From contig CALYLX010000034.1 in assembly GCA_944990035.1 (NCBI GenBank), positions 1 through 64,000 of the forward strand: DNA of 64,000 nucleotides. Reading direction: 5' to 3'. Below the pieces are notes generated by a model. It was given only the letters and a program-made list of their open reading frames with translations, was not told the DNA's origin and made no database searches. The DNA is from Clitopilus passeckerianus (Eukaryota > Basidiomycota > Agaricomycetes > Agaricales > Entolomataceae). Shown piece by piece: positions 1 through 64,000 of the stretch (positions within the stretch are counted from its first letter, which is position 1; each line of letters starts with the position of its first letter). A program made the position numbers and the translations under genes.

Positions 1-61
1 GTACTTCGTTCAGTTACGTATTGCTAAGGTTAATTGCGTCCTGTTACGAGAACTCATCAGC

Positions 62-214
62 ACCTAAACCTAAACCCTAAACCCTAAACCCTAAACCCTA
101 AACCCTAAACCCTAAACCCTAAACCCTAAACCCTAAACCCTAAACCCTAAACCCTAACCCTAAACCCTAAACCTAAACCCTAAACCCTAAACCCTAAACC
201 CTAAACCCTAAACC
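62..214. repeat. telomere-type (CCCTAAA)n tract
   Basis: About twenty near-perfect copies of the heptamer CCCTAAA, with a few CCTAAA or CCCTAA variants. The C-rich strand runs 5' to 3' from the left, the orientation expected at a left chromosome end. About 60 bp of unrelated sequence precedes it, so it is either just inside the assembled end or interstitial. The G-strand unit TTTAGGG is the plant-type heptamer; most fungi use TTAGGG. Confidence 0.9.
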
Positions 215-929
215 CTCGAGTATGACACGACGATGTCTAGTTGACATCCGTTTACGCACGCGTCTAGGTAACAACCGAACACTAACACTGGATTTGATTA
301 CTTCAGTCCAACGCTTGATCGCTAACGAGTAGTTTTGATGGATATCGTCAAGATAGCCGTTAGTATGGATGATGCAATGCGCCTTGGGCAGTTCCGCTAC
401 ATCCACTCGTTGAGATGATCGTTCGTCACCACTCCACTGGTTTCCCCGTGCCACAGGGGAAATGTCTAGAAGGTGTCGCATCGATCGTGGCCTCACGAGG
501 ACCCGAGTTCAGCCGTTTCGTTACATCTCGTTATGTTCGCATTTCGTCATGTTAACGTTTCGCCGTTCCATCGCGTCTCGGACTTTAGCAAGTCAACAAC
601 GAAAATAGCGCGCCAAGCTAAGTAAGTATAACACATGATAAGGAGTCCCGCACGGTTGCACGACGGCGCACCGTGTGGTGTCAGGTAAACACATGTCGAC
701 GGACTGATGAGCTGTATATAAACAGCGAAAGTTCTGGCCAGGTGGTTTCATCAACCTCTGGGACTTTCCAGACATCGCATCTGCCTTACACGCCTACTCC
801 CAAGCTTCCAGACCTACGCTTCGCTCCGGCCTTCCAGCAAGGTCGTGAAACTCTACTACCCTAACCCTAAACCCTAAACCACGGTGCCTTGTGGTGAAAA
901 TGAAAAAACACGTTCCCTACCTTGAGGCA
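215..929. other. subtelomeric stretch, no gene seen
   Basis: Only short reading frames with no recognisable motif. The sequence lies between the telomeric tract and the tRNA-like tandem repeat. CG-rich words such as ttcgtta/cgtta are frequent between 515 and 580, but no clear repeat unit could be defined. Confidence 0.5.
858..880. repeat. short interstitial telomere-like repeat
   Basis: Three consecutive CCCTAA/CCCTAAA units, about 650 bp inside the main tract and in the same orientation. It is probably a relic of an earlier end or of a telomere-repair event. Confidence 0.7.
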
Positions 930-1437
930 GTGCGATGGAATTGAACCGGCGTACCTGCCACTTGGCTATGCGTGCTTCCTGGACGTCTCATTTACGCTGA
1001 TGTTTGTTGAGATTATATTATACACATCAATATATGAGAACTTAATATCGCATTGAATGATTATTATTGGAGCCAAATACAAGGCAGATCGAGTCGGCTA
1101 TTGAAGCCATATCACTTGGCAGCTAAAATTATGGCTATGAGCGGAATCGAACCGGTGATGCCGAAATGACATACGTGCGCACAAACCACTTGGCTATGCG
1201 TGCTTCTCAGACGTCTCGCTACTCTGGGCGAGGTGAAATGCACCCAGTGTACATGCGATGTGGGGAGATATTATGATAGACGTTCCGAGATAGAAGTACG
1301 GCTTTATCTCACGGCAGTATAAGTATAATTAACATGACTCTATTGACATATTATTATTGAGAGTTACATGACTTGACAGCCAAAACGGCATAGGTACGCT
1401 CAGACCACTTGACTAAGTGTGCTTCCCAGACGTCTGG
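930..1437 (-). repeat. tandem repeat with tRNA-like (SINE-like) promoter modules
   Basis: Three related modules occur at about 930-999, 1131-1219 and 1378-1437. Read on the minus strand, the first two contain a pol III A box, TAGCCAAGTGG (complement at 958-968 and 1186-1196), and a B box, GGTTCRATTCC (complement at 937-947 and 1143-1153). The third keeps only a variant A box (complement at 1405-1415). All end in GACGTCT on the plus strand, and the sequence between modules is also related, giving a period of roughly 220-235 bp. The best copy does not fold into a tRNA because its acceptor strands do not pair. This is more likely a tRNA-derived retroposon or its tandem relic than a working tRNA gene. 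Confidence 0.6.
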
Positions 1438-2371
1438 GTAATCTGACCAATGGGAACGCACCCAGTTCACATCCAATGATCAAAGATCTTACCTATACAC
1501 TACCCAGATATAACTGGCGTGTATGGAATAATTATTGCCACCGAATCACACCAGAGAAGTGTTCAGAGACGGTTCCGTCACATTTTGGTGGTTTCAATGC
1601 TATCTAACCGAATCGCGGATGATCTCATGCAGCGATATCTTCCAATCGTGTTCCTGATGATGCAGATTTGCGCCACGTCAAACTTCCGGCACGTTCACAT
1701 TGAATTCCGATCGAAGATTGGGGTACGTACTGTGCCTTGATTATATCTTGGCAACTCGGGCTCTTCGGCGTAGTGACGCGGTTATTCGGCCCGTCATTTC
1801 TCCAAGTATTGTACATAGCCTTCTCTGCCGACACCTTTTCTCGATGCTGCCCCCATGTTCTGCGTGAAATATTCGCGACATTTATTAATCTAACTCGGCA
1901 CGCGATGACGCAACCTTCTCTGACGAAATTATCCGTTCACACGTGCTATCTTTGGCTTCATTCTTCGATCATTTCTTCTTTCTCGATCGTATATTGTTCG
2001 TCAAGTTGAAATTATTAAATTTTCGTAGTCTACAACATGTTCGGCGGTGTCTAAGCGAGCTAGAGTGGGCGACAGGAGGCCTCTAGTGGGCGTTAGTGTT
2101 TGCTCAGGATAGTATTTAGGACGACCAAAAATAAAAATAAATCATTCTGGCTCTATCAACCCTAAGGAGAGATCTGCTGTGACCAGCCGAAGAGCGGCGG
2201 ATGGGTCATGAAAATAGTACGATTTGAATTCGCGTTGGTTGGGTATCAAAGTATACATGGTAGGTAGCAGTACGAGATCATTTCGTTATTTCGTAGTGTA
2301 TTGATTATCTTAGCGAGGCATGAGAGGCATATCACGACAAAACTCTAGAGGGAAAAACAAAAGATTTGTTT
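1438..2371. other. no gene recognised
   Basis: A low-complexity AT-richer zone between the tandem repeat and the stop codon of the zinc-finger gene. Short ORFs only, none with a recognisable domain. The right part holds the 3' untranslated region of the minus-strand gene. Confidence 0.5.
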
Positions 2372-4684
2372 TCATGCACCGGCATCACTCTTGCCCTCAG
2401 CAGCGTCAACAGCATCCAATATGTCCCTATCTGCGCTCTTGCCACTGCTTGCCTTATCGTCGTCATCCTGCCCAGATTCCTTCTTCCCGACGACCTCTGA
2501 TTCGACCTCGCCATCGCCTTCTGCCTCCACATCAGCCTCAACTTCTCCGTCAGCATCCTCCACATCCGTCGACTGTGTGCCAGATTCTCGTTGGCTGCCG
2601 TTGGCGGGTGAACGAGAGTTCCGAGACCGAGATGTCTGCCGGCTGCTTGGTCGATGTTGGGAGAGCCTTCCTGAGTCGCGTTCGGGAGGCCCATCACGGA
2701 TAGCCGAGGTAGGAATCTCGGCGTCAACACCGCGTGTGGAGGAGCTTGACGATGGGGAATATTGAGCGGGGGACGCGTGACGGCCGTTTCCATGGGACGC
2801 AGGCGGTTGTTGAATGATACGAGGAGGTGGGGGAGACATTTGGGACGACTGTTCGAAGTTGGCGGGCAACGTGTCGGTGCGAGTGAGAGCAGTCGAGGAT
2901 TGAGACTGCGACGGCGTTGCTGGTGAGAACGACAGTGGCTGGGAGCCGTATGCCTGGCGTTGGGTTGAGGAATGTTGTTGGAGTTGCTGTTGCTGCAGTT
3001 GCTCCATAGTGCCACGTCTCTCAACTCGCTTCATCTTCTTGCGACAGCTAGAGAGGCGGTGAGTAAGAAGTCAGGAAAAAAAGAAGTTGACGTACCGGTC
3101 ACACACCGTACCTGGGCCACAAGGACCAGGTCCCCATTTCTCGACACACTTCCCATCCTTGTAACGCCCAGGCATCCCACACTGTCGACATATCCGTTGG
3201 CCTTGCTCGTTTTGAGGCGGATACGAACCAGACGGAGGTGATGTCGCGGAGTCAACGCTGGAGGTGGGAGGAGCGTTCATGATCATGCTCGTCCCTCCTA
3301 TGGAGGCTGTTGACAGGCTCGGAACTGTCGACGATGTATCAGTAACAACCAGAAGAAAGTGACGAAAAACGAACTTACTGCTCGCTCCAGAGAACTTCGA
3401 CTTCTTCTGAGGAGCACCGGTCACGACGGGGGCGAAGACGTGAAGTTGGATCTCACGTTGGCCAGGGATCTCCACTGTCGAGGCAGGCACAATTTGCTGG
3501 AGAGAGCCGTTCTGATATCGGTAGACGCTGTTGCTGTATTCGTTGCGAGGAATGGGAGCAGGGGTTTGTTGCTGAGCAGAGATACGATGTTGAGATTCGT
3601 AGGTGACCTCGTGTTCGGGACTTGTTCCTCGGCGTTTGCGGCTTCTTGCGTTGGACTCTGGTTGAGGATAGCCATTGGTAGGCTGGGATTGAGAGCCATC
3701 GGCAGCCTCGAGAATCATCTCGTCGACTGAGGCGCTTTCGCTAGAGCCGCTGGATGTACGGCGGTGCTGGGATTGCCGAGATGACTGGCCTTGCGGGGGG
3801 GCGAACTGGGGTGCTGGGGGTGCTTGGTATTGGGGCGAAGAGGGGCGGGGGTTCTGAAAATGATTCGAGAATATAATACGTGGCTGCTGTTGCGGCAGTG
3901 TCACGGGAGGCGCGGGGTGAGAACCATACGCAGACTGTTGAGGTGGATATGGGGACTGGAAATTCGGTGTCAGCGGAGGCCGGAAGAGCAGAGATTCTGG
4001 GCTTACGTGGTCCACATAGTCTTGCCGTGCTCGTTTACTAGGCGGTTGCCCATGGCTTTCGAGACTGGGCGTCCGTTGCCGTCTCATTGATGGCGCAGGT
4101 GGTAATGGGAGTCCAGGGAAGGAAGTCGAGGTCGAAGGTTGATACGAGCGGACGTTACGCGGTTTGGGGATGGGGATGGTGACAGGGGTGAGAAGTCCAC
4201 CGCCATCGACAACGATACGGTGGAACCCAGCTCTCATATCCTTCACTGCCAAGTCGACGCTTTCAAGATATTCTGCGAGCTGCCGCCAAGCATCCGAGAT
4301 GGCGGAGCGTCTTGCAAATTCTTCATCGCGTTCGCGCTCGGCCCGCTCAGCACGAGCTTGAAATTCCGTCAAAAGTAGAGTAATCTTCTCAACATTGACA
4401 GGCGGTGTTGTTGACGACGACGAAGGATGTGGTGGCTGTGCCGACGGCGGCGACGAGATAGTTGTTCCATTGGATTCTCCATGAACAGTTTGGAGAGCAG
4501 CAGCCAGGCGTTCTGCGTTGTCGGCGCGTTTTCGTTGTTTGTTGAGTTCGTCTCTCAAAGATTCAGCGTCGGCCAGAGCATCCGAAAGGAGTTTTGCCAA
4601 ATGAGAAGGCGGGTTAGCAGCAGAAGTTGCAGACGTCGCTTGAGGAGTCGTGGTCGACGTGTCTGGCGATGAGAGAGTAGCCAT
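2372..4684 (-). CDS. GATA-like zinc-finger regulatory protein
   Basis: Predicted 736-residue protein from three exons (4684-3379, 3324-3096, 3047-2372). The introns are 54 and 48 nt, GT-AG, and both preserve frame. The N-terminal third carries a coiled-coil-like segment rich in Leu, Glu and Arg. The middle is Ser/Pro/Gln-rich and disordered. The C-terminal third contains a Cys-rich finger starting CRQCGMPGRYKDGKC and closing after the second intron with GTVCDRCRKKMKR, like the GATA-type fingers of fungal regulators. The tail is Glu/Asp-rich, with Ser and Gln/His runs before it. The start chosen is the first ATG in frame (MATLSS); the frame is open 31 codons further upstream but without ATG, so a 5' exon is possible. 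A nuclear DNA-binding role is inferred from the finger; the target is unknown. Confidence 0.8.
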
Positions 4685-5110
4685 TGAAGATAGCCCACCC
4701 CAGGATCTATGGCGGGGAAAAAGGGGAGGCGTTGGTGCGGAATGGTTCACTTCATATTGAGTCCCACTCTCCGACAAATATTCTCCCGAAAAAGATCGAA
4801 GTCACTCCTGTTGGCCATATATGGTAACCGTACCTGTAGTATGGCCAGCGTCGGCAGCGCCGTTCCGGGCATCACGCGCCCATTCCACGAGGCGGGAAGG
4901 ACCCCGAACACCATTCATTTCCTCGACTTCTCCCGCCAAACATGAGCTTACATCCCCGCCCCACGTCTTTTCCTCGTGAACCTTCTGATTCCTCACACAA
5001 TATTATCCCCGAGGCTGACATTTCTACGGTGCCTAACTGTGCGCCTTTTCCCGCCCTCTAGAAGCTATGTGGCTTGTCGGATTCGCTAAACGGCGTTGAC
5101 GACCCAAAAC

Positions 5111-6629
5111 ATGAGTGCGATAACTTTATCAAATCTTGAACGTCGCATGCTGTACAGTTACCCGCGCCTGCAGGGTCCCCGCCGACGTCCTCAGAAGGGT
5201 TTCTTGTGATATCCTTGCCACACGGGCTCCTTGGCCTCTTTGCTTCCGCGCTCTCGATGTTTATTTCCGACCTCACTGCCTGTTCTTCAAGCGTTTAACG
5301 CTTGAATCTGTTTTCTTGGAGAGTTTAAAAGTCAAATTCACCGCGTATACAGCACTTTTACGCCACCTTGCTCACAACCATCAAGGGATCCCCGACGGTT
5401 CCTAGGGCATCACGATCCTGGTTGAAAATTGGTAAAGACGACCCAAGGCGCCTACAAGGTGCACACGCGTCGCTCCCCGACATGATGTCGTGTATCTGGT
5501 CAAGCTTAGAACCTTCCAGGTTTTCCCATATCTCGGCCCGATGTACCTCCCGATGTCAACATCTTGACCAAGAATGTGCACGTTACTGACATAGAAGGCG
5601 CTCCAAGCATCCTGTCAGTGTCAGGCGTGCCGGACAGTTTGCTCAGCGTCTCTTTGAGTGCTACCTTTGGTTAGTATCTTTTTATATGCACGTTCAGCGG
5701 GGCCACATGATCTCTTCCGCGTTCGTTCGACTTCATTGAATCGGTGGCTTACCTGGGGCTTATAAAACGTGCTGGTATGCCTCGGCGAAGTGCTCAGTGC
5801 GATACGGCAAATTTAGTTCCCGCAGAGTGGCTGCTTCTGGGTAGGAATTTCAAGCGATCGCCATTCTCTCGGCCAGTCGTTTTCAAGAGATAGCCCTGAT
5901 GTTCTATGATTTCTTTTCGGATGTCTGGGTTCAGGTGTCGATGCTACGAAAAGGACGACGTAGGGATTACATGTCTCCTCCTCCTTCGAAATCTAAGAAC
6001 ACTTTCTTGCACCACCGCCGATGAATTGTCTTCGATACCGAGGTGAATACGGCAAAGATTGGCCAATTGTGTGGGGCCGAGCGATGGTAAATTTCGGGAG
6101 TATCTAGATAATTCTACTGACGCCATTTCAATGCAGGGGTAATTTACGAGACACCTTGCAGTCAAATCACATCGACATTAACGAAGGCCCTGTCGAGATG
6201 TCCATCAACTCAATGGGTGAGCTATCTAGAATTCATTCACCACTGCCTAGGCGCTGGATAAACGGACCGAGCACCACTCTGAGCCACGTTAATTCAACCT
6301 CAATATAGGCCATCAGGTGCGTATGTTGGATTACGGCTCGACTCGTGATCTTCCTGATAATTCCATCATCAAAGATCGACATTTTCACTGCATGGGGTGC
6401 GCTTTATGCACGCTGTCCGAATATCCGCTATCGCTTTCGCCTTGGTGAGCCGGATTCTATACACGTGTGCTTGACGACTTATCTTGCAGGGCCCAAGCCG
6501 ACCTTTAATATAGCTGCCGATTCCAATCACGCCTCAACGCAGAAAAGAAAAGAATTTTACCGTGAGATTTCATCAGAGAAACGCTCAGCCAGCGATGCGA
6601 AACGACCGAAGAGTCCAGCGGTACAGTAA
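5111..6629 (+). CDS. unrecognised multi-exon protein (5' part uncertain)
   Basis: The 3' half is well supported. The exons end at 6086, then 6137-6216, 6309-6316 (only 8 nt), 6375-6444 and 6490-6629. All are joined by GT-AG introns of 45-92 nt with matching phases, giving a stretch containing NHIDINEGPVEMSINSMG and later DIFTAWGALYARCPNIRYRF, and ending in a Lys/Arg/Ser-rich tail (KRPKSPAVQ) that could be nuclear-directing. Further upstream an exon ending at 5431 joins one at 5520-5669 in phase (contains VNILTKNVHVTDIEG). The segment 5670-6040 and the true start could not be resolved; ATG 5111 is only a guess. A frame at 5169-5400 (ADVLRRVSCDILATR) faintly resembles the F-box region of basidiomycete F-box proteins. 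The gene could be a live divergent F-box-type gene or partly decayed. No function is assigned. Confidence 0.45.
6309..6316 (+). other. 8-nt micro-exon
   Basis: GCCATCAG sits between AATATAG and GTGCGT. It joins a preceding exon ending in phase 1 (ATG G) to a following exon in phase 0, giving Gly-His-Gln. It is required to keep the frame of the surrounding gene. Confidence 0.55.
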
Positions 6630-8825
6630 GGCGGCTCTAACCACCACTCGAGCAAGGTTTGTCACCTTTTTATCGGCTTTCTCGAACTGTAATTCAGGTC
6701 GTTTAGAGGCTCAGGGACTTCTGGACCCTTTGGCTCAATCCTATTTTGCAACATTACCTGTCCCATCATAGTACAATATTGCAGGGAAATAACAATGCAT
6801 GCAGGCCTGATGTCGGGAGATGTAAAGAGCGACGATTGGGCTAGTTGACCTAATTATGAAGTCATTTTATTAAGGCCAGTGATTTGGACTACTTAACTCG
6901 TACGAATAGAAGGCGGCACTCAGATTTCAATGAGAGTGTAGGGCATCCTCAATACGACAGTTGCCACCATCTCAGGCAGAACGGGATGTAATTTTCTTGT
7001 CAAAAACGTCTATTCAGGCAACAGCCAACGTCCGCCAAGGGGTGATGTACGCGAATCTGGTTTCTGCGAGTAATAGGTCAAGATACAGTAAAGAAAGCTG
7101 CCGAAGTCTAGCCATTCAACTCCGGATGAAAGTGCTGCGGGTTCTAGCACAGGATATAACCGCGTCTCTCGCAGATGGAACTTAGAAAAATCGAGGTTGT
7201 CGGCCTCGTGTTGGGAAAGTGAATTCGGACGGGTTTTCGGGGTCCTTGCCTCATGGCCGCCTCATCATTCCCAAAATGGGCAGAGGAAGGGCGCTCTGTG
7301 ATCGAATCAGCGTACGGACCCACGCCCGCCGCATGTTGTCAAGTTAGTTCTGTGGAGAAAGGTATTGTTCCATTTGGCAATGCGGGGGTATATTGGCGTC
7401 TTTCTACTGAAGAGTTGCAAACATCTGGTGGCCTGATTGCCCAACGATTTCCCTTAAGAACCCGATGACATATGGTTATAAACCTTGTAAATTATAGGAA
7501 GATTGGATACGTAGAGAGGAGTGAGGGAACTAATCAAGGTTGAAGCTGACAGAAATTGGTGGCGTAGACTGGTCACATCACAGGTGCACTGATCCTCGTT
7601 TTCTCCCCATCCAGATGACCAATGTAGTCGCACTGGCGCAGGATAAACATGCATTCATCGCATGCCCTCAGTCTTGTACCTACGAGGAATAAAGTACTGG
7701 GCAAGGCCTTTCCGAATATCCCAGCCGTAGCGTTCACAGTATATGGGAGTGTTGATTGGATATAACCGGTCTTACGTATTAATGACATTGGATGGTACGT
7801 GAATATTCTGTATTTCATTTCTGCGTCTACCATCGTGGTTTGGTGAACCGGGTATTGTGAAGACGTACCGGCAACGAAGGTACACAAAAACGGCATGCGA
7901 GTTCCGCCTCGCACCTGCCATATGGCTCAAGAGCCTATTACATCAATTGTCTACTAGGTCTGATGCATCCGTCGTCGTTCGTCGTGATATACTTTGCTCG
8001 GATCTCCTGAGTTGCCTCGAAGTCAACTGAGCATAATAGGAAGGTCAAGGATGGGAAACTATTCGGACAAAGCTGGCTCAACGGAACCAATGAGGGGCAC
8101 TAACTTGCGATCGAGACGCAATCAACTTTAGATGCTCCCTCAAACTCATGGCCGCCATTTGTGGATGTTATCTCATACGACTAGCGATCTTTTCTTGGTG
8201 ATAACTGTATAGTACCTCGAGCAGGGGTGTAGCCATAGTGGCCTTAGCAAGAACGTTCGCACTCCTGCCTCATGTCGGCCCGATCTATCCCGGAAATATG
8301 TGTCCTTTTCTCACGTTCTCTTCTCTCGCATCCTCCACGCACGTCTCTTATATTGTGTACGTATGCTTCGACCCATGACATCACGAATATAACAGGAGGG
8401 TTCCGATTACCATGAATCACCCACCTCTCGACCCATTTACAGGCTATGTCACTTCCAACTCTAATAGACAATTCGCGCCCTTGGTTGAGGGACATTGCAT
8501 GATACCGAGAAGAATGTAGCCAACACTTTCGCTTCAATCTCATATGACATCGCACGTTGATTCTTGGAGTCGGTTACTGCTATGGTGCAGATGGGAGGGT
8601 CTGCTTCCAATGATGGAATGAATGATCGGGAGTCACATGGTACGTCTCTCTTACCTTCGCGACGACAGCGATGCAGAGGTATCTCGCTTGATTCAGCTTC
8701 CTTGTGATAATTAGCCTTGGGGTCATCTTCTTGGATGTACTTAAACAACAGTGTTGAGGACGTTTGACTCCGATCTCCTTCTTTGATTCTGCAACGAGCA
8801 GAATCCCTCTCTTACCCACCCCACC
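6630..8825. other. long intergenic region, no gene recognised
   Basis: No reading frame with a recognisable domain was found on either strand, and no repeat was noticed. Short-exon genes of the kind seen elsewhere in this window could hide here, so absence of a gene is not firmly established. The last 60 bp before 8826 is a pyrimidine-rich leader (CAGAATCCCTCTCTTACCC) typical of a fungal 5' untranslated region. Confidence 0.4.
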
Positions 8826-10267
8826 ATGGGGAAGCTCAGTGCCCTTATTCCGACAGTTCTCCTTCTCGCAGCGCATGCTTCACCTGTGAAACGGTAGGAA
8901 TTATAGCAAAGAGTGGAAACCTTTATTGACTTCATATTAGAGCGACGGTTTGCAACGGCCACGCCGAATTGTGCTCACGGTCGTACTCGAATGTAACGTA
9001 CATCGGCGCCCATGACTCCTTTGCTTTTAGCTCCGATCCGTTTGCTCGTACGTGTATTCTCCCCCTCTTCTGGAGGTCAATTCACTTACAGATTGCTAGT
9101 CGCTCGGGATCAGGAAGTCGATATCCCTACTCAGCTTAGCCTCGGAGTTAGGCTCTTACAGGCTCAGTCGCATATGTACGTATAACCCGCCTCGGTTATT
9201 CTGAACGGGTACTCATATATTGCTTCAAGGAACGGTGCAGATCTGCATTTCTGTCACACCAGTACGTATGCCCTACTTCGTATCATCCACCGCCTGACTT
9301 TATATATGATTAGGCTGCGTGAGTGTATATTGGGCACGTAAATACTGCGCTTTAATCAAAGGCTCCAGATCCTGTTCGACGGAGGCAAGGTTTCCGACTA
9401 CTTGGCTAAGGTCAAGACGTTCCTCGATGCAAATCCCAACGAGGTCCTGACGCTCCTCTTTACCAATCCGGAAGGGGTTTCCTTGACCGACGTCTGGAAG
9501 CCTCTGTTCGACAGTGCTGGTGCGTAGTAGTCTCCGCATTCGCCTCGTCCTAGTTGACTGTATCTCAATAGGTATCACCCCTATGGCCTACGTACCTCCA
9601 TCCGTACCGCTCAAGAAATCCGACTGGCCAACCTTGGGGCAAATGATCGACAGTGGGAAACGAGTCGTGATATTCCTTGACGCAGGCGCAGATACTTCCA
9701 CGGTCAACTTCATTTTGCCCGAGTTCCAGATGGTGAGTCGCAAACCATGCATGTACGGCGAAGACTGATGATGTTCCAGATCTGGGAAACGCCTTTCAGT
9801 GTTACAGATCCGAGCTTCCCATGCAAGGTCGACCGAATTGACGGTCCACTCTCGACTACAGACCATATGTATATGATTAACCACTCACTCAACAAAGACC
9901 TTCTTGGGACAGGCATCATTGTCAGCGACCCGCTAGATGCACCAACTACGAACGGTGTCGCCTCGTAAGTGGCATTTGTCTTGACGGGACTGTAGTTGGT
10001 TTAGTGACACTCGATCAGGATCAAGGCCAATGTCAATGGTTGTGTCCCGTTGGGTGGCAATCGCAACCCTACCTTCCTTCTTCTCGATTTTGTCGACAAG
10101 GGGCAAGCGTTCACAGCCGCAAACCAGTTGAATGGTTTGGCGTAAGTTGGTATCCTCGACGTCTCACGCCGCTAGACCGGTAATAATACTTTGTATCCAG
10201 TAAGTTAGGGAGTAACGTCTCGATCAGCAGTCCCGGAGGTTTCGAACGGCGTAGTTGTCGTTTTTGA
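8826..10267 (+). CDS. secreted PLC-like phosphodiesterase
   Basis: Ten exons are predicted: 8826-8893, 8941-9047, 9100-9175, 9230-9261, 9314-9318, 9369-9519, 9572-9732, 9780-9964, 10019-10141 and 10201-10267. They encode about 324 residues. An N-terminal signal peptide (hydrophobic LIPTVLLLAAHA, then a KR site) leads into a PI-PLC-X/TIM-barrel type fold: the conserved YIGAHDSFAF with the catalytic-type His, LHFCHTSC, then VKTFLDANPNEVLTLLFTN and VIFLDAGADT. These match the fungal PLC-like phosphodiesterase family, which often lacks the calcium-binding set of classical PLC, so substrate is uncertain. The fifth exon has only 5 nt. Family members often end in a hydrophobic GPI-type tail; here the predicted frame stops early, while the adjacent frame encodes a hydrophobic tail, suggesting a one-base shift or an unrecognised splice. 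Confidence 0.82.
9314..9318 (+). other. 5-nt micro-exon of the PLC-like gene
   Basis: GCTGC lies between GATTAG and GTGAGT. With the last base of the previous exon (9261) it forms Ser-Cys, and the next exon (from 9369, after CTCCAG) continues ILFDGG. This restores the family-typical HTSC-x-LFDGG order; skipping it or using the nearer acceptor at 9361 breaks the frame. Confidence 0.75.
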
Positions 10268-11131
10268 TAGTCCATTGTTCTTGTTACCCATAGTAGGCTT
10301 CATCCGCGTCAACTTGAACGGAATTGGCATGGTTTAAATCAAGAGCGATTTGAAGCATCAAAAACCAACGGTCACCGTCTTGTTCGCGCGCTTTAAGCCA
10401 TCGAAGGTGGTGAATTTCTACGCATTGTTATGGGGGGAAATCACTATAGGTCCACAAAGATCCAGGATATCGACGGAGTGGATGAAGGAATCGATTGGAA
10501 TCAGACTTCTATCCTTCTTCCCGGGGCCGTCGTCGCCATTCGTACGAACGGCGGACAGGAAACCAAGGTTATTTAGATAGATCATTTCGTTATTGCCTAC
10601 ACGAGGACATCTATTATATGATAAAACAGTGGTAAGTCGGCGATTGCACTCCTTTAGCTTCACGCTCTCATTGAAAACAGAGCTTGATACTGTCTGTACT
10701 TTAAGATACAAGATGCGGGGTCCACTCGACTATGCTATTCGCTACTGAAGGCAGTCGTCCTTCCAATCCAAAATCTTGCTTCGTTATTTCATTCGGCCGC
10801 GAATGTAAGATGCAAACACACATAATCGGATACGTTTCTCCCAGATGTTCGCGCGTCTTGTCCAGATCCCATTATCTTTATTTTGAAAATGTTCGTTAAC
10901 TGCTCCTCTCACTTTCTACCCACCCTGGAACGTCCTACAGAGGGTAATACTCATGGTGAGGAAAGGGCGTGGGTTCGAATCCCACTCTCCTAATATGGCT
11001 GCCGTCGTTCGGGTCTCCAGAAGCATTGTATACATATCTTTTGGCCAGGACAGAGGATGTTTTATTGTGTACATGGGGCTACAGAGGGAACCACGCCAGG
11101 TAGAGGACCTTATATTTCAGATTGGATACGA
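10268..11131. other. intergenic, possible terminal exon of an unknown gene
   Basis: A frame at about 10450-10578 is preceded by a possible acceptor (CACTATAG) and reads DIDGVDEGIDWNQTSILLP then AIRTNGGQETKVI and stop. The composition looks coding, but no start or family was recognised. The rest shows nothing besides the tRNA-like fragment at 10935-10992. Confidence 0.3.
10935..10992 (+). pseudogene. tRNA 3'-half-like fragment
   Basis: The sequence GTGGGTTCGAATCCCAC forms a perfect T arm (5-bp stem, 7-nt loop) with the pol III B box. It is preceded by a short possible variable arm (GGTGAGGAAAGGGC) resembling class II (Ser/Leu) tRNAs and by a weak anticodon-like hairpin. No A box, D arm or pairing acceptor strand was found upstream, so this looks like a tRNA remnant rather than a gene. 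Confidence 0.35.
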
Positions 11132-12330
11132 TTACAGGTGATATTGTACAAAATCAGTGCTAAGAGTAACGTCCTTCCATTCCTCCAGCCTTCCAATCGT
11201 TGCCTCGGATGCTGACTTCACAACGTTATAGCAATCGGTACCCAGTGCTAGGACTGTAGGGAAGGCTTTTCCTTCTGCAACTCCCTCACCTCGAATGACG
11301 TCAACCACAACCTCTACCCCCTTCTCAGGATCGCCAGGTTGGTTTCCACTGTATGCTACGAAACCCCTTATTAGTAGCTATTACGTTGAGCCAGTACTGT
11401 ATGAACTACCTTCCAATGCTGCGTTTGCTTTTTCGCTCATGGGTTTGTAGTCTGGTATGCGGGAGATAGGCGGTGCTCGGTGATTAGACGTTAAAAAGGA
11501 TGTCCGAAAGTAGCCAAAGTCAAGGCAAATGCTTCGTAGGCCCAAAGGTGATATCTCCTCATGAAGGGTCGTTGATACAGCTTAAGGAATGGGAAGTTGA
11601 GAGAGACATGTGTGAACAGGTGCACGAAGCATACCTCGGATGGCGAACTTCGTAGCTGCATATAAGCCTGCATTTGGGACCGTCCTATCGGTAGATCAGA
11701 TAGGTTTGGGAGGTCTGGACAGATTCTGAGGGCATACCTCCAGCCTCCAAGGGATCCCAAGAAAACTACCGTGCCAGACTTCCGCTGACGCATGTAGGGA
11801 AGAAAGGCTCGTGAGACATTCAGAGCGCCAAACACATTCGTACTGTTTGAGATAGTAAGCGGGGGAAGTAAGCGAGTATTCTGTATACCTACTTAAACTG
11901 CTCGAACGATTCTTCCGGCGTGTTTTCCTCAAGCGCGCCGACTAGAATATACCCTGAATCGACAACGTTGAGGTTGAATTGCTCGAGACTAGAAAATCAA
12001 CAGCAACGTAGGCACGCATACCTGCATTATTAACGATGACATCTATTCGCCCATGAATGGAGACTGCCTTCTTCGCAATCTCATGGAGCTCCTCCAGCGG
12101 AGCGGTGACGTCTAGTTGTAATACGTCGGCTCCATGGGCTTTGAGCTCGTCGAGTTTTGATAGGGAGCGTGACCGACTCGTGGCGATCACTTTGTCCCCA
12201 CGTTTGAGAGCTGCGAGGGTTAGGTCTCGGCCTAGACCAGTTCTGTGGTGCGTGTCAGCTAGTGACATGAGAGATCGTTATGGGTTGCATACGATGTGCC
12301 AGTTATCAACCAAACTAATTGAGTAGGCAT
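11132..12330 (-). CDS. short-chain dehydrogenase/reductase (SDR)
   Basis: Seven exons (12330-12293, 12242-12022, 11953-11893, 11842-11738, 11684-11635, 11580-11410, 11355-11132) encode 289 residues; all introns are GT-AG, 50-68 nt. The N-terminus has the Rossmann motif TGTSTGLG, followed by LDVTAP and NNAG, and the catalytic pair YAATK (Tyr-x3-Lys) after a GSLGGW strand containing the catalytic-type Ser region. This is the classical SDR layout, which uses NAD(P)(H) on alcohol or carbonyl substrates. No signal peptide is seen, so it is probably cytosolic. Length and motif order are complete, so it appears intact. The substrate cannot be deduced; neighbouring genes give no pathway clue. Confidence 0.9.
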
Positions 12331-15300
12331 GTTCCTCTGCGCCAGTTCTTGACTTGCATGCCCGTACCCTTGTTTTATATACCTCCCAGTGTAATTAGCT
12401 CACTCGGCGGTAAAGCATCCGCGCTTGGCAATGAACGTGGAAAGGTAAGAAACATTCTAACGCCTCCTTGTTCTCGGTCACGTTGCCATTGCACGCCCAT
12501 TTTCGACCATCGTCTAGATCATCTCGTCCAATCAGGATAGCGCTTTGACACTCATCAATCGTAGAACACGGTGGGAAGCGGTTCTCTGGATCATCATGAT
12601 CTCGTCATCTATCGGCTGGCCTTCCGGCTGCTAGGGCCTGGTAGTCCTACGGAAAGCCGAAGAGAAGATTTGAAGAGAGTTCGATCTAAACCCCCCACCT
12701 TCTGAAATTGGTCTGGCGCCTATACGAGCCTTTCCTTCTCTAGCACTCCGTAGGCGTGGCTACCTTCAATTCTCAGTTAATTTGGGTTAGGATTTCTCAG
12801 TCATCCTTCGTGCGTACAACCTCCGGTTTATTTCCCGCATCTGATGGCCAGAGACCTCATTTGATTCAATCTTGCCTTGTTTCCTCCCGCGATGCGACCC
12901 TAGTTCAAAATGTAACCCCGTGTTGACTGACAGCGCTAATTCTCTTTTCCCTTGAGAAAAAATGGACATCACGTCTGGGTAGATTCTCCTCCGCGGAATG
13001 TGTCGATTCAGACACAACGAATAAAACTGAACGCGTCACATGATGTCGCCGTCGCTGATCTTCGGTTCTTACCTGCATATACTATCTAAGGACTGGCCAG
13101 AAGAACTGGACTTTGGACGGGCGTTGCTTAAGTTATCGTCCACGGCAATGCCCTGGTCAAATCTGAATCGTTCAAACCTTTATCTCCCATCTCAGTGGGG
13201 AGTTGTAAGATCAGGGCTGCTCATTCTAGTGTCAGACCCAGCAGTGTTCGACTATAAGATCTTTGAATTTCAACACCGATTGACTGAATCTCATTTGCCA
13301 ACGTTGATAAGTGGCAACAATCTACGAAGCGCTCATTCACGTCGTGATCTGGCATTTCTGACTCCGAACAGTCATTCTCTGGGGCGAAGATGAACCGGCA
13401 TATTTACCGTGATGATCTTCAGCATATGGCATCCTGTTAAGGTGTAAGAACCTTCTAATGTCCTATTACTCCTTTTACTGAAACCTGTGACAGGTTGTGT
13501 GGCCATGTGGTATGCTGTCATCTTTTCATAGAACAATCATGCCTTCTGTCGATCTACCTCGACGTCACTGTAAACTTAGTGAGTTGGAATATTGTCGGAC
13601 AACGCGATCTCGACCATAGATATTGCTCTGTAAGTCGCGTGCACCTGGCGCGAGTCTGGTTGAGGCAATTATCGGGTATTCGGTACGGTTATGAACAGGA
13701 TTCATTTATATGAATCTGGGGTTGAATTGTACGTGTCATTGAAGTGGACGATCCGGGATCGAGAAAATTAACAGGGTGTCGACATGTAGGTCACTGATCA
13801 AATGACAAGCACGAGGCCGGAAGTAAACTCAAATTCCAGGATAGGAAACAGATTTCTGGGGTGGTGGTTGCTTTCACGAGCACCGGAGAACAGTCATGGG
13901 TGCAAACTAGGATCGTCACCGAGAAGAGTGACACCATCCGCATGTTGCCTAAATCTTCCGCCCTCGCTCAGCCTCGAAGCGGAGAAACGTCGGGTGATGG
14001 TCAATCCATCAATCCAGTGACCTAAGCACGCTCAAAATCAGGATTACACCACGGATAGACTCTGAGGAAGTGTTGGAAGCAAAGTACGGAGGTTTCTTAC
14101 CAAAGGCCGATTGTACAGTTAACAGGCTGATGTTAATCCATACAGAGGTTCCGAGTCGCTTAGATGACGGTCAAGGTGGCACCGAAAAGAACAGTGGGTA
14201 TGTACAGTACTTATGTCCGAAAATAAAAATATACAGCGACCGACGCGGGATATACCATGAAAATGTGGTCCGTATGTATCATCACCAAGTCCGGAGATGC
14301 GACCGTACCTCAGTAAGGCGCAGTTGGAGTCGGTATTGCACGCCATGTGGGAGTTACTTGTCGGTTTCCGCGACAGTTCAGGATCGACACCAATACAGGA
14401 TTCCCCTTGCCTACCCATCAGGTAGCCATGACCAACTTCTTCGTCGATCTGAGAAGCTGTTTACGCCAATAAAAATCCACGAGTGAGGCCATCTGAAGTA
14501 CCATAGAGCCAGGCTCTACCGTGATCACTGGGGATGAACCTATGGCCGGGGACTTTGTGCTCATTAAGTTCATGCTCTGGTTTGTTCTGGGCTGTGTGTG
14601 TATGTGCAGTACCGATTGATGGCGCTTCAGAGTTTCTCCTGATCGTGGAATAACTCGTAGAGATTTTTTCGCATGATGGCTAATAGGTCGGGGATCTAAT
14701 ATCCTTATCGCGAACTCTTATGTTGCTCCTCTTCCAGCTTACGGATAGTCGAACTGCAAAGGAGCAGCGAAGCGGAATCAATCTGAAATGAATGGATGAA
14801 TTCTTGTTTACTGGGAGATCGTTGTTCAGGCGCACAAACGGCAAGCCGCAAAATATACCCCAAGGAAACCATGGGTATGTTACTGAGCATTACGTGTCGA
14901 CAAAAAGCTAGCTACTATTCAGAACATCCTACCGAATTCCTGCTGTACATCGGGACTCCGTGATATGAACGCCATCGCTCCAAGGATGTGCAGTGGGACA
15001 TAACGGGGGAAGATACATCGTGTTAAAAGGCGATACTGTAGTCGCCTCGAGGTGGGGGTAAATAAATTATGAAAATGTCTTTAATTAACCGCCAGTTGGT
15101 CGGTCGCTGAAGAGAGGTCCACGCTGAGCAGGCCACACAGTCATATGTCATGACATGATCCTCGTTTCCTGAACCGAAGCCATCAAAATTTGTTTCTGGG
15201 AGAAATGGTATCATAGGTTGCCGATTAAGCGACGTGATCGGCATTTACATAAGGAGATTCGCAATGTGCGTAAGCGGTCAACTCATTGTAAGCCGTGGGC

Positions 15301-16442
15301 AATGGGAGCATGTGGGATCAGCTCGGAAAATACAATTTTTACGCCCTAAAGAATTTTGGGAGCTCCTGAAATAGTGACCAAGACGGGTGAAGTGGACTGG
15401 GAATACGTAGAATTAACTTCAAGTCGTTCTAGAAGTTGAACGGGCATCATAAATTACCCTGAGCTGCAGGCTAAAATGAGCAGCAAGATCTGCGAAAGGA
15501 AATTCCTAGTTAATATAAGATGCAGATCCCGGCAGCCGGGCAGGGCAGGTGGGTATCGCGGAGTCAAAATTGGAAAGATGCACACGTCTGGGGATAAATT
15601 CTGTCATATTGTTCCTCCTTTAGGCTCGTCACCAGCAAATCCTTTCACAAGGACAGGAGGGGTATGTTGCCGTAACTCTCGCATTTCATCCGGCATGTTG
15701 GCGGCTCCTTGAGTGTCACGATGGGTACCATCGACATGAGGGTCATACCCATCCGTTTGGGAATCTGTACTGCGGTGATATCTTCCTCGGATTTGCATAC
15801 GAATTCCTCTCGCGGCATTGAAGTAATGATGTGAGCATTCGCTTTGAGCCTAAGTTCGACAGTAATGAAGCGAAATATAATGTGAATGGAACTTCTCGAA
15901 CAATAACCGTGCGAGCGTGCAAGGCGCCAATCGTTGTTTAGAGTGCGTTCGGCCTCGGTGTTTCCGGGAATAATCGCTTATGGACAGGAACGTTTCCCAA
16001 TCTTCTTTCGCCATTATAGTCGGGTTTCTCCATTTGGAAAACCATCTCGAAACTCCTCAAGTACCAATTGCCCATCAAGCCGCGCTTTCTTTCTTGCCCC
16101 CTCCATTTCAGTATAATCATTGACGCCGCCACTTCACCTCGGCCAATCCATTATAGACCTCTCGGCTCAACCCATCCGTACACAAGAGCATTTTGACGAG
16201 AACAGCGTTTCCATACCGAGCTCAAGCAAGATCCATTTCTTACCGATTCTCGTGCGTTTTTGGCCATCGTCCGCTACGGAATGGCTTTATATCTGACCAC
16301 TCATCGATAGTCGTAATTTCTTGCCGCTATGCGCACCAAGTCCAGCGTCGTACTCCCCAGTATTCACGAGATGTTCCCTGGTGAGCTTCTACATGCCACC
16401 GCGATCCTGAGTGGTTTCGCTTACACCCAAACAGAACATTTG
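12331..16442. other. 4.1-kb region without a recognised gene
   Basis: Many short ORFs on both strands (longest about 138 codons at 14070-14486), none with a recognisable motif, consistent codon character or clear splice-linked partner. No inverted repeats or target-site duplications of a mobile element were noticed. It may be decayed sequence or hold genes with short exons that cannot be assembled by eye. Confidence 0.4.
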
Positions 16443-17996
16443 ATGACTGCTTCTTCACCTCCAAGGACCCAAAGCTCCCCTCAGCCGCCCGTGAGTCGTT
16501 AACTCCTTCCACAAGGCTTGATAATTGACGTTCCTTAATAATAGTCGTCATCCTATCTCCATACCTCTGTGTATCGACTCCCCCTCCCTCAGGATAGACG
16601 ACGCTCCGTCTCAGAAGCAATCTCTCCCTATTCTCGGTCGATCCATCACTCTCAGAACCACCATAGCCTTATCGATGCTCCACCTACTCAGTATAGGCGG
16701 TATGCGTCCCCAGCCATGGATGCTACTCCTAGTGGCCTCGCGAACGAGTCTACCCAAGCTGCTGATCCTCCCGAATACTCCTTCGATGTATTACGTTCGG
16801 ACCCTTCTTCCTCTTCACTCCAACACATCGCATCGAGTGCCACGTTTCCTAATCGTGGTACGACTTCTTCAGGGTACAACCCGCATGGCGAGGTAAGCAG
16901 CGGTATGGCCCCTGCTTTCAGGGTGTCCGTCACAGAATCGCCTTCTGTGCATCGTTCTGCACCTGTTCCTCGCCCACCGCGGAGCTCTGCTGGGTCTAGC
17001 GAAAGTTCGAGGAAATCTCCGACAGGCAGCCAATTCTCTGTTCCCTATGGACCAGGCTATCCGTCGATTATCTCATTTCCTGTCACTGGTTCTACGGAGG
17101 GTGCTGAACCTACACGTGCTGAGTCCCCTGATGTTGGGAACTCAAGTGACGGAGATTTATCTTCCTCAAACGGCAGGAAGCACATTTGTCCTACCTGCTC
17201 AAAACGTTTCAATCGTCCAAGTAGCCTCCGAATCCACATTAATACTCATACAGGGGTAACTCGTACGTCCTCTTTTTGGCTTTGAGCATGCTCGGCAGCC
17301 GCTTACCTGGTTCCTCGTCCCTGTTCAACAGCTTTTCGTTGTCCATGGCCTAACTGCGGCCGCGAGTTCAATGTGAACTCAAATATGCGCCGCCACTACC
17401 GCAATCACACATCCCCTGGGTTTTCTAGACCACACCCAAGTGATACTCGTCGACGTCGCAAGCGGCAACAGTCACAGGAACTCGTGTTCGTGAGCACTAG
17501 TACCACAGCTTCGGGCACCGCTTCAAAATATGGCCGGGCCCAGTCTGATACAACATCGTCGGTTGCCCGCCTCCCGCCCATGGATGACTCCGACGATAAC
17601 ATGTCTGATGACGATTACCCTGAGGACGAGGTTGACGAACTAGATTCACATACGGACATGGACCTACAACGTTCAACACGACACGCGCAACGTCTCCACC
17701 CATCTAATTCCCCAGCCTATCATCACCATTCTGATTCGTCCACGCATTACTCCCAGTCCCATCTTCGAGAATACAGAATGGACCCACGCTCAAGCTCATT
17801 CGGGGACAACTCTAATTGCGCACCTCCGCCTATGCAGTCTGCGCCTAACACCGGCGATTCGTCGAGACAGTCTACCCGCGATCACATATATAGCCCCTCT
17901 GCCCCTTACGTCCATTCACTCACGAACACGCGCGTCTCCACCGCCCTTCGTCCAGCTTTTCAGTCGCAGCCTACCTCGCCAATGGAAAGCCAATGA
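16443..17996 (+). CDS. C2H2 zinc-finger transcription factor
   Basis: Three exons (16443-16490, 16545-17262, 17332-17996) encode about 476 residues, with in-frame GT-AG introns of 54 and 69 nt. A Ser/Pro-rich disordered N-terminal half precedes two adjacent C2H2 fingers near residues 235-290: CPTCSKRFNRPSSLRIHINTH, then after the second intron FRCPWPNCGREFNVNSNMRRH. The linker THTGVTPF between them forms only when the donor GTACGT at 17263 is used. An acidic block follows (DDSDDNMSDDDYPEDEVDE), possibly an activation region. This finger pair is strongly conserved among agaricomycete regulators. Start chosen at the ATG giving MTASSPPRTQ. Nuclear location and DNA binding are inferred from family; the target genes are unknown. 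Confidence 0.85.
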
Positions 17997-20461
17997 CGCG
18001 TGTAACGAACTAAGAAGGTTTTCGTCAGGACTCCAGTACTATTACGCCCATGTATTTCTACTCAGTTTCTTTGCCCTGTCTCTATCACTATTAGCCATGG
18101 ATTGCCCCTGTTCTTTCTCTGCCATACGTATCGAGTAGCATTATGACGAATATAATTCTTTCAACATAAAAAGAGGCTTTCGATCTGCTTCGAGCTGATT
18201 ACTCGGTTCCTCAGTCGGCCGGATTACGCACTTGGGCTTGCGATCTATCCCTTGGCATAAACGTTGTCCAGAAGTCTGTCTGGGGGTGATTATATTTTTA
18301 CGTGTAAGGAACTGGATCCATTCCTGTACCCATCAATTCTCGACACTTGACGTTCATGAGAATCTTGCGTGGCGTCTGTCAAACGTCAGCTTTATCAGCA
18401 GGCCGATCCTTCAATGACGGACCTTTTCCGGCGACCTTATTCTTTACCAGCATTCAACCTCTGATCTTCTCCTGTAAGCGGGCCTCAAATTCCGCCGGTC
18501 AGTGGTCTGTCATCGCCAAATGCTCATACGGACCTACGTTTCCCAATATGTGGACTACAGAGTAACGCTAAATGGCTACAGGACATTTCGAAGCCTTTCG
18601 ACCTCGACGAGATTAGCCATTGTGTACCACTCCGAATGGGTCAAGAAATTAAAGTGACAAGAACCCTTGTCCGAGATTTGATGCCATTTCTCCCGATGAT
18701 CAGCAGGGGTACGTGCGACAACCAGGTTCAGTCTACGGACTGAACAATTTGGCCTTCCAATCATGCAGGTTCCCGTGGGATGACATACGAACGCACTCTG
18801 CATGGAGTATAGCCATCTGCAGTATAGCATCTAGCAGCCTCTCAAGGGGACGTGGCGGGGGGTGGATCGTTTTACTCCTACGCAGCAACTTGCCATGTGA
18901 GATCTTCGGGATATTCGACGAATAAAGGAGCTGATAGCACAGCCTAACGGACAAGTTATCGGATGCAAATGTGAGTTCAGCTTGGCATGACCACTTGTCC
19001 CCAGAGTAGTCGCCATCGGATTCATCCATATCCGGGCTATCGGCATATCAGACCAGCTGAACACTTGTATTGTTTGTGACGTGCTACTAGGTCGTGCAGG
19101 GAAGCTCTGGGCTCCATCATTATGAATCATGTCAGAGAAGGTGGCTTAGGGAGGAAGAGAAAGAAGGGTAGTTCATTTGAATATCTGACATCGTCTATTA
19201 TGGGTGATTATCCTGTATTGCACAATGCTCGGACGAGTTACCAAGATTGGGAACGTAGATCAACAAGGCTTAGGCGCAGGGTCTGGTTTCCTTTACCATC
19301 GGTCCGAATCTCGGGATTCAGTGGGAAATTGAAGTGACCTAGGAAAGGAAAGGATTGTCGTGCCTACATATATGAGGAAACAAATACTTTGTCATCACAA
19401 GCTGCGTGGGTGAACGATGAACAGGTTTGGGTTCTTTGGGGGCTAATTTGGCGTTTGTGCCCCATACAGTGAGTACATGACTGCGGTGACAGGAGCGGGA
19501 TCCTCCTGTACCTTCCCCTATGGGGTCGTGGCGTGTATCAACATCAGTGGAATTTAGATAGGAACTACAAAAGGGCTTGGATCAAGTGTTCGAATGGAGC
19601 CCGGCCGCCGAGCTTGCTTTGCTACAGGGCAAGCTAAGATCATTCATCGACGCAAGTACCGCAGGTATTAGGGCACGGAAAGCGAAGTGGCAGTCGAAGC
19701 TCATCCGAAAATCAAATACGAGAGGGCGTGCGCTAAAAGCGTTTTGGCACTCGATACACTATTTTGAGAGGACAATATCAATATTAGGTCACCCAAAATA
19801 TGGCGTGTAAAAGACTGATGTGGGCAACTGCACTAGCCATGAACGTTCGTGCCCCACCGCAAATGTTTCAATGAAACGCATCTCGGAATTTTTTCGCACA
19901 AATATCACCCTCGGTCACACCTGTCAGAAGGAACCTCGGGCAGAGATTAGGGGTGCCCGAGCCTGCACATGCAACTGTTAGAAACAACATACGCGAATTC
20001 AGGTTTTCACCGATCAGTACGGGTGTTCATCTCTATCCGACGTGCCTCGACTGAAAGGATTTTCAGAAGATCGGCAGCCGTTGACGAAATAAGTAATCCA
20101 CGAGGACCATTGATATTAGACGATTGAATACACGTCATTTGATGTCGGAAGTATTATCTCCCAACTCTCCCCTGTAATCGTTGCCAGGATTAAGTTTAAT
20201 TCACCAAATGCTGATGGGAGTGATCCTCCTACTGGAGCAACCGATTCAATGCTTGAGCGGATACGAGGTACCGCGGGACGTTAACAGCCTCATTTTGATT
20301 GACAACGTGTGCAGTGTGCAAAAACGCACATACAAGACGCAAAAGCGAGAGCAAGTAATACATCTCTTCATCTGCACAGAAAGGTCAGAGTAAACTACAG
20401 TATCATCATGGGGTGTTCATTATGCCTGAATCGCACAGCCGGCGGGAGAGTCTGACCAATG
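17997..20461. other. 2.5-kb region without a recognised gene
   Basis: Contains the 3' end of the C2H2 gene. A plus-strand frame at 19577-19810 (77 codons, Lys/Arg-rich) is uninterrupted but has no family match or convincing splice partner. Nothing else was noticed. Confidence 0.4.
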
Positions 20462-21177
20462 TTAACGACGTCGTCGTCGTTTCTGTATAGATACCTGAGG
20501 TGGACTGATGATCTGCCGCAGAAGGAATCGCAAGAGTCCTCCAGCCTTAGCATCCTCCTTCGGAAAATACAGCCCATTCAACTTGGTGTATTTGCTGAGC
20601 TCTTCCTCTGAATTGAATACTCTCACTCGTTGTCGAGTTCTATATCTGTCTGTCAAGTCGACAAGATTTACATGGGTGTTGCGGAGCTTCTATAAAAGCT
20701 TATTAGAATGGGGACAATCATAGAAGTACCAGTGAAGAACGTAAACTCACATCACGGCAGTCACTGAGAGTTTCGGGTGACTCCAGATCGAGAGCACGGC
20801 AGAGTCCTTGCCAAGATCCAAGATGATTTTCGTCTGTCCCATATCGCCTGTTGAACTCCTGCACCAATGCGGCCTGGAACCGCTCTTTGGCCGAGTGCCT
20901 CTCGCCGTCATCTTTGTTCCATCGAAAAAAGTCACACATCCGATAGAACTCTCGTGTGGATGAACGCGATGGCTGGTAGTCAAATTGTGGATAATGTGCA
21001 AAGAAGTCGCGAATGTGGTCTGCTGGCTGTGGCCTAGTTCAGCGTAATCGTCGAACACATTCATGAAGTGTCTCCTACATTTCCAACGACGACTGCATGC
21101 CGGAATTTGCAACTCGCATCATAGATACAGGTTCCCGTTTGTTGGAATTGAAAGCAAATGCGCGTCTTTGGGGGCAT
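20462..21177 (-). CDS. small CCCH zinc-finger protein of a basidiomycete family
   Basis: Three exons (21177-21079, 21026-20751, 20689-20462) encode 200 residues. A single CCCH finger lies at the N-terminus (CFQFQQTGTCIYDASCKFRH: Cys-x7-Cys-x5-Cys-x3-His), the type that binds RNA. The rest forms a conserved region with FFAHYPQFDYQP, EFYRMCDFFRWNKDD, FNRRYGTDENHLGSWQGLC and LNGLYFPKEDAKAGG. This architecture is familiar from uncharacterised, often multi-copy, basidiomycete proteins. The C-terminus is a run of Arg after Lys, a possible nuclear signal. The first intron must use the acceptor CCACAG at 21027 to stay in frame. Role unknown; RNA binding is inferred only from the finger. Confidence 0.8.
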
Positions 21178-21616
21178 GATTGTCAACTGTCTCTTGAAAT
21201 TCGACATCATGAAGGCGTTTATAAGAGAGGTCACCGCAGCGTGAGGCACCACTTATGATGCAAGAAGAGACATGGAAGCGGGCATCCCATTGTTCTTTGT
21301 AGGGGGCGCGAGCGCCTGTTAGGGGTTTGATGCACTGAATTGGATATTTTATGGCAGTGGCGTCCACAAACGAAAGCATGCGGTACAGATTCAGATTCTG
21401 GTGCTGATCTCTCTCATGGAACTTTCCTGGCATGGATCATATGTGATTAGCGTCGAGAACCTATTTACGCTGGATTCCGTCTGGTATCGACATCCGTAAA
21501 CATTTCACACCATTAGGATACATGGCTGTTGTCACTTCACAACTCGGAGTGAAATGCGTAATCCTCTACGATATACTGCTCGGACTCCGACCTATAATCA
21601 GAGCTAGCCTAGTAGT
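21178..21616. other. intergenic, nothing noticed
   Basis: Space between the CCCH gene start and the GH92 gene stop. An upstream open frame (21178-21252) continues in phase with the CCCH gene but has no better ATG context. Confidence 0.5.
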
Positions 21617-24600
21617 TCATGAGTAAGAAGTGGGATACTGAAGAACGGGGAAGCCAACCTGAAGGGCGTTGCCCCAAGCTTCCACTCTATCACTCATTTC
21701 AAATACGATGAGACCGCCATTTTTGATGTCATCATGTGTGATGATGGGAGCCTCGATGTATCGTCCATTGACCGTTAAGCTTTTGATGTACGGCCTAGTG
21801 GAGGCCCCATCTGCGAGAATAGTCAAAGTTTTGGGAGCGAAAGAACCAGAAGCAGAAGGAAGATGAATGGTCATTTTATCAAAGAAAGGGCTGGAGGAAC
21901 ATGTTAACAGACGGCGAGAGGATAATAAGGGGGGGAACTTACGACCCGACAATATATTCTCCGGATACAGGGTTAACTGGATAGAAACCCATGGCGCTAA
22001 AGATGTACCAGGCGCTCATTTGTCCGCAATCCTCGTTCTGAGATTCGTGAGTAAGGATAGAGGCCGCTGAACTAGATCACTTACGCCAGAGAGACCCGTC
22101 GGCGTGTTATTGTAATTTTCTTCTGCGATCTCTCGCACACGTTCCTGGGTCTTGTACGCTGCGCCGGCTAGAGCATAGAGGTAAGGTATATGATGCGAGG
22201 GCTGGACGCAATAGATTGGGTCAGATTGACGATCGGTCAAGTCCCAACATGATATACCTCGTTTGTGTGGTCGTTATGGCCACCGTCGAAGTGATCATCT
22301 AGGCTCTGCACGAAGCTTGCGTTGCCACCTCTCTTCTCGATGAGGCCGGCTACATCGTGAACCACATCGAACGAATAGGCCCACTTGTCACCTGGAAAGC
22401 AGAATCAGCTCGAATTGCCCCAAGGACAATGATATCGTACGAACCTTCGGTCCAACCGGCCTCATCACCAGCCCACAAGCCATCTGCATTCCTTGCTTCC
22501 ATAAAGCCACTCTCGGTGTTGAAAATGGTGAAAGGGGCTTTCAGCGCTCGATTGAGTAGGAAAGACGTGACATTCTCGGGTTTGCCCAGAGCAACTGCTA
22601 GCTTGTAGGCAGCGTAGTCATCATCTGAGGTATCGTTCAGTACGACGATATGACAACGGCCAGCTGAGGATACGTACAGGCGTAGTCAAGTGTTCTTGAC
22701 CCACTCTCTGAGTGGACGTCATCTGCGACCCAGCCTTTGCCCTCCATGCCATACATGGTTGAGAGTCCGGCTCGGACTTCATAGTCTACATTCTAGAAGA
22801 AACACAGTTAGCAGTGTGGATTATGAGAGAGGTATCTGCATCTCGCCTCCTCTCGATCAAAGTACCTGATTGGGAACATCGTTAGCGACACCTAGACACA
22901 AAGTCTAGAAATCACTCACGATATGGATGCATCTTCGTGAGGCGGCACAGTAGCGTCCTTCCAGACGGCTTCCCATGCGAGTTCGGTGTCGAAACCTTCA
23001 ACACCCTTGACGACTGCTTCAGCAATAAGCGAGTCTGCATGAGTTCCGACCTATGGCCTGGGTATGAGGGCAAGTATGGAAGGAGATCAGGGTAATCACA
23101 TTACCATGATGTTCGTTTCTGTAGGAGATGAGTTAGGCCGCAGGAACGGATGGTGTATAATGGATGCTTACCAACGATATTTTTCCACATGGGGAGCCAA
23201 CCACCCTGAGATCCAATGTCAGCCCAAGTTTCAGCGGGGAAGAACGGCGACATACCTGTTGGTAATCAGCCAGCATGCTCTTGATCATCCCCGGCACTCG
23301 TTCGGGTGCAAAAAGGATAAGGAATGCCCATTCGGCACGATAGGTATCCCAAATCGAATAGCCAGTGTACGATTCATCGGCAGAATGGATTTGGCCATCA
23401 TAGCCGGAATAGTATCTCCCTCCCTCGTGTTGCTCCGAAGGATACTGTGAAGAAGATAGACAAGCCGCGTTACAAACTATAGAGAAGACTAACACCAACC
23501 TGTAAAGCATGTGCGACACCAGTGTAGAATATCTCTTTCTGGACATCGGTTGCACCTTCAATGGAGAAACCCTGCAGCTTGGGGATCCATTCGTCGCGTA
23601 CGCGTTTGACCGTAGTCTCCAGGGCTGGAGAGTCGCCATTCGGCAGGTCCGGAATCTCGTCGTCGATGTTTTTCCGCGCTTGGTCGATGGAAATGAAGGA
23701 GGTCCCGACCCGAACACTAACGACCGATTTTCTCTTCGTCAATGGCAAAGTGGTATAGCCTAGGAGCAGTGGGCCTTCTCCAGTGGTAGCACTTGCCTTG
23801 ACGGTGCCGTTCTGAATGATTCCGAACCACTGGCCAGAGCCTGAACCGTGACCAGCATGGTCCTCGTAAGAGAAACGGGCGCAATAATAGCCTTGGAAGT
23901 TCTTCACGTAAGGGAGAGTAGATGTGGGGGTAATTATGTGGTCTTGGCGCTCCGTGTTGGAGCCACAAATTTCGTGAACCTGTGATGAGCCAGGATGCGG
24001 ATGGATGGTGACGGAACCTTCAGGGTAGGTGATATTCGTTGGTGTCGAGGTAATGACGGACGGGCGTGATGACTCCAAGAGGATGTATGGAGTATGCGTG
24101 GTATCGAATGTGAAGCGCAAGTGGCCAACGCGGGAAGCTGTTGAAGGTGTCGGATGGGTAGGTCGACTCAAGCAATCGCGACTTACTGGCACTCTGTTCG
24201 GCGAGGATGGTACCGCCTAGCCCATCCTCCAGGACGATGGAGTAATAGGCTGGAGTTATCTTCTCCGTTTCCTTCCGCATCTTGAGCCCTCGATCCTCAA
24301 ACTTCGATTTGAGCTGCAGGTCATCGCCACTGGACACGCCGGGAACCACGATGACCGGGCCACTTTCTCCCATCCATATCGCAGGCTGACGTGTTCCCTG
24401 GAAGCCATGGATTGAATTTGCTGTCCAGTTGTATGGCGTGACCGAGACATAGTTCTGATGTGTCTGTGCAACCCAACGGGTCATACCAAATGGTGGGGCA
24501 GTAGAGGGAATCATTCCGCCTGAACCATTCGGGGTATCTCCACCATTTCCAATAAGCCTAATAGTTTATTGAGTTCCTTGGCCTTTTTCGAGTAAATTCG

Positions 24601-24707
24601 CGGACGTACAGGTTCACATAGTCATAAGCATCCCGGCTTCCTACAGCCTGGCTGTAGACGGCAACGTATCCCAGAACCAAGGGAAGAAGGACCGTTGGAC
24701 GTGCCAT
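21617..24707 (-). CDS. secreted GH92 alpha-mannosidase
   Basis: A multi-exon gene for a protein of about 780 residues. The start MARPTVLLPLVLGYVAVYSQA is a signal peptide; intron 1 (24558-24609) joins DYVNL to LIGNGGDTPNGSGG. Later hallmarks of glycoside hydrolase family 92 appear in order: GMIPSTAPPFGMTRW, WDTYRAEW, GGWLPMWKNIVG, THADSLIAEA, NDHTNEPSHHIPYLY, and NEDCGQMSAWY with the catalytic-type acid. GH92 enzymes are calcium-dependent exo-alpha-mannosidases acting on N-glycans and mannans. One exon is only 14 nt (23105-23118, encoding part of ETNIM). The C-terminal beta-domain ends near EMSDRVEAWGNALQ; the last residues depend on whether a final intron exists. It appears intact and extracellular. 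Confidence 0.9.
23105..23118 (-). other. 14-nt micro-exon of the GH92 gene
   Basis: On the minus strand AAACGAACATCATG lies between CTACAG and GTAATG. With a G from the previous exon it encodes Glu-Thr-Asn-Ile-Met and keeps phase into VGTHADSL, the next GH92 block. Confidence 0.7.
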
Positions 24708-25997
24708 TTCTGATAACACTTTCTTTCTCTGAAAGGAGGCCGCTGTTAGTACGAATTTTATGTAGAAGAAGCAGAAGAACTGACCCCAAGCTCTTTGACG
24801 TGCTCGAAGGAGGAGAATATTGAGCATGTGGGCCATGTGGTGTAATCGGCCCGACACGTATTTGGCTTGGTGATCGAAGCCAAACAGAGGCAGATGACCA
24901 GTCCCAAGACCACCATTTCTCAGTCTGGCGGCTTCGCCATTCTTCCAGCTTCACAACTCTTTGGAGTCGAACACACTTCTCCGAACTACTCGTTCCGATG
25001 ATTTAAGCGCGTTTATATTGATACAATGCCTGATGACCTCGGGACTCCATACGGCAGTCAATCCTTCGTTGTCCTGCTGTTGATATCATTGCTAGCCAAG
25101 CAAAAGAGTAGCCGCCGCTTCAGGGGAAGCAATTCTAAAGCCAGTCCACGTGTTGAGAGCCATATTGACATCGATGACTCTCGAACTGTGAAGCAAACCA
25201 ATAAAACAGGCCGATATGAGGCCAAGTCAAGAGTAGGCCGCCCAAGATACAACAACGAGTACTGTAGTCTCCAAACAGGTCTTCCCCTCCTGACATCGAT
25301 CCCTGCAGCGCCCACCATTTTATAATTATGTCCTAAGCATACTTAACGCCAACCAGTCATACATGCGACAGCTAAGAATGGAGTTCACGATTGAGCATTG
25401 AAGGAACGTTCTACAGAGACCAAATTGATACCACTCGCGAAGAGTATATTGTCAGTCTGTACGCGGAGTCAACATGTTTTGGTCCGTTGACTGGAGTCAT
25501 AGCGCTCGAACAGTGCACCATTCTGGAAAATAATAATGGGTCAGGCGGTCTTTCATCAAACGATGACGCATATTATGAGGAGTTCTTCGGTCAACCTGAG
25601 CCTCCTACAAGGCTCCGACGGTACCATTCGTTGACCACTGATCCGCACCTTCGATACCGAGCCGCCCAATGTGTTTCTTAATTCTATCCCGAATCCGCTT
25701 TCCGAGAGATGTCACTGTCTCTGCCTATGTCAATTTACCTAGTTCTACCGCGGCACGAGAAGATTATAGCCTTCTCGCCGCTTTTCAAGTCGTGTGACCA
25801 CTTACCCCATCCCCACCCTAGATTAGCTCCTCATCGCGGAATTTGGCGAGCGATACCGACGGCGTTATTGCCAAGTATGGGTATAGCCATCATACACGTT
25901 GAGGAACCACATATTCGAACTAGGCAATAATCTTATCTTTGCAGTCAACATATAAGGGTTTCTAAACAGATATCGCAATGCCCTGACCCATCAAAAG
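24708..25997. other. 1.3-kb region between GH92 and peroxidase genes
   Basis: Includes the divergent promoter space. A plus-strand frame at 25391-25681 (96 codons) has no recognisable motif. No other structure was noticed. Confidence 0.4.
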
Positions 25998-26916
25998 ATG
26001 CCTCCTCGGTCCACCAATGTATTGCCTACGACGCCTCCGCACAGTCATCGCGGTTACTTTTGTCCCATTTCCAAGAAAAAACATGGCTGGTGTCCTGCTC
26101 AGAAGGGTGACCATCGATCTCCTTGCCCTGCTCTCAATACGATGGCGAACCACGGGTATATGTACGTTTCACCCCACAGCGACCTCCACGTATCGCTTAT
26201 CTTTGCACTTCAGTCCACGAGACGGGCAGTATATCAGCGTGTATAACTTGACTCTGGGCCTTATGCACGCCTACAACCTCTCTTTCATTCTGGCACTCTT
26301 CCTCTCAGTTGGAGGATTCTTCCTTCTCCGACGTGTCATGCCTCTGAACCTCACCGAAATCGGCTATCATGGGCGCATTGAACATGACGCTAGCTTGGTT
26401 CACCTGGATACACCATACGGCCACCAACTCGCTCCTGTTGAAATAGAGGATCGACTGGTCGATGAGCTACTGCGTGATGCTAGGTTGGAGTCGCGGTCAT
26501 CCTCTACGAACACCTCTCCTGCTGCTTCTCCAACTGGGACTCTCCACCGAAGACGACCCTCGGGACAGAAGAAGAGGACGCTCATGTGCGAGAAGGCGGT
26601 GGCGAGAGCTAGAGTCCGGAGAGAGCAGGAATGCCGTAGGTTGGATTGGTTTCATTCTGTGATCGCCAGAGGTGAGATGGCGATCATACTTGGGGTATTC
26701 GACGCCGAGGATGAATATGAACGAGGGGCTCCGTCCCACCTAATCTTGGAGTGGATACAGCACGAGCGACTCCCTATCGGCTGGGCACCAACGCATGTAC
26801 AAGGGTTGCTGGACACCATAAAGCGAGAGAAGCTAATCAAGCATCATATGCAGGAGCAATTAGATGAAGAAGAAGAGGAAGTGCACGTCCCATATATTAG
26901 GAATGTCGTCGTATAA
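25998..26916 (+). CDS. heme-thiolate peroxidase (chloroperoxidase/UPO-like), copy A
   Basis: Two exons (25998-26161, 26214-26916) encode 288 residues. The proximal heme-ligand motif SPCPALNTMANHGY is present, with the Cys that would ligate heme. After the intron comes IPRDGQYISV, a hydrophobic helix (LSFILALFLSVGGFFLL), and the EHDASL motif of the distal side and magnesium site, then RGEMAIILGVF with a Glu that may be the acid-base residue. This is the short chloroperoxidase/peroxygenase family (EC 1.11.1.10/1.11.2.1 type chemistry). No signal peptide is visible, so it may be intracellular. It carries a Ser/Arg-rich insertion around residues 165-195 that copy B lacks. It lies tail-to-tail with copy B, 231 bp apart. 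Confidence 0.87.
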
Positions 26917-27147
26917 TCACCTATCGCAATAATGAAAAGCTTCTCTTATCCTCAGTTCGTACCTACTCAATCTATCTCACGGAGGTCGATAATGAGGCGA
27001 AGACATTGTCATTAGAATGACCACTAGCGATAACCGTACAGCGTGATACCTAGGAGGAATACAAACAACAGTGTGAATATGGTACAGCATTAGACGTGCG
27101 TAGATGAACGTGTGGAATAAATAAAGCGTGGCATGACGAGGAAAACG

Positions 27148-28004
27148 TTACAGGTATGCCTTTTCGGAATTGTACTTCGCGTCTTCGTCCTTCCGTATTT
27201 GATCCATAGCCGTCCTAATCATCTTCGCCCTCTTCACGACGTCGAACAGGCCCTGGACGTGGGTGAATCGGAAGTTTTCGGGCAGACGCTCTTCCTCTAT
27301 CCATGTTCGCAGCCAGTTGGCAGGAATGCCAACGTTCTTCCCCCTCGACGTTTCCCAAACTCCCAAAATGATGCCCATTTCCCCTCGTGCGATCTCAGCG
27401 TGAAGTCCGTCCAACTTGTTCGACTGCTTCTCTCGCCTTATCCTAGCCCTGGCCACGTCTGTAGCATCGACCAGAATTTGTCTTTCTCCGCTTTCTTCTC
27501 CCTCTCCTTGTTCGTTGCCAGTTGTAGAGTCCTTGATGAGTAGGTCAACCAAGCGAGGTTGGACCTTCGTAGGGGCGTATTTCTGTCCAGGTGGGCAATT
27601 GTCGTGGACCAGACTTGCGTCGTGCTCGACCTTTCCGTGTTCACCGATCTCGTGGAGGCTGAGGTTACGGAATTTTCCAAGAAGCAAGAAGCCTCCGATC
27701 GAGAGGAAGGCTGCGAGAGCGAGTGATAGGTTGTAGCCTTGCATGAGACCGCGGACGAGGTCGAAGACGCTGAGATTTCGGCCATCTCGTGGACTGGAAA
27801 ACGCTGTCAGCCATCAAAAACGATAACTACAGTAGATGGATCTACTCACAGGTACCCGTGATTAGCCAGTGTATTGAGTGCCGGGCATGGCGAGCGCGAA
27901 GCGTCTTTATCAGCTTTTGCCCACTCGTGGCCTTTACGCAAGGCAGGGCACCCGTAGTCAGATCCGCTAGCAGGGACTGAAGGATGGCCAGCAGGTGGAG
28001 TCAT
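27148..28004 (-). CDS. heme-thiolate peroxidase (chloroperoxidase/UPO-like), copy B
   Basis: Two exons (28004-27850, 27793-27148) encode 266 residues, with the intron at the same position and phase as in copy A. Motifs are SPCPALNTLANHGYL, PRDGRNLSV, a hydrophobic helix with FLSIGGFLLL, EHDASLVHDN, and RGEMGIILGVW. It has a different N-terminal extension (YGCPALRKGHEWAKAD). It lacks a signal peptide, like copy A. The shared intron and convergent arrangement point to an inverted duplication followed by divergence. Substrate unknown; the family catalyses peroxide-driven oxygen transfer or halogenation. Confidence 0.87.
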
Positions 28005-30622
28005 GGTAGCGCAGATTTTGATGGCGATGGGTAATGTGAAGGATGTGAAGTCGAGGTGACTCGGATGGCCTTTTATATAGAATCGACAGGCAGAAGGGAA
28101 GTCGGCGCTTCGGAAGGCGCGGCTTGCACACGTTTCAAAAAAGGTCTGAATCTGATCAAACTCAGGGGCAGGAGTGCCCTGATGGACGAGCAATGACTGT
28201 AAATCCTGATGTTAAACTGTGTGGAACGGGCAGACACCCCCCTTCATTCTACAGATCAGAAGCAGATAGTGGTATAATCGTTGTGAGCAGCTATCCACGC
28301 CGATACTGAAGTACGAGGAAGAAGCAGAAAGTTAGCTGGCTGACGACTTCGGTAAGTTGAAAACCCCGCCAGTGCCGGTTACAAACGCCCAGGGATGTTT
28401 TGTTATGTAAGCAGGTACGGGTTTACCATTCTGGGCTCAACGATTCATCGGCTTGTCACAATCGGGACGTCGTTGCCATGTGGCTGCTCCACACCACTCT
28501 CAAATGAACTCCATAGCGCTCAGCAGTGACGCGAAGGTTTGGAATCTTCTGCGAGCAAGTGCGTTTCATTCCAAGGTGTGGTCAATGATCCCAATCGTGT
28601 GTGGTTTCTGGTGATCCAACTCGCGCATCGGCACATATTCTGCACCGCCGCACACACTCCCCAAGCGGTTTCATGATGTGTCAAACTGATTGCCACTAAA
28701 CATGATCTGCGCCTCGTTTCAACGTATGTTCCTGCCTGGCGTTGGGGCTCATCGACTCTTACGATAAGAAACATTTCCCCTTGCAGGTTGAGAATAGGCT
28801 TGTCAATGCCCATAATCACGCGGACGAGCAGGAACAGATCAGGTTGTCCTAGCCCAATGTCTACACTCAAACCCCAAGCGTTTAGATGGTGTCAGTGTCA
28901 AATCTATGGGACAATGCTGACGTACATTGTACCACACTCGACATACGGGCAGATCGGTCCTTAGACATTTATTCTGATAAGCTCCCGGCGGTGCGCTTGT
29001 TTGCTTGCTGATCATAGCGACCATCGCCAGGTCAGGGAGTAACAGCCGCAGACACCTCTGTATGCTGTATTGCGGTACGCCTGCACTGACGCCACCCACA
29101 GCAAGGCCAAGAATGCGTATTATTCAGTAGAACACACGCGGTTAGAGCGCACTTGAAGTAGCTATTAGGTCGGTATTCAGATCTACGTTCCTTGAAGTCT
29201 GGAACTTGAGTGTACACTACCTTGTCGTACCTTAGTATATTCCGGCTATCCGGCCTACATGAGCCGGGCCGACAGGCTGATAACTGCTGTATAACTGCTG
29301 CATTGATGTGCAAAGTGTCCATTCGAAGCTCTTCTCATCTGTCAAGGATTGTTACTGAGCTCAGGTCATCAGGCTAAGGAAAGATTTCGCGGTATTAAGA
29401 TGGAAAGACCGGAGGTCGGGTTTTCGCCTTTCTGGGGCCACCATTGTTGCGACGTTTTGCGCCAACCTCGGGAATGTCATGTTGGAGGTGCACGGAATCG
29501 CAAACTCCGGTTCATTGTATTATTAGACATAATGAAAAGAAGCGTACTGGGACATATCGGGCGAGTCATACTTTTGGTTAGGGATTCGCATTCAGTGATC
29601 AGTGTGGCGCTGCATTCAATGATTCATTTTCCTTCTTGCAGCACCACTCGTGGTCTTCAGACCTGTTTGATTGTCCGTACCCTTAGATTATCTCTGATTG
29701 ATGTACTTTCGCCTGATCGAGTGCATAAAATACTACCTTATCATGCAAATCTGACCGTGGCGATGTCCGCTTGGCTAAAGATGAATTTCATCGAGGAGGG
29801 AAGGTCCAAGGTAGAGGATAATCGATAACATCCTACATCAATGAACCAGCAGATCCAACGGAGAATTAGCGCCTTCGAGTGCTCAAGCTGTGATCTGTGG
29901 GAGCGGCAAGCATGGAGGTCAGTCAGGTGGCCAATTATGCTCGAAAGGCTGTGCGCGTCTGCTGTCCGGTCGGTGGGCGCTGTGACGGAGACGAATAAAG
30001 AGAGGTTACTTCTAAGCATGGGAATGAACCGGATAGCGCTGAAGTCGGAGAGGGATACCGCCTACTCCAGACTGCGTCTGTACAATTGGGATGGAGTGCT
30101 CGTTATGGTAGTACTCATGCACTCACAGCGATGTGCTCGAAATTATGCTGTGAAGGCCACTAGAATTAACCTTGGCATTTTTCCTTGCGTATGGAACAGG
30201 CAACCTTTAGTCAAAAGATTCATCGCCGCGCACGGGAACGTCACTTCAAATACCGGTATGGTTTGGGATACTAGCCACCAGCTCTTGTTGGTGCCCGTGA
30301 CCGGACTCGGGAGGCTTCAATGCTTTGACAGCGCAACGACCTCTATTCGGATTCCAGGTAACCAGGACAGGGGGAGACGTTCAACGATGGTCGCTGTTTT
30401 GTCGTCTCTTTTGGAAGCCATGCAGATCCGGATTCCACTAGCTCCCGCCCACGAATCACTGCTCGTATTTGTCCGAGCTACCTGATGGTAAGTGCGGTTC
30501 ATAGCCGCCGGATAAAGCACAAGCGAAGCAAATTGTGTGGTTGGTCAAGTGCTATCGGCCTAATGGACGACTAAAGCGTAGACGGGAGTACCAAGAATAC
30601 AGTTACAATAAATACGAATATT
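28005..30622. other. 2.6-kb region without a recognised gene
   Basis: Upstream region of peroxidase copy B and downstream of the GH3 gene. The longest frame is plus 29841-30485 (214 codons, single exon); it shows no motif, signal peptide or familiar fold and may be spurious. No repeats were noticed. Confidence 0.35.
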
Positions 30623-33600
30623 TTAGACTACGGTCAAGTTGGTTCTGGAAAACACCTGGTCACTCGTCCCGATCTTGATCAGGAATGTCCCTGGCTCGAC
30701 AACCCATTTGTTCTGTAGAGACCACAAACCGAGTTGGGTGGTGGGCACAGTGATCGTAACTGGAACTGATTTTCCGGCCCTATATGATAATGTGGTCAGA
30801 GAGAGGCGTCATGAGAAGACAAGGGGTCCAAAACGTACGGGACTGAAACCTTCTTGAACCCAACTAATTGTTGATTGGGAGTAACGATCGAAGAAGCGAC
30901 GTCCGTTTGGTAGACCTAAGCATGCCCGTGCGTCAGATGTTGGTATCTCCCAATATCATATACTAGAATCACCTGAACGACCTCCTTTCCATCGACAGAC
31001 CCCGTGTTATGAACAGTAACGCTAACATCAAACGACTTCGATGTTGACTTGACGCTCGAAGGAACCTTCAGGTCGGTGCTATCAGATAGATCCTGTCAGA
31101 TTATATCTCCTCTGATCGACTGAGGACACTTACTAGTTGAACGTCGTATAACTCAGTCCATGACCGAAGCTCCAAAGTGGAACGGGGCTATCGAGAACAT
31201 ATTGATGTCCAAACATGAGCGTCCCGTCGTCCATGACCGAACCGGGGTCCAAGGGTCGACTTCCTTTGAGATAATTGTAGAAGACCGGTGTAGTTCCGAC
31301 ACTACGAGGGAAAGAAACAGGGAGCTTGCCTGTGAAAATATTCGTCAGGCGTATTCACGTAAAGTCGATAATGGTCGTACCAGATGGGTTCACTGTACCG
31401 AAGACGACTTCTGCAAGAGCAATGCCTCCAAGTTCCCCAGGATAGAACTGCTGGATAACAGCATCGGCGTCTATCATTCATCAGCACACGATAAGCGGTC
31501 ATCCGTGGTCGACTCACGAGCTTGAATCCAAGGTTCAGCAATGGGCTTTCCACTGCTGAACACCACGATAGTGGGTTTGCCAGCAGCCTTGACAGCTTTG
31601 ACGAGATCGAGCTGAGCGCCGACAAGGCCGAGGTCGGAGACGTCGACATGCTCTCCCGTCGTGGCGTTGAGGCCTTGCCAAAGTTGGGTTTGGTCACGCG
31701 ACCAGGTACCGACCTATCGGCGAGAAAGGGCTTCAGCTATGAGGTATTTGGGGGATAAAACGGCAATACGCACGACGACAATGGCAACATCACTATTCTT
31801 GGCTGCGTCCACAGCTGCACCGAATCCACTTTGATCATTTGACCAAAGTTCACAACCTTTCGCGTAGTTGATCTTGGTTGAGGGAGAGGCTTGTTGGAAT
31901 CCTTTTACAGGAGAAACGCCGTTCAGGGAAGCGTTGAAGAATACGTAATCACCAAACTAGAAGCAATTCATGAGTCAAGCCAGGATGGTTGAAGAGAAAG
32001 CTAAGAACATACGTTAACGGCGTCAGCCAAGGGTCCGATCAACGCCACGCTACCAACACTCTTTTTCAAGGGCAACGTATTTCCTCTATTCTCAAGCAGT
32101 ACAATGCTCTCTGCGTCAGCCTGATGAAGGGCTTCCTTCGATGCAGCAGTCCGAATGGTCGAGTTATAATCTTGATATGGATAGGGATCTATACGGAGTT
32201 CGTCCATGAGGTGACATCTGAATTGAAAAGCAGGTAGGACTTACTCTCAAACAATCCTAGAGCGAACTTCGCCCTCAGCATCCCTTTCACAGCTCCATCG
32301 ATATACTTCACATTCACAGCTCCCTTCTTCACTTGGTCGACCAACGTCAAGAAGGTATATGTGCCACCACCCATTTCACCACTGTAGTTCTCAACTGTCG
32401 TCTTCGCGGCGCATTCCCTGGTCTCGCACGTCCCGTGGAGAGTGATGAGGAGGTCGACGGAGCCAGCGTCGGTAGTAACCCAGTACTTGTATCCCCATTC
32501 GTTGTGAAGAATCTCAGTCAGAAGGTCTGTATACGAACGTTAATATTAGAATATCAGAGAACCTAACATAGGTCGACGTACGTTTATCGGCGATAGCTGG
32601 GATACCGTCGTAGGAAGAGTAGGAAGTCATGATCGAGAGAGACTCCAAACATGCCCGTTCGAACGGCCTCAAGTAGTTCGTCCTGAGCTCCCTCTCTCCG
32701 CCTGATACCTGGGCCAAATTCCTGTCAATGACCAAGTTAGTTGAAATCTCGGTAATGGTAACTTGGAAGACTCACAATCCACCTTGTGGACTCCCGAAGG
32801 CAGCGAAATGTTTACATGTCGCAGCAGCCCTCCTCGTAACGCCGGAACTCGTTACATTCCTCCTCTTCCCATTCTGCACGCCCGTGACGTACGCCAACCC
32901 CATCTCACCCGTCAAGAACGCATCCTCTCCATAGTTCTCCTCCACTCTTCCCCACCTCAACTCCCGACTCAGATCCAAAACCGGAGCAAACAAATGCGTC
33001 AACCCCAACCCCTCCGCCTCGTCACCAATCACCTTCGCCACATTCTGAACAAGATCCGTATCCCATGAGGCTGCGAGGCCGATGGGACTGGGGAAGATGG
33101 TGCCGTTATCCGTGAAGCCGTGGAGACCTTCGGATTGGAACAAGGCGGGAATGCCGAGGGTGGTGTTCTCCATGATGTAACGCTGGCCTACTTCGACGGA
33201 GTAGGCGAGTTTGGACCAAGGGGTGAGGTAGCCGGCCCAGATGGAGCCGCCTTTGAGGCGGATCATCTCTGCGAGACCGGTGGCGTTGTAGGTGAGGGTG
33301 TTGTCGAGAGGATCGGCCATGTCCATCCAGCCGTTGATGTCGCCTTGAATCCTATATGGCGGTTAACACATGCAAGTACGGAGGGTGAAAAAATGACCTA
33401 CAGCTGTGAGACCTTCTCTTCCACGGACATACGAGGAAGGAGATCGTTGACCCTAGCTTCGATGGAGGCTTTGGGGTTCTTGTACGTGGGCACGGAACCA
33501 TCGATGTTTTCGGCACGCTTGTGTAAAGAGAAATGGAGGCCATCGGCGACTCCGAAGGTGTCCTCGCTGTGGGCAACAGAAGCCAGAGAGAGGAGCCCGA

Positions 33601-33631
33601 GGAGAGCAGCGAACTTTTTGGTGAGTGCCAT
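30623..33631 (-). CDS. secreted GH3 beta-glycosidase (beta-glucosidase/xylosidase type)
   Basis: A multi-exon gene of about 800 residues. It starts with a signal peptide (ALTKKFAALLGLLSLASVAHS). The GH3 N-terminal barrel follows: RMSVEEKVSQL joined across an intron to IQGDINGWMDM, GIPALFQSEGLHGF, GLTHLFAPVLDLSRELRWGR, ENYGEDAFLTGEM and KHFAAFGSPQGG. The nucleophile region is YWVTTDAGSVDLL, with the Asp of TDAG, followed by GEMGGGTYTF. The second domain has ENRGNTLPLKKSVGSVALIG. The C-terminus is a fibronectin-III-like domain ending ITVPTTQLGLWSLQNKWVVE and SRTNLTVV. GH3 enzymes remove terminal beta-linked sugars from plant or fungal cell-wall oligosaccharides. The catalytic set looks complete; exact sugar preference cannot be told. 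Confidence 0.9.
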
Positions 33632-33715
33632 GATAGAACCACGACAGCGAGGAAGGGAGAAGGTGTTATAGAGCAGGAAAAACACCGGTGTTCTTCCAGT
33701 GCTTCTTTTCGTTCA

Positions 33716-33723
33716 TTTTTATA
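33716..33723 (-). promoter_or_regulatory. TATA-like box of the GH3 gene
   Basis: TATAAAAA on the minus strand, 85-92 bp upstream of the GH3 start codon, a typical fungal distance. Confidence 0.45.
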
Positions 33724-34480
33724 GCTCGTCTCCCACCAGCTTTGTGGCTGCTAAGCGAGCGTCCCGTAATTGAGGAAGGGCAGGATTTAGAGAGCACGAC
33801 GGTGCGAGAAAATAGGCCATCCGAGCGTGGAACCATGTTGTCGTTCGCCCATAACCGTCCGACTTTGAGTACCAGGTGACCCCAAAGACGACCATAAGCA
33901 GTAGTGGACCGCTGGTTACGGCTTGGATACGGCAGTGAACGCTCATCAATGAGCGGGAGGGGGCGGGCCGTGCGCGACAGCACCGAAGTTATTCCAGGTG
34001 CTTCTTGTTCCTTTTGAGTATTCGATGCTCGGCGGGATGAGCTTGTAGGAGAACAAGCGAGTCGGGTGAAGAGGTAAAGTGGTTGGCGGCTTGTTTTTGG
34101 TGATACATCAGAAGGGTCCGCGTTAGATGGAGTAAATGGGTACGGTCGTCGGGTCGTGGGTGCGCGTTGCCAACGAGAAAGACGAGTGCAATGGCTGGTA
34201 GTAGTAGATTGTAATGAGACCGAGCGAGTATAAATGTCGGAGAAAGTCGTCGAAATCCATGCTGGAAGGTCAGGGTGAACAAAGCTTATGAGAGAAATGT
34301 GGTCAATAGTAGACGGACTGTTGTATAGTTTATCCGTTTGCATGGACTCCTGGAGATAGTCGGTATATTCATGGCTCATATGCAGAGGTAGAAAGTTGGT
34401 CACATAGGCCAGCGAGTTGCAGAGATGCTAGAATCTTTGCCAGTGTGAGCATGGTGAATGAGTGAAGCTGCGAAAAGATC
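33724..34480. other. GH3 upstream region
   Basis: A 245-codon minus-strand frame (33666-34403) crosses the TATA-like box and the leader of the GH3 gene. Its composition (Ser/Thr/Arg/Pro) and position suggest chance. No other gene was seen. Confidence 0.4.
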
Positions 34481-36480
34481 AAACGAGCACGCAAATCCGG
34501 TCGGGGTTAGCGGTCCGAACGATTTCGAAGGCCCTGCACAATAGGGACAAACACCTCGCCACCATCTTTCTGAAATTCTGACCGCCATCATCGACTCCTG
34601 GGCCGTCAACACTGTGCTTTCTTGTTTCATGTGGAAAAGAAACGACGTTGGCGAAAAATATGCTCATATATGAGTCATCTCTCTGCTTCCAGGGTATTAG
34701 GTCCATACTCATCTACAAATGAGTACGTTGCTCATCTCAGTTCGTTTTGAACAATCGAATAATTCAGGCTCCAAGCTATGACAACTATATTCTTCCTTCC
34801 GCGGCCCAAATGCACTGCGTACAGTAGTATGGAAAATGGCTACATTGTGTAATCTGCACGAGCACGGCACCTATTGCTAGCGTTTGAAGTCGAAATTTGA
34901 GGACACATGTTTCATCATGGCCAACAGCAACACACCTGCGTCCTCCAAGTAAGCCATATTCGTCGTTCTTCCTACACGACCTCCTAGTCTAACGTACGCA
35001 CTACTTGCCTCTTAGGACATCAACGTGGATAGCTCCGTTCCCCCCTGACCTCTTTCCCCGGACAACCTACGACCAAAACGACGATCCGCAGAATCGCCTT
35101 CAAGGTCATCAAACGCTGCTCCTGAATCACCAAAATGCACCTATGCTGCTAGGGGTGGTCTGGGCACGCCTGCCAAAGGTTTGTCTTGGCTTTTGGCCGT
35201 CACCCGCCAACAGTACCGACCTACTATATTCTCAGTTACAGATAAACCCAACTTGGGGCATATGACGCCATCCCAGCAGTAGCGTCTCCTTCAAGACCGT
35301 ACCTCGGTCGATGTTCGTCTTACTCTGTGGGTGCCGTTGGCGGAGCCGCTGTTGGGTCGCAACAACACAGGTTCTGATGTCACAAACGCTGCGCCTGCAG
35401 CCTTGGCCAAAGATGCAAGTATTTTCCACGAAGATGTAAATATTCTTAACCCCTTACTATTCACATGAAGCTGACGATGTTTCCTCTTGTAGACGCCAGT
35501 CCGGGCACGTTCCCTGGCCCAGACACCACGACCTCCCAAACGACCTACCTCGTTCATATTACACTGATTTGGGCTACTCTGAACTGATTCCTTGTGGTGT
35601 TGATTGCTTCCCGTGTAATAATGGTTCGTCTGCGTCATTTTCCTGTCTTTTCCCCACTAACGTATCCCTCGCTCACAGACCTAAAACACCGTGCCCAGCG
35701 ACGCTACTATTCGCTCCTCCTAAGCGGAATGGCAAACCTGTTGGAGCAGATGCGCTGGATACTCGGTGGTCTACGATACCTGCCCCTGCACTGGAGACTA
35801 CCATGGAAGCGCACTATGTGTTGTTGCTGGATTTCCCCTGGCTCCCTGCACGAAGCCACAACCAGCTCCCACCACGGTTCCTCGAGGTACGAATCGTTCT
35901 CCTCCCTGGGACCCGACCATACTGACATCTCTTCCTCAGAACTGGAAATTTACGCATCTCATAATCATGCGGACCTTACCAGACGCTGCCTCCTTGGCCA
36001 GAAATAGGGACAAACCTTGCAGGTTTAGGTGCGTTCGCATTGTCTGATCCTCTGACCAGACTAACATGGTGTTTATAGGTTGAAGATCCGTACTACGCCG
36101 TCTCAAGGAGGTGCTGGACGTCGTCGTTGTTGCCGGGGCAGGCTGCGCTACGTTCTCTATCCGGTTCTATATCAGCCACAACTTTCTCGGTTTTCGTCAA
36201 AAAGTTGAAGAGTTCGTGGTATGTTTGAATGTTTGTGAGCAGGGACGTTCAACTGTGGACAGAATGATTTCCAGGCTCGCAACTGCACCTCTGGGCCCAA
36301 AATCGAACTTCTGATTCCTACGAGGATTGCGCGTCGCCAGTGCAGCGGGGAGTTCTGATCACGACCATTATCCTCGTACTCCTATTGTACCGACCTTTGT
36401 CGTACTTAGAGGGCTACGACAACCTGGGTGGCAGGCAGTTACTACTTTCTGATACCGATCATCATAAAATCGCTATTTTT
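34481..36480. pseudogene. decayed gene segment, copy 1 of tandem block
   Basis: This segment aligns base by base with 42566-44450. Shared landmarks include the GCGGTCCGAA word at 34508 versus 42576, a shared GGTTTGTC site at 35178 versus 43235, and a plus frame reading APCTKPQP-VPRG-R-PP-LTS-QN in both. On the plus strand a frame resembling copy 2 (PLS-D-LRPK-SA-SP) has a TGA where copy 2 has AGA. On the minus strand a frame matching copy 2 (GGEVFVPIVQGLRNRSDR) is also interrupted. I could not decide which strand holds the original gene; conserved patches exist on both. Function unknown. Confidence 0.5.
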
Positions 36481-36555
36481 GTTTCCTAGAATACAACGTG
36501 CTACCAATGATGAGTGCCGCCTTCAACCAGAATAGTTGTACTGAACCCTGTGGTA

Positions 36556-39500
36556 TCAGCTTGGTCCATCTCTGCCACCTTTCCGTACACCGCCCCGCAG
36601 CTCGAATAACACCATAATCTCTTCTGAATCCGCATGATCCAAGGGTGTTAAACCTTCGTCATCTTCCTCGTTGAGGTTTGCTCCAAAGTCCAGGAGTGCA
36701 TTTATGACGTAAAGCTGTGCGAGGACGGGTGGACCCTTCATACAAGTCTCCGCTGCCCACGATATTGGTGTACGTCCTGAACCATCTCGGGAATTCGGGT
36801 CAGCACCTTTTTTCAATAGACGGATTACGCCATCCACACTCCCCATCTCCGCTTCCCTCGATAAAACGGTCCTGCCGTCGTCGGATCTCTTTGAGACATC
36901 CATGTCCCAATCGGAATCATAGACGTCAGACTGCTCGGAGTACCATTCATACCCTCTCCCCTTCCCGTCGATGATACTTGTTGATGCACCAAGAGTTTTC
37001 AACGCCTCTACGGTTCTTAGGCGTGCACCAAGGAGGGCATGAAACAAGGGAGGCCGGCCTTCGTTGTCCAAGGAGTTAATATCGACGCCATTTACCTGGA
37101 TCAACCTTTCCACAATCTTGACGCTTCCGCTTTCGGCAGCGTATGAGAGAGGCGTTCGTCCCCACTTGTCGCGTGAGTCTGCATTTACGGATCCACTTTC
37201 CAGCAATAAGTCGGCCATCTGACATGACGTATCATCGGACTTCCAACATTCAAGTGCTGCTATATATGACAGTGGGGTACGGGCGTCCATATCCGGATGG
37301 TCCGTTCGAACTTTTCCAGTGTTGAGTAAGAGTCGGACCATATTCGGGTTCCTGCAGTACGACAGGGGGGTGCAGCCAGTATCGTCGGGGACGTCAACGA
37401 GTTCAGGAGCAAGTTCTAACATTGCTGCTACGACTGAATCCATCTCGCCTTCAACGGCATAGGAGAGTAGTGTTCTGCCATCATCTCGGAAATTAGGGAT
37501 GAGGGGTTCCTTCTGCAGCAGTATGGAGGCGATCGGCTCGTTCCCCATGGTGATTGCGTACGTCAGAGGGGTTTGGTCTGGAATGACTTCCGCCGCATAG
37601 TCCAGGCGATTGTCAGCTACCAGAGCAGCGACCGCCGAAGTCCTCTTGTTGTATATTGCTAGCCAAAGTGCCGTGAAATTGTCCACGGGATGCTTCACAT
37701 TGAGGTTTATGTTATCCCTCATCAACAGTTCGCAAACGATTTCCTCACTTCGTCTTGAGGCGGCAAGCATCAACGGAGTAAATCCTCCTAAGACAGGCCG
37801 ATTGGCGTCTACATCGCAGCGACATAAAAGGAGCTTGACGACCTCCACATTCCCCTTGATGACAGCCAGTGACAGAGGAGTCAGGCCGGTTTGGGACTCC
37901 AGATCTGCATTGATTCTGGGGTTCGCGAGGAGCAGGTTGACGCAGTTCTTTGAATCGCACCAAATGGCGATTGAAAGTGGGGAAAGGCGCTGAGTACCGA
38001 GAGTCACATTGGGATCGGTGCCCGAACGAAGCAGGATTGTTAACAGGTGGGGAAGGTCCAGCGTCAACGCGACCCATATGGCATGGAAGTTATGGTGAAC
38101 TTTCCATGCTCCTATCCCGTTGCCGAACATATGATTAACGTCCGTACCATACGCAGTTAGCGTTGACTGTGTAAGAAGCTGGGAGACAGCGAGATATATT
38201 GGCTCTGCAACTGCCAAATCTTGGACAGAATGGAGGCCGGGAAATATCTCCTTTTCAGCCTTTTGGAGATGGTGATGGAAGTGCTCTTGTATATATCTAT
38301 AGAGCGGTCGGTGAAGGCAAACAACTAGCCCAAACCCCCAGCTTTCTAGGTGCAATGGTAGTTGTGGTGCCGGCCAAGAAAGGTAAATGGCGAACATCTT
38401 GACCAGCATGTAGTCAGCAGACGGGAATTCGGATTCTCTAATCCGCTCAAAGAAAGTCTGAGCCGTCATGTCTGTACGAAGAAGAACTTCTCAGGAAAGG
38501 ACAGACCGAAATGCACGCGAAACTCACGGATGAGGTGTACCCGATTCGTTTTCGAGTTGATGACAACCAGACCCGCGCATGCTGCAGTGATAATGTCGGC
38601 AGTGTAAAGATAATCCTCCCAATCGGAGCCTCGATCGGGACCAGTTGACAATGCATGGGTAATCTCTTCGACAGACAAGCTACGAAATGTCGTTGTGACG
38701 AGCATCAATGTGTTCAAGGCAAGATCCCGGCGGTGTTCGTCTTGTTCCTTGATCCTTCGTATGGTTTGTAGGTATGCTGGGTCAATCTCATTAGCCAGGC
38801 TATCCAGATTTCGTCGAATTTGGCCAATGTTCAATAGGCTTCCAATGGCATTCATATGCAGCTCTGCTAAAAGGAATCTGAACCGGATAACTATAACTAA
38901 GGGTACGGTGGTTCAAGAAACTGTGCGTACCGCTCCTTTGATGCTTCCATCACTTTAGCCACAACCAAATCGGAGATTCTTGCCGCAAATGGAACCTCCT
39001 TCTGAATGCGACCACGAATGTAGGATTCCATATCGGCCGAAGCGCTATGGATTGGAATGATCATTGCTCCAGCATTCAAAAAAATCGATTCCATTGACCC
39101 TATAGCACGCGATGTAACCATCAACTTCAGGTCTGAAATCGACAGGAGCGTCTGGAGGAGTACCCGGATAGCACTATCAGAGTAGTTGAGGAGGTACTCG
39201 TCAAGGGCATCCAGTATAACAAATGCCCCTCCAGATTGTCGAATTGCAGAGCTTAGCACGGCATGAAATTGTGTTCCGACAAGAGCCGACGCGCTCCTCG
39301 TAGACGAGTAGTATTCGTAAACGACCTGAAACGCCCCTGGATTTTCGCAAAGTTGCCTGAGGATAGATCCGAAGACATGGCATTCGTTCTGGTCTGCCTG
39401 GCGCTTGTAATTGAAGTATATAAAGCAGACAGGGAGTTGCTGCTGTCGCTGTAGGTGGTCCACAACCACAGAGCTTTCGAGGTTACTCAGAATAATGCGA

Positions 39501-40352
39501 AGGTGACGCGTCGAGGATGACATACGAGATAACGGTTTTTCCTACACCAGCTGTAACGACGTAAGTGAACGTCCTGACCTATGCCTCGGAAAAACTTACG
39601 AATGCCAGGGCACCAGATAATTCTTCTCTCTTTTTCTTCGACCCACACTTGAAGCTCAGAAGATTTCAGAAACCAGTCTCCCGTGTGGTTACACCGTTTT
39701 AGGAACGTTTCCTTCTGCATTGGGACGTAATCATAGCCGCAAAGCCACTCCTTGATCTTGCCCTTGTCGGCCGCTAAGTAGATAATCAGATTTCTGGACG
39801 ATCTTGAACAGTGGGTTAAACCTACCGGAGGTTATATTATCTATGAAAGCGTTACACTTTAGTCCCAGATATGAATTCCCAACGCGATTGACTCACAAGT
39901 GTACGAATCACCATGGACTTCAATGAAGCGGGAGTTGGAGTAGTCGAAGAAATGCTAGGGAAGTAGATGTCGCCTCAAAATTCCATTTACTGCATTCTAA
40001 AACTTACGCTTTCTGCCTTGTGGCAGGTACCTACGCTCCTTTCCTGTAAGTACGCTGGTGGAGAAGGGTGAGCTCTGCAGAGGGTGATTTCTTCGGTACT
40101 CTTACAAGATTTATACAGGTCTTCAAAGGAGCCCAGTTCCCAGCACTTCAAGAGCATAATACGGAGGTCATTATCTGAGGCAAGTAACTGGCGACATTTT
40201 CTCCAGTCGAGATACTCTTGATCAAGGTGGACATCCGGAGACCGTCGAATAACATCACTGAGTAAACAAGCCTCGAGTATTCGCTTGAACGATGGAGGGG
40301 TATTCGTATAGTCACTCCATGAGAATTCTTCAAATCTTCCGCCATCTGGCAT
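36556..40352 (-). CDS. NACHT-ankyrin (STAND/NLR-like) protein, copy 1
   Basis: A multi-exon gene for roughly 1,150-1,200 residues. The N-terminal helical region has FSWSDYTNTPPSFK and KCRQLLASDNDLR. A short exon encodes SRFIEVHGDSYT, then a 15-nt exon (39826-39840), then DYVPMQKETF-KR-TGDWFLKSSE leading to the P-loop. The P-loop CPGIPGVGKTVIS is assembled across two introns. The NACHT core has the Walker B FVILDALDEY and sensor LMVTSR, then a winged-helix-like linker. The C-terminal 640 residues (single exon, 36556-38469) hold about 12 ankyrin repeats with TPLSYA-type helices. Such NTPase-repeat proteins are fungal NLR-like receptors implicated in non-self recognition and programmed cell death. 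Start chosen at 40352 by comparison with copy 2. It appears intact. Confidence 0.82.
39826..39840 (-). other. 15-nt micro-exon of NACHT-ankyrin copy 1
   Basis: On the minus strand ATAATATAACCTCCG is flanked by TTTCATAG and GTAGGT. It encodes the Tyr-Asn-Ile-Thr-Ser junction in phase. The paralog at 48382-48396 has an exon of identical length and phase, supporting both. Confidence 0.7.
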
Positions 40353-42562
40353 GGCTGGAACTGCGAGATTTTGGTAAGAATGTGGGGAGAGCAAAGGTTA
40401 ACAGCTTCTGAACAGCTTCCTCAAACATCAAGCTTAGGTCGTCGGCCAAGGCCAAGCCCACGAGTCAAAGGTGTTGGACAACAGGGCCAAACAACCTGTT
40501 ATGGCTAGAGAATGCTGTTCGCCAACCTCCTTAGTTGATCTACATACCGGCCAGCTTCAAAGATGCCGGAAAACGACTTTCAAAGTAGGAGGGCTTCTTT
40601 AAGCAGACGTGAAACCCCCAAATGTTTCACAATTTCATGTCTGAATCTTTTGGTAGATGGCCCCAAGGATGCGCCTTCCACATTCCTGCTCTTCGTCACA
40701 ATTCTGGGTCAAGACCAACAACAGCAAGTTGTTGACAGTACAGCGAACGCTTGTCTTGCCAGGTGTCCCTCCCAACCCCTCGGCATCCCACGAAGGCAAC
40801 GATAACCCTCGACAACGACTTTTTCGTCCTACTGGCCAGGCAATCGCCTGCAAATGCAAGTCAATGGTCACCAGCCCCAAGTGCCGGTGTCGAGGCATTT
40901 GCTGTTCAGCGCTTCAGCCTTAGCGCATGCCCACTCCAACTCCAAATGTTCAAGAATGTCAAGCAACCTTTGTTGTGGTGTTTGTTGCTCTTGCTCATGG
41001 ACACTACTGGTCGTCTTTGGCACTAGCGCCAGGACATGGATCAATAAAGCCATCAACAGTAGCATCCTAGCTGATGGTTGTGCTGAACCTCCACGAACTC
41101 GATCCCGAATGTTTCCACCCATCCCAGGTTAAGGGCAGACTGGTGTCGTACTGGGGGTTGCGACGCACGGGTAGGAAGAGTGGGAGAAAGCTACAGGGAA
41201 TCATTGGCGGAGGTGGAAGCTTGCCCCAGATGCTACATCGTTTGGACCTCACGACCAATTCACCGCATGCTCTCTCCCTCACTGGCATCATTCCCGCCCT
41301 ATCTTCCTACGAGAATACCGTATCTTCATGGAAACTGCCTTGACAGGCTATGTACCCGTCACTCTATGGCTGCCTCTGTCACACCATCTTGGGTCAAAAC
41401 CGACGACGCTACATAAATCAACAACATTCCTGGCACCTGCCAGTTGAGCTTCGCGCTTCCCCCGTCCTTTCCATCTCATGCTCACGATACAACCAGATGT
41501 CATTCTGCTCATCTGTGCCGTATATCCTCGCAAATTGAGATGACGGCCACCGTACCCCACCATGGCGCTAAGCAGGATTAGGGCGCTTCTCAGCTGCGCT
41601 TGAACCTGGCACCCTTCAGCAACCCAACCCAGCTGCTTCGTTGAGTGTACGCCGTCACTTCCTCCATGAAGCCCGTCCAGGGTCTACTCGGGCCAAACAA
41701 TGTACCTTGGCCACGCAGCAGTCGTCAGACCGCCCCAGTGGTGGGCCTGAACTCTTTCGGAATTCACGCAAACGGAGCTCCCAGCAGGGCTGAGGATCCG
41801 ATAGCCCAGCCTCCTCAAGAGGCGTCGCCTATCCCCCCATACATCAACGTCAATACCACCAAGTTCAGACTGGCGGTCATCATCTGCGTAGGCACCAGCA
41901 CTCGATGCCGACCTCCCGTCCCCAACCAGGCTGCTGGTAGCCTCAAGCTCGCTGGTACACCCCTACCGGTCCTCCTCCAACTCCAATTTCACGCCCCTGC
42001 TGTACACCTCTCCTACTGGTTCTTAATGAGGATGTGGATGCCGCCGTGGTGACATGATTGATGGCCATCGTCCTATACAGGATTTCGCCAGCAGCAACGT
42101 GGACCTGACATATCTTGGAAGGAATTCACGAGTCCATGGCCACACCTGATCTAGGGGCAGGGATTATGCTGCGAAGACGGGTTTCGGGGATCAAATAGGC
42201 GGGAAAAGGAATGCAATTTCACACCAGAGGCTGCAATCGTTTATATCATCACTGTTGTTATCCGATTCCCCCCTTCTACTTTTTGTGAACAGTTACTATT
42301 ACCTTGATGTTCAATACAGTAGATTTGTCGCAATTCTTTGACACATACTGCACAATTTCCTCATTTGCATCGTCCCTCTGGCCCATAGTTCGTACATCTC
42401 GCCTTATAGCGAGGTAAACCCAACTTTTTGGGCAGCCTCGGATTCGTTCTAGCAGTACAACGACCTCGTCCTTCGTGTATGCCCCTTTGAGGCAGATATA
42501 CGTCCTGTACGGCCACCCTTACTTATAGTAGGTCCTTCGAAGGAGCGAAATCATCCCTTAGC
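40353..42562. other. 2.2-kb spacer between the two NACHT blocks
   Basis: Upstream region of NACHT-ankyrin copy 1. Several overlapping open frames occur (40657-40923, 40868-41122, 41645-42052), rich in Pro, Cys and Ser, without a recognisable domain. The sequence may be decayed genic DNA; no confident copy of the flanking blocks was found in it. Confidence 0.35.
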
Positions 42563-44450
42563 CTAAATCGCGTCGGTTGAGCGGTCCGAAGGATCCCGAA
42601 GACGCTGCACAATAAGGACAAACAGCCTCCCACCAGCTTTTTGAGCACCATCACGGTCTGCCGAACGAGCTTTCTTGCTGAACGAACCAACGAAACCCTG
42701 TCCGACGGGGAACATGCTCATATCTCGGTAACAATGCTGCCCCGGAATATTCGGCCCATAATCTCCCCACAGTAGGTCGTCCATCACCTTGCCCGTTTTT
42801 GCACATTCAACTGACTCGGGCTGCTAGGCAAAAAACGATTGTATTCTTCCTTCGGCGGCGCAAGCCCCTTGTTCTCAATAGTATGAACACAACGACACTG
42901 GATACCGGGCCCATAGACCTCTTTCTGGCGCCGTCTGAAGTCGAAGCTTGAAGGAATGTGTGTGTCGACACCCGCCACAATACCAAGCCATCGACCTCCT
43001 CCAGGTAGCCCAATCCCGTTTTTCTTTGAGCAACATGAAGCTGATCTGCTTGCTGTGCTTGTAGCTCTCAAGGACGTCAACATGGCCAAAGATGTGGTGA
43101 TCAGACCTCTGTCACTCGATGAGCTGCGGCCAAAATGGATCTCTGCAAAATCGCCTCCAGGGTCTTCAAGGTCTGCTCCTGGCTCACCGAAATGCGCCTA
43201 CGCTGCTAGGGGTGACCATGCTCTGCATTTAAAAGGTTTGTCGTAGGTCTTGGTCGTCACCAGCCAACGGTACTGACCTGCAATCTTTTCGGTTACAGAC
43301 AATCCCACCAAGGCATAAGGCACCAGATTAGCGCTCCCATAGGCTCTCAAAACCGTACTGCTGTCGTTCCATCCTCCGAGCTGCCCTTGAGCCTTTACAA
43401 CGCCAAGTTCAAATGCGACACCTACAAGCCTCGGCCATATATCAAGCTTTTGCTATGAACGCGTGAAGCTGACGTTCCTCCTCAAGAAACTGGTTCTACC
43501 ATGCTGCCTACCACAACTTTACACCGTCTTGTACGAGCCACCTCACCCGGCTCTATACTTACCCATGTGGACTCCTCCGAACTGGTTGTCCCTTGGGTAT
43601 TTCTTGCTGTCCCGAAACCTGGAGGTTCGTTGCCACCACGTTGCTCTTGCTGACCGGCTGACATACCAATCACCCATAGTTGTGCAACTCTGTGTCTTGC
43701 ACCCAGCGGCGCTCGTGCCAGCTGCTCTAATAGAGGATGGCGAACCTATCGTAGAAGATGCGCCAGCTGTACGGCATTCGACGATACCCACCGGGACCGG
43801 AGACTGCAATTTCTGCCCACTACACCTCGCAGCCGACTTCGTCGTTGCTCCCTGTACGAAGCCACAACCAGGTCCCGAAGCTGTTCCTAGAGGTATACAT
43901 CGCTTTCCTCCACAGTACCTGATTGTACTAACATCTCCCTCTCAGAACTCGATTTTGATGCATCTCAAGATACTCCCAACTTTGCCAGTTATTGCCTCCT
44001 CGGCAAACGCTACATTTAAAACTTGCAGGGTAAGGTTTGTTCGCTTCGTCTGGTCCCCCGACCTAAAGCTCATATGATGTCTCAAAGGTTGGAAACTCAA
44101 CCTATGCCCCCTCAACGATATGGGCTCGTTGTCGTTTTTGCTGTCGTTTTTGCTGTCAATGCTGCCATGCTCTACCTAGCTAGCGCTACGCCATCAGCAT
44201 CGATTCCTGGGTTTTATGGAGAGTTTGAGGTATGTTTAATCGTTTCTGCAAATTGAACATTCGACTGAGGAGGAATGATTTTCAGGTTCATGAATGCACC
44301 TCGGGTTCCGAAATCAAACTCGGAAATCGATGCGACGATTACGCGTTGTCGGCACAGCAGAGAGTTCTATCTTACAGAATATGTCCTCAGCCTACGACCG
44401 TTCGCGATAAAATACCATACCGTTGATATTTTCCGGAACCAATCGTCCTA
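42563..44450. pseudogene. decayed gene segment, copy 2 of tandem block
   Basis: Counterpart of 34481-36480, about 8.06 kb away. A minus-strand reading is locally very gene-like (VMDDLLWGDYGPNIPGQHCY, then MSMFPVGQGFVGSF, ending QRLRDPSDRSTDAI). It connects upstream to SSFDFRRRQKEVYGPGIQC only if one base is lost or gained at a T homopolymer near 42835 and two bases near the CACACACA at 42960. Plus-strand patches (SPKCAYAARGDH; APCTKPQPGPEAVPRG) are also shared with copy 1. Both copies carry different lesions, so the segment is probably a pseudogene pair. No family was recognised. Confidence 0.5.
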
Positions 44451-44800
44451 AAACCATTGGTCCTGTTTCTGTATTCTTCCTCTCCATATACGTACAATAT
44501 TGATCGCGACGAACGCCACTTTTCGCCATTCGCATAATGAAGTAACGTATCATTCGCTACAAACCACCATCTACGTATCCTCAGATGACGTTTACTATAA
44601 CCATACGTGGCTACAGTGAGAACTGGGACACCTTCTACAGTATACTATTGCGTACCCAGTTGGTACAAACAAGAACTCTTCTCCTCTCCCTATGGAATAA
44701 ATGTACATCCTGCAGCTCATTAAGCCAGAGTACGCCAAATCAATTGGGCAATACTCACCTTCTTTTAGCTGTTTAGTGTCACCTCATCCGAATCGCAGAT

Positions 44801-47800
44801 CTAATCCGACCCCGCTTCCAGAATCGACTTCTGTGCTTTGGGGCGAGAACGCATCGCGCCATGCGCCTCAAGGAAGTCCACCATGACCCCGTTCTTGCAA
44901 TGATCAAGAGGTGTCAGCTCCCCACTGTCTCGGGCATTGATATCGGCCCCTGCCTCGAGTAGTCTAAGGGCGGTACTGGTATACAGCTCGCTAGACCACC
45001 ATTCCTGACTTTCCACGTCAGGATCACGGAATCCGGCGACATAATGGAATGCGGATCGGCCATTCCTGTCTTTGACACTGGGATTGGCGCCGTGCTCGAT
45101 TAGGACCTCGACAGTCCATTCATTCCCGTTCTTGGCAGCATTCATCAAGGGTGTTACACCATCTTTGTCGGGGGAGTCGATATCCTGAAGTTTATCCAAA
45201 GCTAACACCAGAGGCCCAAGCCAACCAACGTCGGTTGCATGCCACAGTGGTGTTCGACCTTGCCCATCGCAGTTATTCCAATCTGCTCCATGTTTCAGAA
45301 GCGATTCCACAATCCGGTCGTGCTTGGATCGAATGGCAGCACAGAGCGGTGTCATCTTATCTCTCCCTTGCTTCCCTTCTACGTCTGCCCCATGCTGCAG
45401 CAGCACCTCTATGCTCTCCGAGTGTCCCCACTGAATGGCAGCCAAAAGTGGTGTATATTCTTCGTGATCCTGACCATCGATCGCCGCACCCGCATCCAGA
45501 AGAGTCTTGATCAACCCAGCGGGAGTATACCATCTTTCGAGTGCATGGAATAAAGGGGTCCTGCCTCCATTATCTCTAATATCCAGGGGAGCACCGTTCT
45601 GGATAAGAAGGGATATTATGCACGCATATGTTGCCATAACTGCGTGAGAAAGGGGTGTTCTGCCCTCTATGTCTTTGGACGCTATGTTCACTGCGTTGGT
45701 TCGAAGAAGGGAGTTGACGGTATGCTCTGCCCCGCGTTCGGCAGCAAATGACAGAGGGGTACGGCCAGATTTCTCTGGCAGATCGGGGCTAGCACCCATG
45801 GCGATAAGGGCGTCAACGATTCGTTCTGAGTCCCACCCAGACCTCGACGCATAGATCAGTGGTGTGTACCCATCCGAATCTCTTGAATCTACGTCAATAC
45901 CGGGGATTTCTAGGAGCAGTTTGACTATCTCTAAATGGAGCCCATCTGCTGCGTAAGAGAGTGGGGTTCGGCCGTCGTTATCGGGGAGGTCCGCCTTGGA
46001 GGGAGCCGCAAGTATGATCTGACTAGCTGTACTAGTCATTCCGTTTCCGGCTGCCCATGAAAGCAGTGTTCGTCCGGATTTATCTCGAAAATCGGGATCG
46101 AGAGAGTCCCGAATGAGAAGGAGGTCGAGGATTGTCTCGTTGCCCTCAGCTATGGCTAAACCAAGAGGTGTCAAGCCTTCATCGTCAACACGAGTACATT
46201 CCACGCGGGGATCCTCGATGAGAATGGAGATAATCTCTCGTTGGCGATACCGGACAGCATAAAACAATGGAGTGCGACGGAGGTTATTGGAGGCGTTGAC
46301 ATTTACACCATCTCTTCCTAGCAAGACCTTCACGATGTTGACCTGGCCGTAAGAGACCGCCATATGAAGAGGGGTAAACCCGTTTTTATTACTGGAGTTA
46401 ACGTCTACCTTCTCGTTCTCCAACAGGATTTTGACAATGTCGAGATTCCCGTGGCGTGAGGCAATTGCCAAAGGCGAGTTTCCGTCAACGTCGGGAGCAT
46501 CTACCTCAATTGAGTCTAGACTCAAGAGATAACGAGTAGAGTCGATGGCCCCAACCCGAACGGCACAGGTGATGGGAGTGAATTGAGAGCAGTCTTCACG
46601 GACATCCGCACTACCACCCCTGTTAAGGATGTGTTTGAGAGTGATAGGAAGATTCATAGTGGCGGCAAAATGGGAATCACTCCATTGGTGGGACTGCCAA
46701 TCTTCGAGAGGAATGTGTCCGCTGCCGGCACACAAAGTAACCATTAATTGGACGCCTCGATCAAGATAGGGGCCTAGCAGCTGCGGAAGGTCATCCTGAC
46801 ACGGCTTAAGATGAGACTCAAAGTGCTCTTCCATGTATCGAATTAGAGGAAGGCGATCGATGGATGTGTAGGCTTTAGAAACCATTTTCTCTTGAAGGTC
46901 GAATATATCGTCGAGCGCCAAGTACCTGAAGCAGGCTTGTGTTATCACCAGATCAGCCTTCGGGAAGTATACTTCCCTGGTCCTCTCGAAAAATTCTTGT
47001 GTGGTGTGGTCTGTGTAAAGTGTGCTTAGCCAGGGCTATGGCATTGCGAGAAGTCACATACGAACGAATTGGACCAGACCTAACTGCTCATTGAAAACGA
47101 CCAGTCCAGCGCAGACAGAAGTAATAAGCTCCTCGGGGTAGAGGTATTCATGAACGGTCCGTCGTCCCGGAGTGGCAGCAAGGGCGTGTTGTAACTGAGC
47201 TAGGGTCAAATTCTTCCGTGTACAAGCCACCCAGGTTAGAATTTCATGAGCAAGTTGTCGATGGCGCTCCCCTTGCTCTGCAATCCTATATATCGCCTGC
47301 TGATAAACCTGGTCCACCTCTTCTGACAAAGATGCCAGTGTATCTCGAATCTCGCCGACTGTGAGTCGACTAGAGACGGAGTCCATATGCAACCTTGCCA
47401 CCAAAAAGCTGGAATTGTCAGCGTGGTAGCCTCCCAACGAGATTGAATTGACTTTACCGTTGTTTAGCAGATTCCTTTATGTGCGTGATAATTGTTTCTT
47501 CCATCCTCAATTGAAAGCTACGCGAGAGTTCGGTAGAGATTCGATGTCTCAGATATCTTTCTATGTCCTCGTCGGTAGTCTGTATCTCTTGACGGACGGT
47601 TTCTGAATCGCTGAAGATGCGTTTCATATGGCCAATTATCCGAGAGGTCACCATAAGCTTCAGGTTCGGAATACCCAGAAGAGAGTCCCGCAATGCTTCC
47701 ACTGCATCATCAGAGTACGGTTCTAGGTACTCGTCAAGTGCGTCGATGACTACATAGATCTGGTGGATCTCTTGAGTGACTATCGCGAAAATATTCATGA

Positions 47801-48915
47801 AGTCGCCCAGGGTTGGATGGGAGCACGCGGGGTAGTGTTGATTGTAAAAGCTATCAAGAGCTTCCCGAGAGGGTATGTATCGCTCGTACAGCTGCCGCAG
47901 AATGCTTCCGATGATATGAGCCAACGATTGCTTCTGCCGATTCTTATAGTTCAGGTAAACAAAGCACACTGGGACGTGGCCGCGCTTCTCGAGGTGACGG
48001 ACAGTGATTGATCTGGGTTCGATCGGTCGATAAAGGTGTGGAGGTTGTGACGTTTTGGAGAAGGCTCACGATATGACTGTCTTGCCAACTCCAGCTAGGG
48101 GAGGTTGATGTAAGAACAGGGAGCCATGAATCGAAGAACTGCCGCTCACGTATTCCGGTGCACCAAAGGACACGTTTCCCGTCGTCCTTCAACCATTCTT
48201 CAAGATTCCGAGAGCCAAGGAACCAATCTCCTGTCCCTTCAACACGTTTGGAGTATGAGTCTCTCTGGATACGACCGTAGTCGGTATCAGAGAACCATTT
48301 CTCAACGTGGCTCCTTCCATCTGTGGAAGCGCTCAATTCCCTGACCGGGTTGAGGGGCCGAACTAAGTGGGCTTAGCTTACTGGGATAATAGTTATCTGT
48401 TGGCGTCCTTTAGTTCGTTCGAATGAATTACCCTGAACGAGGCCTCACATGTGCAGGTATACGCATCTCCATGAACCTCCGTAATTGTAGAACCATAGTG
48501 ATTAGTCGTGGTGGGCGGTTTTGCTGTTGTTTCGTCTTCCTAAGCGTCAGTTTCGCTGTCCTTGGCGAAGATTCATACCGCTCTTACCCAAGGGCTTCCG
48601 CAGTATCTCTACACAGAAGAATCAATCATGGCCTATAAGTCCAGACAAAGGTGTAGCCTACATACCGGAGTCACGAACTCTGTCGAAAGAACCTTGCTTC
48701 CAACAGTTTAATAATCGACGCCGAAAAGCTTCATCTGTGGTTAGTAGTTCGGAGCATTTCTGCCACTGAGTGTATTCCTCGTTTAGCTGATCCTTTGATC
48801 TCGTAACGATCTGCATGAGCAGAAGGCTTGCTATCTGAGGTTTGAAGGCGCTTGGTGTGGAATTGTATGCTTCCCAGCTAAACTCATTTAAGATAGAGTC
48901 GTCTATGTCTGCCAT
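44801..48915 (-). CDS. NACHT-ankyrin (STAND/NLR-like) protein, copy 2
   Basis: Paralog of the gene at 36556-40352, roughly 1,200 residues. The N-terminal region (FSWEAYNSTPSAFK, EYTQWQKCSELLTTD) matches copy 1. A short exon with TITEVHGDAYT, a 15-nt exon (48382-48396) and KRVEGTGDWFLGSRN precede the P-loop CTGIPGVGKTVIS, which is split by introns as in copy 1. The Walker B is YVVIDALDEYLEP, the sensor LMVTSR. The last exon (44801-46948, 715 codons) holds about 16 ankyrin repeats, more regular than in copy 1 (DNDGRTPLSYAADGLHLEIV type). Start ATG at 48915 gives MADIDDSILNEFSW. It is expected to be a cytoplasmic NTPase receptor whose ankyrins bind the trigger. It appears intact, with repeat number differing from copy 1. 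Confidence 0.84.
48382..48396 (-). other. 15-nt micro-exon of NACHT-ankyrin copy 2
   Basis: On the minus strand ATAACTATTATCCCA sits between CCAACAG and GTAAGC. It encodes Tyr-Asn-Tyr-Tyr-Pro plus one base and is equivalent to the exon at 39826-39840 in copy 1. Confidence 0.7.
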
Positions 48916-49487
48916 AGATAGCTACAGTGGGCGCAGGTCGAAGAAAAGCAGTGGAACGGATGATTACTTCAACGCGCTAGGTTATCTGAGATTAATGATT
49001 CATCTGCACAGCCTGTTTAACGAGTCCTTATCGTGACGGCGGTACAACCGGTGCAGACTATCCCCATGATGATGAAGGGACGAGGTTGAACTCAAATCAT
49101 CACTCCGAAGCACATGACTGATGACTGATGTCAGCAAGAGTCTCTACGCAAAAGTGAACAAATGTCAGAGGCTACAGACGACCCAACTTCGGGTTTTATT
49201 CAAAACTCTTCGTCTTAGGTCATATGCGCACGACATAGGTACGGCGATATGTCAGTCCTGGAGATGAATGATAGGTTAGAGGGCTTCATATTCATTACAC
49301 CAGCGCGCTGTAAAACTCAGTATGTAATTCATATGATACACGGGTACGTGTGGCATTGATGTATGGTCAGTATAGCGGAGTAGTGTGGTTGCGGTACGCA
49401 TTTAGGGAGAGTAGAACTGGGTGATCGTACGAGGCTCGGAGGGATCAACTACTATATATTAAAGTCATCCTGGAAAAGCGACTACGC
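48916..49487. other. intergenic, nothing noticed
   Basis: Upstream of NACHT-ankyrin copy 2; AT-richer, no open frame of interest. A direct repeat CATGACTGATGACTGATG occurs near 49112. Confidence 0.45.
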
Positions 49488-50167
49488 CTAGACGAAATAA
49501 GCCTTAGGCGGCTTGGGTGTACCTGCGTTATTGGACGGAGAATGTAGAAATCCATCGGTGCATCCAACAGTTCGAAGAGTAGCGAGAATGCCCATTTCGG
49601 CGGCCTTGGAGAGTAGTTGATTAGGTACTTCAACGGATAAGGGAACAAAGAGGCGTACGGAAGAACTCAAATCTGGAAGCCAACGGATCCGCAGCGTGTA
49701 GATCACGTCCACGGCATGCAGTCCATGAAAATGGTATACGAATCCTCCAGCGAAGGTCAGAATTCTGGTGTGGTCTGGTGGAGCGGTGCTTCTGGTAGCT
49801 GGCGTGATGATGAGCGGCCCAACCGTGGTAGTGAGGGTATTGGGTGAGCAGCGACAGGTGGTAGTGTAGAAGAGGGCTAGAGTTGCCGGAATGAGCTCTA
49901 CGAAAGCCGGACAAGGCAGGCAAAAATGCAACGTACCAGAGTGCAGAAGTGTGGGATTGAATGTCTGCATATTGGCCGGACTAGATGCACAGATCGAGTC
50001 CCGGACCTAGATTTTGCTTGTATCTGCCTGTAGAATACATCAGATGCGTTGAGGGAAGTCAAAGGTAAGCGGACCGACATGTATAGTGACGGCCACACTG
50101 TGGGCCAGACCACGCCGGTGGCGGCTGTGGGTCTCGAGAACGTGTAATTGGCGACCTGTAGAGGCAC
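49488..50167 (-). CDS. hypothetical protein, structure uncertain
   Basis: A 140-codon frame (49907-49488) reads LIPATLALFYTTTC, then HTRILTFAGGFVYHFHGLHA, YTLRIRWLPDL and VRLFVPLSVEVPN, with alternating hydrophobic patches like a beta-rich domain. A possible upstream exon (50160-50030) contains ANYTFSRPTAATGVVWPTVW. The splice linking them could not be fixed; the candidate intron with GTACGT at about 49942 is only 39 nt. An overlapping frame is also open. No family was recognised; both start and extent are tentative. Confidence 0.3.
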
Positions 50168-50669
50168 CGAGCCGGTCTGTAGACGTTTAGAGATTTTGAC
50201 TGTTGTGACGAGTGACTGAACATCTGACCCAGTTCACGAGATGGGCCCCATCGTCGGTCAGGCGCGATTACTATTAGGCAGAGTCTTCTTCAGCTCATCC
50301 ATCGGCCGGCCTGTAGAAAAGCAAGTTTTACTAGATAGAACAACATGATGTCAGCTTTCGACAGTTGCAAGCCATGTCCGTCGTGTACACGAGATTGTTT
50401 GACGTGGTGCGGAAAGAGTTTGGAGACATTCAGTGGGGGCGATGGTTGCGTAAATTTCGTAATCGCATTGCAAGCAAAATCGGACGAAACGACATGAGAC
50501 GACATGAAAAGACAGATATGATGAGTGAGTATATAAACACAACGTGATATTGAGATGAGGTACAGAAAACGTCCTCCAAAATGCATCTGTTCTGAAAAGC
50601 TTCGACCACAACCTCCTTCCTCCACCATTCCACCACCACAACACTGCCCAGCAGCACCCCACACCCACC

Positions 50670-53352
50670 TCACCGTCCATAATGGAACTGGAACCCCCCA
50701 CTCCCACCCGGATGTCCTCCCTGCTGGAAGAACTGCGCAAACGGATGCCCGCCAGGGAACCCTCCCCCAGGCTGATAGAACCCACCCGGTCCACCCTGCT
50801 GCGCCATCGGATCGTTCGGGTCGTCTCCATTATCGAATCGTTGCCTAAGCTCAGGGTTGGAGAGGACTTCGTAGGCTTCGTTGACGGTGGCCATCTTGGC
50901 TTCGGAACCGCCTTTGTCGGGGTGGGCGGTTTTGGCTGCTTGACGGCTGGAGAGAGGGAGGGGTTGGTTAGTATGAGGTTCAGGATTGTAGAGAGGGAAG
51001 GAGGATGGGAGGAGAAAAAGGGATAAGGAGGAAATACGAAGGCGAAGAAGAAAGATAGGAAGAAAGAAAGTAAAGGCATGATAAGAATAGAGGCAAACGA
51101 CAGGAAGGATAAGAGGTGATGGAGTGGTGGAACGATGGGAATTGATACCACCCAAGGCCGTAACTTCAAGCCTATGAACGAGGAACCGTCTCTTGGATGA
51201 CAATAGGCGAGTGGAGATGAAAGATATAAGAGAAACGACGGAGACAGCCACGATATCCCGCCTGCCAACCATACGGATTCCCGAAAGGAATCTCAGAGGG
51301 TGGAGTAGCAACACAACGAAGAACAGTAGGCACCAACGGAAATCCGAATCCTCAAGCCGGAAGTAGAGAACGCAGAGAAGAAAAGGATACGATGAATCGA
51401 AGGGTAGGAGGAAGAAGGAACGACGACGCAAACATAGCAAATGGCAGCCGGGAACGCCGCCCCTTCCCGGTCTCAGAGAGTAGCAAGAGCTCAACCCTCA
51501 ACCCTCGGGAACCCTGGGACCAGCTTTCGTCGCATGAAGAGGATGAAACAGATCCACCACATGCTCGAACGTAGGCTGAGCCTTAGGCCCATGACTAGAC
51601 GAGGAGAACGAGAAAGATCCGAAAAAGGGATCAAACAATCAAGCGAAAGGAAGGAAGAGAGAAAGGAAAAGGACACGTCGGCGAAAACGAAGGAAAAGAA
51701 ACGTACAAAGCCTTCTTAATAGTCCTCTCATCCGCATCCCGGCTAACGCCCAACACCTTGTAGTAGTCCTTTGCCCTGCTCTGCTTGAGGAGCTTCTGGG
51801 CGCGGTTGAGGCGGGAGTGGATCTGTAACGAACGGAAGAGGGAGTCAGTAAGGTTCAGATAAGGGAGGAAAAGTGAGAAGAGATGATGAGGGAAGGACTC
51901 CGTGAGAGACCGCCCCAACGGAAAACGAGAAGAGATCCAGAGCCGAAAACCAAAATACCGAAACGCATACTCACATCCCTCCTACTCTGCCCACACCCCT
52001 CCCAAGCCTTCTGCAACAACCTCGCACCCTCCTCCCACTCCTCCTTCCCCAACGCCGCCTCACCCATCCCCACAAGTGCATCCACATCCCCCTGATCAAT
52101 CTTGGCCAATTCCTCACACCACCTCTCCATCTCCTTCCTCATCCCCGTCCCTTTACTCGGCTGATCCTGACTCCCAGGCGGCGGAGCCGCTAGATGCGTA
52201 TATGCGACACACAACGACCGAACGAGGGCTTGACGAAGTGGGGAGGTGAGGAATGGGTCGGGGAGAGGTAGCTCGGGGAGGGTTTTGGAGGATTGGAGTT
52301 GGGGTGGGAGGAGGTTCGTTCTGGAAGTATGTTCCTTCAACGCCTCGTCGAAGCGTCCTAGCAGATCTCCCTTTTTCCCGGCGGAAGTGGAGGGAGAGAC
52401 GAGTTTGATGATGCCGCGCCAGTCTTCTTTGGATTTCAGGTCCTCGAGTTGGATGAATTGCTTGTCAAAGGTTTTGTATAAGCGGCGGAGGGAGAGGCAG
52501 GGTTTTGAGTCTGGGTCGAAGTGGAGGCATTGTTTGAGTGTGGAGAGTGGTGTGGTGGAGGGTGAAGTGGGCGATTGGAGGAGGAAGTACGAGAGGCGGA
52601 AGATGGTGGTGTGGAGGGTCGTTGATGGTGGTAGAAGGTGTCCCAGTCGACTATATGATGACGTCGTCAGTGAGAGTAATTAGAATAGAAGAAAACACCA
52701 ACGTCAAATCCCCAACAGCACCCTCCACATCCCCACTCCCAATCTCACACTCGGCTCTAACACTCCTAATCTCAACGCTATGACTCGCAACTCTTAACGC
52801 CGCACTCGCACTCTCCACACACGCAGTCCACAACCCCGCACTTCTCTCCTTCCCCATCTTTCCCTCCATCCTCTCACCCAAACCCAGCTCCTCCTCCAAT
52901 TCACCAACCTCCCTCGCAGCCTTCCCATCCTTATTCGTCTTGAACGTATGTCCCTTCTTATACCCTTCCAGAGCGCCCCTAACCAACTCCCAATTCCCCT
53001 CCCTCAACCCCACCTTCGCACGCATGAGGTTGGCACCATCAAACGTCCCCCTCGTCAATTCCAGGACTTTATCAAAGTCCTCCAACGCCGAGTTATGCCG
53101 CTGCAGGGAGAAGTAGGCCGTAGCGCGTTTGTAGTACAGCACGTAGTCTGTAGGTGACGATTCGATGGCTTCGGTGTATAGCCGTGCCGCGTCTGCGAAT
53201 TGGCCCACAGTTAGAAGGGCGTTGGCGCGGTTTATGAGTGGTTGCAGGCCTGGTGGGTACAGACCACCACTACCACCTGCCCCTGGGTCGGCAATGGAGG
53301 TGCCAGCAAGAGCAATTGAGACGAGAAAAGCAGAGAGCGGTATCAGCCGCAT
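50670..53352 (-). CDS. ER-type TPR-DnaJ co-chaperone (DNAJC3/p58IPK-like)
   Basis: Four exons (53352-52703, 52650-51975, 51822-51707, 50946-50670) give 572 residues, all phases matching. A signal peptide (RLIPLSAFLVSIALAGTSIA) leads into tetratricopeptide repeats (INRANALLTVGQFADAARLY; LYYKRATAYFSLQRHNSALE) and a helical middle. The C-terminal J domain is RAKDYYKVLGVSRDADERTI, then after the last intron RQAAKTAHPDKGG with the HPD motif that stimulates Hsp70 ATPase, then a Gly/Gln/Phe-rich tail. This matches the p58IPK/DNAJC3 layout, a lumenal co-chaperone of BiP in ER protein folding. No ER-retention tetrapeptide is visible. The J domain is split by a 760-nt intron (50947-51706), far longer than others in the window. 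Confidence 0.88.
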
Positions 53353-54667
53353 CCTTAGTGTCGTTTATTTCAAGTCTAAGTTATACAAAGGATGAAGAAA
53401 GAGAAAGAGGTTGGAAACCGGACGACGAAATGAAGAACTGCTATAATTAGCCGAACTGGGTATTCGAACCGACACGTTGTACTTTCGCACGGGGGTACTG
53501 ATGGGGTAATTACGGATCAGCCAGCTGCGCTTCATTCGTTTTGTCTCCTCACCGTGCATGAACGACAATCTGCATGCTTAGAGAGAGGCGTCTGAACTAC
53601 TCGTGAAGACAAAACTATGAATTAAACAACGAAAATGCAAGGACGAGAAACAAACGCGGAAACCCGGAGATGATGTGGAAACACGTCATCTAATCTGATC
53701 GCCGTCGGCTCGGACCTCGGATGTGCGACCCAAGAGTTTCGAGCCCGAGTGCGTGGTCGCCTTCGTCCTCTCGCAAGACCGTCCGTTGCAAGTAGAAGGG
53801 GGTAATTCTAGGTAATTCCACGCTATTCTTGTCTGTATGTCGTTCCACACAGTCATTTTCTGTGATATCTACTGCTCAAGAATAAGGGGGCCGAAGAATC
53901 TGGGGCGCTCATCCTACCAGGACATCTTCCAGATTCCGAGTCCCAAACCCCTATCTCTGTGCTCCCAATGGTTGGCGCATAGGTGTAGCATAGCTCACTG
54001 TGCCCATATTTGACTGTGAATCTCGTCACACCTTGAGTTTCCGCCAACGTTGCTTGGGCGTCTACGTGTGTATCTATCCTGACGGTGAACAACGTACCTT
54101 GCCAAAAACCACCGAATTCGTTGATAGAGAGAGGGTGTGACCCCTGAAGTCTGGTCGATTCGGTGCTGGGTTGGATTCACGAGATTCACTTGCAACTTTG
54201 CGGACCGGACGCCACAACCGATGGGCAAACCACATGACTCGCCAGGGCCAAAGGGAGAACACGTTCATTCATCCCATCCATCCCCTGATCGTCGATCGAT
54301 CGAGTTAGTAAAGGAGCTGCTCGTCTCCAACCACTGGTATACTACGTTAATTCAAAAACCCGTGCACCGTGATACAACCTCTGGAGATGACAATCTGTAC
54401 GGCCTCGATTTGATTTGTACCAGTAGATTGGAGAAAGGAAGAATCCGCAAACTTCACGGACGAGCGCTTGAATATTGCTCTTGGCAGTTCCCGAAGAACG
54501 TGTTCTACAGCTACGACAGATTGGCGCCCATAAGCTTCCTGCCTGACTTCATGACGGAATGATCCGTGAGCGATCATCGATAACATGAGGGACCTTATCA
54601 GACCGTCCAGTCGTTGAAACTCTGCTCGAATCTCCTCTCATCTCTCATCTCTCTCTTCGCTGTACTC
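53353..54667. other. 1.3-kb region between DnaJ and micro-exon genes
   Basis: Divergent promoter region. The last 35 bp before 54668 is strongly pyrimidine-rich (CTCTCATCTCTCATCTCTCT), typical of a fungal transcription start zone. A plus frame at 54137-54562 has no recognisable domain. Confidence 0.4.
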
Positions 54668-57600
54668 ATGTCTGGAACCGAATACACTCCCTCTTCTAAC
54701 CACGAAATGGTAGGTACCTCGACGACTTCTGGTGCTTCCGTGCTGATATATCGGTTCAGTCTGGAGACGAAGAAGGTTCAACCTGGGTAGGTAGCCGAAA
54801 CTTGTCACCCATAACGACGCTCTCATCGACGTACACGATTAAAAGGAAACACAAGTGGGTGGTATGAAGGCATATTTGAACAGAATTTTGACCATGGAAC
54901 ATGGCTCCTTACATAGTTTGTAAGTAATCCTGGCCCACAGCAGCAACCAGAGCCTCCTAACGATCCGGTGTTTTACGTCAGAATGTGAGGAGTTGATTCG
55001 AGCTCTGGCTATACAAACGGTGCCAACGAGATTCGTGCTTTGGTTGCGGGCGATTTTCAAGTGGGCAAGTGATATATCGCCGCTGACAGTTGGAGCAACG
55101 TTCTGACGCTGATATGTCGTACGTTAAAAGCAAGTGAGTAATGCTCTGAAACGCACGGAGGATCATGCGAGGTTGATATATATACATAGAACGTAAGTCG
55201 GGGTCTCGATTGGGAAGATTGTTAATGGTATATGTGATGAAAAATCAATTAGGATGTACGTTCTCTGCCGTAATTGAAGAATAATATGCTGACCACGTCT
55301 GCCTGCTATCGCGTCTTCAGTTGGTAAGTGAATCTGTCGAAATGATGCGCAGGATTCCTGACCACGTCTGCCCGCTCTCGCGTCTTCAGCGAGTAAGTGA
55401 ATCTGTCGAAATTATGCACAGCACTTCTCACCACGTCTACCCACTCTCACGTCTTCAGGAAGTAAGTAAATCCGTCCAAATGATGCGCAGGATTCCTGAC
55501 CACGTCTGCCCGCTCTCGCGCCTTCAGCGAGTAAGTGAATCTGTCGAAATCATGCACAGCACTCCTGACCACGTCTACCCACTCTCATGTCTCCAGCGAG
55601 TAAGTGAATCTGTCGAAATTATGCACAGCACTTCTCACCACGTCTGCCCGCTCTCACGTCTTCAGGAAGTAAGTGAATCTGTCGAAATTGTGCACAGCAC
55701 TCCTGACCGCGTCTGCCCGGTCTCGCGTCTTCAGGAAGTAAGTGAATCTGTAGAAATTACGCACAGCACTCCTGACCATGTCTGCCCGCTCTCGCGTCTT
55801 CAGGAAGTAAATGAATCTGTCGAAATGATGCACAGCAATCCTGACCACCTCTGCCCGCTCTCGCGTCTTCAGCGAGTAAGTGAATCTGTCGAAATTATGC
55901 ACAGCACTCCTGACCATGTCTGCCCGGTCTCGCGTCTTCAGGAAGTAAGTGAATCTGTCGAAATTATGCACAGCACTTCTCACCACGTCTGCCCGGTCTC
56001 ACGTCTTCAGGAAGTAGGTGAATCTGTCGAAATTATGCACAGGATTCCTGACCACGTCTGCCCGGTCTCGCGTCTTCAGGAAGTAAGTAAATCTGTCGAA
56101 ATTATGCACAGGATTCCTGACCATGTCTGCCCGGTCTCGCGTCTTCAGGAAGTAAGTGAATCTGTCGAAATTATGCACAGCACTCCTGACCACCTCTGCC
56201 CGGTCTCGCGTCTTCAGCGAGTAAGTAAATCCGTCCAAATGATGCGCAGGACTCCTGACCACGTCTGCCCGGTCTCGCGCCTTCAGCGAGTAAGTGAATC
56301 TGTCGAAATGATGCACAGCAGTCCTGACCACGTTTGCCCACTCTCACGTCTTCAGCGAGTAAGTGAATCTGTCGAAATGATGCACAGCACTCCTGACCAC
56401 GTCTGCCCGCTCTCGCGTCTTCAGGAAGTAAGTGAATCTGTCGAAATGGTGCGCAGGATTCCTGACCACGTCTGCCCGCTCTCGCGTCTTCAGTTGGTAA
56501 GTAAATCTGTCGAAATGACGCACAGCACTCCTGACCGCGTCTGCCCGGTCTCGCGTCTTCAGGAAGTAAGTGAATCTGTCGAAATGATGCACAGCACTCC
56601 TGACCACGTCTGCCCGCTCTCGCGTCTTCAGTGGGTAAGTGAATCTGTCCAAATGATGCGCAGGATTCCTGACCACGTCTGCCGGGTCTCGCGCCTTCAG
56701 CGAGTAAGTGAATCTGTCGAAATTATGCACAGCACTCCTGACCGCGTTTGCCCGGTCTCGCGTCTTCAGGAAGTAAGTGAATCTGTCGAAATTATGCACA
56801 GAACTTCTGACCACGTCTGCCCGGTCTCGCGTCTTCAGTTGGTAAGTAAATCTGTCGAAATTATGCACAGGATTCCTGACCACGTCTGCCCGGTCTCGTG
56901 TCTTTAGTGGGTAAGTGAATCTGTCGAAATTATGCACAGCACTCCTGACCACGTCTGCCCGCTCTCGCGTCTTTAGTGGGTAAGTGAATCTGTCGAAATT
57001 ATGCACAGGATTCCTGACCACGTCTGCCCGGTCTCGCGTCTTCAGGAAGTAAGTGAATCTGTCGAAATTATGCACAGCACTCCTGACCATGTCTGCCCGG
57101 TCTCGCGTCTTCAGGAAGTAAGTGAATCTGTCGAAATTATACACAGCACTCCTGACCACCTCTGCCCGGTCTCGTGTCTTCAGGATGTAAGTGAATCTGT
57201 CGAAATTATGCACAGCACTCCTGACCACGTCTGCCCGGTCTCGTGTCTTTAGTGGGTAAGTGAACCTGTCGAAATTATGCACAGCACTTCTCACCACGTC
57301 TGCCCGGTCTCACGTCTTCAGGAAGTAGGTGAATCTGTCGAAATTATGCACAGCACTCCTGACCACCTCTGCCCGCTCTCGCGTCTTCAGCGAGTAAGTG
57401 AATCTGTCGAAATTATGCACAGCACTCCTGACCATGTCTGCCCGGTCTCGCGTCTTCAGGAAGTAAGTGAATCTGTCGAAATTATGCACAGCACTTCTCA
57501 CCACGTCTGCCCGGTCTCGCGTCTTCAGGAAGTAAGTGAATCTGTCGAAATGATGCACAGCACTTCTGACCACGTCTGCCCGCTCTCGCGTCTTCAGTGG

Positions 57601-58811
57601 GTAAGTGAATATGTCCAAATGATGCGCAGGATTCCTGACCACGTCTGCCGGGTCTCGCGCCTTCAGCGAGTAAGTGAATCTGTCGAAATTATGCACAGTA
57701 CTCCTGACCACCTCTGCCCGCTCTCGCGTCTTCAGGAAGTAAGTGAATCTGTCGAAATTATGCACAGCAATCCTGACCACGTCTGCCCGCACTCGCGTCT
57801 TCAGCGAGTAAGTGAATCTGTCGAAATTATGCACAGCACTTCCCACCACGTCTGCCCGGTCTCGCGTCTTCAGGAAGTAAGTGAACCTGTCGAAATTATG
57901 CACAGCATTCCTGACCACGTCTGCCCGGTCTCGCGCCTTCAGGAAGTAAGTGAATCTGTCGAAATGATGCACAGCACTCCTGACCACCTCTGCCCGCTCT
58001 TGCGTCTTCAGCGAGTAAGTGAATCTGTTGAAATTATGCACAGCACTCCTGACCACGTCTGCCCGGTCTCGCGTCTTCAGCGAGTAAGTAAATCCGTCCG
58101 AATGATGCGCAGGATTCCTGACCACGTCTGCCCGCTCTCGCGCCTTCAGCGAGTAAGTGAATCTGTCGAAATTATGCACAGCACTTCTCACCACGTCTGC
58201 CCGGTCTCGCGTCTTCAGTTGGTAAGTGAATCTGTCGAAATTGTGCACAGCACTCCTGACCACGTCTGCCCGCTCTCGTGTCTTCAGGAAGTCAGTGAAT
58301 CTGTTGAAATTATGCACAGCAATCCTGACCACCTCTGCCCGCTCTTGCGTCTTCAGCGAGTAAGTGAATCTGTCGAAATTATGCACAGCACTCCTGACCA
58401 CGTCTGCCCGGTCTCGCGTCTTCAGCGAGTAAGTAAATCCGTCCAAATGATGCGCAGGACTCCTGACCACGTCTGCACGCTCTCGCGCCTTCAGCGAGTA
58501 AGTGAATCTGTCGAAATTATGCACAGCACTCCTGACCACGTCTGCCCGCTCTCGCGTCTTCAGGAAGTAAGTGAATCTGTCGAAATTACGCACCGCACCC
58601 CTGACCATGTCTGCCCGCTATCACGTCTTCAGGAAGTAAGTGAATCTGTCGAAATCATGCACAGGATTCCTGACCACGTCCGCTCGCTCTCCCATTTTCA
58701 GTTCGTACGTAAATATGTCGCAAGTATGCACTCGAACTTCTCACTACGTCTGCCCTTCATCTTACTCAGAGAGTTGGTGCCTCACTAGTTCTGGTCCAAC
58801 GCTTCTGCTAA
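54668..58811 (+). CDS. micro-exon gene: about 56 single-codon exons, 59 introns
   Basis: Predicted exon 1 is 54668-54709 (MSGTEYTPSSNHEM) and exon 2 is 54760-54786 (SGDEEGSTW). Exon 3 is TGG or TGGGTG at 54856. Then come 3-nt exons TTT (54917), AAT (54982), TGG (55062, followed by a GC donor), CAA (55131), AAC (55190) and GAT (55253), followed by fifty 3-nt exons at 55321 + 69i (i = 0 to 49). The last exon, 58770-58811, encodes RVGASLVLVQRFC and stop. All introns are phase 0. The spliced reading frame is about 285 nt, 94 residues. The fifty array codons are only GAA (22), CGA (17), TGG (5), TTG (4), GAT (1) and TTC (1), so the core is Glu/Arg-rich, possibly a charged helix. No signal peptide. 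It lies between NLR-like and HET genes. Function unknown. Alternatively it is a non-coding or decaying intron-like minisatellite. Confidence 0.6.
55321..58704 (+). repeat. 69-bp tandem repeat: 66-nt intron plus one codon, 49 units
   Basis: Forty-nine units of exactly 69 bp with no indel (49 x 69 = 3,381 bp between the first donor at 55324 and the last at 58705). A typical unit starts GTAAGTGAATCTGTCGAAAT and has CTGACC about 28 nt before its end, closing with TCTCGCGTCTTCAG then GAA, CGA, TGG, TTG, GAT or TTC. Two unit families exist: GTGAATCTGTCGAAATTATG and a variant with GTAAATCCGTCCAAATGATG. Variant units recur in the same local order (for example around 56632-56770 and 57598-57736), showing higher-order duplication. 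Because 69 is a multiple of 3, long ORFs appear on both strands without needing to be coding. It is not a CRISPR array: there are no unique spacers. Confidence 0.97.
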
Positions 58812-58816
58812 TTCTG

Positions 58817-58825
58817 TATATTTAA
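58817..58825 (+). promoter_or_regulatory. TATA box of the HET gene
   Basis: TATATTTAA lies 79-87 bp upstream of the HET start codon and just after the stop of the micro-exon gene. It suggests that the HET gene has its own promoter. Confidence 0.5.
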
Positions 58826-58903
58826 GCTGCAAAGTACCCAAGGCACGTTCATCATCGCTCTCCCGTGCCTGGCTCATGTCGACGATGTTTTGTCACTCAA
58901 GTA

Positions 58904-60415
58904 ATGAACAATATCATCGACGAGTACATCTGCAACCAACTTCCGCTCTATCTCCTACACCTAAGAGACATGAAACTATTACGGAGGAGCGCTGTTAAGG
59001 GAATTCTACAGGCTGACATCGATATATTTATTGAAAGCACTCTCTCCATAGAGCCCAAGCTGTCATTAGAGGACATTGGCAGTCGGACTAATCTATGGAT
59101 TATAGCACGGACCGCTTACGCAATATTCTCCCATCGATGGCTTTCGACCGGCGAACTGACTTTTGACGACGTCAGGAAATTAGAGAAGCTTGATCCCGAA
59201 GCGTCCAAGCGACTGGAGAGAAATGGAGAGAAGGATATGGTACGGACCAGCGGAGAGATACTTGACGTATGGGGGAGCCGTGGTACAAATGGGCCTAAGG
59301 ACGAGGGCAAGGTGAAGGACTTTGCATTGCTTCAAGCAATGAAGGAGTTCTGCGGCAGGATGTCAAATAAACAATGTGACGGTTGTCCGGACCTTGTCAA
59401 ACTCGTTCAATTTTGCAATATCGCACGACGGCAAGGCTGCAACCTCGTCTGGTTCGATACCGGCTGCATCGACAAGAGCAGGAGTGCGGAATTGGAGGAG
59501 TCGATCCGATCGATGTTTAACTGGTATCATCGGTCCAAGGTTTGTATTGTGCACCTCGCCGACACCACGCGGCTGTCATCCCTGAAGCAGGACCCATGGT
59601 TTACCAGGGGCTGGACGCTTCAGGAACTCCTGGCCCCTGAACGAATCATATTTTTTGGTGCATCCTGGCTCCGCATAACCCCTCAGCGATCACAGTCCAA
59701 CGATAACGACAAAGTTGGTGACAATATTCTTGGAGTTCCATTCTGGGAAGAGATTTCAGACATCACTGGGATCCCCACCAGCCATCTCCTCGCCTTTTCG
59801 CCTGGCATCACCCATGCCAGAGATGCGCTCGTATGGGCATCGAAAAGGAGAACGACTCGCACTGAAGACATCGCGTACTGTCTCATCGGACTACTAAATA
59901 TCCCACTTTCGATTGCCTATGGGGAGGGTGATATGTCATTCTATCGATTGCAGGCGGAGATTCTGGAGCGCAGCCCTGACATAGGGTTATTCGCTTGGGT
60001 CGGACAACCATCCCCCGACAACAGCATGCTCGCAAGCGGTGTGAATTGCTTCTCCGATCTTGAGTTCAAGTACAGGATCGACGAATCTCAAGAGGACGAT
60101 TCCGAAGACCAACCCCACATGCTTACGAACCGAGGGTTGCGTATCTCCCTTCCCGTTTACGCTGCGCAGAGAGGAGGAAACGAGGGTTGGTTGCGAGCAG
60201 AAGAGCTTAGGTTGAATGTTAAGGCGTCAACAAATCTGACCCAGTACGAACGTCTCAGAATTGCCATTCTGAACGGTGTAACCAACGGGTCGGCTACCCT
60301 AGCTATTGCACTGGGCCGCAAGGAAGGTCGCTGGACAAGGATTCCAACCAATCACCATCTCAAATTACGCCTCCCCGACGAACTCAAAGAGCCGACGACT
60401 TTGTACATTAAGTAA
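58904..60415 (+). CDS. HET-domain (heterokaryon incompatibility type) protein
   Basis: A single-exon frame of 503 residues from ATG 58904 (MNNIIDEYICNQLPLYLLHL). The HET domain spans about residues 75-260 with its three blocks: YAIFSHRWLSTGELTF; CNLVWFDTGCIDKSRSAE followed by SIRSMFNWYHRSKVCIVHLA; and DPWFTRGWTLQELLAPERI. Downstream ASKRRTTRTEDIAYCLIGLL and AYGEGDMSFYRLQAEIL are typical of basidiomycete HET proteins. HET domains act as TIR-related cell-death effectors in fungal allorecognition; whether this one kills is unknown. The frame is open 13 codons further upstream but without ATG. A small intron (GTAAGT near 60451 to TAAATAG near 60499) may lie in its 3' untranslated region. Confidence 0.9.
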   Translation: MNNIIDEYICNQLPLYLLHLRDMKLLRRSAVKGILQADIDIFIESTLSIEPKLSLEDIGSRTNLWIIARTAYAIFSHRWLSTGELTFDDVRKLEKLDPEASKRLERNGEKDMVRTSGEILDVWGSRGTNGPKDEGKVKDFALLQAMKEFCGRMSNKQCDGCPDLVKLVQFCNIARRQGCNLVWFDTGCIDKSRSAELEESIRSMFNWYHRSKVCIVHLADTTRLSSLKQDPWFTRGWTLQELLAPERIIFFGASWLRITPQRSQSNDNDKVGDNILGVPFWEEISDITGIPTSHLLAFSPGITHARDALVWASKRRTTRTEDIAYCLIGLLNIPLSIAYGEGDMSFYRLQAEILERSPDIGLFAWVGQPSPDNSMLASGVNCFSDLEFKYRIDESQEDDSEDQPHMLTNRGLRISLPVYAAQRGGNEGWLRAEELRLNVKASTNLTQYERLRIAILNGVTNGSATLAIALGRKEGRWTRIPTNHHLKLRLPDELKEPTTLYIK

Positions 60416-63400
60416 CAATCTCAGTGTGCTGCTATCACTGGATTCAACGTAAGTCATCCACACCCATTAGGTCGTCGTCTATTTAGATTTTAAATAGGTT
60501 CCCGCACCGTCGAATGGATTGGGATGTTTCGCCTACCTATCACTTTCATCCGTTCATGCTTCGTTTCGTTTTTACTTCGTACCCATTTTATCCATTGTTC
60601 TCGAGCAGGTTTCTCTGTACGATATTGTGTACTGTTGTTGTCACCATGAGTTAGGTATACCTTCTTCGTTTGCTGTACTCGCCACTGTTTCGTCTGGCTT
60701 CTTTGCTATGCTGTGACCCATCTTTACTTGTACGATACTATGTTGGAGCTCCTCGTTGCGTTTCGATTTTCCTCTATTAGTTGTAGTTACGAGACTTGCC
60801 CTCATTTCTTGTACGATATCTTTCTTCCAAACATTGCTCCTCTGTAAAAAAGTTGATCCATTTGTATCCATCGCATGATGTGCGCACGAGATGAGGATGA
60901 GAAACAGGGATTTCGATTCATGTGAGCAACAGATTACAAGCTAGTCAGCCGACTATTCCTTCTATGCCTCAAATCTCATACTAAATTAGAAAGGGAGACG
61001 AACGGACTGGTCAGCGGTGGAAAGCAGCCTGCATTCAATCAGGTTCGTACATGCTGTGGGAGGTCGTTATGAACTGCCTTTCTGACCCCTCCTTCGTCTC
61101 CCTTACCAACCACTCTCGGCTCAACCCTAGGTACGTCGACCATTCCAGCCGCCTCCAGCTCCTTCCGTGACCGCGTCGAACCATGAGCTCCCGGGTCTTT
61201 CCAGCCAAGGACACCGCAGGGAGTCGGAGTTTAACAAGAAATTAGCGAGTCTGGAAGAAAAGCATCCGAAAGGGTGGTCCCCGGAGATGTAATGGAAACA
61301 GAAGGCGCAAAGATGTGCGGAAGGAGGAAGGGAGGAAAGAAACAACACGAAAACGGGAAACGACTGTGATATCCGTCAAGGAGGGCATGCTATACGCACC
61401 GTATTCGGTTTGATTGTTTGAGAAAAGCCTGAAGACGAGGAGTCAATGATGCGGTAGCTTCCGTTGTGCATCCAACCGCGGCCCGGGGGTGAGAACGAGC
61501 GACGAAGGTCTAGATTGGATACGAAGGTTAGTAAAGCCAGAAACAGAGAACAGCTTAGTACGAACCTGTTGTATCCTGTTGCACGGAGCCACATGTCCTC
61601 TCATGACTACAAGACGTTCTGAATTCGGATCTTGCTTGCTGGTCATTTAAATAAAAGTATAGGTCGAGCTCTGAAAGCCGCGGGGGATGCGCCTGCAACG
61701 AAGAGCATGAGTCTCAAGAGAAAACTAGAGAGTGGCAGAACGTACGCACCCTTGACCAGCTTGAGACTCGGATAGCAAGGAAAGGATCCGGTCAATGCTG
61801 CCATTGAAGACGCATCTTCAAGAGTCAGTCACTGAGGAGGTGACGAGGTCGTGGAAGTGATGGCGGCTACCACGCCATAGATCGGGGACGAGAGCCTATG
61901 CATGTCGTTAGCATCCTTCTGTGCATGTAGAAGGGGCGAGACCGACCTAAACCAACCTATACTGCAAATTCCTCCAGCAGACCGCGAACGTAGTTTGGGG
62001 AGGTATCGGTGCCCGTTTCCCCATTCAAGATGTCGACGCCAGCAGACGTGAGGAAATCCTAGTTGACTTCCTGCTGGCAGATATCGTGTTCGTGAACGAG
62101 CTGCAGGACGCTCTGAGCCAAAACCATTGTTCGTCAGGCCAGACAGCAGAACTCGCTCCTCCTTGCGCTCCCTATAAAGGATATGAGTTCGAGGCCAATG
62201 TCAAGCAAAACAGGTAGATAACTAACCTTAACCAGCCTACGGTTCGGGCTTCCTCGTTGTAGGAACATCTTCAGCACTGAGGGCTACACAGCAGGGTGGG
62301 GATGGTGACCCAGATTTGGAGGCCGCAGCTGGCGACGGAGGGCGTGTGGTCGAAAGCTATACATGGATAAATGTATCATCAGCAGACTTCTCAACGAGTA
62401 GATCACGGTGAAACATACCTGGGTGGTAGGAGGGCGTTCTTGGCCCAATGAGAACAGATCCAACAGGAAATCGTCCACGTGCCTTTCGTATGGAGGAGAA
62501 TTCGGGTGCGTATCCTCGTGAGCTGTTGATCTTGAGGTCGACCGGACGCGAAGCATTCACGAACAGCTTCCCTCTCATCAGTACGCGCTCCTGTACAAGC
62601 TGCTTAGAATGTCACGTCAGTATCAGTATCCAGTTATGAGGATTGCGAGAAAACATACTACCTTGACCAACGGGGGTCAAGAATACCACGAAAACCTTTC
62701 CAATTCATTTTTCCCGTGTGCAGACGGGTTCAACATGTCGCACAGCATGTTCCTCTAGGAGATTGACGCGACATCAGGGTTGGCGAATTGACCGACGAGA
62801 GCTTGCTGGTGTGGGTAGACTGCAGCAGCATCGCTGGTAGATCGTCGGGTGGATCGCGTGATTCCATGATTGCCTCGGTGGGTGTTGGAGGTGCCAGCAG
62901 GGAAGAAAGTGAGCGAAATGAGCCCCATCGTGTCGGCCAAGTGGAGTGTCAGAAAGGTGGACACAAGAACAAGGGGAACGTCGAGCAGAACGTCGAGCAG
63001 AACAGAATAGGAGCTGAACCTTGCCGGCCGGAGTGGTCCGTGCGTTCCGAGAGCTTTGGGACACTACACGAACAAACACATGACCGAAGACCTGCCGCCT
63101 TCGGAATCCGATTCAGACTCTTCTTTACCATTTCAAGATGCAGGACCTCAATTCCACTTCGTCCATCGAAATTTTTCCCCGTGCGCACTAAATACGTCTC
63201 TTTCACCTGGGCAGCGACATGCGTCATGCTGGATGAATATTTGAGTGTGCAATGCTGCAGGATGGTATGTTTTTTCTCGTCCTGTCCCATATCCTATCGA
63301 CTCACCTCTTAAACGCAGCAGAATGCCCATCCTCCATCTCTGGAGCACGCCAGATGAGCTGAAGATGGCTCCCCGCTGCCTACAGCTGTGGCCAGTCTTT

Positions 63401-64000
63401 CAGCGATTGTGGAATCCCATCTGAAAGTCCTGAACTGGAACGAACACCTCTCGTTCTCCCTCAGATGACTCTCGCTGGCAATCTTTCCCGAGTCTTCAGC
63501 TAATCAACCAGGTACTCCGACGGTTGCAGGAATACCAGATCTCGGGACCCAACATCCCTAGCACCGCCAGAAATGCAGTTCAGACCGAGAGTCCCCATTT
63601 TGACATCGTCACGCTCTCGATAGCATCATTCATGTTTCGTCAACAACTATTGAGGTACGCTGCACTCATCTCCGGCTTTCCACCAGTCTATGCCTTGGTT
63701 AACATATAACCATACTACAGGTCCAACTTTCTCATCCCAGTTCCGCCTCCATGAATGCCATAGACTACTCTCACCCTTTGGATGCCCCGGACCGCACGTA
63801 GGTCTTTGGTATGCAGGTACGGTCAGCTCGTCTTGCCATTCCCTCAATTTGTCTAATGTGCCCTACAGGCAACCCACCAGTTCAGACTCAATCTCTACGT
63901 CTTAGCACGTCAGTATCGGATGTTCGACCTAACTCCCTCCAGCGATCTGGTACGTTCCATTTTACCTGGTGATCTCTGGCTTTCGTAGCCCTCATACCAG
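60416..64000. other. 3.6-kb region without a confident gene
   Basis: Several plausible exon-like frames exist on both strands (minus 62284-62578, plus 62788-63312, plus 63524-63905), but no family was recognised and no splice chain could be made. Sequence such as GTACGCTGC to TACTACAG (63655-63720) looks like an intron of a plus-strand gene running off the window. Confidence 0.35.
61957..62127 (-). pseudogene. interrupted coding remnant
   Basis: A minus-strand frame reads MVLAQSVLQLVHEHDICQQE, then an in-frame TAG (62059-62061), then DFLTSAGVDILNGETGTD and YVRGLLEEFAV with a stop. The composition looks like a degraded enzyme or part of an exon, but no family was recognised. Confidence 0.25.

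Follow-up and report, generated by a model that had tools for sequence, protein, structure and literature searches.

Organization of the locus

The window, meaning the whole stretch of 64,000 nucleotides analysed here, is contig C34 from 1 to 64000, within a 64.8-Mb genome of 160 contigs. Twenty-two copies of the telomere-type repeat CCTAAAC are found at 63–216, so that the window probably begins at a chromosome end. Three long frames on the minus strand (36556–38469, 38897–39523 and 44801–46948) resemble, by eye, ankyrin-repeat or NLR-like proteins. A DnaJC3-like TPR frame occupies 52654–53352 on the same strand; its best match reaches 65% over 79% of the query, and none of 98 records is near-identical.

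The gene described in this study lies on the plus strand. Judging from its splice signals and reading frames, we consider it highly probable that splicing unites 57 single-codon exons and connects them, by way of a 16-nt exon, with a HET-domain frame. They would form one gene at 54668–60415, likely encoding a HET protein of 589 aa (the sum of the predicted exon lengths) with an N-terminal arm that is encoded codon by codon in separate exons. The predicted parts are as follows.

54668..54709, plus strand: predicted first coding exon, MSGTEYTPSSNHEM, starting at the outer ATG
54760..54786, plus strand: predicted 27-nt exon 2, SGDEEGSTW (parse)
54917..55323, plus strand: first seven single-codon exons with their introns, TTT, AAT, TGG, CAA, AAC, GAT, TTG, giving FNWQNDL
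55390..58704, plus strand: 49 further single-codon exons (CGA, GAA, TTG, TGG, GAT, TTC), separated mostly by 66-nt introns
58770..58772, plus strand: last single-codon exon, AGA (R) (parse)
58773..58826, plus strand: predicted intron with a weak donor GTTGGT, acceptor TTTAAG and branch-point-like CTAAT at 58808-58812
58827..58842, plus strand: 16-nt exon (LQSTQ + G), the link between array and HET frame (parse)
58843-58901, plus strand: GC-AG intron directly before the HET exon
58902..60415, plus strand: large last exon, HET-domain (PF06985) frame (profile match)

The gene model was built by a dynamic-programming parse that weighs donors and acceptors, gives a bonus for branch points and takes account of the reading frame. 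Its scoring rewards exons of 3 nt as well as the 16-nt exon and permits no stops, so that the parse alone is no proof of the model.

The chain of predicted single-codon exons

An AG-NNN-GT chain had been noted in a preliminary description of this DNA, and it is present at that site: the splice-model parse resolves it into 57 single-codon exons, from 54917-54919 to 58770-58772 on the plus strand, every one in phase 0. The chain had been placed at 54786–58770; 54786 is instead the end of the 27-nt exon, and the parsed single-codon exons begin at 54917. The estimate of about 56 such exons becomes 57, and the 49 introns of an identical 66 nt become fifty units with a 66-nt intron. TRF finds a 69-bp tandem array of 50.2 copies at 55289-58755. 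Six AG-NNN-G(T/C) steps from 54917 precede it, and the first six of the seven 5′ single-codon exons sit in this non-repetitive DNA, with a GC donor following TGG. The unique 5′ part alone gives a chain of 6, a length reached by 0 of 20000 dinucleotide shuffles (maximum 4), and the earlier statement that the flank outside the repeat follows the same rule is thus upheld. The introns of 55390..58704 have GTRAGT-like donors, CTGAC-like branch points and YAG ends. The last single-codon exon encodes R in 17 of 21 parsed arrays, the exceptions being loci L009, L011, C98 and C101. A TGG at 54856 was considered as a further micro-exon, rejected and counted as intron; its equivalent is TAG in L009 and L011.

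Predicted connection to the HET domain

The parse prefers an inner ATG at 54707. The allele of the gene (L010, described below) has ACG at that place, and we therefore chose the outer ATG at 54668 as the start. The 27-nt second exon was also parsed in L010, L011, C155a, C155d, C106c and C106e. The donor after the last micro-exon is the weak GTTGGT in the window and L010, GTAGGT in L009 and GTGGGT in L011. A 16-nt exon was placed at the equivalent position in 19 of 21 array loci when the scoring gave it a bonus, and in 13 of 21 without the bonus, when two loci were left without any parse. The predicted spliced arm, FNWQNDLRERREEE..., would be in frame with HET, and the predicted window protein matches the HET profile PF06985 at 31.4 bits (cut-off 22.5).

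The preliminary description had instead closed the array with a stop exon, as a self-contained small gene ending RVGASLVLVQRFC-stop. We found no support for such an ending: the TAA in question (58809-58811) is inside the branch-point-like CTAAT and is followed by the 16-nt exon and the GC-AG intron, through which the gene is predicted to run on into the HET frame and end at 60415. A separate small gene beside an independent HET gene would explain why the frame after 58770 is open up to the TAA in the window and L010, and why the L011 equivalent is also in frame to its TAA. It is nevertheless very improbable, given the position of the TAA and the exon and intron downstream of it, and the L009 counterpart of the proposed last exon is frameshifted. 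At the C155 and C106 loci, moreover, the HET match begins without an ATG, which suits an upstream splice; a start further downstream would also be possible there.

Arrays at other HET loci

When the array was used as a DNA query, two more arrays came up on C36 and one on C34, and each of them has a HET frame immediately downstream. The HET frame as a protein query yielded 26 matches, grouped into 24 loci; one fragment (C26) was left out, and the upstream DNA of the other 23, including the window, was examined. The splice-model parse placed an array at 21 of these 23 loci, that is, at 20 of the 22 relatives. The two without an array, C13 and C113, have HET sequences 37-38% identical to that of the window. 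Not counting the start codon, an array has between 11 and 95 single-codon exons, with the maximum in C155a. In 20 parsed loci, 941 of 1016 exons are 3 nt long, own-exon start codons included, under a parse that favours this length. C98 and C101 also contain exons of 6, 9 or 12 nt, one C98 exon is 15 nt, and their last exon before HET is 11 nt. We excluded C97b (L017) from the exon totals because the 5′ part of its model reads through a transposase-like insert, and retained it in the codon pair counts.

Three of these loci look irregular in other respects. In L017 (C97:348700-358600, minus strand), the array seems to be interrupted by the insert, presumably a Tc1/mariner-like remnant by its motif, and the HET match is split into two pieces. 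At L011 (C34:95500-101000), the other array locus on C34, the HET frame is broken and the array, with a chain of 10, is less regular, as if the locus were decaying. L013 (C157:552500-562400), an array and HET locus, has no clear counterpart among the C97 HET matches, a possible presence/absence difference.

The restriction to an exon length of 3 was also visible in simple pattern counts. In 20 of 24 stretches, chains of YAG-N(k)-GTRNG with k = 3 were 7 to 50 links long; with k = 0-2 or 4-15, no chain on either strand was longer than 3. Four stretches had no such k = 3 chain; two of them, L016 and L026, are not directly upstream of a HET locus, and L030 (C13) and L031 (C113) are. The unfiltered chain over 21 loci contains 804 codons of 60 kinds and a single stop (TAA, in C106d), against 48.5 stops expected from base composition, the units not being independent. 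The AG-NNN-GT chain is very likely a series of true single-codon exons. The earlier proposal of phase-0 exons of one codon between spliceosomal-type introns is thereby supported, and strengthened by the copies elsewhere in the genome.

Repetition does not account for the chain

The repetitiveness of the arrays varies widely. With donor and acceptor ends removed, the mean identity among intron cores (shuffled value in parentheses) was 0.46 (0.45) in C98, 0.48 (0.44) in C155d, 0.50 (0.47) in C157a, 0.69 (0.48) in C155a and 0.81 (0.50) in the window. TRF found no repeat in L021 (C155d) and, in L028 (C98), a single 29-bp repeat upstream of the parsed gene. The C98 region contains a strict chain of 18, where 1000 shuffles give at most 2. 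Since the C98 introns are no more alike than shuffled sequence, the chain is not a minisatellite artefact, as the preliminary description had argued from the window. Across eight arrays, the variation was 1.23-1.82 bits at exon positions, 0.31-0.91 in intron bodies, 0.11-0.42 in donors and 0.12-0.33 in the last three intron bases.

A minisatellite lying within one long intron, or an unspliced protein of 23-residue repeats, is accordingly an extremely improbable reading. The repeat does leave open frames, two on the plus strand (528 and 503 aa) and one on the minus strand (432 aa), and, of 60 window introns, 46 have a length divisible by 3 and no in-frame stop. However, TAG acceptors create TAG just before 56908, 56977 and 57253, the unspliced frame is broken by 67-nt introns in the allele L010 and by other lengths in L009, and frame-shifting 50-nt introns are common at the C155 and C106 loci. 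Arrays free of repeats carry the same chain. Unspliced ORFs on both strands were rejected.

Conservation of array codons

Seven locus pairs were compared codon by codon, and the three closest were chosen after counting. Between C157a and C97a, 3 of 50 aligned codons differ, all synonymously, and the introns differ by 10.0%. For C155d and C106c, 2 of 31 codons differ, both synonymously, with introns differing by 7.8%. C98 and C101 have one synonymous and one other difference in 55 codons (introns, 6.9%). The latter, GTT/GAG, is probably a parsing slip because C98 also has GAG there. In the three pairs pooled (136 codons), 6 of 7 differences are synonymous, where the expected share is 0.21 (P for at least 6 in 7, 5.6e-4). 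Of 272 sites at codon positions 1 and 2, one differs, whereas 571 of the 6867 sites in intron bodies do (P 4e-9). The third position, with 7 differences among 136 sites, is indistinguishable from the introns (P 0.21). In these three pairs the array codons thus appear nearly fixed while the introns change, as would be expected if they were translated.

The remaining pairs behave differently. Non-synonymous and synonymous differences number 10 and 6 in 64 codons of C157c/C97b, 4 and 2 in 12 of C155e/C106b, 8 and 3 in 17 of C155c/C106d, and 19 and 0 in 45 of the window and L010. Over all seven pairs, 274 aligned codons comprise 215 identical, 17 synonymous and 42 non-synonymous cases. The contrast of three conserved pairs with four that change freely suggests that the arrays differ in this respect, some being conserved and others subject to turnover. 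The coding signal comes from three pairs picked post hoc, and the window pair may reflect either fast useful change or relaxed constraint.

The window gene and its allele

Positions 8000-10000 of the window have one other match, on C36, with 90% identity and 10.7-12.7 kb from the C36 end. The downstream flank of the gene matches C36 next to L010 at 78%. In our interpretation, C34 and C36 represent two haplotypes and the window gene has its allele in L010; other contig pairs are likely to be haplotypes as well. The HET exons of the window and L010 are identical at 476 of 503 residues (95%) and open in both. Single-codon exons number 57 in the window array and 47 in that of L010, and 50 window units share no 4-residue run with the latter. 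The other haplotype thus bears a strongly different array.

Such divergence could mean that the single-codon exons are real in the family and the window copy is a drifting array of little function. Of its 57 residues, 74% are charged, chiefly E and R; 50 of its units have no 4-residue run in common with the allele; and the HET frame of the neighbouring paralogue L011 is broken. We regard this as unlikely, because the parsed steps of the window copy retain their splice signals and contain no stop, and the two HET exons are open and 95% identical.

The arm and the HET protein

The share of charged residues ranges from 22 to 74% among the arms, with the window at the upper end; the L009 arm is instead rich in proline and glycine. 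Twelve of 21 arrays begin with F-x-W spread over three separate exons (I-x-W in C106e), and nine lack this start. The C101 arm gave no relative in a protein database (32 candidates, none at E 10 or better), and the C155a arm hit one PDB chain at E 0.48. Four arms compared with Pfam matched no family over the cut-off (best E 0.0097). When three predicted proteins were scanned, two of them incomplete at the C-terminus, HET alone exceeded the cut-off, with no NACHT, ankyrin or WD domain. A model of the HET exon (mean pLDDT 87) had no PDB match at E 0.001 or better in a fold search, and a scan of viral contigs with the HET protein detected no relative. The closest named HET relative, 53%, is from Flammula alnicola (Agaricomycetes). 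Among 120 database relatives listed, 81 have no more than 2 residues in front of the HET exon and 17 have more than 20, and similar arms may therefore go unannotated elsewhere.

Comparison with known systems

Schistosome micro-exon genes contain many short exons with lengths in multiples of 3, mostly 6-36 nt, and encode secreted proteins. The present genes share the many short exons in multiples of 3 and differ in being dominated by 3-nt exons and in encoding a HET-domain protein.

The preliminary description knew of no gene made almost entirely of 3-nt exons. A precedent exists in Tuber melanosporum: in four papers (PMC9815663, PMC4986451, PMC3689799, PMC10197012; citing Iotti 2012), NACHT-ANK genes are described with dozens of 3-bp exons, and the codon-sized exons of these NLR-type genes as alternatively spliced; three of the four name the NACHT-ANK family together with tens, dozens or multiple 3-bp exons. 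This kind of gene is thus already known, and the present family is another variant. As far as those papers describe them, both are expanded fungal immune-type families with dozens of 3-bp exons (57 in the window, by sequence and conservation) and a proposed diversification of the recognition region. The Tuber genes, from an ascomycete, combine NACHT and ANK and diversify a C-terminal part, whereas ours have HET only, N-terminal arrays and an Agaricomycete as closest relative; neither NACHT nor ankyrin domains were found in the three scanned proteins, two of them C-terminally incomplete.

In Podospora, het-d and het-e have repeat units reshuffled within and between family members and an allele-specific variable part, according to PMC1805685. 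The present genes resemble these non-self recognition genes in both features. The unit there is a WD-repeat. In the present genes it comprises an intron and a single codon, and NACHT and WD40 repeats were not found in the predicted window protein, which has HET alone. Isolated 3-nt exons are spliced in animals in the examples seen in PMC8042270, in contrast to the chains of tens here. Our literature search, mostly of titles and abstract beginnings and with few subscription papers, found no HET genes or basidiomycetes with single-codon exon arrays, no N-terminal array and no codon-level conservation measured against intron change.

Proposed mechanism and role

Intron definition operates in short fungal introns. 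The introns of the array would most simply be removed stepwise from the 5′ side, each splice bringing the following GT donor directly after the codon just added. Every repeat unit consists of an intron and a single codon. Unequal exchange within introns would therefore insert, delete or replace entire amino acids with the frame intact, and the often charged arm could change fast. The HET domain is reported in PMC10197012 to be sufficient for inducing cell death and to be a remote relative of TIR; the same source assigns an allorecognition role to only a small fraction of HET genes. The arm may tune the HET domain or give it specificity, a recognition role that we propose by analogy with fungal non-self recognition genes, since few HET genes reportedly act in allorecognition.

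We tentatively suggest, as a plausible reading short of a probable one, that codon-by-codon exons in mushroom HET genes are a frame-proof diversity generator: near-identical introns would recombine, single amino acids would be exchanged between alleles or paralogues, and new non-self specificities would arise in a cell-death trigger. The array might alternatively be an alternative-splicing device by which one gene yields many N-terminal arms. As the window single-codon exons are all 3 nt and in phase 0 in the parse, any subset could be skipped in frame, and the codon-sized exons of the Tuber NACHT-ANK genes are reportedly spliced alternatively. This possibility is doubtful, because C157a/C97a, C155d/C106c and C98/C101 keep nearly every codon, which suits routine inclusion.

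If the single-codon exons are true, as many as 95 three-letter exons within one gene would confront both the spliceosome and gene annotation with an extreme case. Such genes would also be a route for protein evolution residue by residue, without frameshifts, in a class of genes linked to fungal non-self recognition.
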